A stretch of 64,000 nt of DNA from Prorocentrum cordatum (Eukaryota; Sar; Dinophyceae; Prorocentrales; Prorocentraceae): assembly GCA_963575745.1 (NCBI GenBank), contig CAUYUJ010016304.1, forward strand, positions 171,501-235,500, read 5' to 3'. Positions within the stretch are counted from its first letter, which is position 1. Each line of letters opens with the position of its first letter. The notes beneath the pieces are model-generated. The model did no database searches, was not told the origin of the DNA, and was given only the letters and a program-made list of their open reading frames with translations. Positions 1-64,000 of the stretch are shown here, in pieces. The position numbers were made by a program, and so were the translations under genes.

Positions 1-38
1 AGAGGGGGGGAGGGGATCCTCTTTCACCGTCCTCCGGC

Positions 39-101
39 TTCCTCCTCCTCCTCCTCCTCCTCCTCCTTCTCCTCCTCCTCCTCCTCCTTCTCCTCCAACG
101 G
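39..101. repeat. TCC microsatellite
   Basis: Nearly pure CTC/TCC repeat, two TTC interruptions. It produces Glu- or Ser-rich open frames on both strands that are not genes. Confidence 0.95.
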
Positions 102-153
102 GCCTGGTGGCACCAGCGATGGAGGAAGACACTGAGGTACAAGACGGAGCCAG

Positions 154-300
154 GACGAGGATAACATCGGGCGAGGATGAATCGAGCATCTCTGAGATCC
201 CGCGGCTCTGGATGAGGTCTCGGGCGCCGCGGCCTTTTCAGAGCATTCCGGGATGATCTGAGAGCGCTCCTGAACGATCTGCAAAGGATTTAGCCTCGTC
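154..300. mobile_element. Short TIR element, family I, copy 1
   Basis: Starts GACGAGGATAACATC and ends GATTTAGCCTCGTC, giving imperfect inverted ends. The interior (ATCCCGCGGCTCTGGATGAG, then GGGCGCCGCGGCC) matches a second copy at 16201-16346 of almost identical length (147 and 146 bp). No coding capacity. Confidence 0.65.
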
Positions 301-735
301 CCGTCCCCGCCCGATGAGGGCATGGCAGGGAGTGCCGTGCAGGGCGGCGCGGCGCACGCGGCGCAGCACAAGGACGAGAGCTCGGGCAAGGGCGGCCTTA
401 GCCTGCCTGGCTCGGCATGGAGGAAGCGGGTCCTGTGGGAAACAGGTCCTGGACCCTGGGGCCCTCCCCCAGGACGAGCTCTTCATCCCGAGTCGTTCCC
501 TGTCAGCCCGCGGAGGGCCCCGGGAGCCCGTCGAGGGCGAAGAGCCACAGAACCTCCTTCCCTCGGGACCCGTTCCCCTCTCCATGGCGACTGGCGGATC
601 GGGAGCGGCGGAGTCGACGGCCCTCGATCCCGCCTCTGGCGACGACGACAGGAATGACGAGGTGGGCGGGCGACCTGCCCTCGCGGAGGTCCCCGCGCTG
701 CCCTGGCCTGTCGTGCCCGGGGGAGGGGAGGATTC
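301..735. other. No gene seen
   Basis: GC-rich, non-repetitive sequence with open frames on both strands but no recognisable domain and no initiation context worth trusting. Confidence 0.5.
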
Positions 736-815
736 AGTCGGGCATGTCCCCCTACAGGAGGAGTACTCAAAAATGTTCAAAAAATAGTATGGGGGCGATT
801 TCTCCATTATCTTCT
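736..815 (-). mobile_element. TIR family A, truncated copy
   Basis: Begins AGTCGGGCATGTCCCCCTAC, the conserved end of family A. It stays similar to the reverse complement of the 14687-14833 copy (TACAGGAGGA, then ACTCAAA, then GGGGCGATTT) for about 80 bp. The other end cannot be found, so the copy is broken or diverged. Confidence 0.65.
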
Positions 816-974
816 GATTATGTTCTAAGTATCCCGGCAAAGCAACCTAACAGCGATGTGTAGGAGCATATCTGGAAGCATTCCCCTTAAGATTCAGGTA
901 AGAATCCTGTTGTAGAATTCTGCTGTTCTCGCAGTCGTGGTCGCATTCGCGATGGCAGTCGCAGTGGCAACAGC

Positions 975-2363
975 AGTCGCAGTCACAGCCTCAGCCTCAG
1001 CCTGCCTCAGCCTCAGCCTCAGCCTGCCTCAGCCTCAGCCTGCCTCAGCCTCGCCCTCAGCCTGCTTCAGCCTCAACATCAGTCTGCCTTCAGCCTCGGC
1101 CTCAGCCTGCCTCAGCCTCACCCTGCATCAGCCTCAGCCTCAGCCTCAGCCTGCCTCAGCATCAGCCTGCCTCAGCCTCAGCCTCAGCCTGCCTCAGCCT
1201 CAGCCTCAGCCTGCTTCAGCCTCAGCCTCAGTCTGCCGTCGCCTCGGCCTCAGCCTCAGCCTGCCTCAGCCTCAGCCTGCATCAGCCTCAGCCTCAGCCT
1301 CAGCCTGCCTCAGCATCAGCCTGCCTCAGCCTCAGCCTCAGCCTCAGCCTCAGCCTCAGCCTCAGCCTGCTTCAGCCTCAGCCTGAGTTGCCTTCAGCCT
1401 CGGCCTCAGCCTCAGCCTGCCTCAGCCTCAGCCTGCATCAGCCTCAGCCTCAGCCTCAGCCTGCCTCAGCATCAGCCTGCCTCAGCCTCAGCCTCAGCCT
1501 GCCTCAGCCTCAGCCTCAGCCTGCTTCAGCCTCAGCCTCAGTCTGCCTTCAGCCTCGGCCTCAGCCTCAGCCTGCCTCAGCCTCAGCCTGCATCAGCCTC
1601 AGCCTCAGCCTCAGCCTGCCTCAGCATCAGCCTGCCTCAGCCTCAGCCTCAGCCTCAGCCTCAGCCTCAGCCTCAGCCTGCTTCAGCCTCAGCCTCAGTC
1701 TGCCTTCAGCCTCGGCCTCAGCCTCAGCCTGCCTCAGCCTCGGCCTGCATCAGCCTCAGCCTCAGCCTCAGCCTGCCTCAGCATCAGCCTGCCTCAGCCT
1801 CAGCCTCAGCCTGCCTCAGCCTCAGCCTCAGCCTGCTTCAGCCTCAGCCTCAGTCTGCCTTCAGCCTCGGCCTCAGCCTCAGCCTGCCTCAGCCTCAGCC
1901 TCAGCATCAGCCTCAGCCTCAGCCTCAGCCTGCCTCAGCATCAGCCTGCCTCAGCCTCAGCCTCAGCCTGCCTCAGCCTCAGCCTCAGCCTCAGCCTCAG
2001 CCTCCTCAGCCTCAGCCTGCAGCCTCAGCCTCAGCCTCAGCCTCAGCCTGCCTCAGCATCAGCCTGCCTCAGCCTCAGCCTCAGCCTGCCTCAGCCTCAG
2101 CCTCAGCCTGCTTCAGCCTCAGCCTCAGTCTGCCTTCAGCCTCGGCCTCAGCCTCAGCCTGCCTCAGCCTCAGCCTGCATCAGCCTCAGCCTCAGCCTCA
2201 GCCTGCCTCAGCATCAGCCTGCCTCAGCCTCAGCCTCAGCCTGCCTCAGCCTCAGCCTCAGCCTGCTTCAGCCTCAGCCTCAGTCTGCCTTCAGCCTCGT
2301 CCTCAGCTTCAGTCTGCCTTCAGCCTCAGCCTGCCTCAGCCTCAGCATCAGCCTGCCTCAGCA
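975..2363. repeat. CAGCCT hexamer array with roughly 155-bp higher-order period
   Basis: About 1.4 kb of CAGCCT with CTGCCT, CATCAG and CTTCAG variants. The marker word TGCCTTCAGCCTCGG (or a near variant) recurs at about 1083, 1230, 1391, 1541, 1700, 1855, 2127 and 2285. Most intervals are 147-161 bp and one is nearly double. So the array grew by duplication of a roughly 155-bp block as well as by hexamer slippage. Frames encode Gln-Pro or Ser-Ala runs; no start, stop or flanking domain supports a protein. Confidence 0.9.
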
Positions 2364-2371
2364 TTCAAAGT

Positions 2372-2560
2372 GTGGCCCGGGAATGGAGTTCTGGGAACTC
2401 GAAGAACACGAAATGGCCTACAGTTGGCTCCGGGCATTCAAAATCATGCCCAGGAATGGAGTTCTGGGAACTCGAAGACCACGAAGTGGCCTACAGTTGG
2501 CTCCGGGCATTCAAAATGGAGTGGCCCGAAGGACAGTTGGAGTTCTGGGAAATGGCCTAC
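2372..2560. repeat. 76-bp tandem duplication plus a third partial unit
   Basis: The unit GGAATGGAGTTCTGGGAACT through TTGGCTCCGGGCATTC occurs at about 2377 and 2453. A shortened third unit (AGTTCTGGGAAATGGCCTAC) follows. The period is not a multiple of three, so conserved coding is unlikely although each unit reads MEFWELE in some frame. Confidence 0.85.
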
Positions 2561-2611
2561 AGAAGAATGTGGCACTGGGAAGTGTGTGACTGTATGCGAA
2601 AAACGATCCCC

Positions 2612-2668
2612 CCCGGCAAACCCCAACGGCCCCCCAACGGCCCCCAACGGCTCCCCAACGGCTGCCCA
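2612..2668. repeat. CCCCAACGG short tandem repeat
   Basis: Four to five units of about 11-12 bp built on CCCCCAACGGC. Confidence 0.8.
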
Positions 2669-4139
2669 GACCCCCCTGTGGAGTAATGTTGGAGTAATGT
2701 GCTGCTCTCTTTTGAGACTACTAGAAACCTATCAGTCTTCGCTGTTAGGTAAAAACCTTTTGGCTATTTCTCATTTTTCGTCCACAGTCCGTGGGCGAAC
2801 GCGGAGGACGGCCGGCCGCGGGCGTGCGCGGGCGTGGAGGACGGCCGCGGGCGTGCGCTCTCCGGTGGTGCACGGCCGCCGCGCGGTGGTGCTCTTCCCT
2901 TCGCCCGTGGAGGACGTGGAGCCGTGGACGGGGAGCTGGTGCGAGCGCCCGGCTGCGGAGCGGCTGGGGCAGGACGGTGAGGCCGTGTCGGGCCGTCGGA
3001 AGCCATCGCCATCTCTCTCTCTCTCTCTATCAATCTGCGGCGTCGCGGTCCTCCTCGCGCTCGTCGCCCTCGTCGACCGACGGAGCCGGCGTGCTGCTGC
3101 TGTTCCACATGTTTTGAGTCCTGATCCCCCGTTTACCGTTTACCCCCTCCCCTCCCAGAGGCGGAAGAGGGGGTGGTAGGATGCGAGGAGGAGGGCGAAA
3201 TACCGCAAGGGACGGCCCCAAACTATTCCAGACCAGGTCCGCACAAGAAAGAATACGGACACTCCTAGTTTCATCTCCTACACGTTCAAAGGACAAGGCG
3301 GACGAGGAGGAGGGGGAAGGAGGAGAAATGGGGGGAAGGCAAAACGGAGGAGTGGGAGGGGAAAACGGGTTGGAATGGCGGGGAGCAATAGAAAAACGAC
3401 GACGACGGCGGCAACGTTCGACCAAATTCCGTTCAAAGTCAGTTCCCAGACCATTCTCCAGGTCCACGGACCCCTCTGGGATTGGAGGTGCCGGGGCTGG
3501 AGCAGGGGAGAGATCGGTCGAGCGAGACAAGGAACGGATCAAGGCAACGATGCAGGTTAGATGTGAAGCAAGACGGTGCGAGGCCGACTCGGCTTGCACG
3601 AGCGAGAAGCTGCAATAGCGCACGGCAACAAGGACACCATGAGCAGAATGAGCAGCGAAAAAGGAGCAGCAAGAGCTGTGGCTGTCATGCCTTGAGGTCA
3701 GAGGCAGGAGAAGAAGAGAGAAAGAAGCAGCCCGACAATGGCGAATGGGCCCCGCGTGAACCTCGCATACACCACGAATGGGCTTGGCAAGATCATCAAG
3801 GCCAGGATCCAGCGCGCAGGTTCCTCGGATCAAAATCCGCCCACCCTGGTGGCGTGTGTGAGGGGAGTTCTGGGCTGGTCGTCTAAGGGCGGTCCCAGGA
3901 GACGTCTTCCAATTGAAGTTCCTCCCCATTTCCCTAGCGGCCACATTTGGATCTCCAAGCTCGCCAACCCGAGGTGAATCGAGCCAGGTCGCAATCGAGG
4001 TCGTAAGTGAGCCGAAGGGAAGCCCCTTCCCTTTGAATCCTTCCTTTCCGGGGGAGGGGGGGTCATGGGGAGGGGTCACAGGAGTGAATACGTTCCCTCC
4101 CCCCTCCCTTTTGGGGCCGCCTTCAAGCAAATGTCGCCC
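2669..4139. other. No gene seen; GC-rich spacer
   Basis: Contains an imperfect 38-bp duplication at about 2790-2865 (GGAGGACGGCCG with GCGGGCGTGCGC) and a CT run at about 3013-3028. The long minus-strand frame at 3030-4130 is Ser/Pro/Arg-rich with no recognisable domain. Confidence 0.5.
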
Positions 4140-4730
4140 TCTTTCGGCAATTCAGGTCCAAGGCGGTCCAAGAGAGGCTTGAAACAAATCAAGAGCACTC
4201 CAAGACAGACCCAGGTACTCTCAAGACGGCCCAAGATATCCCCAAGACGCCCTCAGGAGGGCTCCAAGACGACCCCCGAGAGAAGCCCCAACGCTATGTT
4301 CCGAGTGTTTCTTACACATGTTCGCGTTCTCGCGTTTACGGGTTTCCGACCGCCCAAGACGGTCCAAAGCGGTTCCCCCAGTCTGCCTCAAAACATCCCA
4401 CGGGGCCTCCGAGAGGGCCCCAAAGCAGCCCCAGAAGGCCCCAAGAAGCCCCCGAGGGGCCCCCAGAGGCTCACAAGGGACCTCCGAGGAAGGCTCCAAG
4501 AGGGGAACCCGCACTGTGAGTGTAGCCATTCCCGGAAAGACAGCCTCCGAGAACGCCCGCAGGCCCCCCGAAGATCCCACCTGAGAGCCCCCACTGAGGC
4601 CTCCAAGACGCTCCCGAGAGGCCCCAACGAGCCTCTACCGGTCCGCGACCTTCCTCGGGGCCTTCCTCCGGATCCCCCTTCGGGGTCGGCGGAACCCGCA
4701 GTAAGGCCTCTACGATCCAAATCGATTTCG
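4140..4730 (+). repeat. AAGACGGCC-type satellite block 1
   Basis: Quasi-periodic 10-12 bp units on the CCAAGANGGCCC theme (CAAGACGGCCCAAGATATCC and similar). An internal restart at about 4343 (GTTTCCGACCGCCCAAGACG) matches the head sequence seen in the large 39-43 kb array. Confidence 0.8.
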
Positions 4731-5357
4731 GAGGACGAGCCGGAGCGTATCGTGTGATCACAGAGCCCTGCAACAGAACCCAAGAACACCCATTGCGACT
4801 TGATCCATGAAAGCCACGCGCCATTCTGGAGTGAGGGGAACAATCACTCATCTTCGCAAAGAAGGCGACTGCCTTCGATGGTGAACTTCATCTGCTTGAT
4901 CACGTCGGTCGCCCGTATGAACTTACCTGGCCGCTGTTGCCTACTTGTGTTCAACATCTGGGGGGTGATGCCACTAAAACAAAAGCTGACTCGCTCACCG
5001 CGCGCGTTTGTCTCAAAGCTCGATTCAGCTTCCGGAATAGGACTGATACACATACAAGTTACGTGGTTCGATCAGCCTTCGGTTGCAGAGGGTGGAGCAG
5101 GAGAGGATGGGGGGAAATAAAAGTGGTGGGGTCATGGCCAGGAAGCTCGATTCCCAGTTCCAGGCCCATGATTAGACATCTCAGGTTTCAAAGGTTTCTG
5201 GTCTCAAGGGTTTGGCTTCGGCTTCGGCACTGCGACTTCGGCTTCAGGCACAAGTTTCGGGAGGGCGTCGCCGGCGTCGGTGCTGCGGCGGCGGCAGCGA
5301 CTGGCACAAGGGGGGGCTGAAATGGTATGCAGTCAACCCGTATACTAACGACACGCT
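4731..5357. other. No gene seen
   Basis: Less repetitive sequence of moderate GC with short open frames only. Confidence 0.45.
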
Positions 5358-5485
5358 GTAAGGATGCAAGGGCCTTGGAAGGTCATGCCGATATTTTGCA
5401 AGCGGGGCGCGGCCAGCCAAAGCGGCCAAGGATGGCCCGAAGGGAAAGGATGCAAGGGTAACCTTGGAAAGTTGCCCATCCTTAC
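5358..5485. mobile_element. Short TIR element, family F, copy 1
   Basis: TA then AGGATG at the left and CATCCT then TA at the right (ends within CGCTGTAAGGATG and CATCCTTACTGAGCG). The interior GGGCCTTGGAAGGTCATGCC and CGAAGGGAAAGGAT recurs at 53775-53886, 54091-54214 and 60420-60556. Confidence 0.65.
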
Positions 5486-5732
5486 TGAGCGGGTTAGCTG
5501 TAGCCTCGTGAAGGCATCCTCAGCGCGACGACGACCATGTGCCGAAGACCGGGCTGGAGGAGGGAGGAGGGGTAGGCGAAGGAGCCCCTGCTCCTCCTCT
5601 TGCTCCCTCCCTCCCTCCCTTCCTAGCCCCTCCCCCAGGAGAACAGGAGGGCGAGAAGGCAGCGGCAGACGAGATGGTTCGACAGACGAGGGACCCGCGC
5701 AGCCTCCCGAACCTGTGCTCCCAAATATACGT

Positions 5733-5890
5733 AGCACCCCGAAGTTGCGGATAAGTGTGAGGGGGCAGTGAGGTCGTCGGCAGTCTGAGAGGCTCTGAAG
5801 AAGCCCGCCGCAGGCACGGGTCGCGGGGTGTGTAGCGGGTGTGTCGCGGGTGGGTCGGCGTCGCGGGTCGCGGGTTGGGCGAACCCGCGA
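5733..5890. repeat. Dispersed repeat family H, copy 1
   Basis: TAGCACCCCGAAGTTGCGGA, then GTCGGCAGTCTG and AGCCCGCCGCAGGC, ending in GTCGCGGGTGGGTCG tandem units. The same order occurs at 31928-32132. No inverted ends recognised. Confidence 0.7.
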
Positions 5891-6169
5891 TTAGACGCCG
5901 AATTGTTGCATGTCAGGTTGAACAATGCATCCGCCGCCGTCCCCCTCGTCCTCCTTGTTTCCCCAGTCGCCCCATTCCCATCTTCCTTGGTCCCGCCTGC
6001 ACTTCTCCACTCCTTTGGCGTCCTCCACCCGCATCGTCTTGCTCCTTCGAGCATTTTCACCCGCCACTCTACGATGCGGGGACAACCCCGCCACTGAGCT
6101 CCCGAACAATGCCGAACGCGGCACATCCATCGTGCTTACCGTCCTCTTCTTTCTCCATCACCTCATCCT

Positions 6170-6240
6170 TTTCCTCGTCCTCCTTCGCCACACCCTTTCC
6201 CTCCTCCTCCTCCTCCTCCTCGTCCTCCCCCTCTTCCTCT

Positions 6241-6323
<83 letters not shown>

Positions 6324-6352
6324 ATAGTAGTAGTAGTAGTAGTAGTAGTAGT
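6170..6352. repeat. TCC tract followed by (TAG)n
   Basis: An imperfect TCC/CTC tract leads directly into about 37 TAG units from 6241 with one AAT interruption. Confidence 0.95.
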
Positions 6353-6482
6353 ATCGTTTTCTTCTTAATTATGTTATGATCAGATTATTCTTCGTATTGT
6401 GATTCATATTAATAGTATTATTACGCACCCTCGCGCTGTGGATCTCCAGGCGCGATCCCGTGTATACGCGGTCGCACGGATA

Positions 6483-6640
6483 CAGTCGGACCTGAGCATT
6501 ACAGAAGAACATACCTCAAGAACACGAGACCCTGTCGTCCAAAACCAACAGAGCATCCAAGGGCACCCTCCTCAGCATGCACCAAAACATTCACCAAGCC
6601 CTCCCCGAACCGACCTCGATCTTGAACCTCGGTCCGACTG
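6483..6640. mobile_element. Short TIR element, family E, copy 1
   Basis: CAGTCGGACC at the left and GGTCCGACTG at the right are perfect 10-bp inverted ends. It is flanked by a direct repeat, GCGGTCGCACGGATA at 6468-6482 and GCGGTCGCACGGGTA at 6644-6658. The interior (CAAGAACACGAGACCCTG, CCTCCCCGAACCGACCT) recurs at 48043-48222 and 53887-54090. Confidence 0.7.
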
Positions 6641-6876
6641 CAAGCGGTCGCACGGGTACGCTCCGCACGGGGCATGCGCAACAAGAAACGTGCCCGCGCG
6701 CGCGCGCGCCGTCGGCGCCATCGGCCTCTGCGGGCGCACGCGGCCCTCCCAGAAGGGGGCCGCAGCGGCCACGCGCTGCTGACCACCTCGGCCAGCGCGC
6801 CATCCCCGGGGGCAGGCCGGAGCCAGGTCCCGAGCGTGGCTCCCGAACCGGTGTCGGTGGATGGAGGCAACTGATG

Positions 6877-7052
6877 ACAGTAGGAGCTCGACCACGAGAA
6901 ACCATCCACAAGAAATCCAACCCTGGAACCCCAGGACTTCCATTGGTTTGGGTGTGGGAACGTCAAGCTTTCCACAGCAAAAACATCGAAACCCAAGAAA
7001 CCCAGGGCACCCTGGAGGCAAGCAAGGTGTTTCGTGGCATGGGTTTCCACAG
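6877..7052. mobile_element. Short TIR element, family G, copy 1
   Basis: The interior CCACAAGAAATCCAACCCTG, CCCAGGACTTCCAT and CCCAAGAAACCCAG matches the copy at 53015-53180, which has clean CAGTGGAG/CTCCACTG ends. Here the ends are degraded (CAGTAGGAG and TTCCACAG). Confidence 0.65.
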
Positions 7053-9360
7053 TAGCAATAAAAGCAGCCCTAACCCTTTGGGACGGGACCTAAGATAGAA
7101 AGGCCAAAATGCATTAGGGATACGGGGGTCTGTTCTGCAGACGTATTAGACCAAACTGCTCGGCTGGTTTATCCCTCGTGCACAGACGGTGACCTACGTG
7201 AGGCCACGTCTTCACTGTCTTATTGAGCCTAGGGGCTTTTTGTCCCGATGAATAACGGGGCCCAGGGACACGGAAAGGAAGAGACACACATCCCAGGATT
7301 CCCCATCTTTGTTCCAGATGTTCGGAAGCTTCGTCTCCCCATCCACTTCCAACAGTTTGCTTGTATTTTCTTGGCCATCGACGATTATTAGTGTCTGTGT
7401 GTTTTCCCTCCCGAGAAGAAACTCAAGGCTCCCGAATACTGCGTTCACCGTCCAGGCCGACAAAAAAAACGGTGTCCACCGTACCATGCACCACCCCGAC
7501 GGCTCCGTGTGGCTCGCTCGGCGCCAATGCTTACGCTGCCCCTCGCGCCACCGCCGCCGCCAGCGCAGTGACGCGCTTCGCCGAGGGGCCATCGCCGGCA
7601 CCCGAATGCACCAGCACCGCTGCCACGCCGCCGAACGCCGCCTGCGCGACAGGCGGCCAGCGAGTCACAACAGAAAGCAAAAATGTGCTGCGGGCCAGCG
7701 GGCCCTACACCTAGTGCTGGATTGTCCTCCTCCTCCTCCTCCTCCTCCTCCTCCTCCTCCTCCTCCTCCTCTTCCTCCTCCTCTGCACCTCCTGCCCCTC
7801 CTCGGAACCCCCTGCCATCGCCACGTTCTCCTGCCCACACGTAAGCAAATCCCATGAGCGGGAAGATGAAACGAGGGCGGAAGAGAAGAAAAGGATGAAG
7901 GGGAGGACGATGTCGACGACGCGCCGGGCAGCTGCTGGACGCCACTAAGAGGTGGGAATGCAATTGCTGCCGAATGGAAAGCGTCGAGATTGCCGAAGGC
8001 ACGGCACGGCAGACACCGGTCTGAACGAGCCGTTTGGCCCAGCCGGTGACTGTAGTTCTCGTAGACAAGCTTCTGCATGTCGCCGTCCAGGTCCTCCAAA
8101 GGCTGGCCCGCCACCGTCTCGCATGCCAAAGGGACTCTCCGACGTACGCGTGCACATGAACTGACACATCGAACACATGCGTCTGAACATATGTGTGCGC
8201 ATGTATGTTCATGACAAGACGCGTGCGGCTCAGTATGTGCAGATGTGTCTTATGTACAATTTCGATATGGACACACACGCAGCCCGTGGCACGCGAGGTC
8301 TGGGGCAACGACTGACTGACAGCAGTTCGTACTGCAGGGGAGTTGCTTACATAATGGGCAACTGTTGCTGAAACACACACTTTGGTCGTTTACGCCTGAA
8401 CAGCACGCTCGGCAAAGAGCACTACGAGCACCTGACAAAATTCAGAACACACATAGTGCGATCGATTGATCAACATAAATCTACGATGAGCCCGAGTTTC
8501 GGATGAACGGGCATAGATTCTGACACGCACTGGGTACGGATGTGGACAAGTGTACTACCCCCCACACACACACGGCACAACTCAATCCGCTCGTCAAGAG
8601 GAGGACGCAGGCTTCCCCGTTAGACGGCCTATGCGACCTTCAAATGAAGACCATCTTGCTACACAATTGGGCAACACGTGTTGGAGCCGAGAGTACCCAC
8701 AAATGCCGCGCTGAGCACAGCATCCACACAATGAGCACCCGAATCCCGCCCTGGCCCTCCAAGATTGGGACCCTGCGTGGACTCGATATTTCTGTGCATG
8801 CGACTTGTCCAGCAGTCAAGCCCCCCATATGTACAAGTGCGAATACGACCAACACAAGCAAATCAGAGGTGGTCAGCAAGGAGCCAAGCACGGCATACAA
8901 AAACAAGACCGTCAGACTGGATTATGCCCGATCTTACACACAAGAACGATTGATGGTGAGGAAAAAGTCCACCAGAATCAACCTCCGGACCCGTCTGGGA
9001 GGGGGTTCCGGCCAGGATGATCCGAGTCGAGTCCTCCCGTTGCGACGAGGACCTCCATTCCAGAGGCCCACATAAGCAGAATACACACGAAACATCCTCC
9101 TCCCCAAACCTTCCCAAGTCGTTTCTTTAACGAACATTGGCCCCAGACCTCTCGACCCGATCCCCAGCCCAGGGCCGCCTTTTCGCCCCGGGTCGTTATT
9201 TTTTGTCTTAGGGCCCAGAAGGGACCACCAGACTTAGTCCAACGAGACCTGTGGAGGCATCAGGGGTCCTCAGACGTGCCTAGAGGTCCCCAGATCCTCC
9301 GGATGCCCAGAACACCGAAGGCATCCAACAAAAAATACGTTTCTTCAACTCTCAGTTCTC
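7053..9360. other. No gene seen; one TCC tract
   Basis: Includes a pure TCC run at about 7722-7775. 8130-8290 is rich in ACACATGTG words. Around 8542-9075 is a non-repetitive 177-codon frame without any recognisable motif, left uncalled. Confidence 0.45.
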
Positions 9361-9570
9361 TTGCTCCTCCTCCTCCTCCTCCTCCTCCTTCTCCTCCTCC
9401 TCCTCCTCCTCCTCCCCCCTCGGTATCGTCATCCTCCTTTCCTTCCTCCTTCTCCTCCGCCTCCTTCTTCTCCTCAGCTTCGTCCTCCTTATCCTCTTCA
9501 TTATCCTCATCCTCCTTCTCCTCATTATCCTCCTCCTCCTCCTCATCATCATCCACCTTTTCCTCCTAGC
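9361..9570. repeat. TCC/TTC imperfect tract
   Basis: CTCCTC repeats interrupted by TTC, ATC and GTC triplets. Open in all frames, not coding. Confidence 0.9.
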
Positions 9571-10139
9571 TCCTCCCCCTCGGCTGGCGCTCAGCATAGT
9601 GGAGCCCCATGCCCTCCTTTTTAGTTCAGCAAGAGAGCACCCCAAAACCCACATGACCACCCTCCCCAGAGAGGAGGTGCAGGGAGGGGCGTAGCATGTG
9701 CGAAACATCCTCGCAACCAGGCTTCAAAACCCTCTGGCCCAGCGCCAGACGGAGGGGGGCCAGGGGAGCAAGTGGGGACGGAGATGCGCTTTGTTTCTCC
9801 AATCCGTCTTCACCGTCGACCCGAGATAAGATCGCCCTCCTCGATCATCGATCATCCCTCCTCTGTCATATTGCATCTTCGGGCACCGTGTATGTCCCAT
9901 CGCGTCGCCTACACTATCGCGTCGAATCCGCGTTGAATCCACGTCGAATCTGCGCCAGACCCGCGTCGGACGTCAAGCAAGGCTGGGACCGGTGAGGTGC
10001 CAGCTCCCGTCCTGGACCTCGTCGTCGAGAGATCTGGCGTGCTTGACGAGGTCGCCCAGCTGCCCGGAGGCCACCTCTCGAAGTGAAGGGCGCGCCGTAG
10101 GCACGCCGAAAAGGGCGCCCGCGGGAAGAGCGCGCGCGC

Positions 10140-11005
10140 CTGAGGGGGGGGAGGAGGAGGTGCGAAAGAAGAGGGGGGGGGTCGGGAGGAGTCATAGCCA
10201 TGGGGATAACCATGCGGAGTGCACAATCGTGCTGGATGGGAGCGGGGAGGGGGGAAGAGGGGGAGGCAGGAGAAGGGGGGGAGTGCTGGAGGAGGGGGGC
10301 GCGGAGAGGGCGGAGGGAGCGAGGGAAGAGAGCAGGATACTGGAGGGGAGAGGGAGGAAGGGCTCCTCTATCCTCCATCCTCCTCCGAGGAAGGGAGGAG
10401 GGAGGACGGCGGGAGGGAGGAGGAAGGAGGATGGGGAGGCGCGAGCAGGAAGGAGCGAGGGAGGGAGGAGGAAGGGAGCGAGGGAGGGGAGGGAGGAGAG
10501 ATCGAGGGGGGGAAAGGTCCAGGAGGGAGCGAGGGAACGAGGGTAGGCGAGCAAGAGCGGGAGAGGAGGGGCGAGGAGAAGCCAGAGCGAGGAAGGAGAA
10601 GGAGGAGAAGAAAGATCTGCGTTCGGGTGGAAGTGTTTCCCAGGGAGGAGTGGCCTCCGAGTCCCACACACAGCCTGGACAACCCTAGCTCTCTTGGTGG
10701 GCTAAGGTGTCCCGTCTTCTAGCGGGGGGGAGGAGGGAGGAGGAGGAGGAGGAGGAGGAGGAGGAGGAGGATTTTGCCGTCGACAGCGCCAAGCTGCCCA
10801 CATACACCTCAGGGGGGGGAAGGGGCGAGACCCAGGAGGAGGAGGAGGAGGAGAGGAGGGAGGGAGGAGGATTTTGCCGTCGACGGCGCCAAGCTGCCCA
10901 CATACACCTCAGGGGGGGGGGGGGGGGGGGCGAGACCCAGGAGCAGGAGGGGGGGAGGAGGAGGAGGAGGAGGAGGGAGGAGGAGGAGGAGGAGAAGAAG
11001 AGGCT
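10140..11005. repeat. Long polypurine (AGG/GGGA) tract with a 99-bp duplication
   Basis: From 10140 to about 10620 and again 10716-11005 the plus strand is almost all purine. Within it a unit (TTTTGCCGTCGACAGCGCCA through CATACACCTCAGGG) occurs at about 10769 and 10868 (99 bp apart), the second followed by a long G run at about 10911-10930. Confidence 0.85.
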
Positions 11006-11213
11006 AAATGGAGAAGGAGGCACCATCAGGTGACTCAATAAGTAGCTGATCTGAGGCATTCGACGCTCAGAATATGCAATGTGCCAAGCCCACACTGTAA
11101 GCTCACAATTGATCTCCACCCCTTCCCTCATCCTCCTGTTCATCCTCATGATCTGTCTTCCCTCCTGAAGCGCTTCATCCATTCCTAGCCATCCTCATCA
11201 TCCGCCCCATCCG

Positions 11214-11284
11214 TCTCCTCCTCTTCCTCCACCTCCTCCTCCTCATGCTCCTCCTCCTCCTCCTCCTCCTCCTCCTCCTCCTCC
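11214..11284. repeat. TCC microsatellite
   Basis: CTCCTC array interrupted once by ATG. Confidence 0.95.
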
Positions 11285-12068
11285 TACGTCCGCCCCACGT
11301 GTATACTTGTGGTCACTCGTCACCCTAAACAGAACCCTCTTCGCGCCCTGCTGAACAGACATGCACTTGCTCGCCCACTCAGACGAATTCTCAGCCGTTG
11401 CAGCAAGCGGTAAAATTTCTCAACGGCGCTGCATATACCATGGCGGCACTAAGGGGACCAGCACTGTAGACGGAGGGCCAATGATGCAATAGCTGGCAAA
11501 CACAGGTTCAATGAGAAATGATGTACAGGAAGCTGACAATCCTGGTAATACCCCGCTCTCGCGGCATGATTTCTGGGAAAACTGTCACATGTTAGTAATC
11601 GCGTTCGAAGTCATGACGGTCCAATAGATCCGATTCGTCGTCGCATAGTTGGGGTGACTGAAGGCGTGTCCCAAATCCGAGCACCTAGCTCGGTCTCGCC
11701 CCACCGTAAAGATTCCACGCGAGGGTAAAATGCATGTAATGTTGTATGGAGACCTGCCTGAGTCTAGCGTAGGAGAAGCGTCCGATAACCGGTGCGGGAT
11801 CACATAAAGCAGTGGGCAAAGGCCGATGGAGCATAGATGCGAACATGTTCAGATGGAGACATGTTTTGGCGGCAATCCCTCGAATCTAGACGGAGCGATG
11901 CGAACAGCAGTTTGGCAATTGCGAGTGGGCTCTAGAAAGCCGAGCGCGGGAAAAGGTGTGCACATGACTCTTGCCCACGCGCAGAAGAGACCAGCGAGTA
12001 CGTGCAGCATTCTTCCACGGACGTCCAAACTCTTGTCGGGGGCGCACAAACATGGATTAGCGATCCAT
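11285..12068. other. No gene seen
   Basis: Unique-looking sequence of moderate GC. Only short frames, no domain recognised. Confidence 0.45.
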
Positions 12069-12111
12069 GGATTTGGCGCGCGGCCGCCAAATCCATGGAT
12101 CGGGGAGGTGC
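12069..12111. repeat. Perfect foldback of 18-bp arms
   Basis: CGATCCATGGATTTGGCG and CGCCAAATCCATGGATCG are separated by 6 nt. An outer pair, CAAACATGGAT (12048-12058) and ATCCATGTTTG (about 12207-12217), extends the inverted organisation. Confidence 0.85.
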
Positions 12112-12294
12112 CCTCCTCAAAATGCGGCTGGTGCCGCCCTGTTCTGCGGCGGAAACCCGCTATTTCCCCTGGAAACGGGACCCGTCGCTAGTCCACGCCC
12201 CCTCGATCCATGTTTGCGATCGCCTGATCTTGAATCTGGACTGTACACGCCTGGCCCGCCCCGTGCACCTGACACCCTCACACACGCCCGGTAC

Positions 12295-12395
12295 CGCGGC
12301 CGCCGCCACCACCGCCGCCGCCGCCGTCGCCGACGCCGCCGCCGTCGCGGCCGCCGCGGTGCGACGGCGGCGGCGGCGGCGGCAGTGCCCGTGGT
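12295..12395. repeat. GCC/GCG trinucleotide tract, self-complementary
   Basis: GCCGCC repeats followed by GGCGGC repeats, so the tract can fold on itself. Confidence 0.85.
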
Positions 12396-13180
12396 GCCGA
12401 CGGCGGCGCTTCGTGCCAGCGTGTGCCGAGGTGCCCCGCGCCCCGGGCCCCCGTGGGCTCCTTAAGGTCTCCCGCGGCGGGCCCCTCGGGGGAGGGGGCG
12501 ATGGGAGCGAGGAGGCCCGGCGCGCGCCATGCCGTCGAAGTACCGCTTGGCGTCGAAGCCTGCAGCGCCCCGGAGGCTGCCGTCGTCGACGACGTCGGCG
12601 TCGTCGACGACGCCGTCCTCCTCTCGCCTCGATCCTCCTCAGCTATCTTCGAACCTCCCTCCTCCTCCTCGAGTCGTCGATCCTCCGCGGCCTCGACGAC
12701 GTCGGAGCAGCTGCCACGCCGAGCCAAGGTCCGAAGGGGGGAGGAGGGAGGGGGCGAAGGAGAGAAGAAGCGGCGACAGCAGCAGACAACGCTCCTTCTC
12801 CTCCTGATGCTGCTCCTCCTCCACATGATGTTCCCCCTCCTTCTCATCCTGGCACAGCATGGGGAGCTCGGGCACAACATGCGCACCCCTGACCACCATT
12901 TCAACACACGGATTGATAACGGAATGGGTCCACCCAGACGAGGCATATCGAAACTTCTTAATGGAGACGGCATCCGGGCTTATGGAACCGAAAAACGTCA
13001 GAGTTGCTGTCGCGACGTGCAAATGCCAGGGATGCTACGAGTCTGCGAAGGGCAAGCACATCGAGATGAGTTCGGTCCGAAGGACATGATGTTTACTTAC
13101 TTCGAGACCGTTGGCGGCAGCTCAGTGTATGATGACAAGCCTCCTCGCGGCAAGGGTGTCCGTAATGTGGCGGGCACAGA

Positions 13181-13181
<1 letters not shown>

Positions 13182-13261
<80 letters not shown>
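13182..13261. repeat. (CTG)n microsatellite, about 26 units
   Basis: Uninterrupted CTG. Reads as poly-Leu, poly-Cys or poly-Ala on plus, and Gln or Ala on minus. Not evidence of a gene. Confidence 0.97.
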
Positions 13262-13262
<1 letters not shown>

Positions 13263-13542
13263 GTTCCTCTCGTTTCCTAGTGCTGTCTTTTCTCCTAGCC
13301 ACCCTTCGCCGTCCCTGTGACCCCGTCCAGGGTGTTCGTTATTCGTTCGCCTGCTTGGATACGAGCGTCCGGCGGGAGCGCCCTCGCCGTGAGTGCGGGT
13401 CCTCGCGGGAACGCGCCTCGCCCAAGCAGAGGCCGCGACCGCACGGTGGCCCTGCCTCGTGTAGTCGAAGGCAGCACCCGCGTGTCTTCGTGCCTTCCTT
13501 CCCTCTTTAGTGTAGGGACCCTGCTCCTCGTGCTGGTCCTCC

Positions 13543-14075
13543 TCTGCTATCCTCCTCCTCCTCCTCCTCCTCGTCCTCCTCCTCGCCCTCCCCCTCCCCC
13601 TCCTCCTCCTCCTCCTCCTCCTCCTCCTCCTCCTGCTCAACCTTGCCCGCTACCATCCATCTGCTCCACTTCCTCCTCTCTTCTCTCGTGTCTCACGGAT
13701 CTCCTCGGCCTCCTCTTCGTCCTCCTCCTCCTCCTCTTCCTTCTCATAAGCAGCAGCAGCAGCATCGTCGTCATCGTCATCGTCATCACCATTACCACCA
13801 CCATCACCATCACCACCACCGCCATCACCACCACCATCACCATCATCAGGAGCAGCAGAGAATCTTCATCGTCATCGTCATCGTCATGGTCATCCCCTCC
13901 TCGTCATCCTTCTCCCCCTGCTCATTCTCCTTCTCCTCCTCCTCCTCCGCCTCCTCCTTCTCCTCATGGTTCCCCCTGCGAGGACTCTTCCTCTCCGTCC
14001 TCACCCTCCTGTTCCCTTTCCTCCTCCTCCTCCTCCTCCTCCGCCTCCTCCTCCGCCTCCTCTTGATCTTCCCCG
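13543..14075. repeat. TCC, CAC/CAT and TCC tracts
   Basis: TCC at 13543-13635 and 13900-14070, with a CATCATCAC/ACCACC section at about 13760-13855 between them. Confidence 0.9.
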
Positions 14076-14089
14076 CCATCCTCCCCCAA

Positions 14090-14390
14090 GTGTTCCCCGA
14101 AGGGTTTCCACAACGGTTGGGGGAACACATGGCCCGATACCTTGACAGAGCTCTTGCCGCAACGCTCGGCCACATGCGCGATTCCAGAAGGCGGGGGGCG
14201 GCGGTGATTCGCCGTAGGCGTCTTCAATAACGCCAGCGTTTCAATATGCGCTGATGAGTCCTATCCGCCCCCCGCATGCTGTTCCCAGATGCGCCAAGGC
14301 AGCGCCGAGACGCACCGACGCGACTCTGTTATACCCCATGATGATAGAGAGGGGGCCGGCGGCAGGGGGCGAAGCCCTTGCGGATGATAG
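14090..14390 (+). repeat. Dispersed copy of the satellite modules M1-M6
   Basis: Starts with a 39-nt hairpin (GTGTTCCCC to GGGGAACAC, 14090-14128), then GGCGGCGGTGATTCGCCGTA and CGTCTTCAATAACGCCAG, then TTTCAATATGCGCTGATGAG, ATGCTGTTCCCAGATGCGCC and GACTCTGTTA, ending near CCCTTGCGGATG. The same order and length occur at 43520-43814, about 29 kb away. Confidence 0.8.
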
Positions 14391-14686
14391 TTTGTTGCAC
14401 CCCGTCGGAGTTCCAGCCGTCGCCGACAGGGTCTGGCAGGTCCCCAGAGATCCTCAGGGGCCTCTGGAGCAACCCCCGAAACAAGAGCGTCAAGACCTCG
14501 ACGTCTTCGCCGACCCCGTCGTCTCTGGCGCCGCGTAGGGCATGCGAGATTGAGCGATCTCTGCCGTCAGACGGCGGAGATCCCTCCAGATCGGCCTGGT
14601 GCAGAGGCCGCTGGTGGCCGTCCGCCTGGATCGCCCGCGCCAGCGTCGCCACGGCGTCGACGCGGCACGAGCCTGGCCTTGATTTA

Positions 14687-14833
14687 GGTCGGGCATGTCC
14701 TCCTACAGGCAGATGTTGGGCAGATGTAAAAACAAACATCAAAAATTGCGATAAACAAATACTCAAAAAATCGTCCCCAGACTACTTTTGGATTATCTTT
14801 GAGTCTTCCTCCTGTAGAGGGACACGCCCGACT
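14687..14833 (+). mobile_element. TIR family A, intact copy (147 bp)
   Basis: Flanked by TA on both sides. Ends are GGTCGGGCATGTCCTCCTAC and GTAGAGGGACACGCCCGACT, imperfect inverted repeats of about 24 bp. Interior A-rich (ACAAACATCAAAAATTGCG) and non-coding. TA target sites suggest mobilisation by a Tc1/mariner-like transposase, but none is encoded here. Confidence 0.8.
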
Positions 14834-15027
14834 TAACCCTAGATCGGGTTGTGCCAGGCGCCCGAACAGAAGTATACCGAACCCCTTCAATTCTTGGCGT
14901 AAGAAAGGAAGAGGAAGCACCTTCGAAACAGCATTCCAAAATGAATGCTTTGAACGACTGGCGAACAGACCCACGGGGAGGGGGGAGGCTTAAAACGGAT
15001 TGGCGGCGCGCAGAGGGGGTGGGGTGG

Positions 15028-15142
15028 AGGGGGGAGGCTTCTTAGAAGGAGGCTGCTTCTTAAAGGCGCGGGCCGTACATCTACAGACAGGGCCCGCGCC
15101 TTCTAGAAGCAGCTGCCTTCTAAGAAGCCTTCCCCCCTCCCC
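15028..15142. repeat. Foldback element
   Basis: The left arm GGGGAGGCTTCTTAGAAGGA through GGCGCGGGCC pairs with the right arm GGCCCGCGCC through CTTCTAAGAAGCCTTCCCCC around a 16-nt loop. A diverged relative lies at 22121-22230. Confidence 0.8.
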
Positions 15143-15542
15143 CTGCCCGCCAAGGACGAAGGCGAGGAGGCGGACGAGAAGTAGCAGGAGGAGGCGACTA
15201 AAGGAGGACGGAGGAGAAGAAGACCGCAGATGACGAGGTGGACGGATGACGAGCCGCGGCCAAGCCGCAGTGCAGGCCCAGCGGCGGGCCTTGCCGGTCC
15301 AAGTCGCTGGTTTGGGTGGCCTCGGGCTGGTCCTCCGTGCGCGCCCGCACTCTTCTCACTATCGCCGTCCTTCTCCTCGTCATCCTCCGCTCTCCCTCCC
15401 CCACCCTCAATCTCCGCCGCCCTCGTACATCCTCTTCTTTCGCCTCCGCCATCCTCGTCCTCGTCGGCAACCCCGCTGTCACTCCTCATGCATATCCTTC
15501 CTGCTCTCCAATCCCTACTGTCCTGGGAAGACCAAGAAAGCA

Positions 15543-15661
15543 CCGATACCGCTACTCCCCGCCCCTCTCCACGGGTGCGTTCTGACCAGGATTTCGAATC
15601 GAATCCTGCGGTGGCGACGAAGGCCGCCCAGGAGGCCCAAGGACGGGAAAACGGGCGAAGG
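15543..15661 (+). repeat. Dispersed repeat family J, copy 1
   Basis: CCGATACCGCTACTCCCC, then GGGTGCGTTCTGACCAGGAT and GCGGTGGCGACGAAGGC. Repeated at 16400-16508. Confidence 0.75.
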
Positions 15662-15780
15662 GTCTCTCTGAGTCCCATCCTGCGTCACCCTCCTCGGCCT
15701 CGCGGCGGGCAGGCCCGGCACAGAGCAGATGCTTAACAGGACCTGGCACACATGAGCGACGAAACAAAATAAAGGGCTCT

Positions 15781-15870
15781 TACGCGAGACGCCGCCAAGG
15801 AGCCCCAAGAGACTCCCAAGAAGTCCCCAAGAGGCCCCCAAGAGGCCCTAAAGAGGGTCCCAGGGCCGGC
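15781..15870 (+). repeat. AAGACGGCC-type short block
   Basis: CCCAAGAGACTCCCAAGAAG-type units. It is bracketed by a 22-bp direct repeat centred on AAAGGGCTCTTACGCGAGA at about 15768 and 15891. Confidence 0.65.
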
Positions 15871-16140
15871 GGAATGAGCGAAGCGATTAAATAAAGGGCT
15901 CTTACGCGAGATGACACAGCGACCGTACGCGGTGGCTTACGCGGACCGCCGGCACAGCACGCGACACTGGAAACGAAGGCGCTTACGCGCAGCCTTACGC
16001 GGGCGGCTCAAGCGCTCCTGTCGGTGAGTCGTCCACGTGCCTCTCGCGGAGGTCAGCTCCGGCGGAGCAGCTCAGACGTCAGGCCTCCGGGCGCCCTGTC
16101 CTGGGTGTCCTCCTCATCCTTCTCGTCCTGATCTTCAACC

Positions 16141-16396
16141 CCCGTCCAGCTCCCTGTCCATCCTTCGTGCTTGGAGATACTACAAGTAAGACGAAGCCAG
16201 GACAAGGATAAATTCGGGTGAGGATACATCGAGGATCTCGGACACCCGGCGGCTCTGGAGAATGTATCGGGCGCCGCGGCCATCTCAGAGCGTTCGGGAA
16301 CGCTCTGAAAGCGTTCCAGAACGCTCTGGAACGGATTTATCCTAGCCTACCCCCTCCAACTCCCCCTCCATCCTTCGTGTTTGGAGATACCACAGG
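16141..16396. mobile_element. TIR family I, copy 2, inside a 46-nt direct repeat
   Basis: Family I runs from GACAAGGATAAATTCGG (16201) to GGATTTATCCTAGCC (about 16346). Inside are nested GAACGCTCTGAAAGCGTTC palindromes. Outside it, 16141-16186 and 16351-16396 are direct repeats (shared core TCCATCCTTCGTG), about 85% alike by eye. Confidence 0.65.
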
Positions 16397-16399
16397 GTA

Positions 16400-16508
16400 C
16401 CGATACCGCTACTCCCCAGACCTCTCCAGGGGTGCGTTGTGACCAGAATTTCGAGGAGAATCAAGCGGTGGCGACGCGGGCCTCCCAGGAGGCCTGAAAA
16501 GGCGAAAA
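16400..16508 (+). repeat. Dispersed repeat family J, copy 2
   Basis: Matches 15543-15661 in order and spacing (CGATACCGCTACTCCCC, GGGTGCGTTGTGACCAG, GCGGTGGCGACG). Confidence 0.75.
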
Positions 16509-17316
16509 CGAAGGAACGCTAGCAGTATGGGTACCTTTTCCTCCTCATAGTGCTTGCTTGCGCCGCACCCACCCGATCCGCCCGCTCCTGCTTCTCTGCC
16601 CCCTCGATGCGGTAGTACGCGTTCAGCAGCCCGCCCACGCGGCGGCGGCGCGATCCCTGGCCGCATGCAGTGTTTATTCTCGCCGTCGCGATGCGGTGAC
16701 TAACACAGTCCTGTCATGTCATGCCATTGTGTTTGTAAGCGCTGTGTCGACTGCGTTGGCACTCGTCAGAAACTGACAATCGATCGTCGTCAACGTGGGT
16801 AAATGATGGTGCTGTCATTGACGGAGTCGTCTGTTCGTGCTAACAACTGTGTCTAGCCGATGTGCTACGCGAAGACATTTGTTCGTCGTGACCATCATCA
16901 CCACCATCAGTCTCACCGCCCTCCTGGACATCGCCGTCCTACGTAGGAATACCGCACTGTGCATTAAAGTAAAGACTTCATCTTCGTGCAACCCGACAGC
17001 TCTCGTGCCGTCGGTCCTGAGGGGCCCGCTTCTGCTGCCGATGCTGACGTCGCCTTCACGGCCAGCGACCTTGCTCCCTCAAGGACCACAGACTGAGGAG
17101 GCGGACGGATGGGCATGCGGAACGGGCGCCGGCAGCTGAAGGGCGAGCACCGCCTGAGTCTGCAGCCTGAGTCTGCAGAGCAACATCGCAGCATCATCGC
17201 TGAGGATACCCTGGAGTGATCGTAGTGTGGGTCGACCAGGGACGCCTCTCCGCGCGGTGGCCTTCTCCTGGCGTGCGATCTCGAGGCCGTCCGAGCCTCC
17301 CCCCTCGGGGATCTAC
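16509..17316. other. No gene seen
   Basis: Mixed unique sequence with no persuasive coding signal. Confidence 0.45.
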
Positions 17317-17459
17317 TGACCCGGGTCAATCCAGACCCGGGTCAGCAGGACATCAAAAACTGCAATGCAGGGGAAAAAAAAACTGCAACGCAGGTCTTCG
17401 CAAACCCGGGTCAGCCAATACGAGCGGCCGCCTCGCGCCCTGGCTGACCCCCGTTTGCG
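17317..17459. repeat. Cluster of CCCGGGTCA palindromes and foldbacks
   Basis: CTGACCCGGGTC and GACCCGGGTCAG form a hairpin at 17317-17346. CGCAAACCCGGGTCAGCC (17399-17416) pairs with GGCTGACCCCCGTTTGCG (17442-17459) with one mismatch. Between them ACTGCAATGCAGG and ACTGCAACGCAGG form a direct repeat. Confidence 0.8.
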
Positions 17460-18240
17460 TTGACCCCCGTCTCAGGGCTCCCGACCCCCAGCGGCCCCGC
17501 CTGCGCCGGCTCCGCCATGGCGGCGCGGCCCGGCGCGAGCCGCGCGGCCGCTGCCGGGGGAGGCTCCGCTGGAGCCCGCGGCGGCGGCGGCCCGAGAGCG
17601 GCAACGGCACGAAGCCACAACCAGCAAAAAACAGAAGGACTGGAGCCCCTCCCTGCTGCCTCCCCCTCCTCCCTCCTTTTGCTGACCTCCCCCTCCTCCC
17701 TGTCCTCCTGCTGCCTACCACTCCGTCGTCGTCCTCCTGGTCCTCCTCCTCCTCTCCCTCCTCATCCTTTTCCTCTTCCTCCTCCTCAGTCCTCCCTCCT
17801 CCTGCCTCGTCTTTCTACTCCGCCTAAGTCCACTGGCGTCGTTGGCCCACTCCGAGCCCCCGGGGGCTCCAGAAACTTCCAGGGGCCTCCTCCACCTCCT
17901 GCTCCTCCTGCTGCGATTATCCCTGCCCCTTACAAAGAACGCCCACCTGTCTCGCCACCAGACGTGTCCGCAGGCCTGGCTGTGCGTTTCGCTGGAGACT
18001 TCCGTCTGCAGCCCTGTTGCTACAAATCCAACAGCTACAGGGGTGACATGCCGGTGATTTCCCCCATGCGGCTCTCGGCGTAGAGCCGCGCAAATTCTGT
18101 TCACAATGGAGGAGGGCCCGTCGCTTTCAAAATGCTGATCGCACTCTAGCGCCACGCGCACTGGCTTTGACAGCTCCAACCAGCACCAAGGATTTAGGCC
18201 AATTCTTTTTTCAAATGTCAGCCAGCGTGGACCCCAAACA
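17460..18240. other. No gene seen; TCC-rich part
   Basis: GC-rich with a TCC tract at about 17725-17815. Open frames read Ser/Pro/Arg low complexity. Confidence 0.45.
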
Positions 18241-18462
18241 GCGTGTTTCTAGCAATCTATGCGGTGCAATATATGGGGTGCAGTTCACTTGCCGAACTTG
18301 AAGTTGTCAACTCCACTGCTCGCGCAATCATCCCACCCACCCACCCGCAACTCGGTTTGCAAAACCCATGCGGGACCGAGCACAGATATCGCTCCGGGGT
18401 CGTCTTGGAGCCCTCGGGGGCGTCTCAAGAGCGCCCCGAGAAGGCCGGAGAAGCAACACGGC

Positions 18463-18506
<44 letters not shown>

Positions 18507-19688
18507 ACGACGACGCCGACGTCGACGACGACGAAGACGACGCCGACGCCGACGACGACGACGAAGACGACGACGACGTCGACGACGAAGAAGACGACGA
18601 CGAGGGAGGAGGAAGGACGACGAAGGCGACAACGACGACAACGACGACAACGACGACAACGAGGGAGGAGGGAGGACGGCGACGACGCGAACGACGAAGA
18701 AGGAGGAAGGACGGCGACGCCGACGACGACAACGACGAGGGAGGAGGGAAGACGACGACGAGACGACGACGACAACGACGACGACGACGGCGACGAAATA
18801 GGAGGACGACGATGAGACGCGACGACGACGACGACGGGAGGAGGAGGAGGAGGACGGACGACCACGGCGACAACGACGACGGAAACGACCACGACGCCAA
18901 AGAGGACGACGACGACGAACACGAGGAAAGACACAGGACGACGTAGGCGACGACGACGACGACGACGCGGGAGGAGGGAGGACGGCGACGAGGACGACGA
19001 CGCCGCAAGAGCGCGCGCTCACGCTTTTGTTGAAAATCCGTGTTGCGAAACCTTGTGTTTTTGTAGGTTTTTTGGACGCGCGATTTTGAAATCCTTCCGA
19101 AACCGATGGGTTTTGAAGGATTTCGGCGTACGCGCGCGACAACGCGCGCGTCTGCACTTCGTCCCATTTGTTGCAGAGGATTCTCGCGACGGCACACGCG
19201 CAAGGGCGTTCGACAGATTTCGACATGCGCGCGCGACGCCCGTTTGGTAGCATGTTGTGAGAATCTTGAAAAACCAATGGATTTCTTAAGATTTCGCAAG
19301 AGCTCGCGCGTAAGCTTTTTTAGCAAATCAGTGTTGCGCAACCCTGTGTTTTTGTATGTTTTTTGGAAACTCGATTGCGAAATCCTTCCGGCACCGAAGG
19401 TTCTTGAAGGATTTCGGCATGCGCGCGCGACGACGCGCGCGTGTGCACTTCGTCCCATTTTCTGCAAGGGATTCGCGAAAAAGTGCTATGTTAGAACAAC
19501 AAATGTCACCGCATAGTGTTTTTTACAAGGGAACCTCAGGGGGGGGAACCCGGTTGGCCTGGGACATTGTGGTTTCATATTTAGGATGGACATGTGGTCA
19601 GAATCATCTGTGTTTTACATACCCGAAAAGGGGGGCGATAACGCGGGGGGGGGAGGGGTAGAGTCTATTCCCTTTTTAGAACGGAGAA
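18241..19688 (+). repeat. 1.3-kb tandem segmental repeat, unit 1
   Basis: Order: GGTGCAATATATGG head, then GCAACTCGGTTTGCAAAACC, a GAC/ACG-rich block at about 18465-19005, then two diverged sub-repeats about 290 bp apart (CGTGTTGCGAAACC near 19036; AGTGTTGCGCAACCC near 19328). It closes with ATGTCACCGCATAGTG, GGGAACCTCAGG and a G-rich stretch. Matching words lie 1303 bp downstream in unit 2. Confidence 0.85.
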
Positions 19689-20993
19689 TATACGTGGTGC
19701 AATATATTGTGCAATTCATTTTTACCCATGATTTGACACATCCCACGCTCTTGCAAACATTCCACCCACCCTCCCGCAACTTGGTTTGCAAAACCTCTCA
19801 AGACCGACTACGACGACACCGACGACAACGACTACGACGACACCGACGACGTCTCCGACGACTTCGACGACGACAACGACCCCGACGCCGACGCCGACGA
19901 AGACGACGACGAGGGAGGAGGAAGGAAGACGACGGCGACAACGACGACAGCGACGACAACGACGAGGGAGGAGGGAGGACGGCGACGACGCGAACGAGGA
20001 AGGAGGAAGGACGGCGACGCCGACGACGACAACGACGAGGGAGGAGGGAAGACGACGACGACAACGACGCCGACGACGACGACGGCGACGAAATTGGAGG
20101 GACGTCGACGAGACGCCGACGACGGACGACGACGACGACGAGGGAGGAGAAGGAAGGACGACCATGGCGACAACGACAACGGAAACGACCACGACGCCAA
20201 AGAGGACGACGACGACGAACACGAGGAAAGACACAGGACGACGTAGGCGACGACGACGACGACGACGACGGGAGGAGGGAGGACGGCGACGACGACGACG
20301 ACGACGCGCAAGAGCGCGCGCGCACGCTTTTGTTGAAAATCCGTGTTGCGAAACCTTGTGTTTTTGTAGGTTTTTTGGACGCGCGATTTTGAAATCCTTC
20401 CGAAACCGATGGGTTTTGAAGGATTTCGGCTTACGCGCGCGACGACGCGCGCGTCTGCACTTCGTCTCATTTTTTGCAGAGGATTCTCGCGACGGCACAC
20501 GCGCAAGGGCGTTCGACAGATTTCGACATGCGCGCGCGACGCCCGTTTGGTAGCATGTTGTGAGAATCTTGAATCACCAATGGATTTCTTAAGATTTCGC
20601 AAGAGCTCGCGCGTAAGCTTTTTTAGCAAATCAGTGTTGCGCAACCCTGTGATTTTGCATGCTTTTTGGAAACTCGATTGCGAAATCCTTCCGGCACCGA
20701 AGGTTCTTGAAGGATTTCGGCATGCGCGCGCGACGACACACGCGTGTGCACTTCGTCCCATTTGTTGCAAGGGATTCGTGAACAAGTCTTATGTTAGAAC
20801 AAAAAATGTCACCGCATAGTGTTTTTTACAAGGGAACCTCAGGGGGGGGAACCCGGTTGGCCTGGGACATTGTGATTTCATATTTAGGATGGACATGTGG
20901 CCATAATCATCTGTGATTTACATACCCGAAAGGGGTAGCGATAACTCTGGGGGGGTGGGGGGTAGAGTCTATTCTCTTTTTAGAAAGGAGAAT
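19689..20993 (+). repeat. 1.3-kb tandem segmental repeat, unit 2
   Basis: Repeats unit 1 in the same order with a GAC/ACG block at about 19800-20310. Anchors CAAGAGCGCGCG (19006 and 20309) and ATGTCACCGCATAGTG (19503 and 20806) both give a 1303-bp period. Non-GAC parts are very similar to unit 1; the microsatellite parts differ in length and sequence. Confidence 0.85.
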
Positions 20994-21313
20994 ACATGTG
21001 GTGCGATCAATGTTGTGCGACTTATGTGGTGCAATATGTGTGACGCAATCTATGTGGCGCAATATATGTGGAGAAATCTACGAAGTGCAATTCACTTTGA
21101 CCGTCTTGAAGCTGTCCTCTCCACTGCTCGTGCAAACATCCCACCCTCTCACCCGCAACTTGGTCGCAAAACCTCTTGAGACAAGACCGTGACGGTAGGT
21201 ACCACATGACACTTGGCCACGACACCGGCGTCGACGACGACAGCGACAACGACGACGACGGCGCCGCCGACACCGACTACGACGACACCGACGACGCCTC
21301 CAACGACTTCGAC

Positions 21314-21361
<48 letters not shown>

Positions 21362-21560
21362 AACGCCGACGACGACGACAACGCCGACGCCGACGTCGAC
21401 GACGAAGACGACGACGACGCCGCCGCCGACGACAACGAAGACGACGACGACGACGACGTCGCCAACGAAGACGACGACGAGGGAGGAGGGAGGACGACGA
21501 CGGCGACAACGACGACGACGACGAGGGAGGAGGGAGGACGGAGACGACGCGAACGAGTCT
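20994..21560 (+). repeat. 1.3-kb tandem segmental repeat, truncated unit 3
   Basis: The head is enlarged by extra GTGGTGCAATATGTGTG-type units. The GAC block at about 21230-21540 follows and the rest of the unit is missing. Confidence 0.8.
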
Positions 21561-21832
21561 GGGAGGCCCGGGCGGGAGCCTCAGGGGCCGCCTTGGGGCG
21601 ATCGTGCGGCGGGGGGGGGGCCGGCACGGGTCAGAAGAAACGCTGGCCGCCTCGCCTCTGCCCGAGCCGCTCCCGACGGCCAGGGCCCTTGGGACGAGCC
21701 TCTCTCCGGCAGCGCGGCGCGGCCTCCCCGGGTCGGCGCTGGGCCCCCTCGGCAGACCAGGAGGGGGCGTCCTGCGCAGATCGTCGGGGGGGCGATCCAG
21801 GGGCGCAGGGGGGGGGGGAAGGCTCCTTAGAC

Positions 21833-21965
21833 TGGGAGGAGGAAAACAATACAGATCCAGCTCTCTTGGCCCGCCTCCTCCCCCCTCGTCCTTTAGAGAA
21901 AACGAGGAAGGAGGGGGGAGGAGGAGGGCCAAGAGAGCTGGATCTGTAATGTTTTCCTCCTCCCA
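21833..21965. repeat. Near-perfect 133-bp foldback
   Basis: The left arm TGGGAGGAGGAAAACAATAC through CTCTCTTGGC pairs with the right arm GCCAAGAGAG through GTTTTCCTCCTCCCA with only about two mismatches over nearly 50 bp. The loop is short. No copy elsewhere in the window. Confidence 0.9.
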
Positions 21966-21977
21966 TAGAAAAAGAGT

Positions 21978-22095
21978 CAGGGCTCGGCCGAAGCAGGGTT
22001 GTACGTTTTCGTTTTGTGTTCGATTTCCCTCGTGCTGTCTACGTTCCGCCTCTGCAGCAAAACGACACCAAAACGACAACGGTGCACGAGATCAC
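21978..22095. mobile_element. TIR family D, diverged partial copy
   Basis: CAGGGCTCGGCC start and TCGTTTTGTGTTCGATTTCC, CCGCCTCTGCAGCAAAACGA interior are similar to 59391-59534. The right end is not clear. Confidence 0.5.
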
Positions 22096-22120
22096 CAACA
22101 CACCGTGTGGGTCGAGCGCT

Positions 22121-22230
22121 GGAAGGAGGCTGCCTATTAGAGGGCGCTGGCCCTACCGCTGCAGACAAGGCCTTTTGAGAAGCAGGGTGTTTACAAGAAG
22201 CAGGGTGTTTACTAGAAGCCTTCCCCCCTC
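22121..22230. repeat. Diverged relative of the 15028-15142 foldback
   Basis: GGAAGGAGGCTGCC, then GCAGACAAGGCC and ACTAGAAGCCTTCCCCCCTC. It includes a local tandem GAAGCAGGGTGTTTAC. Confidence 0.55.
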
Positions 22231-23197
22231 CTCGCACCCACCTCTGCGCGTGGCCGAGATCTGAGGTGTCCCGGAGGAGGTTTATGTTGAGTAGGGCCTG
22301 CAGAACACCACAAACGGACGTCAAGGGGCACAACCAACCTGTTCGGTCAAGCTAAGATTGATGCACCACGCCAGGCGTCAAGCGAAAACTTTGGACAGAA
22401 TGCGAAGCGAGTGGTTGGATTATGCACATCTTCGTCGGCCTAACCAGCAAGGCGTTTGACCACCTTGACGTCACTTTCTGAAATTACTAAGGGTTATGCA
22501 GTCGTTTCCTCTTCGAGTTCGGGAGGGCTGCGAGTGTGGCACTCGGGGTTCTCTCGGCCACATGACTTCACGCATCGCGCCCTGCGATGCGCGGCGACCG
22601 GTTGTCCTCGCACATTCGCGAGGCCGCCTTGGAGAAGGGCGGCCCTCTGGTCAAGGCCGCGACGCGCGAAGCGCGATCATCTTCGCGCCCTTGGGGGCGA
22701 CCCAGAGGGTTTGTGACTGCTTCGGGGGTTGCCAAAGGTGTTCCTGACCTCCGGCGTCTCAGCTCCTCGCGCAATGCGTGAGCCCCTGGGGCCCTCTGCG
22801 CCTCATGGGTGGAGCTCTGGAGGCCGCGGGTGCCTCCCTGGAGATCCTGGGGGGCACCTTGGGCCAGGACCACCTCCGGCAAGGCTCCGACTGTCCGCAC
22901 GGCCCGCTCGGGCCGCGCCGCGCAGCGTGGTGCAGCAGTGCCCCCATGCACTGCGCTGGCGCGGTGTGCCATCGGATCCCTTTCTGTCATGCGCAGGGCG
23001 CGGGTCCACCAGAACGCGCCATTCGGCCCGCACCACCCGCGCGGCAGGTGCCGGAGCGCGGCCAGCAAGGGGCCCAGCGGAGGCGGAGCGCAGCGCGAGC
23101 GCGCGGGGACCCTCAGCGCTGGGTGCCCGCCACGCGCGCCTGGATTTGCTCCTGCCCCCCCCCCCTCCCGTGGCAACCTGGCCGCCGGCCAGCGGGC
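22231..23197. other. No gene seen
   Basis: GC-rich. The long plus-strand frame at 22809-24308 and minus-strand frame at 22568-23542 run through the AGG tract and have no domain. Confidence 0.45.
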
Positions 23198-23290
23198 GGG
23201 GAGGAGGAGGAGGAGGAGGAGGAGGAGGAGGAGGAGGAGGAGGAGGAGGAGGAGGAGGAGGTGGAGGAGGAGGAGGAGGAGGAGGAGGGG
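23198..23290. repeat. (AGG)n microsatellite
   Basis: Almost perfect GGA repeat, one GTGG interruption. Confidence 0.97.
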
Positions 23291-23884
23291 CAGGGTCGGG
23301 GGATGGCGGACGGTAGGGGGACAAGGCGGAGAAGCAGGAGGATGGCAGCCTCCCGTGCGGATCCACGCGCCGGCAGCGCCAACGTCAGCAGGAGGAAGGG
23401 GTGGAGGAGGAGGAGCAAGACGAGGGGAGGGCGGAGTGAAGACACGGAGGTGGAAGCGGAGGCAGAGGCGGAGGAGGAAGAGGGGGCGGAAGGTGCGGAC
23501 GTGGCAAGGGAGCCGGGAGAGCGGCGCCCGCCACACCACCATGTGGCGGGCGCCCTCGCCCCACCCGACGCGGGATGCCCGCCGCAGGCCACCAAAACTC
23601 TGCGGCCGGTCTCTCGCCGTGCTGTGCTTTCGGAAGCCGGCCTCGGGACCCTGGGCCGTCGAAGAACAGCTCGGAGTGAGAAGCCTACCAGGGAAGTGGC
23701 CGAGAAGTCTGGGGGCCCACGTCTCCCCAACAAAAACAAACGCCCGATGTCTGGGACCGACGTGCTCTGGCGGGACGGGTGCTGGGGGCGGCGAGCAGCT
23801 GAGCGGGCCAGGGCAGGGCTCGGCGAGCAGTTTCTTGAACGGGAGTTACCCGTTTCACGGTCATCTCGTGCGGTCCTATATGCT

Positions 23885-24171
23885 CGAATCCGCTCCTGTT
23901 CCTTCTCCTGTTCCTGCTCCTCCTGCTCGTGCTCGCGCTAGTGCTCGTGCTCCTGCTCCTGCTCCGGATCCTGCTCCTCCTCCTCCTCCTCCTCCTGTTC
24001 CTCCTCCTCCTCCTCCTCCTCCTCCTCCTCCTCCTCCTCCTCCTCCTCTTCCTTTTCCTCCTCCTCCTCCTCTTCCTCCTCCTCCTGGCCGCTCAGCTCA
24101 ACATGTTGCAGCTGCCGTTGCTGTTGTTATTCCTCCTCCTCGTCCTACTCCTTCACCTCCTCCCCTTTTAC

Positions 24172-24263
<92 letters not shown>
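23885..24263. repeat. TCC tract followed by (ATC)n
   Basis: TCC/GCT-rich 23885-24095, then pure ATCATC from about 24172 to 24263 (about 31 units). Confidence 0.95.
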
Positions 24264-24264
<1 letters not shown>

Positions 24265-24689
24265 TATCCGCGTCGCTGACCTTCCCCCGCTCCCCGCATT
24301 TCTGCTGATGGACCTCGTAATGTGTCTCCATGTCCTCCTCCTTATCGCCCTTCTCTTCCTCTTCTTTTTCCTCGCACCGGGCGCACACATGCGCGACCTG
24401 TTCTGCTCTTGCAAAGAAAGAAGAGTGCGGACGTTGATGCATGCGTGTGCTTGCTTGGGATAACATGCGAACCGGCGAAAACATTCTATTTCGTGGCATG
24501 GAAAGGCCTGTGTGCCCGCCTGCTCGAGCAGAGCGTTGGAATGCATGGGACACGCAGCCAAATGGGCGACACCCTCCTCGGAACATCGCCGATATCATGT
24601 TTTATATTGATTTGCAGAAAACCCGATGTCGTTTAAAGCTCGCTGCGGCAAATCTGGGCGCGGAGCTGTGTCAAAGTAGCGTTCGACCC
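24264..24689. other. No gene seen
   Basis: Short unique sequence, no supported frame. Confidence 0.45.
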
Positions 24690-25815
24690 ACTAGACGCAA
24701 TGTTTTCTAGCGTTAGCAACGAAAGCGGGATGACCACGAAATATCCACTGGAACGGTTTTCCTCTCAGAGGCCTCCTGAAGAGGACCGAACGGTGACACG
24801 CCTGCGCGTCATGACATCAACACGAAAGTCCTGCGATTTTACGTGACCTCGAAACACGTCACGTGCGGAGGGCCAACATTCCATGGACCAGTGCTGGAAT
24901 AGGACGCCATGGCGGACAACCTTGGCGCACCAGGCGCACCAGCGTGTCATGACAGCGGTGGGCCACACTAGCGCGTCAAGACAACCATCATCATGAGGAT
25001 ATTCCTGCGACAGCACAGTAGTGGATGCACATGCGGACGGCCAGTGTCCCACGTGTACCCACTACTCTGCCACATCCGCGCATCATTGCATTCATAATCA
25101 TGCCGATATCCATGCTACGACGACACACGCATAACGTGCAATATTTGGGTCTGTAGCGCACAAGTCGCCACCGTGCGTTTATACCCCTTGCCTTGGGCAA
25201 CCAAAAGGGTTGCGCTTGGTGGGGGAGGACGGCGCTTCTATTTCAGGCGAAGTGCTGCCCGAACCACGAAGCGCAATGTTTTCTCGCCGCGGCACCAAAA
25301 ACGAGATGTCCACGAAATCGCCCTCATAATGGTTTCCCGTCAAACAGGCTCTTAAGGAAGCCGAATGGTCTTACACTTTCCTTGGGATCGGTGCTGAATG
25401 AAGACACCATGGTGTATATTATCGGCAGCCCACTGTGTCATCATATCGGTGTGCCAAACCAACGCATCATGGCACCCATCATCATGACGATGATCCTGCA
25501 ATGATACACGAGTGAATACACATGCGAAAAACCAGCCTGCCATGACACTGGCGTGCCACACCAGCGTGTCATGACACTCATCATTATGATGACGGGGATG
25601 CTGATGGTGGTCCTGCGACGAAACATGACTGGATTCACGTGCGGAGGGCCAGCGTTCCATGTGTACTATCGGTCTGGCACACCAGCGCGTCAGGAAGTTC
25701 ATCATCAAGACGATGCCCTGCTTCGACGACACATGCAAAACATGCAATGGAAACGTCTGGGGCGCATACGTCGGCAGCGTCCGTTGATACCTTTTGCCTT
25801 GGGCAGAGGCCAAGC
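24690..25815 (+). repeat. Diverged tandem repeat, about 115-bp units in two roughly 600-bp blocks
   Basis: ACCAGCGTGTCATGAC-like words recur near 24937, 25451, 25560 and 25682. CACGTGCGGAGGGCCA-like words recur near 24858, 25026, 25518 and 25636. CTTGCCTTGGGCAACC at 25188 and TTTGCCTTGGGCAGAGG at about 25793 close the two blocks. Confidence 0.7.
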
Positions 25816-25842
25816 GGGTCGCGCACGCGTGTGCCCGGAGCC

Positions 25843-25881
25843 CTCCTCCTCCTCCTCCTCCTCCTCCTCCTCCTCCTCCTC
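25843..25881. repeat. TCC microsatellite
   Basis: Pure CTC repeat between the two tandem satellites. Confidence 0.95.
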
Positions 25882-25999
25882 ATCTGTTCCTCTTCCTTAT
25901 AGATCACCCATCCCTGTCGCACCCGGAGGCCGGCCGGAAGGGCGGACCTACGACCCTGATGCTTCAAAATTGACGACCATTTTACAGAATCAGGGCAGG

Positions 26000-26692
26000 C
26001 CGTTTTCAAAATGTGGCTCTCGCCTTTGCGCCGCGCACATTCGAGTGCAAGAGCTTCACGGATTTAGAGCGGGCCAGTTCAAAAAGTGCCTGTCGCCTCA
26101 GCGCCGAGCACATTCGCTTTGACATGTTGCATTTTGCAACTTCACGGATTGAGGGCGGGCCGGCTTCAAAATGTGGCTCTCACCTTAGCGCCGCGCACAT
26201 TCGAGTGTAAGAGCTTCACGGATTGCGGGCGGGCCAGTTCAAAAAGTGGCTCTCGCCTCAGCGCCGCGCACATTCGCTTTGACATGTTGCAAGAGCTTCA
26301 CGGATTGAGGGCGGGCCGGTTTTTTTAGTGGCTCTTGCCTCAGCGCCGCGCACATTCAATATAACATGTTGCAAGGCTTTCACATATTTAGGGCGGGCCA
26401 CTTCAAAATGTGACTCGCCTCAGCGCCGCGCACATTCAATATGACATGTTGCAAGAGCTTCACGTTTTCAAAATGTGGCTCTCGTCTTAGCGCCAAGCAC
26501 ATTTATGTGCAATAACTTCACGGATTGAGGGCGGGCTGGTTTCAAAATGAGGCTCTCGCCTTAGCGCCGCGTACATTCTTTTTTTAACATGTGCAAGAGC
26601 TTCACGGATTGAGGGCGGGTCGTTTTTGAAATGTGGCTCTCGCCTGAGCCCCGCGCACTCTCGTCCTAGCATTTGCAAGAGCTGCATGGACT
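26000..26692 (+). repeat. Tandem satellite, about nine units of 63-88 bp
   Basis: Unit: TTCAAAATGTGGCTCTCGCC, TTAGCGCCGCGCACATTCGA, then GCAAGAGCTTCACGGATTGA and GGGCGGGCC. Two sub-types alternate at first: one with GAGTGCAAGAGC, one longer with CTTTGACATGTTGC. Confidence 0.9.
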
Positions 26693-26989
26693 CTCATGAG
26701 TAGCGTACCAGAAACTGTGGTTTGGAACGGTTCGGATTGTCAGGGCGCAACAATTACGTTGATTCGCGGTGTTGAAATCCCAGTGGCGCGATTCAGAACC
26801 GCCAAGGCTTAACCATTAGGTAACTCGTGGTGTTGAGTCCTGAGAATGGTGTTTTGGCACGCTTCAAGATGTTCATACGGTGGTCCCCCAACGGGGCACT
26901 TCCCTGACCCCTTGCAGCTGCCTATGAAGAGGGATCTTGGAGAGCGGTGTATTTCAAAAGCGTTGATGAGTCTTGGGTTTACACTGATC

Positions 26990-27300
26990 CTCCCCCTCCT
27001 CCTCCTCCTCCTCCTCCTCCACCTCCACCTCCACCCCTTCATCCCCCTCATTCTCCCCTGCTCTTCGTCGGTATCCATGTGCGTCGCTCAATCGCAACCT
27101 CTAGCTGGAACAGGGGATGATGCTGATGATGATGATGATGATGCTGATGCTGATGATGATGATGATGATGCTGATGATGATGATGATGATGATGATGATG
27201 GTGATGGTGATGGTGATGGTGATGATGATTGTGGTGATGATGATTATGCAAATGAAGTTGATGATGCTGATGACGATGATGCTGATGATGATGGTGAGGA
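26990..27300. repeat. TCC/ACC tract and GAT array
   Basis: TCC then CCACCT at 26990-27045. GATGATGCTGATG repeats run from 27117 to about 27300. Confidence 0.9.
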
Positions 27301-27746
27301 GGAGGCAGGGGAGACGGAGAGGGAGACGACAACGACGTTGCCGACGATAACGACGAGGGAAGAAGAGGTGGCCCTGCTCGAATCGAATGGTCCCCTGTCG
27401 CCGTGGCAGGGGTAGCAGAAGCAGCACATGCACAACATGGCAAGTCAGATCGACGTTTGCACCGCATGGTTTTGCAACGATGTCCGTTTACAAACGCGCG
27501 ACCGACGGCGTTGTCCCCACATCCAGGCTGCGGCGCTTATATTCACCTCTTGCAGCAGCGATTTCGAACACCACCGAGCGACAATTGCGGGGCGACTTCC
27601 GTTCACCTTCCAAATACACCTGGCGAACGGAACCTGCCAGGCTGCGCTGCAAGGCTGCCCGCCCCCTAGCACTGGAGATGCTCCGTCCAAACACGGCCAT
27701 CGGGGCCGCCGCGGTGTGAAGTGTTGCCCCCCCTTGACCTGTGAAC
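27301..27746. other. No gene seen
   Basis: Unique sequence between the GAT tract and the hAT-like element. Confidence 0.4.
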
Positions 27747-27888
27747 CAGGGCTGGATCTAAACGTTGTTTTCGTCTGGTTGTCGTTAAGTTTCCGTTTTG
27801 CTCAACCTGTTTTCCTGTACCTCCCTCCCACAACGAAAAACAAAACACTGCCCGAAGTCCAGCAAAACAGCGTTTAGGTCCAGCCCTG
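27747..27888. mobile_element. hAT-like short TIR element, family D, copy 1 (142 bp)
   Basis: Ends CAGGGCTGGATCTAAACG and CGTTTAGGTCCAGCCCTG are 18-bp inverted repeats with one mismatch. They are flanked by 8-bp direct repeats CTGTGAAC (27739-27746) and CTGTGCAC (27889-27896). A CAGGG start and an 8-bp duplication are the hAT superfamily signature. No coding capacity. Confidence 0.85.
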
Positions 27889-28225
27889 CTGTGCACACCG
27901 CTGCGAAAGCCCGTTAGAAACTGAGTGGTTGAACACGAACGGACGTCGGTTCGCGCTCGAGCAAGGTGGACCCTGTTTGTTCAACGGGATCCCCTTCCAT
28001 TTGGCAACTCACCGCCAGTAGTATTGCCCAACTCGCAGCGGTAACATTTTTCAACTCACGGTCGTGCGCCTTCTCTGACCAACGGCGCGGGATCCAGGGG
28101 GGCAAACAGCACACGAGTAGGACAAGGGCTCTGGCTAAACAGCGCTTCTCGTCTTACCCCGCTCTGGCTCCGCTCCGCCTCTGCTGCAAGACGGCATGGA
28201 AACGCAAACGTCCAGTTCGAGCATA
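27889..28225. other. No gene; possible decayed family D sequence near 28160-28215
   Basis: CTCCGCCTCTGCTGCAAGAC and GAAACGCAAACG resemble the right half of family D. Confidence 0.4.
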
Positions 28226-28381
28226 CCTACCAGACCACCCCAACCCAACCCGAAGACCCGAATTTCGGGTTGGGGGGGTGAAGGGTTCCACATGTGTCCT
28301 TTCGATGCTTCCCGACCCCCCCCACACTGGAAATCGAGGGTAAATCTGAGCCTTCGGGTTGGGCTGGGGTGGCTTGGTGGG
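28226..28381. mobile_element. Single-copy short TIR element (156 bp)
   Basis: The left end CCTACCAGACCACCCCAACC through CCCGAAG pairs with the right end CTTCGGG through GGTGGCTTGGTGGG, about 30 bp with about four mismatches. No second copy in the window and no clear target duplication. Confidence 0.65.
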
Positions 28382-29094
28382 TGGTGAGCTCGAGCCCCGA
28401 ATCAGGATACGTCCGCCCGGATCGCTGAAGCAGCTCCCTGGTGGTCGCCGCGCGCGCACGGCAGGCGCCGGCACCCGGGGGTCTGGCCTGGCCGCTCCGA
28501 TCCCGTGGCCCGCGCTGGGCCCCGAAGCACGGGCAGAACTCGCCATCGCTGGGACGTCCATTCCCTGTGCTTTTTTCGGTTTCGTGCGTGGTTTTTGTCG
28601 CCAAATGATGAAGGATGCTCCTCGATGGTCCTCGCCGAAGGAGAAATGCACACGTCCGAGCGATGCCAAGAGAATGGATGGCACAGCGCACGCAGCAGGA
28701 CAGGAAACTCTTCCGACGGCAAGACGGCCGCCAACAAGGGCACCATGCCCCGGGACTGCAGAGGGCACGCCGCGCGATGCACAGGACACAAGAGTGCCCT
28801 GGATTTGGCAGGGTCGACCTGCTAATCCGTGCCGACTGTAAAGCAAGGGAGAACTTCCCAGAAAGGCGTTTCGAAAAGATGCCAAGCCCCGGAGGGGAAC
28901 CGGCACCAGAATCGCGCTGCGCTGAACGCGGGCGCGAGCGCGCCAGCCCGAAGTCCAGATCCGAAAGCAACAACGAAACAACTGAATCCGACCAGTTTCT
29001 CAACTCTGCGAGCTCTCCAATTCCACCAGCCCTTTACTGCGTAGGTGGTTTGGGGCCTCTCACTGGGTCTGGACGGGGGCGTTAGCGGGTAGTG
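28382..29094. other. No supported gene
   Basis: Overlapping long minus-strand frames (28154-28981 and 28227-29003) read Arg/Ser/Ala-rich sequence without a recognisable fold. Two frames open together argue for composition, not coding. Confidence 0.45.
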
Positions 29095-29612
29095 AGAGCG
29101 CCCAAGAGAACCCAAGACGGGCCAAAGAGAGCCCCAGATAGCCCAGGATGGCCTCCAAGATGGCTCAAGATAGCGCAGGATCGCTCAAGATGGCTCCCAA
29201 CATACTCGAATAGGTCCCAAGGCCGTTCCAAGACGGATCCTAGTTATCGTGGGGGTCCCCCAAGACGCCCCCAAAGAAACCAGCATCCGTCCAAAAATCC
29301 GACGAAATTCGAGATGACTCCAAGAGAGACCCAAGGAGGGCCCAAAAGGACTCCAAGTCGGCCCCGAGAGCAAACAAGCGCTACCCAAGAGCAGGCGATG
29401 TTAAGAAGTTCCAGAGGTGCGGTGCCAATCAAGGCCCTCGTCTTCTTTGACCGATGTCACCCAAGATGGTCTTGAGAAGGTCTTCAAGGCTCCAAAAGAA
29501 GCCCCAAGAGGCCCCAGAAGGCCCCTGCGAGGCCCGCAACAGGCCCCCGAGAGGCACCCAAGACGACCCCAGACGCCCCCCAGTAAACCCCGAGAGTGCT
29601 CCTAGACGCCCT
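29095..29612 (+). repeat. AAGACGGCC-type satellite block
   Basis: Repeated CCAAGA-starting units (GCCCAAGAGAACCCAAGACG and similar). It directly precedes the CTATAGGG minisatellite. Confidence 0.8.
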
Positions 29613-29654
29613 AGACCACCAATAATAAATGATACAGGAGAAAAAAAACAATCA

Positions 29655-30215
29655 TTTTGTTATATGGCTGTAGGGCTATAGGGCTATACGGGCTATAGGG
29701 CTATTGGGCTATAGGGTAATAGAGCTACAGGGCTATAGGCCTATAGGGCTATAGGGTATAGGGGTATAGGGCTATAGAGCTATAGGGCTATACCGCTATA
29801 GGGCTAGAGGCTATTGAGCTATAGGGCTATAGGTCTATAGAGCAACAGAGCTGCAGGGCTGTAGGGCTACTGGGCTTTAGGGTTATAAGACTATAGAGCT
29901 ATAGGGCTATAGGGCTATTGAGCTATAGGGCTATATAGGGCTGTAGGGCTCTAGAGCTGTAATAGGGCTGTAGGGCTATAGGGCTATAGGGCTGTAGGGC
30001 TATAGAGCTATACAGGGCTATAGGGCTATGGGGCTGTAGGGCTATAGGGCTATGGGCTATAGGGCTACAGGGCACCCCCCGGGCACCCCCGGGCACTCCT
30101 GGGCACCCGGGCACCCGAGCACCCGGGCACCCCGGGCACCCGGGCACCTGGGCGTGCGGCGAAAAGCGGCGGCAAACCTAACCTAACCATATGAATCCGC
30201 TAGGACCCCTACAAA
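29655..30215 (+). repeat. CTATAGGG minisatellite, GGGCACCC tract and conserved tail, locus 1
   Basis: About 400 bp of GGGCTATA units with GTAG and CTAT variants, then GGGCACCCC units (about 30068-30150), then CGGCGGCAAACCTAACCTAA and GAATCCGCTAGGACCCC. The same three-part order occurs at 57497-57890. Confidence 0.85.
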
Positions 30216-30754
30216 GGCAAGCTCTGATTGGGGAACTAAGGCTCCCCGAGGTGTCCTAATGATGCCATGCTCCCCCGATACGGGCAGCTCCACTAGGCAT
30301 CGTTCCTGGATGGCTGGCGGAGATACGCGAAGCGTTGAGACTTAACCCCTATAGCTGTCGGGCCAAGCCAAGCATCCTGCTCGTGCACAGCTGTGAAGTG
30401 CGTACCTACACCTAGGGCACGGCTGCACCCAGTAACAAAGATACGCGTGATAGGGAAGGGCAGGCGGAGGGGGAAGAGCGCCCACCAAGAGAGGATCCCA
30501 CCCCCCTGATCACACCATATACTATGCTGCATCAACTGCGAATTGATTCGAAATTTGTTCCGTGAGACTCCGGGAGTGGGGATACGTGAAGACGACGATC
30601 TGGACACCCCCAGAACGCTCGCGGCGAGGCGCATCTGCTGGCAGAAGGCCCCGACGCGGGAAACCCTGAGGGAATCGACGGAAACGCCCGCAAAACTCGA
30701 CTCCGAATCTCGAACCTCGAGCATGTCTCATCGCTCCGTTGCCCCCTCTCTAGA
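30216..30754. other. No gene seen
   Basis: Unique-looking sequence without a supported frame. Confidence 0.4.
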
Positions 30755-30978
30755 GGCCTCCTAGATGGGGTCTGAGGATCGCGCCGCATCGCTGATACGT
30801 CGGCGGCGCATCAACGATGCATCGGTGATGCACCAACGATGCATCGTCGACATTGGCGATGCATCGGCGGCGTCGATGTGAAGCAAATCCGGCCCCACAT
30901 TGAGCCGCATCGGCGATGCATCGGCGATGCGGCACGATCCTCCGACCCCATCTAGTCCGACCCGGTCTATAGGAGGCC
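30755..30978. mobile_element. TIR family B, copy 1
   Basis: Outer ends GGCCTCCTA and TAGGAGGCC. Inner inverted repeat GATGGGGTC..GAGGATCG with CGATCCTCCGACCCCATC, then GCGCCGCATCG-type arms. The interior is a tandem of GGCGATGCATC words. Same family as 51709-51923 and 59171-59385. Confidence 0.8.
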
Positions 30979-31927
30979 GGGGCCGTCCAAGTCATCGTTG
31001 TCCGCGTACTCTCCCCGGGATGCGCCCGAGTCCTCTCAGGCGGGGGGGGCGTTCAGCCCCGCGGCCCATCGCCCTCCTCGGCATCGTCGTCGTCCTCCGC
31101 ATCGCCTTTCCTGCTCCTCCTTCCATCGTCCTCCTCCTCCTCCTCCTCCACCTTCTTCCTCCTCCTCCTCCACCTCCTCCTCCTCCTCCACCTCCTCCCC
31201 GTCGTTCCCCCTTCTCCTTGATCCCTCCTCCTCCTTCTCCACCACCTCCTCCTCTTCTTATTATCATTGTTAGTGTTGTTACTGTTATCATTAGTCGTAG
31301 TACTCTTCTTGTTATAATTAGTACTATAATGTTGATTACTCGTTTCTCTTTTCTTAATATACATACTACTCTTAGCATCATTATTCGCAGTATTAGTTCT
31401 AGTAATGTTTTAAGTATTCGGATGCTTAGGTTTCGTTTTCTTGTTGCTGCTTGTCTCATGGATGGTAATTTTCGTACGAATACACTTATTATCAATAGTA
31501 GTGTTATGTTTATTGATACCATTACTCGTTTTTTATTGTTGTTAGTTGTCTTATTATTCGTTTTCTTCGTCGTCGTCTTATTATTCGTCCTCATCCTCCT
31601 CCTTTTTCTCGTCTTCCTCCTCGTCCTCCTTCTCCTCCTCCTCTTCCTCCTCTTCCTCCTCCTGCTCCTCCTCCTCCTCATCATCCTCCTTCTCCACCCA
31701 TTTATCGTCACCCCCCCTTATGGTCCTGATCATCCTGTCCCTCCACCTCCTCACCCTCCTCGCACTATCCTCCCCCTCCCTCTCGCCCGTTCGTCTCATC
31801 CCTCTAGTTCAATAATGTCGGGGTGTCCGTCCTCTTATCTGGCGGCAACGCCCATGCCCTTGAATCACGTGCCTGCGCAACAGCCAGAGGCGCACTGCAG
31901 CACAATGTAAATTGTCAGCTGTAAGTA
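30979..31927. other. TCC tracts and a TA-rich piece; no gene
   Basis: TCC tracts at 31125-31260 and 31600-31690 flank a lower-GC stretch (31262-31570) full of TTATTA/GTAGTA words. Open frames in all directions. Confidence 0.6.
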
Positions 31928-32132
31928 TTTAGCACCCCGCAATCGCGGATAAGAGACAGGGGGCGGCGGGGACGTCGGCAGTCTGCGAGGTTCTGCAAAA
32001 GCCCACCGTATGCACCGAACTTTTACAAATTATACAACGAGCCCGCCGCAGGCGCCGATTGTCGTTAAAGCAACGTATGTGGGTCGCTGGGTGGGTCGCG
32101 GGTGGGTCACAAGTGGGTCGCGGGTGGGTCAC
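31928..32132. repeat. Dispersed repeat family H, copy 2
   Basis: TTTAGCACCCCGCAATCGCG, GACGTCGGCAGTCTG, GCCCGCCGCAGGCGCC, then GGTGGGTCGCGGGTGGGTC. Matches 5733-5890. Confidence 0.75.
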
Positions 32133-32753
32133 TGAGAAAGGAAGCGAGAGGGAAGACGGGAGGGCGAGGCGGGGCGGGAGGGGGAGACGGGAGGGGGAGG
32201 ACAGAACAAGACGACGAGCAGCACGAGGATGCAGACGAGGACGAGAGGGAGGAGGAGGAGCTCCTCCGGCTCCTCCTCGCCTCGTCCCCCCTCGGCCCCC
32301 GCCCCGTCTTGGACCGAGCGGCGACGGGGGGGGGAGAGCGAGGACGCAGCAATGGGGCGCATTGAGCCCGCCTGGGTGTACACAGCTCGTGCGGCGCGGA
32401 AGGGACCAAAGCTCGGGGCAGCCCGCCGCGGGCCACGACGACGACCACCGCCATCGCGCGACCACGACGGCAACGACCACACGACGGCGGGGGAGACAAC
32501 GACGACGACCATAACGACCACCACACGACGGCGGCGGCACGACGGCGGCATTTTAAAGCCGACGACGACGACCACCACCACCACCACAACCACGCGACGC
32601 GACGACAACACTGCGATTCGTCGACGGCGGCGCCATCGCCAGTCCTCGTCCGATGTTGCCTGGCTGCTGGGCGCGGCCCCCTGGCTCGCGGGGTCCTCCA
32701 CAGGGCCGCCATGCGATCGTCGCCGCCGTCGGCATCGCCGTCGTCGGCGTACG

Positions 32754-32804
<51 letters not shown>

Positions 32805-33010
32805 GTTATCGTCGTCGGGTTGCCGCCGTCATGTTGTCATCACCGCCGTAGCCGAGTGGTCGTCGTCGTCGTTGTCGTCGTCGAGTGTCGTGTTGTGGTC
32901 GTCGTCATCATCGTCATCGTTATCTTCATCGTCGTAGTCATCGTCGTGACCGTCGCCGCGACTACGGACCGTCGCCGCCGCCGCCGCCGTGTGGTCGTCG
33001 CCGTCGTCGC
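32133..33010. repeat. GC-rich tract with ACG/GTC trinucleotide arrays
   Basis: GAGGACGAG tracts at about 32150-32270, then ACGACGACC words at 32480-32620 and GTCGTC arrays at about 32753-33005. Confidence 0.85.
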
Positions 33011-33296
33011 CGTGGGCTGCCGAAAAGGGACTGGCTCAGCGCTCAGGGGAAAACAACGGCAATGGCATCGGCGATTGGATCGGCGATTGGCCCCCGATGC
33101 CGAGGCACCGCGTTCCAGGGTAGGCTCGGGCACCGAGGCCCCGATCGGCGAGGAATGGGCGACTGTGGGTCGACACTTGCCCCCCCGAGCCAGTCCGCTC
33201 CTGCCGCTGACCCTGAGTCGTCGCCGTCGGCGGCGAAGACGTTCCCAAACATCCAGAGGATTGCTTTCTGTTCGGTCTGGGCCGCTATTGTTTTTG

Positions 33297-33508
33297 GACG
33301 CCCGACTTATCCGGGATAACTGCTGTCCGGGGTAACTCCGGTTTGGGCCCCCGAGGCGCGAATCTGCAATTACCCCTGACTGCACCCAACCCTGATGATT
33401 CAGGAGGGTTGGACGCCCGCCAGGGTAACTCCAGTTTGGGCCCCAGAGGCGCAGATCGGTAGCTATCCCTGACCGCCCCCAGCCCTGATTATTCGGGGCT
33501 CTGACTGG
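33297..33508 (+). repeat. Two-copy tandem repeat, about 110 bp
   Basis: GGACGCCCG, GGGTAACTCCGGTTTGGGCC, CCCTGACTGC and CCCTGATGATTC recur as GGACGCCCG, GGGTAACTCCAGTTTGGGCC, CCCTGACCGC and CCCTGATTATTC. Confidence 0.85.
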
Positions 33509-33724
33509 GCCGCTGTTGTTTCCTCTGCCGGCCCTCTATCGGGCCGACTTCTCTTCAGTCCCCAGGACCAGCACAAAGGGGTCCGCCACTAGAAGTTGTC
33601 CCGGGGGAAGTGGTCGGGTGAGCTGTGGTCGCAGATTGGAGGCAGGGTTGCCGTCGTCATCATCCTCCCCCTCTCCCCTCTCCGCCTCATCCCTGTTCCC
33701 CTCCCCTACTCCACGCCACGAATG

Positions 33725-33808
33725 ACTACATATATATATATATATATGAATATAGATATATATATACATATATATATATGAATATATATATATATACATA
33801 TATATATG

Positions 33809-33840
<32 letters not shown>

Positions 33841-33998
33841 CATACACAGATATAAAGACACCCTCCGACGGACTTTATATATACATATGTATATCGACAT
33901 ATCTAGATATATATATACACATACACATATACATATATATACAGGCACCCTCCGACGAACTTGATTTATATATTATATATCTATGTATATATATATAT
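33725..33998. repeat. TATATACA-type AT-rich tract
   Basis: TATATA, ACATA and GAATA units. Two GACACCCTCCGACG-type insertions sit at about 33857 and 33944; the same word follows the satellite at about 43822. Confidence 0.85.
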
Positions 33999-34297
33999 GT
34001 CCGCCAGCCCCCTTGCGGGACCATCAGGCTGCGAGGATTAGGTGTGCTGCCCCCTGCGCCAGTTCCAGTTTCCAGTTTCCAATGTTACAGTAACCTCATG
34101 CCCGTGAGAATAAACACCAGGGGATAATAAAGTTCGGGGTTCAGGGAGAGATAATAAAAAGTAGCCCAGCAGACCTCAGCAGAATCTCGAAGTAAGAGAT
34201 GATCAAGAGGAGACCAAGCCGAGCACGTTTTGAGACATCCTTGGCGTTTAGTTTTCATAGAAATATCCTCAACAATGGCTTATCTCTCATGAAAATT

Positions 34298-34680
34298 GAT
34301 TTTTTGTAAGTGCTCGTGTAGGGTAGCTCATGTGCCTCAATTTCCATGGATAATCAACCCCAGAGATAAAAAAGTTCAGGCGAGCGTGGGGACAGAGAGA
34401 AATATAAAAGAAGAATAATACAGTAGAAGAATACTAATAAATAAGAAGAAGAGGAGAATAAGAAGAGGACGAAGAAAGGAACAATCCAAAGTTCCAAATC
34501 TATCAATTTTAATTTACAAACGCTTTATGAAAATTGATGTTTTAAGTGCTCGTGTAAGGTAGCTCATGTGCTTCATTTTCCATGGATAATCAACCCCAGG
34601 GATAAAAAAGTTCAGGCGAGCGTGAGGACAGATAGAAATATAAAAGAAGAAGAGGAAAGTAGAAGAATAATAAAAACATT
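34298..34680 (+). repeat. Two-copy direct repeat, about 150 bp, 228 bp apart, in an AT-rich island
   Basis: AAGTGCTCGTGTAGGGTAGC, CCATGGATAATCAACCCCAG and AAAAGTTCAGGCGAGCGTG occur near 34310-34400 and again near 34540-34625, each followed by AGAAGA-rich sequence. The surrounding 34080-34900 is much more AT-rich than the rest of the window and has no supported gene. Confidence 0.85.
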
Positions 34681-35039
34681 GCTCGTTTCGTTTGAGTCTG
34701 CCTCCCAAAATTATTGGTTTCGCTTGACACATCCGGAAAAAGTGTGATCGATTCGCTTGATGTTGCTATATCATCATCGCTTGATGTTGCTATCTCAACA
34801 TAGCGTTTCGAGGTGATAATGAAGTTCGGCCTCAGCGATCGCCGCCCAAATTGAATTTTGTATAGGGCGACGATAATCAACTCTAAACACTGAAGGGGGG
34901 GGGTCCCTTTATTATCATCGGCATGCGGTTATTGGCTTCTGTTTCCTACTGTAAGTTGTGACTGTCCGCGCGAGGGGGGGGAGCCGAAAACTAGCCTGGC
35001 TAGCGTCCCCGAATCGCGTGCTTTGGGACACATGAAAAT

Positions 35040-35518
35040 ATTTAGGATTCGCGCTCCCGACGCAATCAACCTTCGTAAATTACGTTGTGTTCGCGCCCCC
35101 GAGGCCAAGATCCATCGTAAATTACGCTGTGCTCGCGTCCCCGAAGACACGATCCCTCACGCAATACACAATACTCACGCTCCTGAGGCCACGATCCCCT
35201 GTCAATCATACCACATTCTCGCCTCTGGGGCCACGATCCCCCGTAGATTACGCCACAGTCGCGCCCCCGAAGCTAAGATCCCTTGCACATTGCCCCCACA
35301 TCTCCCATACATTATACCACACTCGCGACCCCGAGGCCACGATCCCGCGTAAATTACGCCACAGTCGCGCCCTCGAAGACACGATCCTTTGTAAATCGCG
35401 CAAAATTCGCGCCCCAGGGGCCACGACCCCGCGTAAATTACGCCACATTCGCGCCCCCGAAGACACGATCCTTGTTTGTAAATCGCACCAAATTCGCCCC
35501 CCCGAGGCCACGATCTCC
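35040..35518 (+). repeat. 43-bp tandem repeat, about eleven units
   Basis: Units of TCGCGCCCCCGAGGCCACGA, TCCCxCGTAAATTACGCCAC. GAAGACACGATCC and GAGGCCACGATCC unit types alternate in part. Confidence 0.9.
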
Positions 35519-35655
35519 TAGAAGAGGCCCCAAGAGGCGCCCAAGACACGCCCAAGAGGCCTCAATGAAGCCCAAAAGATACCCCACGAGGCCCCTGGAG
35601 GCCCCCAAGAGGCGTCCAAACCGCCTTCAAGAGGCCCCCGAGAGGCTCCCCCCAA
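35518..35655 (+). repeat. AAGACGGCC-type block beside the LINE
   Basis: GAGGCCCCAAGAGGCGCCCA-type units between the 43-bp array and the tetranucleotide tract. Confidence 0.75.
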
Positions 35656-35659
35656 CACC

Positions 35660-35708
35660 CCTATATATACATACATACATACATACATACATACATACAT
35701 ACATACAT

Positions 35709-35767
<59 letters not shown>

Positions 35768-35851
35768 CACAGACACACAGACATACACACACATACATAC
35801 ATACATACATACATACATACATGCATACATACATACATACATACATACATA
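35660..35851. repeat. ATAC / AGAC tetranucleotide array
   Basis: Pure ATAC, then AGAC, then CACAGACA, then ATAC again. On the minus strand it forms the 3' tail of the LINE fragment. Confidence 0.95.
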
Positions 35852-38002
35852 TGTTGTTGTTATTTCGACTCGGCTATGCCCCAAGAGCTGCCTTACCGTC
35901 ACTGTGTTTGCCTGCCCTGGAACCTAATGCAAGTACTTCGCGCACACATTGCCATGATATATACAACAGTGAAACATGCTACGCAGCTGTGTTAGGCTAA
36001 ACTTGAGATGATGATCATGTAAGACAGAGAAGATCAAGATAATTGTGCGCAGTGCCTCCACCTCTGCTTCCCAACTGTCGGCGAGAAGCGGCCGCCATAA
36101 GCAACCGAAAGCCAACAATTGCCACGTACAGTGAGCAGCCGTACGAACTCGAAGCGCGAAGCCGATCCCTGCCCGGCCACGCTTCCGCCAGCCGCCGTCC
36201 GAGTGCATGAGACAGTGATGGGGAGTACCGACGAAGGAAGACCAAGAAGGACTAAGGCAGATAAAAGACTCCTGGCTATCCATGGTGAGATTGCACAGCC
36301 AATCAGCCTCGGTATTCAGATCCCGACGCCTCCATACCAGAGGGGAGTCCACCACGTGAGGCGCCCTCCGCCCGTTCATAAATGCATGCAGCAACAAATC
36401 AGCAGTCGGGGACAACATGTCGATGTGTTCGAACCTGCAGAAAGAAGATCCGTTCAAGGCCCCAGCCAGAGGTTTGTTATCTACAACACACTGGAAGAAT
36501 TTGGTCGCCTCCTCGGGCGGGGTCCAGGAGCAATCGCACGGAAGAGGCGAGAAGCCGAGGGCCGAAAATATTCTCTCTGTAGACCAATGCGACGCGGTCG
36601 AATCAAAATAAATACTTGTCCATTCCCGATTTTCTGGACCGAGGGCCACGTCCACTATTGCAGGTTCAGCCGGCCCTTGACGGGCCCTTTTTCGATCAGC
36701 GCTGACGGAATCATCGTGGTCACGCTTTCGTTTGGCAGGGCGGAGGCTGCTGGCCCCCTCCACCGGCATCCTTCGAGCGACGTCCGTCTGGAGAGCCAAG
36801 TCGCGATTCCAGCGCGGAAGTTGCCACTGGATGCACAGGCTGTTTACGAACTGGTCCTCCGTAGTTTTCCTAACAGTTGCCCCGGCCTCCATCAACTCCT
36901 CCCACTCCTTGAAATATTCATCCCAAACATCCTCCACCTGGAACACAAGGGCCCCTGGACGACGATACCTCCAATCCCCAGCAGAATCCTCTCGAACCCT
37001 AGTACTATGACGAGCTTCTGCCACCCCCACCGCATGCTCCCCTCGACGGAAAAGAGCAACTTCTCGAAGCGGGTATTCCGGCATACCCTGGGCATCTAGA
37101 CCCCATGACCAATGGAAAGATCGATACCGCCAGCGATGGCACATACGCAACCAACGGTGATGGACATGCGGGATTTCCCACGTGGCGAAGCGGCCTTCCA
37201 GGAGCCTAGCAGTACGACTATTATAACCAAGATGGCCTTCTTGGGGTAGATGTTTAAGCTTGAACGACTTACGCAGCACATTGTCTTCCCAGGCCCGGAG
37301 TTGCTGTAAACGTGCTTGTGTCGGTATCCATGCTTGGCAGTCATATAAAGCGCTGGCCACTGGGCCCCGGCTGAAGGCCCGAGCTTTGGCCTCCCAGCTG
37401 GCCCTCGGATTCAACAGATGTGGGGTGATTTTGCCCAAGTTCCCCTCGGCTTTAAGAAATCTGTGCGAAAATGAAATCGTAGTCCCACCTTCCCTGTCGA
37501 ATCTGGTCCCAAGAACCACCGCCTCGTCTACCACGGGGAAGCGCAAGGTGCCCTGCGACGGAGACTCGATCATGACGTGTGTCGGGGGGGCATCCACCCC
37601 CATACCGCATAGAATAGCACTCTCCTTCATTTTCACTCTGAAGCCGTGCATGTTTAGAGTACGTACGATGTTAGTGACCATGATGGTGATGGTGTGAATG
37701 TCCCTAGCGCAGAGGATAAGGTTATCGGCCCAGATAAGCAATGACAGCAACACATTACCAATCCTAGCCCCGCACTCCTCCCCAGCCCACCGATCAACAA
37801 GACGTCGAAAAATAAAGACCAAAACCAGGTTAAACAGCAACGGTGTTTCCACTCCACCCTGACGCCACCCTTTTTTATAATTGAATTTGCCAGAATTCCC
37901 AACCCCTCTGATGTACATCTCCGCCGATAGGCCAGAAAGCTCCCAGAGAAGTGCAGCTACCAGGGATGAAGTAATCTGGAGCTCCGATAAAGCCCTGTCG
38001 AT
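35852..38002 (-). mobile_element. 5'-truncated LINE insertion ending in a tetranucleotide tail
   Basis: The RT-bearing segment, about 2.15 kb. Its 5' junction falls at about 37997-38002, where coding similarity stops and a satellite module (GCAGGGGTGCCTGGCGTG) begins. After the stop codon there are about 70 nt of 3' sequence ending ATAACAACAACA on the minus strand. This runs straight into a TATG/TCTG tetranucleotide array (35660-35851), a typical kind of LINE 3' end. An AAGACGGCC block (35518-35655) and the large satellite lie on either side, so the element appears to have inserted into satellite DNA. No clear target-site duplication was seen. Confidence 0.75.
35924..38002 (-). CDS. LINE reverse transcriptase / RNase H fragment (5'-truncated, frame intact)
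   Basis: Part of the polyprotein that a non-LTR retrotransposon uses to copy its RNA at the target site. The frame is open from 38002 to the stop at 35924. The first Met (codon at 37916-37918) is not a real start, because RT-like sequence (ALLWELSGLS) continues upstream of it to an in-frame TGA at 38003-38005. Counting from that Met: the RT motif KGWRQGG at about 16-22 followed by PLLFNLVL; the catalytic box WADN at about 63-66, where most RTs have ADD; an RT C-terminal region to about 350; a basic stretch PAKRKRD near 394; a linker NTEADWLCNLTMD near 535-547; then RNase H-like HSDGG (Asp 574) and an acidic EAEVEAL segment near 617-623. The frame ends before any third RNase H Asp is recognisable. 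The endonuclease and the RT N-terminus are absent. Family identity is firm; the dinoflagellate LINE affinity is from memory. Confidence 0.85.
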   Translation of the reverse strand: MDRALSELQITSSLVAALLWELSGLSAEMYIRGVGNSGKFNYKKGWRQGGVETPLLFNLVLVFIFRRLVDRWAGEECGARIGNVLLSLLIWADNLILCARDIHTITIMVTNIVRTLNMHGFRVKMKESAILCGMGVDAPPTHVMIESPSQGTLRFPVVDEAVVLGTRFDREGGTTISFSHRFLKAEGNLGKITPHLLNPRASWEAKARAFSRGPVASALYDCQAWIPTQARLQQLRAWEDNVLRKSFKLKHLPQEGHLGYNSRTARLLEGRFATWEIPHVHHRWLRMCHRWRYRSFHWSWGLDAQGMPEYPLREVALFRRGEHAVGVAEARHSTRVREDSAGDWRYRRPGALVFQVEDVWDEYFKEWEELMEAGATVRKTTEDQFVNSLCIQWQLPRWNRDLALQTDVARRMPVEGASSLRPAKRKRDHDDSVSADRKRARQGPAEPAIVDVALGPENREWTSIYFDSTASHWSTERIFSALGFSPLPCDCSWTPPEEATKFFQCVVDNKPLAGALNGSSFCRFEHIDMLSPTADLLLHAFMNGRRAPHVVDSPLVWRRRDLNTEADWLCNLTMDSQESFICLSPSWSSFVGTPHHCLMHSDGGWRKRGRAGIGFALRVRTAAHCTWQLLAFGCLWRPLLADSWEAEVEALRTIILIFSVLHDHHLKFSLTQLRSMFHCCIYHGNVCAKYLH

Positions 38003-38128
38003 TCATCGCAGGGGTGCCTGGCGTGTTGAATCGAAGACGCCTACGGCGAATCACCGCCGCCCCCTGCCTTTTTGGAAGCGCCTATGTGGTCGAACGTCGA
38101 GGCCAGACCTGCCAAGCTATCGGACCAT

Positions 38129-38167
38129 GTGTTCCCCGAATCAGTTTGAAAAGCCTTCGGGGAACAC
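38129..38167. repeat. 39-nt hairpin in the satellite (reverse arm, 1)
   Basis: GTGTTCCCCGAA and TTCGGGGAACAC form perfect 12-bp arms. Confidence 0.85.
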
Positions 38168-38364
38168 GTGGGCATCTTGACAGTCATCTTGGCCGCCTGG
38201 AGGCCAATTTGACCCTTTCGGGCCTTCTTGGAGGACGTCTTGGAGGGCTCTTGGGCCGTCTTGGAGGCCATCTTGAGCGTCTTGGAGGCCTCTTGGGCCG
38301 TCTTGGGGGCCTCTTGGGGCCGTCTTGGGCCTCTTGGGCGATCTTGGCCAAGCTATCGGACCAT

Positions 38365-38403
38365 GTGTTCCCCGAGTTGGTTTGGAAATCATTCGAGGAA
38401 CAT
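38365..38403. repeat. 39-nt hairpin in the satellite (reverse arm, 2)
   Basis: GTGTTCCCCGA pairs with TCGAGGAACAT; slightly decayed, same length. Confidence 0.8.
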
Positions 38404-39070
38404 GTGGGGGATGATGAACGCGAAGAGGAAGAGGAAGGGAAAGAGGAAGAGTAGGCGGAGGAGGCTTCTTGGGAGCCTCTTGAGGCACTCTTGGGGCTTG
38501 CTGGGAGCGTCCTAGAGGCCTCTTGGAGGGCTCTAGGGGGCCTCCTTGGGCCTGCTGGGGGCATTCGAGGGCTTCTTGGGAACCTCTTTGGCCGTCTTAG
38601 GGCTTTCCTGGCCCGTCTGACGCCGTCGGAAGTCGTCTTGGGGACCTCTCTGAACCGACTTGGGACCTTCTTGGGGCGCCTCAGGGCTGTCTTGGAGGCC
38701 ATCTTGGGCGTCTTGGAGGCCGCTTGGGCCGTTTTGGGCCCTCTCGGGGCCCTCTTGGGGGCCTCTTGGGAGCCTCTTGGGCTGTCATGGGAACATCTTG
38801 GAGGCCTCTTGGGCGGTTTTGGGGTGACCTTGGAGACTTCTTGGCCCGTCTTGGGCCGTCGGAGAGCTGAAAAGAAGAACATGCTAAAATCATCCCAAAA
38901 CGTAATGAAAATCAATAATTGGGGCCCTTTCGGGCCTTCCTGGAGGACGTATTGGAGGGCTCTTGGGCCGTCTTGGAGGCCTCTTGCGGGCCTTTTGGGC
39001 CGTCATAGACCATCTTGAGGCAATCTTGGGCCGTCTTGGGTGCATCTTGGAGCCGTCTTAGCTGGCATCT

Positions 39071-39210
39071 TGGAGGCAGGGGTGCTTGGCGTGCTGAATC
39101 CTCTCGGTTTTGGTTTCGGTTCTTCCAAAAGAACTCCCCCTGGGGCTCCGGCGCGTCCCGCCGGGGTCCTGGGAGATTCCCGAAAATCCATCTGTCAATG
39201 CCTTTGTTGC
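39071..39210 (+). repeat. Module M3 at the orientation switch
   Basis: GGGGTGCTTGGCGTGCTGAA, CGGTTTTGGTTTCGGTTCTT, CAAAAGAACTCCCCCTGGGG and CGTCCCGCCGGGGTCC. Further copies at about 40590-40720 and 42730-42880, always followed by forward 10-12 bp units. Confidence 0.8.
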
Positions 39211-40428
39211 CCCAAGTTGGCCCAAGATGGCCTCCAAGACGGCCAAGGTGGCCTCCAAGATGCCTCCAAGACAGCCAAGATGGCCTCCAAGACAGCCCAA
39301 GAGGGTCCAAGATACCTCCAAGTTCACCCAAGAAGCCTCCAAGACGGCCCGAGACGGCCCAAGAGGTCTCGAAGAGGTCCTTCAGGAGGGCCCGAAGAGG
39401 TCAAAATCATAGATTTTCCTATGGTTTTTGAAGGATTTTGACATTTGCCTCTTTTCGGCCTACCGACGGCTCAAGACGGCCCAAGAGGCCGCCAAGATCG
39501 CCCCAAAATCGCCCACGAGGCCTCCAAGAGGGCCCCATGACGGCCCAAGAGGCCTCCAAGACGGCCCCGAGAGGGCCCCAAGACGGCCCAAGAGACCTCC
39601 AAGACGCCCAAGATGGCCTCCAAGACGGCCCTGAAGCGCCCCAAGAGGACCCGAAGTCGGTTCAGAGAGGCCCCCAAGACGGCTCCCGACGGCGTCAGAC
39701 GGGCCAGGAACCCACCAACATGGCCGAAGTTGGCTCGAAGCTGGCCCAAGACGACCCAAGAGAGAGGGCCTCCAGGAAGCCCAGAAAAGTCACAAAACAT
39801 TGATTTCCTATGGTTTTTGACGGATTTTGACAATTGCCTCTTTTCGGCCTGCCGACGGCTCAAGACGGCCCAAGGGGCCGCCAAGATCGCTCCCCAGTCG
39901 CCCACGAGGCCTCCGAGAAGGCCCCTTCTAATAACGGCCCAAAAGAGGCCTCCAAGACGGCCCCGAGAGGGCCCCAAGACGGCCCAAGAGACCTCCAAGA
40001 CGCTCAAGATGGCCCTCAAGACGGCCCTGAAGCGCCCCAAGAGGACCCCGAGTCGGTTCAGAGAGGCCCCCGAGACGGCTCCCGTCGTCGTCAGACGGGC
40101 CAGGGGCCGGGAACCCACCAAGATGGCCGAGGTTGGCTCGAAGCTGGCCCAAGACGGCCCAAGAGGCCTCCAAGAGGGCCTCCAGGAAGGCCCGAAGATG
40201 CCAAACCCATAGATTGCCCATGAGTTTGTTTTAAAGGATTGTGGGATTTGCCCTTTTTTTCCTGCCTTCCGACGGCCCTTAGACGGCCTCCAAGACGGCC
40301 CAAGAGACCTCCAAGACGTTCAAGATGGCCTCCAAGACGGCCCAAGAGCACTCCAAGACGTCCTCCAAGAAGGCCCGAAAGGGTCGAAATGGCCTCCCGA
40401 CGGCCAAGATGACCTTCAAGATGCCCAC

Positions 40429-40467
40429 GTGTTCCCCGAAGGCTTTTCAAACCGATTCGGGGAACAC
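40429..40467. repeat. 39-nt hairpin in the satellite (forward arm, 1)
   Basis: GTGTTCCCCGAA and TTCGGGGAACAC arms, starting module M1. Confidence 0.85.
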
Positions 40468-40529
40468 ATGATCCGATAGCTTGGCAGGTCTGGCCTCAAC
40501 GTTCGGCCACATAGGCGCTTCCAAAAAGG

Positions 40530-40579
40530 CAGGGGGCGGCGGTGATTCGCCGTAGGCGTCTTCGATCCGCCGCCCCCTG
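40530..40579. repeat. 50-nt GC hairpin, copy 1
   Basis: CAGGGGGCGGCGG and CCGCCGCCCCCTG are perfect 13-bp arms around TGATTCGCCG and a CTTCGAT-ending loop. Confidence 0.85.
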
Positions 40580-42017
40580 TCTATTCATCGCAAGGGTGCC
40601 TGGCGTGCTAAATTATGTCGGTTTTGGTTTTGGCTCTTTTTCCAAAAGAGCTCCCCCTGGGGCTTCGGCCCGTCCCGCCGGGGTCCCGGGAAGGACATCA
40701 ATCCGGAAAAATCCCCCATAACGGCTCAAGATGGCGCCAAGATGGCCACGTTGGCCCAAGATGGCCTCCAAGATGGCTTCCAAGTCCGCCCAAGATGGTC
40801 CAAGACTGCCTCCCATACGGCCCAAGAGAGTCCAAGACGGCCGAAGACAGCCCAAGAGGCCCCCCAGAGGCCTCCAAGACGGCCCAAGAGGCCTCCAAGA
40901 GGTCCTCCAGGAGGGCCCGAAGAGGCCAACATCGTTGATTGTCCCACGGTTTTTGAAGGATTTTCGCATTCGCTTCTTCTCGGCTTTCCGACGACCCAAG
41001 ACGGCCCAAGAGACCCCCAAGATCGCCCCCACAGAGCCCAAGAGGCCTCCAAGATGGCCCCAGAACGGCCCAAGAAGCCCCCAAGACGGCCCCAAGAGGC
41101 CCCTAAGACGGCCCAGGAGGCCTCCAAGACGCCCAAGATGGCCTCCAAGACGGCCCTGGAGCACCCCAAGAAGGCTCCAAGTCGGCCCAGAAAGCCCCCC
41201 AAACGGCTTCCGACGGCGTCAGACGGGCCAGGAGCCCACCAAGATGGCCGAAGTTGGCTCGAAGCTGGCCCAAGAGGCCTCCAAGAGGGCTCCAGGAAGA
41301 CCAGAAAAAGGTAATACAAACACGGATTTGCCCTAGGTTTTCGCAGGATTTTGACATTTGCGTCGTTTCAGCCTTCCGACGGCCCGATACGGCCCAAGAG
41401 CCCCCGAAGATCGCCCAAGGATCGATCGCCCAAGAGGCCTCCAAAATGGCCCCAGAACGCCAAGATGGCCTCCAAGACGGCCCTGGAGCATTCCAAGAGT
41501 GCCCGAAGTCGGCTCAGAGAGGCCCCCCAAACGGCTTACGACGGCGTCGGACGGGCCAGGGGCCCACCAAGACGGCCGAAGTTGGCTCGAAGCTGGCCCA
41601 AGACGGCCAAGAGGCCTCCAAGGGGGCCTCCATTAAGGCCCGAAAAGGCCCAAATCATTGATTTCCCATGAGTTGTTGAAGGATTGTGGCATTTGTTTGG
41701 TTTCGGCCTTCCGATGGACGACGGCCCGAGACGGCCCAAGTGCCCCCAAAGATCGCCCAAGAGGCCCAGGACGGCCCCAAGAGGCCCCCAAGACGGCCGA
41801 AGAGGCCTCCAAGACGCCCAAGATGGCCTCCAAGACGGCCCAAGAGCCCTCCACCCCAACATGCACCCAAGACGGCCCCAGATGGCCTCAGGATGGCCTA
41901 AGGCGGCCCTTCATAGGCCCGCAAGAGGCCTTCAAGACGGCCCAAGACCCCTCCAAGACGTCCTCCAGGAAACCCGAAAACTCGGAAACCACCTAGTCCG
42001 ATAGCTCGCCCGACTCC

Positions 42018-42056
42018 GTGTTCCCCGAAACCTTTCGAAACCCGCTCGGGGAACGC
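42018..42056. repeat. 39-nt hairpin in the satellite (forward arm, 2)
   Basis: GTGTTCCCCGA and TCGGGGAACGC, followed by the palindrome AGCTTGGCCAAGCT. Confidence 0.85.
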
Positions 42057-42569
42057 GTGGCCCGATAGCTTGGCCAAGCTCAAACCCAACTTTCGGCCAA
42101 GCAGGAGCTTCCAAAAAGGCCCGCGAGGCCCAAAATCATTGATTATCCTGTGGTTTTGAAGGATTCTGGCATTCTCTTATTTTCAGCTCTCCGACGGCCC
42201 GAGCGGCCCCCACCATCGGCCCAAGAGCGCCCAAGAGGCCTCCAAGGCGGCCCCATGACAGCCCAAGAGGCCCCCAAGATGGCCCCAAGAAGGCCCCAGG
42301 ACGGCCCAAGAGGCCCCGAAGACGCCCAAGATGGCCTCCAAGACGGCCAAGATGGCCTCCAAAATGCCTCAAAGACGGCCAAGATGGCCTCCAAGGCAGC
42401 GAAGATGGCCCCAAGATGCACCCAAGACGGCCCCAGATGGCCTAAGATGGCCTTCGACTGCCCAAAAGGCCCGCAAGAGGCCTCCAAGACGGCCCAAGAC
42501 CCCTCCAAGACATCCTCCAGGAGGCCCGAAAGCTCGGAAACCACCTGGTCCGATAGCTCGCCCGACTCG

Positions 42570-42608
42570 GTGTTCCCCGAAGGCTTTCGAAACCCACTCG
42601 GGGAAAGC
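42570..42608. repeat. 39-nt hairpin in the satellite (forward arm, 3)
   Basis: GTGTTCCCCGA with TCGGGGAAAGC, followed by AGCTTGGCCAAGCT. Confidence 0.8.
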
Positions 42609-42671
42609 GTAACCCGATAGCTTGGCCAAGCTCAAAGCCAACTTTCGGCCAAGCAGGCGCTTCCAAAAAGG

Positions 42672-42721
42672 CAGGGGGCGGCGGTGATTCGCCGATGGCG
42701 TCTTCGATCCGCCGCCCCCTG
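42672..42721. repeat. 50-nt GC hairpin, copy 2
   Basis: Same 13-bp arms and same loop length as 40530-40579, one loop change (CGATGG for CGTAGG). Confidence 0.85.
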
Positions 42722-43519
42722 TTGGCTTGCCACAGGGGTGCCCGGCGTGCTAGATCATTTCGATTTGGGTTGTGGTTCTTTCCAAAACAATTCCCCCTGG
42801 GGCTTCGGCTGATCCCGCCGGGGTCCCTGAAAGGCCCCGCAACCACCTCAACGACCGCAAACAATTCTCCAATACGGCTCAAGATGGCTTCTAAGATGGT
42901 CACGTTGGCCCGAGATGGCCTCCAAGATGGCACAAGATGGCGTCCGAGTCGCCAAAGATGGTCCAAGATGGCTTCAAAGACGGCCCGAGAGAGTCCAAGA
43001 TGCCTTCCAAGAAGCCTCCAAAAAAGCCCAACATGGCTCCAAGATGGCCTACGACTGGCCAAGAGGCCTCCAAGACGTCCTCCAGGAAGGCCCGAAAAGG
43101 CAAAAATCATGGATTTCCATGGTTTTTCTCCGACGGCCCAAGACAGCCCAAGAGGTCCCCAACATCGTCCCAAGAGCGCCCAAGAGGCCTCCACGATGGC
43201 CCCACGACAGCCCAAGAGGCCCCCAAGATGGCCCCAAGAAGGCCCCAAGACGGCCCAAGGGGCCCCAAAGACCCCCAAGATGGCCTCCAAGACGTCCAAG
43301 ATGGCCTCCGAGATGCCTCCAAGACGGCCAAGAAGGCATCCAAGACAGCGCAGATGGCCCCAAGATGCACCCAAGACGGCCCCAAATGGCCTGAAGATAG
43401 CCTTAGACTGCCCAAACGGCCCGCAAGAGGCCTTCAAGACGGCCCAAGACCCCTCCAAGACGTCCTCCAGGAAACCCGAAAACTCGGAAACCACCTGGTC
43501 CGATAGCTCGCCCGACTCC

Positions 43520-43814
43520 GTGTTCCCCGAAACCTTTCGAAACCCGCTCGAGGAACGCGTGGCCCGATAGCTTGGCCAAGCTCAAACCCAACTTTCGGCC
43601 AAGCAGGCGCTTCCAAAAAGGCAGGGGGCGGCGGTGACTCGCCGATGGCGTCTTCGATAACGCCAACTTTTCAATATGCGCTGATGATTCCTATCCGCCC
43701 CCGCATGCTGTTCCCAGATGCGCCAAGGCAGCGCCGCGACGCACCGACGCGACTCTGTTAGATCCCATTATGAGAAAGAGGGACAGGCTGTAGGGGACGA
43801 AACCCTTATGGATG
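43520..43814 (+). repeat. Satellite modules M1-M6, second copy, closing the array
   Basis: A 39-nt hairpin (43520-43558), AGCTTGGCCAAGCT, GGCGGCGGTGACTCGCCGAT, then TTTCAATATGCGCTGATGAT, ATGCTGTTCCCAGATGCGCC and GACTCTGTTA. Matches 14090-14390. Confidence 0.85.
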
Positions 43815-43977
43815 TATACACAGACACCCTCCGACAAACTTGACATGTACCTTCAGGGAGGGAACGTTGTATAACATCGCTGGCTCCCAGTAGTGATTTA
43901 TACACCGCCACCCTCCCCTGAGGCCCAGGAAAAATCCAGTGGAGGATATCCGCGTAGATTCTTTATGGCGGACACCC

Positions 43978-44130
43978 CTCCTCCTCCTGCTCCTCCTCCT
44001 CCTCCTTCTGCTCCTCCTGCTCCTCCTGCTCCTCCTCCTCCTCCTCCTCCTCCCCCTTCCTCCTCCTCCTCCTCCTCCTCCTCCTCCTCCTCCTCCTCCT
44101 CCTCCCCCTTCCTCCTCCTCCTCCCCCCCC
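43978..44130. repeat. TCC/TGC tract
   Basis: CTCCTC with TGC and TTC interruptions; gives false Pro/Ser/Leu and Glu/Gly frames. Confidence 0.95.
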
Positions 44131-45477
44131 TCCTGCCACACGCGCGACAGCGCGCGCGCGGGGGTATGGGGGAGGGGAGGAGCGGGCACGACGGGGGGCC
44201 GACGACGCAGCGCGCAGGGCGCCCGGCCCGGGCGGGCTCCTCCTGTGGGAGAGCGGTGGCCGCGGAGATCACCTGCAGGTCACTCCTCCGCGCGCGCTCG
44301 GGGGGCGCGGCGGGGCAGGTGAGCGGCGTCGAGGGAGGCGACGGCGGAGAATTCGGAAGCGGGCCGTGGAGTGGCGGAGCAGCCGGAGCTCGCCGCCTCC
44401 GAAGATTCGGTGCGAGCACTGCCCCCCTCTCTTTCCCCCGGTACCGTCGAGTGCGGTGGCCGCCTCTCCCACGTGCTGTTTTTCGCACACGGGTGTTCAA
44501 CGCGTGGTTTACAACGCTGTGTTTTTGTTGGATCGGAAAGTTGTCGGCCTTCCAACTACTTCTGGTGTTCCCGCTACAGCGTTGCTCCTGTCTCGCCTGG
44601 CTCGTGGATGCGCCATACAGGTGCCATTTTGTTGTTTGACTCCCGGCGCGCACGCAAACCCTTCGTGCCAGGTGCAAGTACGCAGGCTGCGCCCTCCTAA
44701 TGGCTCTTACCGATGTGCTGCCCTATGCTATCCCTTTCAAGTTCTTTCACAACAGAAGCTTGTAAGGTGCCTCCTCGCTTCGGAGCGGCACCTGAAAAAT
44801 AATGCAGCGACGAACCAAGCCGACCTAAACAAGAAGTAGCCCAATGTACACACACACACACAACGGGGATACCGTCATACAGGCGCCGGATTTGAACGTC
44901 GGTCGGAAGAAGTGGGTAAAAGCATGAAGTAGGAAGGCGGCTCAAGTAGATTGGGCCCAGGCCCTCCCGGAGAAAAATATATAACAATCAAAGCCATGCC
45001 GATCGTTGAATGAGTAAGGCGCTCGAAGTAGATTGGGATCAGGGAATCCAGAAATACCTACATTTAACGACCAGCGAGTACCTGACCTGACCGCTGCAGC
45101 GTCATGCACAGCTCAGGGAGCGTGCATGGTCCGCTGGCTCCTCCTGCTCCTCCTGCTCCTCCTGCAGGAGCAAGGAACAGCGAGACCACCACCACCGGGG
45201 ACCACCAGCGGGGGGAGCCAGGGGATCTCCCCCTGGTGATGTGGTCCCCCCCCCTCTCGCTCGAGACATCCCCTGTCCCCAGCTCCGTGGAGGCATCGTG
45301 CACCTCCTCGCCGGAGGTGGCCCCCCTTTGCGGTGGCGGCGTCGCTCCTCCTCCCCCCCGCACCTGCTGCTCCTGCGCCCTGCTCTCCCCGAGCCTCCCC
45401 GACCATGCAGCGGATCGGCCCCCCGGCTCCTCCTGCTCCTCGTCCTCGTGCTGCCGCGGGTCCGCCCGCCGCCCACC
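44131..45477. other. No gene seen
   Basis: GC-rich to about 44450, then a mixed stretch with an ACACAC run near 44848 and a TCC/TGC tract near 45140-45175. No domain recognised. Confidence 0.45.
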
Positions 45478-45603
45478 TCCTGCAGATCCTCCCGCCCATC
45501 TTCCCCCTGCAGATCCACCCTCCCCATCAGAGCCTCCTGCAGATCCTGCTGCGAATCCACCTGCAGATCCACCCTCCTCTTGCAGATCCACCCTCCCCAT
45601 CGT
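45478..45603 (+). repeat. TGCAGATCCACCCTCC tandem repeat
   Basis: Five to six units of about 18-27 bp built on CTGCAGATCC with CACCCTCC or TGCTGCGAAT variants. Confidence 0.85.
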
Positions 45604-45968
45604 CCACGGTGCAGCGTCCCCCTCTGGATGCGCACCACACGATTCGGTGATCCGGGGAGCTCAGGGTCCTCTAGGACGCACCCCAGTCGGCGGCTGCAGA
45701 AGAACCCAGCGCAACGGGAAGGGATGAGTGGGACTCCTGCCCTTTCCCACCCCCGCTCCATGCACGCTGTTGTTCCTCCTCCTCTGTCTCCCCTTCTCCT
45801 CCTCGTCGTGCACCCTTTTCCTGTCCCCCCACCTCCTTCCCCTTGCACCCTTCCCTCCCCTCTGCCAACAACCCTCTCCGTCATCCTTCCCCTTTGTCTC
45901 CGGTTTCCGCACACTTCTTTTCCTCCGGGTTGTTCGTTCGATCGAAATTGATTCGGATACTGCTACCC
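45604..45968. other. No gene seen
   Basis: CT-rich sequence leading up to the spliced-leader-like word. Confidence 0.4.
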
Positions 45969-45992
45969 TCCGTAGCCAAAATTATGGCTCAA
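45969..45992 (+). other. Relict dinoflagellate spliced-leader sequence
   Basis: The bases TCCGTAGCCA, then AAATTAT, then GGCTCAA match the 22-nt dinoflagellate spliced leader (CCGTAGCCATTTTGGCTCAAG class). Differences are a 3-nt insertion, one substitution in the T run, and loss of the last G. In dinoflagellates this leader is added to mRNAs by trans-splicing, and relict copies in the genome mark genes that were reverse-transcribed and re-inserted. It lies 5' of, and in the same orientation as, the LINE relic starting at about 45.98 kb. It is not an SL RNA gene: no GT donor or Sm-like site follows. Confidence 0.6.
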
Positions 45993-46499
45993 TCCGCTTC
46001 CTGGGTCAAAGCTCGAGCTGGTGCTGGGGAGTCGCAGCCCCCCCCCCGCTACTCGGACTCCCCAATTGCCAGGGTGCGCGCCTAAGTTCAGTGAACCAAA
46101 TCAATTGAATCTGGTACCTGTCCGTTCCGTTGCACTGCAGCGGGAACGCGCACTGGGCTTGCCGAATTCGCTACCGGCGTGGCAAGACAACCCGTGACCA
46201 AGTCCATGGCCGCGCTCGCCAGAATGCTGTGCGTCCCGCGCGATCTGAACAGCGGCCTCCTGGTGGCGCACGGGCTGGCCATGCCTCGCGACAAGCTCGA
46301 GAACAGCTCAACCAACTCGAGAGGCAGAACGCCAACCTCCTCAGACCGCCGAAATCGCCCAGCCCACTGGCGACGGCGTCCACCGCTGCTGCTGCTGCTG
46401 CTCTTCAGGTGCAAGTTCTGGAGGAAGCTATCCAAAGCACTGGCCACCCTCGACAAATTCTCTGCCGTGCGCAAGTAGCTGCCTTCCGTGGCCTCAGCG

Positions 46500-46660
46500 A
46501 CGTTCCAAGACGGTCCCGAATCGCGGAACACTTGGCCCAGGGCGCCTACGATGGCTCCCAAGACCCCACAAGACGCCTTCGAGACGGCCCAAGAGCCTTC
46601 CCATAAGGGCCCCGAGAGACAAACAACCATGGTTTTCCTTTGGTGTTTCATCGATGCTGG
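46500..46660 (+). repeat. AAGACGGCC-type block inside the LINE relic
   Basis: CCAAGACGGTCCCGAATCGC and CCCAAGACCCCACAAGACGC units, closing with CATGGTTTTCCTTTGGTG, a weak match to module M5. It interrupts the coiled-coil part of the relic. Confidence 0.6.
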
Positions 46661-48042
46661 GGTTACCATCTCTTGAGCCCCGATCCCAGCTTCCTTCGTG
46701 TGTCGCCCAGCAGACTGAGCTGGTCCGCAAGGCCCAGCAAGTAGGCTTCACCAGAGACGCAAGACAAGGTCCACTCCGCCAAGTCGGAGGTGGAGGTCCT
46801 CAAAGAAAGAGCTTGCAACTAACTTACGCGTGTCCGCCGACGTCGCTCCCGTCAGCCTCGCCCCAGTGCTGACATGAAGGCATTGCTCGAGATGCCTGCC
46901 TTCAAAAAAGACGCCCAGGCGATGCAGGAGGCAATGCGGGCCAAGAGACAACCCACGTCGGGTGCACTTGCGCCCGAGCCCCGTGACCAGCCCACGCCGC
47001 CAGCTGCTGAGGACCTTGAGAAAGGGGAGATTGCTAAGACGATCGCGGCTTTCCGGGCCCAGGGGAGAAGGGGACAAGCGGGCCCTGTGTAACGCTCTGG
47101 CCAGAGCGGGGGTCAAGCGGACGAAGGTGGGCCCTGCACCAAGGCAACCCAGTGAGAGACGAGGAATACACAATTCGATATCAGCCCGCCGGTTCGCAGC
47201 CGATGTGGCGAGTCTTCGGAATTGCCGTCGATTGAACTTTGAGGCTGAGGGCTCTGGAGATGTCGTCCCAGGAAGTTTGATCAGCACGCTGGTTGACCTG
47301 GAAGGTTGGTCCCCTTTGCAGGTGTTGGTTACTTCCAGACATCACAAGGGCTGAGTGAGAGCAACCTGGATATCCTGGCCAAGGCCGGGCAGTGCATCCA
47401 GCACCAACCAGGAGCACGTGATGTCGGCACTGATTGGAATGTCTCCAACCCTCGTGCAAGAGTCCCGGTTTCCGAGGAGACTCGGACTGCCAACCATGGT
47501 GCCTGAGAACGCGACTTGTATATTTGCGAGCATTTCGACAGTAATCGTTTTCTTCCTTATGGAATCTGGGGTTTCGCGAGTGAACAACTCGATTACTTCC
47601 TGCACTCAACGTCACATCAGGCCCAATCGGCCAAGTTTTGTTCAAATGAGTACTTATGAAATACACGTTCGACAAATAGTGCACCGGCCGCGCTCTCAAA
47701 TGCCAGTTGGGTTTCCTTTCGGACCAAAACCGTAGTCACGGCAGTGGACGGCTGCTACTCTGCTTGCCGAACAAACCGCGCGACGGATCGGTGGGAGAGG
47801 CCTGGCACAAGCTCAACTCAGCCTGGAAGGATCTCATGGGCGATACTAAATTTGGTACTTCTGCCACCTATTGCTAAACCTGATTTTCGCAGCGAGCCCT
47901 TGAGAGCATAATGGGCATCCCTCTTCTAATTATCGTCCCAGAACGTTGGATGACAGCGTTCAGATTTCTGTGGGATGGCGGCGCCTGCATCACGTGCTGG
48001 ACTATCTCATGACTCTGGCGCGCTCGGCACCAGATTTGCATG

Positions 48043-48222
48043 CGGTCGGACCTAAGACAGAAAAACAGTCTTCAAGAACATGAGATCCTCCGCCGGCCAA
48101 ACACCCCTAAACCAAAAGATCACTCGAAGATACCCCCCAGGATGCACAATAACATCCAACAAGCACGAAGAACCTTATGGTATCCTCCCCGAACTGACTT
48201 CGATCGTATGCTAGGTCCGAGC
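48043..48222. mobile_element. TIR family E, copy 2
   Basis: Left CGGTCGGACCTAAG, right CTAGGTCCGAGCG. Interior TTCAAGAACATGAGATCCTC and CCTCCCCGAACTGACTTCGA as in copies 1 and 3. Inserted within the LINE relic. Confidence 0.7.
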
Positions 48223-48361
48223 GTAGCAGCATTTCCCTGGCCAACGCTGGTGCAGGGATGTCGGTCCGTTTTGATGCCGTTCGTGGCCAGCCTCGGCGCC
48301 TTGCCCAGCATTCCACAGGAAGCGATTCCATGTTGAGACTGGGCACAATCGGTCCTTCTTG

Positions 48362-48558
48362 TCGGCGGCGAGCAAGGGGAGACAATGAGAAGGATCAAGC
48401 CTTCTCAGAAGGCGGCGCGGCTTCTCAGAAGGCCTCTGGTCTTCTGAGAGGTTTTCTGCGTCTACGGGGAAAACAGAAAACTTCTCAAAGGCCGGAAGAC
48501 TTCCGAGCCTTCTGAGAAGACCCGCCCGTTCTCACTTCCCCCGCGGGCTCGCCGCCGA
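48362..48558. mobile_element. TIR family C, copy 1 (197 bp)
   Basis: Long inverted ends: TCGGCGGCGAGC, then AATGAGAAGG and CTTCTCAGAAGG at the left; CCTTCTGAGAAG, CGTTCTCACTT and GCTCGCCGCCGA at the right, about 50 bp in all. Non-coding. Confidence 0.8.
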
Positions 48559-50603
48559 ATCACACGCGATTGCGATGAGGCTGTCAAGGAGGCGCTGGTG
48601 AAAGACAACAGGAAAATCGTGGAATGAATGGCCGGAGCAGGCCCTGGCAGGCAACGCCAGAGGCTTCCACCGACTCACCTGATTGAAGCAAGCCTGCATG
48701 TCTACAGTTCTGTCCAAATCTCCAGGAATCGTCTCAGCGAGCCACGTGGATCTCTTGGCCGATGAGGCCCAGACCCTCTCGGAGTTCTGGCATGCTTATG
48801 GATGCCCCCCCCTGGCTGGCATGCCTGACCTGGACTGCGTTCCACGAGCCGCGGTGCCAGGTATCCGCGCGGCCGCGTACTCTGCGGTGGAAGGACGCTT
48901 GGCCAGGCCTTGCTGTCGGCATGTCCGATGCCGAGCTTCAGAGTGCTAGGGGGGGCCCCGAGGAGTTGTAAAGTTCCCTCTCATTGCGGCCCTTCCCTCG
49001 CTGCCAAGGTGGTCCTCCACGGCTGCCCGGTTTAGAAGGCCGGCGTTGCCCTGGCCATCCAGTGTGCCAGCGTTGCTTGAATTGATGCCGCCCACCCCTC
49101 GATGGCCTCCCCCTGCGCGTTAGCTCGTGCGCATTTTCCAGCAGGTGGCCCATCAGGTCAAAGGCGACTTCTCAGGGAGGCGCAGCAAGGGCCCGGAGCA
49201 CCGCATGCTGATATCGCTGCACCGCATAGGATGGCAGACAGAACATGTTTCGTGCTGGGAGGACGACTTGCAAAGGGAGGTAGATTTGTTGTATACCTCC
49301 CCTGCTACAGTCGCCATGCTTCCTTCCCACGGGGGGACTTCCTGGTTTCTGCGGGGGCGGGGCGTGCGTGGACCCGATTCGGACCATGGTATGCACCAGT
49401 AGGAAATGCACCCCGAGAGCCATGTCTGTGATTGCTAATTTATGTTGCATCGGGATTTGGACTTAAGGCAGGGTCGGTACTTCAGGGTATCAAATCGACG
49501 GGCTTTGCACACTGTGCGAACAGCCAGATTCGCTGCCTCACCGACACTGGGAATGCAACCACCCTGACGTGGTACAAGCTCGGGAGGCCACAACGTCGCC
49601 TGGGCTAATGAAGGAGGCTCGTGCTTCCAGCCCAAACGATGTCATTTGTCGGACCAAAAAAAAACTGTTTTCGATCACCCGGCATCTTCATGGCTGGCAC
49701 CATTTCCTCACGTCGCGACAGACATTCACGATTCTGGCGGCGCCCTCCTTCCGATGGAGGCCATGGGGGAGTTACAAAAGACAAGAGTCTGACGTTGCTC
49801 CAGACGGACGGCGCTTGCTCTAGACATCCGGTCCCGGATCATACTGAAGCGTCCTAGGCGAGGGTATGTTTTGGAGATGGCCTCAGCATTCAAGCCAGAG
49901 TTCAAGGTGTTGCTTGGGACGGGCTTCCCCAGACCCCTCAGGAAGGTGAGCATGTATTTCTAACGTAGCTGAGCTGTTTTGCACGTAGCCCCTGGCAGCC
50001 TAATTCTGACTGCCTAGGTGCTGTCAGGCGCCCTGGGTCGGTCGCAACCATTCAGCTTCAATGCAGACATATGCAGACAGATGTGTGCGGGCGCACGCTG
50101 GGCTGCAATGCAGAAGAACGCTCAGAAATTCGTCTTGCCTGCTAAGCAGGCCCCTGACCACCGAAGCCTCAAGATTATCGAAGCGCTACCGATGCATGAA
50201 CAGAGGATTAGTCCAGCGATGCGACTGAACGTCTTATCTTACCAAGCAGGCCCTGCTCAAAGATCATCAGACCTCCGCGGCTGCGATGGTGGATTTGAAT
50301 TTAGTCAAATGCAAGGCGATCGCGAGGGTCGTTGCAGATTTTGCCGCTGTTCCCCAACGCGGAAATGAAGTGGAGCCCCCGCCCACCTGAGCCAAGACTG
50401 CACGAATTTGTTGGGCAGGCTGCGCCAAGGGAATGAACTTCGGAATGAGAACCTCGTCTGGGCGGAGCGGGCGAGGCCTTGACCTCGCACAAATAGCAAG
50501 CGGGCTGCGAATTTACTCAGAGAGTGAACTCGTCACAAAAATAGCGTCTCCAATTTCGTCTACTGTGCATCCTCGGTAGCCACTTTGAGACATTCTGTGT
50601 TGT

Positions 50604-51175
50604 TCACGTCAGAACTGTTGCGGCTTCGTCTCTTTCGTACACTGCTGGACATGGGAAATCAGCTACGTCATCATCCCATCGGTGCTGCTGTCCTCCCAAG
50701 TCCCAGTGCCCCATCTGAAGAGTATGAAGGCTAGGTTGCCAGTTGACAGCACGCTGAAACCATTCTTGAGTGGGTCGCGTCACGACTCGTGCGGCGCACC
50801 TCCATACCATTCGTTGGTGCTTCACGTTCCAATCATCCTTATTGTGCTTACGCATCAAGCTTTCTGATTGTCTTGTCGTGCGCTTCCACGCCTGCCATCC
50901 GAGGCTTTCACGTGCGTCGTTGTTGTCGGAGATGTCGTTGCTAGTGCTTGCTTTGAGGTAGGTAGTTGGCGGTCGATGGTGTTTAGCTTCTCCGTGCGCG
51001 CATGGTTCGCAGGGTCGTGGTTTAGCCGTCGTTTGGGTCGTGATTGCGTTGTTCGCCGAGGATGGCCGTATAAAGTCAGTGGTATAGCGTCGCCGTGGGG
51101 AGCCGACAATCATTCGTATCATGCGCTGCTGGGTTCATCGCAGCTGCTGGTTGGTGCAGAGGCTCGGTCGAAGTC
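50604..51175 (-). pseudogene. LINE fragment: region C-terminal to the RT core
   Basis: The minus-strand frame is open from 51122 to 50604, with similarity continuing a little upstream to about 51175 behind an in-frame stop. It reads TQQRMIRMIVGSPRRR at the start and NVKHQRMVWRCAARVV then QQHRWDDDVADF near the end. This order is typical of the segment after the RT core in many LINEs (a QRRMLR-type helix, then a GRPRxRWDDD-type motif). The RT core and everything 5' of it are missing. It faces the plus-strand relic tail to tail at about 50.5 kb. It is a separate insertion because orientation and content differ. Identification rests on these motifs only. Confidence 0.65.
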
Positions 51176-51708
51176 CTAGTTGCCGCCCCATGTTGCACCG
51201 TCGGCGCGACAGGGAAAGGGGCAGAGAGCAGAGAGCAGAGCGCGCCTGTGTCCGCTGGAAGGCGGGGCCTGGAAGACCAGCGCGGGCGGGCCAGAGCCCG
51301 CAGTCGCAGGTGCGGAAGTCGTGATGAATGACGCGTGTGCGTGGTGTAGGAGTGCCTGTTCTAGACTGCGCCATTGCATGCCGTCTCGTGCTGGTGCAAG
51401 GCGTCCTCCACTGCTCGGTTGGAGAGGCCCGTCTGCTGCAATATAGTGTTGGTATCGGAAAGGAAGGAGGGAGGGAGGAGGCGAGACGAGGCGAGGCGTG
51501 GCGTGCTATGCCTGGCCAAGATTGCCGAACCGCGGGGGGCAAGGCGAAGGGCCGCAGACCTCACATGTCGTTCCTGCGCACGAAGTCGGACTCGCGGCAA
51601 CTCCAGTCCCCAGCGAACTTGTACGTACCATACTTCGAAGGGTCGTTGCAGGAATGGGGGGGCAGGGGAGAGAAACGGGGAGGAGGGAGGGGCGTCGAGG
51701 CTATTAGA

Positions 51709-51923
51709 GGCCTCTTAGATGGGGTCCGAGTAGATGGGGTCGGAGGATCGCGCCGCATCGCCACTGCATCGACGATGCGTCGGCGATGCATCCGCGACGT
51801 CGGCGACGGATCGGTGACGTCGGCGTGGAGTAAATCGGTCTCCACGTCGGGCCGCATCGTCGATGCATCGACGATGCGGCGCGATCCTCCGACCCCATCT
51901 ACTCTGACCTCATCTAGGATACC
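51709..51923. mobile_element. TIR family B, copy 2
   Basis: TTAGATGGGGTCCGAGTAGA and TGGGGTCGGAGGATCGCGCC at the left mirror GGCGCGATCCTCCGACCCCA and TCTACTCTGACCTCATCTAG at the right, about 48 bp of inverted repeat. A TA flanks the GATG end on each side. Confidence 0.85.
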
Positions 51924-51945
51924 TGGACTGTCGGGCCTCCCCTTA

Positions 51946-52097
51946 GGTCGGGCATGTCCCCCTGCAGGCGAATTTTGGAGGAACAATTAAAACATGCGTC
52001 AAAACAAGTTCAGACATGATCAAACATGATAGAAACATCATCCCCCGCTATCTTTCTGCCTCTTGTTGACTTTTCCTGTACAGGGACAGGCCCAGCT
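51946..52097 (+). mobile_element. TIR family A copy (152 bp), diverged right end
   Basis: TA then GGTCGGGCATGTCCCCCTGC at the left; TGTACAGGGACAGGCCCAGC then TTA at the right. A-rich interior. Confidence 0.75.
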
Positions 52098-52269
52098 TAA
52101 GCCTCCCCCCCCGCCTCCCCCCCCCGCCCCCCTCGGGGAGAGCGCGCGCGAACGGCTCCTGCCCGCGGCCTGGTCGGGGCCCGCGCCCGCCAGCCCCTGG
52201 CCCGCGGAGGTCTGCGCCAGCAGCGGCGCCGCGGGGGCTGGGCCTCTCGACAGGTGGAAGAGGCCAGGA

Positions 52270-52640
52270 CGACGAACCCGACGACACCTCCTCCTCCTCC
52301 TCCTTCCTCCTCCTCCTAACTCCTCCTCCCTACTCCCTCCTCCCTCCCCCCCTCCCCCTCCCCCCCCTCCCTCCTCCTCCTCCTCCTCCTCCTTCCTCCT
52401 CCTCCTCCTCCGCCTCCGCCGAACTCCTCCTCCCTACTCCTCCTCCCTCCTCCCTCCCCCTCCCTTCCCCTCCTCCTCCTCCTCCTCTTCCTCCTCCTCC
52501 TTTCCTCCTTCTCCCTCCTCCTCCTCCTCCTCCTCCCTCTCCTCCTCCTCCTCCCTCCTCCCTCCCCTTCTCTCCCTCCTCCTCCTCCCCCTCCTCCCTC
52601 CTCCTCTTCCGCCTCCTCCTCCCTCCTCTCGTCCGGGCCC
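52270..52640. repeat. Long TCC/CCT tract
   Basis: About 370 bp of CTCCTC and CCTCC with few interruptions. Confidence 0.95.
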
Positions 52641-52824
52641 GGACGACGCAGCCGACGTCCTCCTCGGTGGCATGGCCGGCGCCCTGCTCGACTCGCCCAG
52701 GCGGGCGCCCGATCCGAGGCCGCCGCCCGGGCGCAGCGGAGGCCTGCCGCCGATCCGGCCAGGCGTGCAGCGGAGGCCTGCCGCCAGGACTGAGGGCACC
52801 CGTCGGTCGGAAGAAGTAGCTCTA

Positions 52825-52989
52825 GGTCGGGCATGTCCTCCTACAGGCGGATTTTTTTGAGGAAAAATGGAAAATAGAGAAAAAACAACAACAAATACAC
52901 AACATATTCAGACAAAGCACTCGAGCATCGTCCCCAGACTGTTTTTGACTGTGTTTGAATATTCCTCCTGTAGAGGGGTACGCCCGACT
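52825..52989 (+). mobile_element. TIR family A copy (165 bp)
   Basis: TA then GGTCGGGCATGTCCTCCTAC; right end GTAGAGGGGTACGCCCGACT then TA. The interior CGTCCCCAGACTGTTTTTGA matches the 14687 copy. Confidence 0.85.
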
Positions 52990-53014
52990 TACAAGTAGCA
53001 AACAACCTGAAGTA

Positions 53015-53180
53015 CAGTGGAGGCACGAGTACAAGAAACCTTCCACAAGAAACCCAACCCTGAGACCCCAGGACGTCCATCGATGTTCGGTGTGGGTACG
53101 TCCTGCTTTCCATCGCAAAACCATCAAAACCCAAGAAACCCAGAGGTAAGCAGGGTGTTTCTTAGCATGGGTCTCCACTG
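53015..53180. mobile_element. TIR family G, copy 2 (166 bp)
   Basis: TA-CAGTGGAG at the left and CTCCACTG-TA at the right. Interior ACAAGAAACCCAACCCTGAG and CCCAAGAAACCCAGAGG. Confidence 0.8.
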
Positions 53181-53182
53181 TA

Positions 53183-53206
53183 TTGGCGGCGAGCGAGGGG
53201 AGGGAA
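53183..53206. mobile_element. Isolated end of TIR family C
   Basis: TTGGCGGCGAGCGAGGGGAG matches the outer end of family C and abuts copy 2 of family G. Confidence 0.45.
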
Positions 53207-53437
53207 ATGTCACTGCACCGACCTTGCAGACGCGCTGCCGCGGATTTTTGCCACGTGGAGATGCAAAGCCACGAAACGGCGAGCGAAAAACGAAATTGAA
53301 TTCACGTGGATTTTCGTGTAGTCTTCATTCCTGACCAAACAACCGCAAGAAATACACTTCGATATCCAGAACGAAAATCTTCAAGACAATCCGGGCCCAT
53401 CCCATTGTTTTCCAAGCGATATCCGCTCTTAGATGTT

Positions 53438-53627
53438 GCCGCCATGAGAAGTGAGAAGGAGAAGGCCGTCTCAAAGGCGGCACGATTTCTCATCAGAAGC
53501 CCTCGCGCCTTCTAAAGAGCTTCCTGTGCATTCGGGGGAGGCTCGGAAAGCTTCTCAAAGGCCGGGGGACTTCCGAGCCTTCTGAGAAGCCCTTCTCCTT
53601 CTCACGCCCCCCCAAGGCTCACCGCCG
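53438..53627. mobile_element. TIR family C, copy 2
   Basis: AGTGAGAAGGAGAAGGCC at the left mirrors CCCTTCTCCTTCTCACGC at the right; CTCACCGCCGA closes the outer right end. Interior TTCTCAAAGGCCGGGGGACT and CTTCCGAGCCTTCTGAGAAG. Confidence 0.75.
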
Positions 53628-53774
53628 AAAGTAGGAAGGCGGACAGGCTCAGGCCCCCCAGATAATAGTGAAACACTGCGAAAGCATATCGACTCTTGAA
53701 GTAGGAAGGCGCTTGAAGGATAGTTATTGGGATCTGGAGATCCAATCATACCTACTTTGAACGACCAGCGTGTA

Positions 53775-53886
53775 AGGATGCACGATAAGGATGAGAGGGC
53801 CTTGGAAGGTCATGCGAACACTTTTCCAGCGGGGTGCGCCCAACGAAAGCGGCCAGGGATGGGCCGACGGGAAAAGATGCACGACA
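53775..53886. mobile_element. TIR family F, copy 2
   Basis: AGGATGCACG start, GGGCCTTGGAAGGTCATGCG, AACGAAAGCGGCCAGGGATG. It is cut off by family E. Confidence 0.6.
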
Positions 53887-54090
53887 CGGCCAGACCCAGG
53901 ACATAAGAACGTCCTTCAATAGCATGAAGCCCTGCGCCGGCCAAGCCAAACTAAATAACTGTCGAGGGTACCCTTCCGACATCGCCAAGACACCGTTTAG
54001 CTCAAGCCCGGACAAGAACGTTCAACAAACACGAAGAACATCAGGGTACCCTCCCCGAACCGACCTAGATCTTCTACCTCGGTCCGACCG
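53887..54090. mobile_element. TIR family E, copy 3, between two family F copies
   Basis: CGGCCAGACCCAGG at the left and CCTCGGTCCGACCG at the right. Interior AAGAACGTCCTTCAATAGCA and GGTACCCTCCCCGAACCGAC. Confidence 0.7.
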
Positions 54091-54214
54091 TAAGTATGCG
54101 AGGACCTTGGAAGGCCACGCCGACACTTTCTCAGCGTGGCGCGGCCAACGAAAGTAGCCAAGGAGGGGCCGAAGGGAAAGGATACGAGGGATCCCTTGGA
54201 ACGTCGCTTATCCT
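54091..54214. mobile_element. TIR family F, copy 3
   Basis: TAAGTATGCGAGGACCTTGG, CGGCCAACGAAAGTAGCCAA and TCGCTTATCCTTGC. Confidence 0.65.
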
Positions 54215-54436
54215 TGCTGTCAGTGTCGAATGTAGGACCCAGACGAAAATAGGATCGGGTCGGATCGAAGAAATCACGCCGTGATTGGGCATCAGAGAAG
54301 CAGCAACTTCTAACTTCGAGCTGGACGTCCTTGGATTGGAAACTGCGGCCCGTCTCTCCCAAAACGCAGCCCTGCAATACTGTATTGTGGCAAGTGGGCC
54401 TGCCTGTGCAACCGCAACTTGTCGGGGACAGGAATT

Positions 54437-54518
54437 ACTTGAAGCCCTCGGAAACGTGTAAGAAGCCTTCTCGGAAAGCTCCGAGCCCTTCTAAGAAGCA
54501 ACTAGCCTTCTTGGAAGG
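54437..54518. mobile_element. TIR family C-like fragment
   Basis: AGCCTTCTCGGAAAGCTCCG and CCTTCTAAGAAGC words only; no intact ends. Confidence 0.45.
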
Positions 54519-54649
54519 GCCTCCAGCAGACATCCGATGTCTTGGCTGCGGCCGAACCATGGGGGGCTGAAAGCACGACCCAGCTTGTCATCCCGAGACG
54601 TTGCTTGACAAACCCGGGATCTGGCGGGGGGCCCCGTGAACCCAGCATC

Positions 54650-54768
54650 ATCATCTTCATCGTCGTCATCATCAGCAGCAGCATCGACGTCTTCATCATC
54701 GATATCACCAATTCGAACATCAAAGATATCACCATCACCATCACCATCACCATCACCATCACCATCAC

Positions 54769-54822
<54 letters not shown>

Positions 54823-55011
54823 AATATGCATCCTCATCGCCTTCATCATCATCATCAGCATCGGAAACAACATCATCATCACCATCATCATAAGCATGAC
54901 CATCAGCATCACCACCATTATCGCTATCACCATCACCGTCACCATCACCATCACCATCACCATCACCACCATCACCATCACCATCACCATCACCATCACC
55001 ATCACCATCAC

Positions 55012-55046
<35 letters not shown>

Positions 55047-55080
55047 GCATCATCATCATCATTATCGTCACCAGAACCAT
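54650..55080. repeat. ATC/CAT and CCATCA arrays
   Basis: ATCATC runs alternate with CACCATCACCATCACCAT hexamer runs over about 430 bp. Confidence 0.95.
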
Positions 55081-55099
55081 CATCAGCGACGAGGCAATT

Positions 55100-56790
55100 G
55101 ATTATGCTTCGAGCGATCCCCCTCGAAACCTTCGGCGTTTGTTCCCAACGGTGCACAATGTTCGATCTCGCATGCTCGATAATGTTCTACTCTGCGGTGC
55201 ACAATATGATATGTTATGTTGTCGATGGGACGGAAAGACACTGTGACGCCTATCACGTTAGAGACGTCGTCCGATCAAGCGTTGCTACGCCTGTTTGTAC
55301 CTGTGGCCGGGCTAACCTCGGCGGCACGTCGCGTTTGATTATGTGATGGTACGGCCTATTACATGATGAAGATCAGCTTCACGTGTGTGTTCCTCTTCTG
55401 ATAAAGACTGTTATGTCATGCTCACCCCTGTCATTGTATGATTTGTTAAAGTATGACATGCTCTGATCTGACATGACACGTAGACTCGTTCAGGCTAGGT
55501 TAATGATAGTAGATGTGATGCAGTTTATGGCATGTCCAGTTCGTAGTCGAATATTGTGAGATCCTCTGCTATGACATACCTCTTCCATGAGGTGGTGGCC
55601 TGCCCTGTGATATCTAAATCGTTGATGTAGGGGTAGCAGTAGGACAACAACTTTGCTGTGTCATGCCAGTTACGGTGTGCTCTATTCGTTATATTCGACT
55701 GCTTTGATAATGTTGTGCCATGCTGTGCTCTATTGTCTGTTCTGTTCTCGACGGGCCGGCGTGACGCCCTGACGCCTGCCCCGACAGATACGTCGTGCTA
55801 TCGTTCGCTGCTGCGCCTGGCTGCAACTTTGGACAGCCTGACCTCGGCTCTACAGCACCGTGCCATGGCATGATATCTGATGTCAGGCGATGTTATGGTA
55901 TGATATGTGTGATGCTGGTCACGCTAAGTCGTGCAATGTTCAGTGTGTTATGATAAGCTGTGTTATGTCAATGCGTGTCTGTGCAATAGAACAGAGTCCA
56001 TGATGTTGCAATGCAGTCGCTGCAATCGTGACGTTGTTATGTTCAGTTACGCTCGGTGCTACGTTCGGTCATGCTCTGTGCCACAATGGCAGCTCGTTTC
56101 AGGCTCTATTTTGCGGTGATACAATATGTTATGCCATAACATGTGATACCGCGCGCTGGCATGATACACGTTGTCGTGTTACGGGAAACGATGTGATATG
56201 GTGCTGTGGTATGTTACGCCATAAGATGTCCTGATGTGTTACGTTGTGAGCAGTTAGACTCGTCGGTGCTAGATTATGGTATATCGTGCAATGTCCTGGT
56301 ATGATCAACTACACTAGTTATGTTAAATAGTGTTACGCGACGTGGTGTATGACCGGATCTGTCATAACGTGCGTTGGCAGTATGCTGTGGTACACATGTA
56401 ACGCTGGGCTCCGACATGTCATGATATGCCATTGTCTGGTCTTGCGCTATGATGTGTGAGGTTCCGCTGTGTGATAGCATATTATTGCCGCGCTCTGTCA
56501 TTGCATGCGTTGTCATGGCACGTTATGTTATCATATGGTGTGATATGAGATGTTGTGTTATGGTATGATAGCTGATGCGATGCCATGTTATGAATTGGTA
56601 CGTGTTTGTTAGACTATGCAATGTATGCTCCGCTCTGTCATTGCATGCGCTGTCATGCTCCGTTATGTTACGACGTGTGATGTCATGCTGTGTTATGTAT
56701 GATCCGCTTTGTCGTAGCTGTTTTGTTATGTTACATCATTACTATAGTAAGCTAAGTTATGTGATGCTCAGTTCTCTCAGGCTCTGTCGT
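55100..56790. repeat. Cryptically simple TGTTATG / TGATATG tract
   Basis: About 1.7 kb enriched in TGTTATG, TGCTATG, TGATATG and GTCATG words without a clean period. No open frame with a recognisable product. Confidence 0.65.
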
Positions 56791-56797
56791 ATTGGTC

Positions 56798-56953
56798 GTC
56801 GGTGCGAGGCGGGCGTCTCGGGGGATACTCGGTGGACCTGGCGATCTGGCGACCGCGGTAGACAGAATGGCCGGGTCGGCGCGAGGCGGGCGTCTCGGGG
56901 GATACTCGGTGGACCTGGGGATCTGGCAGCCGCGGTATGCAGGGTGGTCGGGC
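56798..56953 (+). repeat. 78-bp tandem duplication
   Basis: TCGGTGCGAGGCGGGCGTCT through GCGGTAGACAGAATGG repeats as TCGGCGCGAGGCGGGCGTCT through GCGGTATGCAGGGTGG. The unit is 26 codons long, but no gene is recognised. Confidence 0.9.
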
Positions 56954-56987
56954 CAGGAGGTCTGTTCTTCAAATCCAACGACCCTTA

Positions 56988-57139
56988 GGTCGGGCATGTC
57001 TGCCTACAGGCAGATTTTGGAAGAAAAACAAACAGACCAAAAAAATAACCTAACATTGACAAAGAACTGCTCAAAACATTGTACCATGACTATATTTTAC
57101 GACTGAAAATCTTCCTTCTGTAGACGGACACGCCCGATT
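56988..57139 (+). mobile_element. TIR family A copy (152 bp)
   Basis: TA then GGTCGGGCATGTCTGCCTAC at the left; CTGTAGACGGACACGCCCGA then TTTA at the right. A-rich interior with ACAAACAGACC. Confidence 0.85.
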
Positions 57140-57239
57140 TAGTGTCAGGTGGGGAACTACAGAATCATTGCAGACGCTGGATGTCTGGGTCCGTCGAGTC
57201 TGGCACAGCGCCGGCGAACGCAACCCCAGGGAGGATGGC

Positions 57240-57430
57240 AAGGGGCAGGGCGGGGCGGGGAGGGAGGAGGCAGCGACGAAGAGGTAGGAGGATCAGGAGG
57301 AGGAGGGGAAAGGGGGGGAGAGAAAATGGAGGAGGAGGAGGAGGAGGAGGAAGGGGACCAGGAGGAGGAAAAGGAAAGGGAGGAGGTGCAACAAAAGGAG
57401 GAAAGGAAGGAGGGAGGGAGGGAGGGAGGG
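57240..57430. repeat. AGG / GGGA polypurine tract
   Basis: GGAGGAGG and GGGAGGGA units directly before a TATATATAC stretch and the second minisatellite. Confidence 0.9.
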
Positions 57431-57496
57431 GAGAAAGATACGTACATCCAGATATATAATATAATATATATACACACAAACATACATGATTCCGGA

Positions 57497-57890
57497 GAAA
57501 CACCCTATAGGCTACAGGGCTATAGGCTATAGGACTGTATGGGCTATTAAGCTATAGGGCTATAGAGCGCTACGGGGCTATAGGGCTATAGGGCTATAGG
57601 GCTATAGGGCTATAGGGCTGTAGGGCTGTAGGGCTGTAGGGCTATACGGCGATAGGGCTGTAGGGCTATAGGGCTGTAGGGCTATAGGGCTGTAGGGCTA
57701 TGGGGTTATAGGGCTATATGACTACAGGGCGATAGAGCACCCGGGCACCCGGGCACCTCCGAGCACCCCCGGGCACCCGGGCACATCCGGGCCCCCCCGG
57801 GCCCCCGGGCACCCGGGCCGGCCACCGAAATCGGCGGCGAGCCTCACCTAACCACACGAATCCGCTAGGACACCTGCTCCTGTTGGGGGA
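57497..57890 (+). repeat. CTATAGGG minisatellite, GGGCACCC tract and conserved tail, locus 2
   Basis: GGGCTATA/GGGCTGTA units to about 57735, then GGGCACCC units, then CGGCGGCGAGCCTCACCTAA and GAATCCGCTAGGACACC. Same order as 29655-30215. Confidence 0.85.
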
Positions 57891-58159
57891 TAAATGAAAG
57901 GAAAGAAAGCACAATGACAAAAAACACATCGTGTACGTCAGAGGTGCGTTGGCAAAATGGAGAAGCCAGCCGTCATGGTACAGTTCTGGCGGCTTCGTCT
58001 GGAGTGAGGATGAGGCCACGGAAATGAACACTCTGGTTTCAGGGAGCCGGCGGATCTCGAAACAAGCAGGGAAGCACCAGCAGATCCAGGGCAGGGACCA
58101 ACGGCGAGGGGCACAGGGGGACAGGCAGAGATGAGGGAGAGAGGAGGGAAGGGAGCGAG
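57891..58159. other. No gene seen
   Basis: Short unique sequence before the AGG tract. Confidence 0.4.
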
Positions 58160-58249
58160 GGACAAGAGATAGGGGGGAGGAGGAGGAGGAGGAGGAGGAG
58201 GAGGAGGAGGAGGAGGAGGAGGAGGAGGAGGAGGAGGAGGAGGAGCAGG

Positions 58250-58291
<42 letters not shown>

Positions 58292-58352
58292 AGGAGGAGG
58301 TAAGCTTGAAGGGAGGCATCCAAGGAGGAGGAGGAGGAGGAGGAGGAGGAGG
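58160..58352. repeat. AGG and GGAGCA arrays
   Basis: GGAGGA from 58178 to about 58240, then GGAGCAGGAGCA hexamers, then a second AGG run at 58325-58352. Confidence 0.95.
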
Positions 58353-58989
58353 AATCCCCCCAGTGCGCGGGCCCTGGAGCGGCTCCGGCAGCGCGCCCCC
58401 CGCCAGCGGCTGCGCCAGCTGCGGCAGCGGCGGGAGCTCGGGCGGCTGCAGCGCCTCGCGGGCGGCGCCGGGCTCTGCCGGGCCGAGCGGGCGGTCGGGG
58501 CCAGGCTCCTCCCTGCCAGCCTCCAGAACGAGAGGGGAGCATGGGGCACACAACTAAATATGAGCAGATCCTCGGATTCCAAGTTTTTTCCATATTTTCT
58601 GGGTTTGAGTCTTCCACCCCCCCCCCACCACTTCCCACATTTTCCCACATTGTGGGGATCGCCGGTTTTTGTCTGTGTATGTTCTTCCTTCCTGACAGTA
58701 TGAATACTGCTCTTCTCTATCCCCCCAAAAAATGGTCGGGGAGTCACCTGATGCCGTCCGCGTTTTCGGCGCGTCTCAAAGAGGTGCTGCCGCTGCAGCA
58801 ATGGCCTCATGCTAGGATCGACGCTCTGCTCCCGTCGTCCAGAACGGCGCTCGCGCCCCAGCGCGGGCGACTATTTTCTTGATCCGAGTATCTCCGCATC
58901 GTTGTCACCCCCCTCCTTTCCCCTCCTCTACCCTGCCCTGGTCCTGCTGCTACTCCTGCTCCTTCGAATTATTCCAGTTTCTGCTCCTG

Positions 58990-58990
58990 G

Positions 58991-59058
<68 letters not shown>
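58990..59058. repeat. (CTG)n microsatellite, about 22 units
   Basis: Uninterrupted CTG flanked by TCC words. Confidence 0.97.
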
Positions 59059-59060
<2 letters not shown>

Positions 59061-59170
59061 CGTCCTCGTCCTCCTCCTTCCTCCTCCTTCTCCTCCTGCT
59101 CGTCCTCCCGCTCATCCGCCACCTCATACTCAAATGCACGCAACTCGCCTTTTCCGACTGTGCATATAGA

Positions 59171-59385
59171 GGCCTTCTAGCTGTGGTCCGAGTGAATGGG
59201 GTGGGAGGATCTCGCCGCATCGCCGATACATCGGCGATGCATCGTCGATGCGCTAGCGACGTCGGCGATGCATCGGCGACGTCGGCATCGAGAACATCGG
59301 GATCGACATCGAGCCGCATCGCCGATGCATCGGAGATACGACGCGATCCTCCGACCCCATCTACTCCGACCCACTCTAGGAGGCT
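59171..59385. mobile_element. TIR family B, copy 3
   Basis: GGCCTTCTAG and CCGAGTGAATGGGGTGGGAG at the left; CCGACCCCATCTACTCCGAC and CTCTAGGAGGC at the right. GCATCGCCGATGCATCGG core. Confidence 0.8.
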
Positions 59386-59390
59386 TAAAG

Positions 59391-59534
59391 CAGGGATCGC
59401 CCTAAACGGTGTTTTTCGTTTTCGTGTTGTTTTCGTCTTCCCTCGTTCTGTCTTCAATCCGCCTTTGCTGCAAAACGAAATCGAAACGAAAACGGCCCAC
59501 GAAATCGCCCAAACAACGTTTAGGTCCACCCCTG
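59391..59534. mobile_element. hAT-like TIR family D, copy 2 (144 bp)
   Basis: CAGGGATCGCCCTAAACG and CGTTTAGGTCCACCCCTG ends. Possible decayed 8-bp duplications GCTTAAAG and ACCTAGAG (5 of 8 match). It starts 5 bp after family B copy 3 ends. Confidence 0.75.
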
Positions 59535-59671
59535 ACCTAGAGCAGACCACGATTGGGAATACGAAACCCCAAGCACACCTCCACGCCCCGACCCCACCCC
59601 CACACCGGCGATCCAGGGGGCCTGGTCTAGCAGCGAGGGTTGTCGATCGGGGTCCAAGGATAGAGAAAAAA

Positions 59672-59672
<1 letters not shown>

Positions 59673-59718
<46 letters not shown>
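59673..59718. repeat. Poly(A) run of 46 nt
   Basis: Preceded by AGAGAAAAAAC. It could be a retroposon tail, but no body with an end duplication was recognised upstream. Confidence 0.9.
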
Positions 59719-59721
<3 letters not shown>

Positions 59722-60188
59722 CGACCCCCTGGGTCGCCAGTTCTTGAGTGAGACGGGGCGGGGGGGTGTCCCCTGCTGGACGATGGGATCCTTTTTAGAA
59801 CTCCAGGTCCCCTGTGACAAGCGCCCGCAGATAGAGAAGGAATCGGCTCTTTGGGAAGGGATGGGTGGGAGGGGTAGGATGCCAGATATGGGGCGAGCGC
59901 ACCTAGCTTGTCCCTCCCTCTCCTCCTCCTCTTCCTCCTCCTCCTCGTCCTCCTCCTCGCTCGAGGTCGCGGATCGGGGTCCTCGGCCATCTCAAGCCCC
60001 TCTTCGGGCCTCCGTCGTCCAGACTGGCCCCCCGTCCGGGGGGGGGGGAGGGAGCGCGCCCCGATCAGGACTCTGGCGGCCGGTCCAGAAGGCGGCGAGT
60101 GGGCTTCCCGAGAGGCCGCCGCCGACGCTGTCTGCTCCGCCCTCTTCCCAACTCGTCCTCGCCATCTGTATTGCCTCTCGTCCCCTTC

Positions 60189-60370
60189 TCGGCGGCGAGC
60201 GACGGGGTGAAGTGGGAGGGAGAAGGCCTTCTCGGAAGGCGGCGGGACTTCTCAGAAGCCCTCGCGCCTTGTGAGAGAAGTGTCCTGCGTCTTCGGGCAC
60301 GGTTCAGGGAACTTCTCAGAAGGCTGGGGGACTTCCGAACCTTCTGAAAAGGCCTGACCATCTTGTCGCC
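60189..60370. mobile_element. TIR family C, copy 3
   Basis: TCGGCGGCGAGCGACGGGG and AGGCCTTCTCGGAAGG at the left; CCTTCTGAAAAGGCCT at the right. Interior CTCAGAAGCCCTCGCGCC and GGGGGACTTCCGAACC. The outer right end is diverged. Confidence 0.65.
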
Positions 60371-60419
60371 TCTCGTCCACTTCGTCCTCCTCTTAACGAT
60401 ACAGTCAGCCCGTGTCATA

Positions 60420-60556
60420 AGGACACACGATGGACGATGAGCAGGCAAGGGCCTTGGAAAGCCATGCCGAAACGTTGCGAGCGGGGCGCTGCCAGCGAAA
60501 GCGGGCATTGATGGGCCGGAGGGGAAGGATGCAAGGGTAACCGTGGAATCCTTCCT
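60420..60556. mobile_element. TIR family F, copy 4
   Basis: GGGCCTTGGAAAGCCATGCC, GCCAGCGAAAGCGGGC, GGGGAAGGATGCAAGGGTAA. Degraded ends. Confidence 0.6.
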
Positions 60557-61446
60557 GCGCAGGTTGACTGAACGGTTCTTCGGCTTCGCCGTCGCCTCCT
60601 TCGACCAGTGCCCGCCCAAAGTCGGCCCCTGGAAGCCCTTCGCGAGGCCCATCGCGGCCCGCCTCTCGAGCCGCGCTCGGCCCTGACGACGCGGGGCACC
60701 AGAAGAACGCCCTCCGAACCGACGACGACTTCGTCGTCGCGCCACGGCCAAGGCCGCGGGAAGAGACTGCGCAGCCGCAGCGCCGCCGCTGCCCTCCCCT
60801 CTGCCTCGTAATGCTTCCCCTTCCTTCACTCATGCCCGTCCGCCTCCCTCGCCTCCGTAAATTCCCTCGTCCGTTCCGTCTTCGGCCCCGTTTGCTGCGC
60901 CTTCGCGCCGCCATCGCCGCCGCCGCCGCTGTTGCCGTCGCCGTCGCCACCGCCGCCGCCGCGCCGAGGAGCCCGGGCGGCGGCTGCGACGGAGCCTGCA
61001 AAAGTTTGCCGAGAGCCCCCGAAACGAGGACCTCCTAAGGTGGGAGAGAGAGAGAGAGAGAGAGAGAGCGAGTTTCACGGACGCGCTTGCCTTGGGAACA
61101 TTCGGCGGCGCGTTTCGAACCAGGGGGTGGCCCCCGCCCCAAACACTGGGCACCGTCGATCAGAACCAGGGGGACTCCCCTCCCCCCTAACAACCCCCAC
61201 TCCCGAATCACCCCCCCCCAGCGCCAGCGCAGGCGCCGGCGCTGGCGGCCGCCAGCAGCGCTGACGGCAGGGACGCAGCGACGATGACCAGAGTGGGTCC
61301 ACGGGGGGGGCGGGGGTCCAACCCCCCTCCCCGCGCGGGCGCCGGCGCGAGCGCTGGCGGCGGGAGGCCGCAGAGGGAACACACAAATCGCCATGTCGAG
61401 CCCTCGCCCCCCAAAGCCACCGAGAGGCCCTGGGAAGGTCCACGAG
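60557..61446. other. No gene seen; CCG and GAGA tracts
   Basis: GCCGCC tract at about 60910-60965 and a GAGAGA run at about 61043-61067. Open frames are composition-driven. Confidence 0.5.
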
Positions 61447-61546
61447 GCTTCACACATGCTCCTCAGACGCCCCCGAGACCCTTCTGACGAGACCTCGAGA
61501 GGCATCCAGTAGAACTCTGACCCAGAGCCAAAACACGGTGGCGGGA
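61447..61546 (+). repeat. 100-nt direct repeat, left of the ACC array
   Basis: GCTTCACACATGCTCC through ACACGGTGGCGGGA. Aligns without gaps to 62883-62982 at about 80% by hand count. Confidence 0.85.
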
Positions 61547-61555
61547 AGAGCCGAA

Positions 61556-62845
61556 GGCTACACCACCACCACCACAAACCACAACACCACCACCACCACC
61601 ACAACCACCACTACCACCATAACCACCACCAGCCACCACCATCACAACCACCACCATCAACACAAACCACTACACAACCACCACCACAAACGCCACCAGC
61701 GCCAAAAACCACCACAACCCACCACAACCCACCACAACCACCACCACCACATAAAACCCCCACCACCACCGCCACCACCACCACAATCACCGCCACAACC
61801 CACCACCACAAACCACCACACCACCACCACAACACAAACCACCCCCACTACCAAAACCACCACCCACCACCCACCACCCACCACCACCACCAGCACTGCT
61901 ACCAGCAGCAGCACCACCACCACCACAAACCACCACGCCACCACCACCACCACCGCCACCACCAGTACCACCACCACCACCTCAACCCACCACTACCACC
62001 ACCAAACCACCACACAACCACCACCACAGCCACCACCACCACCACCACAACAACAACTCACCACCACCACCACCACAACAACAACCCAACACCGCCACCA
62101 CAATCTACCACACCACCACGCCACCACCGCCACAACCACCACAACCATCACCACCAAAAACTACCACAACCCACCACCACCGCCACCTCCAAACCACCAC
62201 CACCACCAACACCAGCACCACAAAGACCCACCACCACCACAAACCACCAACACATCACCACCAAACCACCACCACCACCAACAACCACCACCACAACCAC
62301 TACGTCACTACCACCACAACAAACCACCACACCACAACCGCAACCACCACCACCACAACTCACCACCACCAGAAACCACCACACCACCACCACGACCACC
62401 ACGACCACCACCACCACCAGCAGCACCCACCCATCACCACAACCACCACCACCACCACCACCACCACAACAAACCACCACCACAACTACCACGACCAGCA
62501 CCACCGCCACCACCACCACTACCACAACCCACCACCACCACCACAACCACTACCACCACCACAACCACCACGACAAACCACCACACCACCACCGCCAACA
62601 CCACCGCCACCTTAACCCACCACCACCACCACCACAACTACCATCACCACCACCACCAGAAACCACCGCACCACCACCACCGCCACCACCACCACCACCA
62701 CAACCGGCCACCACAACCACCACAACAACCAGCACCGCCACCACCACCAACCACCACACCAACACCACCAACACCGCCACCACCACCACCCCCACCACCA
62801 GCACCACCACCACAGCCCACCAACACCACCACCACCACCACCTCA
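61556..62845. repeat. ACC trinucleotide array, 1.29 kb
   Basis: CACCAC repeats with scattered ACA, CCA and GCC changes. Open on plus (Thr/His/Pro) and on minus (Gly/Val/Trp). Not a gene. Confidence 0.95.
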
Positions 62846-62882
62846 GAGAGGCCCCCAGAGACGCCCAAGAGTCGCCCAAGAG

Positions 62883-62982
62883 GCTCCACAAATGCCCTTC
62901 GGAGGCCCCCGAGAGCCCTCCGACGAGACCCCAAGAGGCATCCGTTAGGACTCTGACCCAAAACCAAGGCACGGTGGCGGAG
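62883..62982 (+). repeat. 100-nt direct repeat, right of the ACC array
   Basis: GCTCCACAAATGCCC through GCACGGTGGCGGAG, immediately followed by a GTC array. Confidence 0.85.
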
Positions 62983-62983
62983 C

Positions 62984-63024
62984 GTCGTCGTCGTCGTCAT
63001 CGTCGTCGCCGTCGTCCTCGTCGA
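62984..63024. repeat. GTC microsatellite
   Basis: GTCGTC with one ATC. Confidence 0.9.
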
Positions 63025-63297
63025 CGCTCCTCCTGCCGGCCGCCGCCGCAGACGCCCGCGCCAGGTCAGAAATGGAAGTCGTCGCCCCCGCCGCCGCCGC
63101 CAGCCGCCGCCGACGCAGGCGACGGCTCGAGGAAAGGGAGAAAGGAAAAGTCTGGGAAAAGGGTGGGGGGGGCTTGAAACCCCCCTCCCCCCTCCGTCAC
63201 GGAAAGGGGGGGGGGCGGTTCGAACCCCCCGCCCTCCATCCAGGGGGGGGGGGCCACCCCTCCAAGCGACCACAGAACGCGCTCTTTCTGCGGTGAT

Positions 63298-63870
63298 GAG
63301 AGGGAGAAGCGGGGGAGGAGGAAGAGGAGAAGGAGGAGGAGGAGGAGGAGGAGATGAAGGACGAGAAGGAGGAGGAGGAGGAGGAGGAGGAGGGAGAGAG
63401 GAGGAGGAGGAGGAGGAGGGAGGAGAAGGAGGGAGGAGGAGGAGGAGGAGGAGGAGGAGGAGGACGAGGAGGAGGAGATGAAGAACCTCCTGGAGCAGGC
63501 CGGGGACCTCCGAGGACGTCCATTGACCGACGGCGATCGATGGCGACGGCAACGAGCGGCGGCATCGAGCGCTGTCGACGACGACGTCGTCGTCGTCGTC
63601 GTCGCGACGCGGCCTGCGGCGGCGGGGCCGCGGGGAGCGCGGGCGCCGCTGGCGGGGTCGGCGCGGCGGGTCGGGCGGGCGCGCTGGCCTGTGTGGGGTG
63701 AGGGGGGGGGAGCTCCCCTCGAGGGGAGGGGGGGGGGGCGAGGAGGGGGGAGGGCGAGGAGGGGGGGGGGCGAGGAGGGGGGAGGGCGAGGAGCACAGGA
63801 GAGGAAGGGCGAGAAAGGGGGGAGGGCGAGGAAGGGGGAGGGCGAGGAGGGGGGAGGGCACAGAAGAAGG
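63298..63870. repeat. AGG and GGGGGA purine tracts
   Basis: GGAGGA at about 63310-63475. A GTC run at about 63586-63603. G-rich GGGCGAGGAGGGGGGA tandem at about 63725-63865. Confidence 0.9.
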
Positions 63871-63915
63871 AGAGCGAGAAGCACTGATCGGACTTCCAGG
63901 TCGAGGAGCGGTCGG

Positions 63916-64000
63916 GCCGCCAGTGTAGACAGCCCTTCGGTGTCGGAGCATCTGCCTGCATGGGGAAACGGCCGCCAGTCGCCAGTGTAGACAGCCCTTC
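63916..64000 (+). repeat. Start of a tandem repeat cut by the window end
   Basis: CGCCAGTGTAGACAGCCCTT at about 63919 recurs at about 63978, giving a period of about 59-60 bp. The window ends inside the second unit. Confidence 0.7.

Follow-up and report, generated by a model that had tools for sequence, protein, structure and literature searches.

In the genome of Prorocentrum cordatum, a short split word resembling the dinoflagellate spliced leader (DinoSL, TCCGTAGCCATTTTGGCTCAAG) stands directly 5′ of a decayed LINE, which raises the question of whether the leader belongs to the element and how it came to stand there. Genomic relicts of DinoSL are a standard mark of dinoflagellate retrogenes. 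The locus lies in a 64,000-nucleotide stretch of DNA (the window, 58.9% GC), for which a preliminary description had proposed that the transcript of the LINE was itself trans-spliced and then re-inserted with its leader, which would mark the true 5′ end of a full-length element. Our analysis indicates that the worn DinoSL is very probably the 5′ terminus of a LINE insertion, one whose RNA would have been trans-spliced, reverse-transcribed and reinserted together with the leader.

Results

The split word was reproduced in both coordinates and spacing: 5′ of the LINE relic and on the same (+) strand, TCCGTAGCCA (45969-45978) is separated by 7 nt (AAATTAT) from GGCTCAA (45986-45992), which is followed by a T. 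Aligned to DinoSL, the stretch at 45969-45993 is recognisable as a relict of the 22-nt leader, with 20 of 22 bases matching, a 3-nt insertion (AAA), one T-to-A change and a final G-to-T change. The 10-mer TCCGTAGCCA alone shows no excess (3 matches with at most one mismatch vs. 3.5 expected in shuffles). The whole leader alignment at 45969 is the top-scoring one in the window on both strands; with four scoring schemes, 0, 1, 0 and 0 of 60 block-shuffled windows reached its score, and in the window itself one scrambled leader in 1000 and one random 22-mer in 500 scored as high. Taken alone, a match at about 1 in 1000 per window, from an unknown number of windows, is suggestive only, and the leader assignment was settled because of related copies, not by single-window statistics. 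A change point in composition at about 45940-45959 (interval 45920-46008) is not decisive, and Rfam and tRNA scans returned nothing.

Related copies were sought in the 4,128,499,153-base assembly (4.13 Gb, 21,875 contigs) with the relic DNA at 45925-46460. At least three places were returned besides the window, on contigs C19433 (locus L073), C14039 (L074/L075) and C10957 (L076), and an exact 22-nt DinoSL stands at the 5′ end of all three. The check suggested in the preliminary description, a search for the leader at the same offset in other copies, was run on these three places, found without leader selection: an exact DinoSL heads each of them, and the word does not fall inside element sequence conserved on both sides.

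The claim that the leader marks the true 5′ end of the element also held. Homology between L074 and the relic starts at 45969, the first base of the leader, even though the query began 29-44 bases upstream, and the degenerate leader (45969-45993, +) aligns base for base to the exact leaders of L074 and L067, the latter a copy from the exact-leader list that matches the relic over the leader and the next 12 bases. Pairwise comparison of the sequence flanking the five copies upstream (80 nt for L067, 300 nt for each of the others) gave no match at a threshold of E 0.01, and homology on the element side runs from base 1 in the pairs L073/L074, L073/L076, L074/L076, L074/relic, L067/L074 and L067/relic; between L067 and either L073 or L076 the match is limited to the leader and a few bases. 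In the relic itself, the retroposed message starts with the leader, next to an unrelated flank.

What follows the leader varies from copy to copy. In L073 and L076 the exact leader is followed by a second, worn one and this by a ACCTGACCTTACTGGC-like 5′ UTR, which differs from that of L074. Because their 5′ UTR differs, homology of the relic to L073 and L076 begins only in ORF1, and one ORF1 family is thus joined to the same leader via two 5′ UTRs. The exact leader is invariant while the following sequence differs by about 25-35% between copies; an invariant leader with different 5′ UTRs behind it is as would be expected if the leader were added afresh. An exact leader, a worn second leader and a TGACCTTACTGGC-like stretch of 5′ UTR are common to L020, L048, L009, L073 and L076 (the second leader of L009 is of the truncated type described below), and 5′ UTR modules look as if they were shared between ORF1 families.

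Mapping by tblastn with ORFs from leader-headed loci of the same genome placed ORF1, then the endonuclease, the linker and finally the CCHC tail at 46109-50028 on the + strand, a collinear arrangement that bears out the identification of a LINE relic. The leader is followed by a 5′ UTR remnant (45994-46122, +) that is continuous with it in the match to L074 (45969-46122; 69% over 167 columns, E 8e-18). The ORF1 relic, with its zinc-finger and coiled-coil region (46109-46481, +; tblastn with ORF1 of L074, L076 and L073, best E 2e-15; DNA 62-73% to L073-L076), is broken in frame and has lost the start codon of its relatives (MAGDDPDVLPGPRQPVWSCTTCGRNSNWACRVRC..). After a stretch at 46499-46613 that resembles the 38-43.6 kb minisatellite (CCCAAGACGGC type; blastn and tblastn within the window) comes the 3′ part of ORF1 (46696-47156, +; tblastn with L073 at 46696-46945, E 5e-6, and with L074 at 46944-47156, E 9e-12). 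The APE-type endonuclease region of ORF2 (47229-48044, +), also broken, was recognised by homology to L073 (47229-47507, E 1e-19), L074, L020, L037 and L023, with L032 extending to 48044; the GADWN motif of the relatives' endonuclease reads GTDWN in the relic. The ORF2 linker region (48581-48883, +; L037, 39-40% identity, E 4e-14 and 3e-16) precedes the C-terminal region of ORF2 (48964-50028, +; L032 at 48964-49655, E 9e-14, and at 49894-50028, E 4e-4; L039 at 49452-49643, E 1e-7), which has a CCHC motif at 49506 (CTLCEQPDSLPHRHWEC). The ORF1 zinc finger and coiled coil and the C-terminal CCHC are thus present by homology; a strict zinc-finger pattern fails on the broken finger. Two dispersed repeats lie within the relic, one at 48047-48224 (similar DNA at window positions 54012-54092 and in L005, and L042 by protein comparison) and one at 48358-48559 (copies at window positions 53452-53629 and 60185-60354); the 48358-48559 set and the 48146-48225/54012-54092 set form two short families, 75-79% alike.

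The suggestion of a full-length element was not borne out: the relic has frameshifts and inserted repeats, and neither Pfam nor tblastn gave a match to reverse transcriptase (RT). Because the RT core match is absent, the relic is a 5′-complete but damaged LINE remnant, not an intact element. Pfam searches of ten stop-free pieces returned sub-threshold matches only, with no RT and no endonuclease. Codon statistics learned from the RT ORF of the window itself favoured no frame of the relic and were dominated by pyrimidine and purine tracts. Comparison of the 5′ flank with 46.1-54 kb revealed no shared repeat of at least 8 nt that could be a target-site duplication, the 3′ end of the relic being undefined. 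Searches of protein databases (5.8 billion proteins) returned no relative of the relic, and viral contigs searched with ORF1 and with the 36-kb RT ORF returned nothing.

Exact DinoSL occurs 11,610 times in the genome (5903 + 5707; backwards control 0 + 0). From the 100 matches listed of these 11,610 we read 68 exact-leader loci (L004-L071) in listing order, leaving out one listed place that lay inside a locus already taken. Forty loci (L012-L051) were long enough for a coding test with ten LINE protein queries, nine of them from these loci (self-matches dropped, E 1e-5). A LINE protein was found on the leader's strand in 29 of the 40 and on the opposite strand in 0 of 40; the other 11 gave no LINE match. 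Pfam endonuclease, RT or RNase H domains were present in 11 of the 31 loci tested among these 40 (E ≤ 1e-3), four of them above a curated cut-off, and RT is present in the leader-headed relatives L012, L014, L019 and L043. A zinc-finger motif lies at most 450 nt behind the leader in 13/68 loci, and on the reverse strand in 0/68.

The split pattern TCCGTAGCCA-N(5-12)-GGCTCAA has 639 matches in the whole genome (328 + 311; backwards control 0 + 0), and many of those listed are plain leader variants. At least 16 of the 100 split-word matches listed are a palindromic repeat whose core is not leader-like, so that not every split word is a leader. This repeat (TCCGTAGCCACTGCAGTGGCTCAA) has its palindromic core between leader-like ends, and the family is not plainly leader-derived. 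The leader followed by CCGTTTCC was found at 4 exact places, and at 2783 with up to three mismatches anywhere. Exact DinoSL also turned up in three other contigs (L001, L002 and L003), one from IMG/VR and two deposited under Dehalococcoidia genomes; contamination with dinoflagellate DNA is the probable reason. A GT comes after the leader in L003, an arrangement typical of SL RNA genes.

Leaders can also be stacked. In a sample of 71 sites (the 68 exact-leader loci with L073, L074 and L076), a second, older leader lies directly behind the first in 18, compared with 1 of 4260 controls at the same thresholds; the exact-leader search is the source of 68 of these sites. L073 and L076 are among the 18. 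Thirteen inner leaders are of a truncated type that starts with CCA, cut at the AG of CCGTAG, and five are nearly full length; these five are worn, retaining 14-20 of 22 bases, and the outer leaders are exact. Similar stacking is described in PMC6616646 and PMC12014239, and in the account of PMC3229502 the new leader is spliced at the AG of the old one, which removes its first seven bases. Behind the leader of the relic no second leader was found, 0.17 of control windows scoring equally; a relict DinoSL need not be stacked.

Directly upstream of the leader, a tract with a period of 1-6 nt is present in 43 of the 68 exact-leader loci, compared with 87 of 1280 control positions in the window; on the downstream side of leaders, 2 of 612 positions have one. 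The tract types include TCC, GGA, TA and TCA; by a separate measure, 31 of the 68 loci have pyrimidine (TCC-like) and 12 have purine tracts, figures to be read with the search pattern in mind, which starts with T and may favour TCC junctions but cannot favour purine tracts. A microsatellite-like, pyrimidine or purine tract precedes 25 of the 29 LINE-matching loci and 6 of the other 11. Leader-bearing insertions seem to favour microsatellites. At the relic, a pyrimidine-rich tract (45740-45930; 75-90% pyrimidine in 40-nt steps) lies 5′ of the element, separated from the leader by 38 nt of ordinary sequence; our guess is that this is possibly a worn target microsatellite.

Origin of the leader

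Any account of the locus has to accommodate the leader at the exact 5′ end of the sister copies, the strand bias of the LINE matches, the stacking and the microsatellite context. From these we infer that the LINE RNA was itself trans-spliced, that target-primed reverse transcription ran through to the leader, and that read-through transcription entered from outside the element. Host trans-splicing would add the 22-nt leader to the LINE RNA, the LINE machinery would reverse-transcribe this leader-bearing RNA, and the copy would be inserted, often into a microsatellite (TCC or GGA tracts). On re-transcription of such a copy, a fresh leader would be spliced to an AG that lies within the old leader or immediately ahead of it; leaders would thereby be renewed and sometimes stacked. 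A wider proposal has two parts, and we regard the case for both together as evenly balanced: the LINEs here may use the host leader as a renewable 5′ end, needing no promoter of their own, and read-through transcripts of any unidirectional gene array may be trimmed at the AG of the old leader and re-leadered, the insertion carrying its own trans-splice acceptor.

The main live rival to renewal by trans-splicing holds that the LINE encodes a leader-like 5′ end, obtained by mimicry or capture and copied from element to element instead of being trans-spliced anew. At first sight an encoded leader would give the same picture, with every copy headed by a leader, and a dinoflagellate virus with a 5′ dinoSL is discussed as molecular mimicry in PMC10235124. 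We nonetheless consider this improbable, since the outer leaders of stacks are exact and the inner ones worn (with 68 of 71 sites from the exact-leader search) and since the same ORF1 family has the leader before two different 5′ UTRs. Much less probable still is an independent sequence just before the LINE, either a host message that was retroposed on its own or a stray copy of an SL RNA gene. Dinoflagellates commonly have SL genes, and retrogenes that bear leader relicts, according to PMC6616646 and PMC8045281, but the base after the leader already belongs to the LINE 5′ UTR common with L074, and leaders lie on the LINE strand by 29 to 0; directly behind the leader there is LINE sequence and no host coding sequence was found.

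A chance leader-like word in unrelated sequence, which the score equalled by about 1/1000 scrambled leaders and the unknown number of windows read would allow, is refuted by the sister copies, as the exact leaders of L074 and L067 align to it and the bases behind are common to relic and copies, and we give it next to no credence. Scarcely conceivable, too, is that GGCTCAA represents codons 2-4 of ORF1 (ATGGCTCAA, Met-Ala-Gln, then SASWVK) and is like the leader by coincidence: there is an ATG at 45984 with 33 open codons after it, but the relatives have no ATG there, and their ORF1 starts MAGDDPDVLP.. or MSGDGPGVLR.. about 160-200 nt further on (MAGDDPDVLPGPRQPVWSCTTCGRNSNWACR.. in L074). The candidate ORF1 start at 45984 was rejected on the reading of the sister copies, TTTTGGCTCAAG, and judged by these alignments the ATG arose by mutation within the leader. 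A candidate trans-splice acceptor (CTACCCTCCGTAG then CC) became unneeded once L074 showed an exact leader there.

Relation to known systems

Relict DinoSL on retroposed host genes is well documented and is credited to Slamovits and Keeling 2008, as cited in PMC3229502, PMC6050394 and PMC12014239. The same 22-nt leader, the re-insertion of a processed message and stacking on inner relicts of the CCA type, cut at the AG behind nucleotide 7, recur here. In those accounts it is a host gene that was carried, supposedly by means of retrotransposons, whereas most of the exact leaders sampled here head the LINE itself. The flatworm study PMC12582326 tied 597 discarded SL candidates to mobile elements, mainly LTR and LINE, and suggested trans-spliced retrotransposon transcripts as the source of the partial leaders at these elements; this is a remark on partial leaders in animals, whereas the present case comprises exact leaders, family alignments, flank tests and stacking in a dinoflagellate. 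For endogenized dinoRNAV, a dinoSL was reported at most 500 bp from 6 of 26 RdRp ORFs and LINE-mediated retroposition was proposed (PMC10235124); there the cargo is viral, and here it is the LINE itself. Trypanosomatid LINEs also live in a trans-splicing host, but those with the Pr77 promoter are described as giving abundant unspliced transcripts from this internal 5′ promoter (PMC8190864), in contrast to a leader as 5′ end. Like APE-type LINEs (PF03372, PF00078), the leader-headed loci have an ORF1 zinc finger, endonuclease, RT and CCHC tail; unlike them, they start 5′ with the host leader, and the relic is without the RT region. Searches of open PMC papers yielded no report of leader-headed dinoflagellate LINEs.

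If LINEs do use the host leader as a renewable 5′ end, many of the 11,610 exact leaders would mark 5′ ends of LINEs instead of retrogenes, and LINEs would inflate any retrogene count that relies on leader relicts; should most exact leaders head LINEs, the retrogene mark would need a LINE filter. Such use would also give LINE families with ill-defined limits an exact 5′ boundary and account for the complete 5′ ends of LINEs that have no promoter of their own. The source of reverse transcriptase would then be linked to the same cycle of leaders.

Other features of the window

On the minus strand at 35927-38002, a 692-codon open frame encodes a partial reverse transcriptase (RVT_1, E 1e-5, below the cut-off) with weak matches to LINE-1 ORF2p chains, and we assign it to a second LINE of another family; no leader-like match was found near the 5′ side of this fragment. 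A large, diverged minisatellite field of CCCAAGACGGC-type units, in direct and inverted copies, occupies 38030-43658, and related pieces occur at 14.1 kb and, within the relic, at 46.5 kb.
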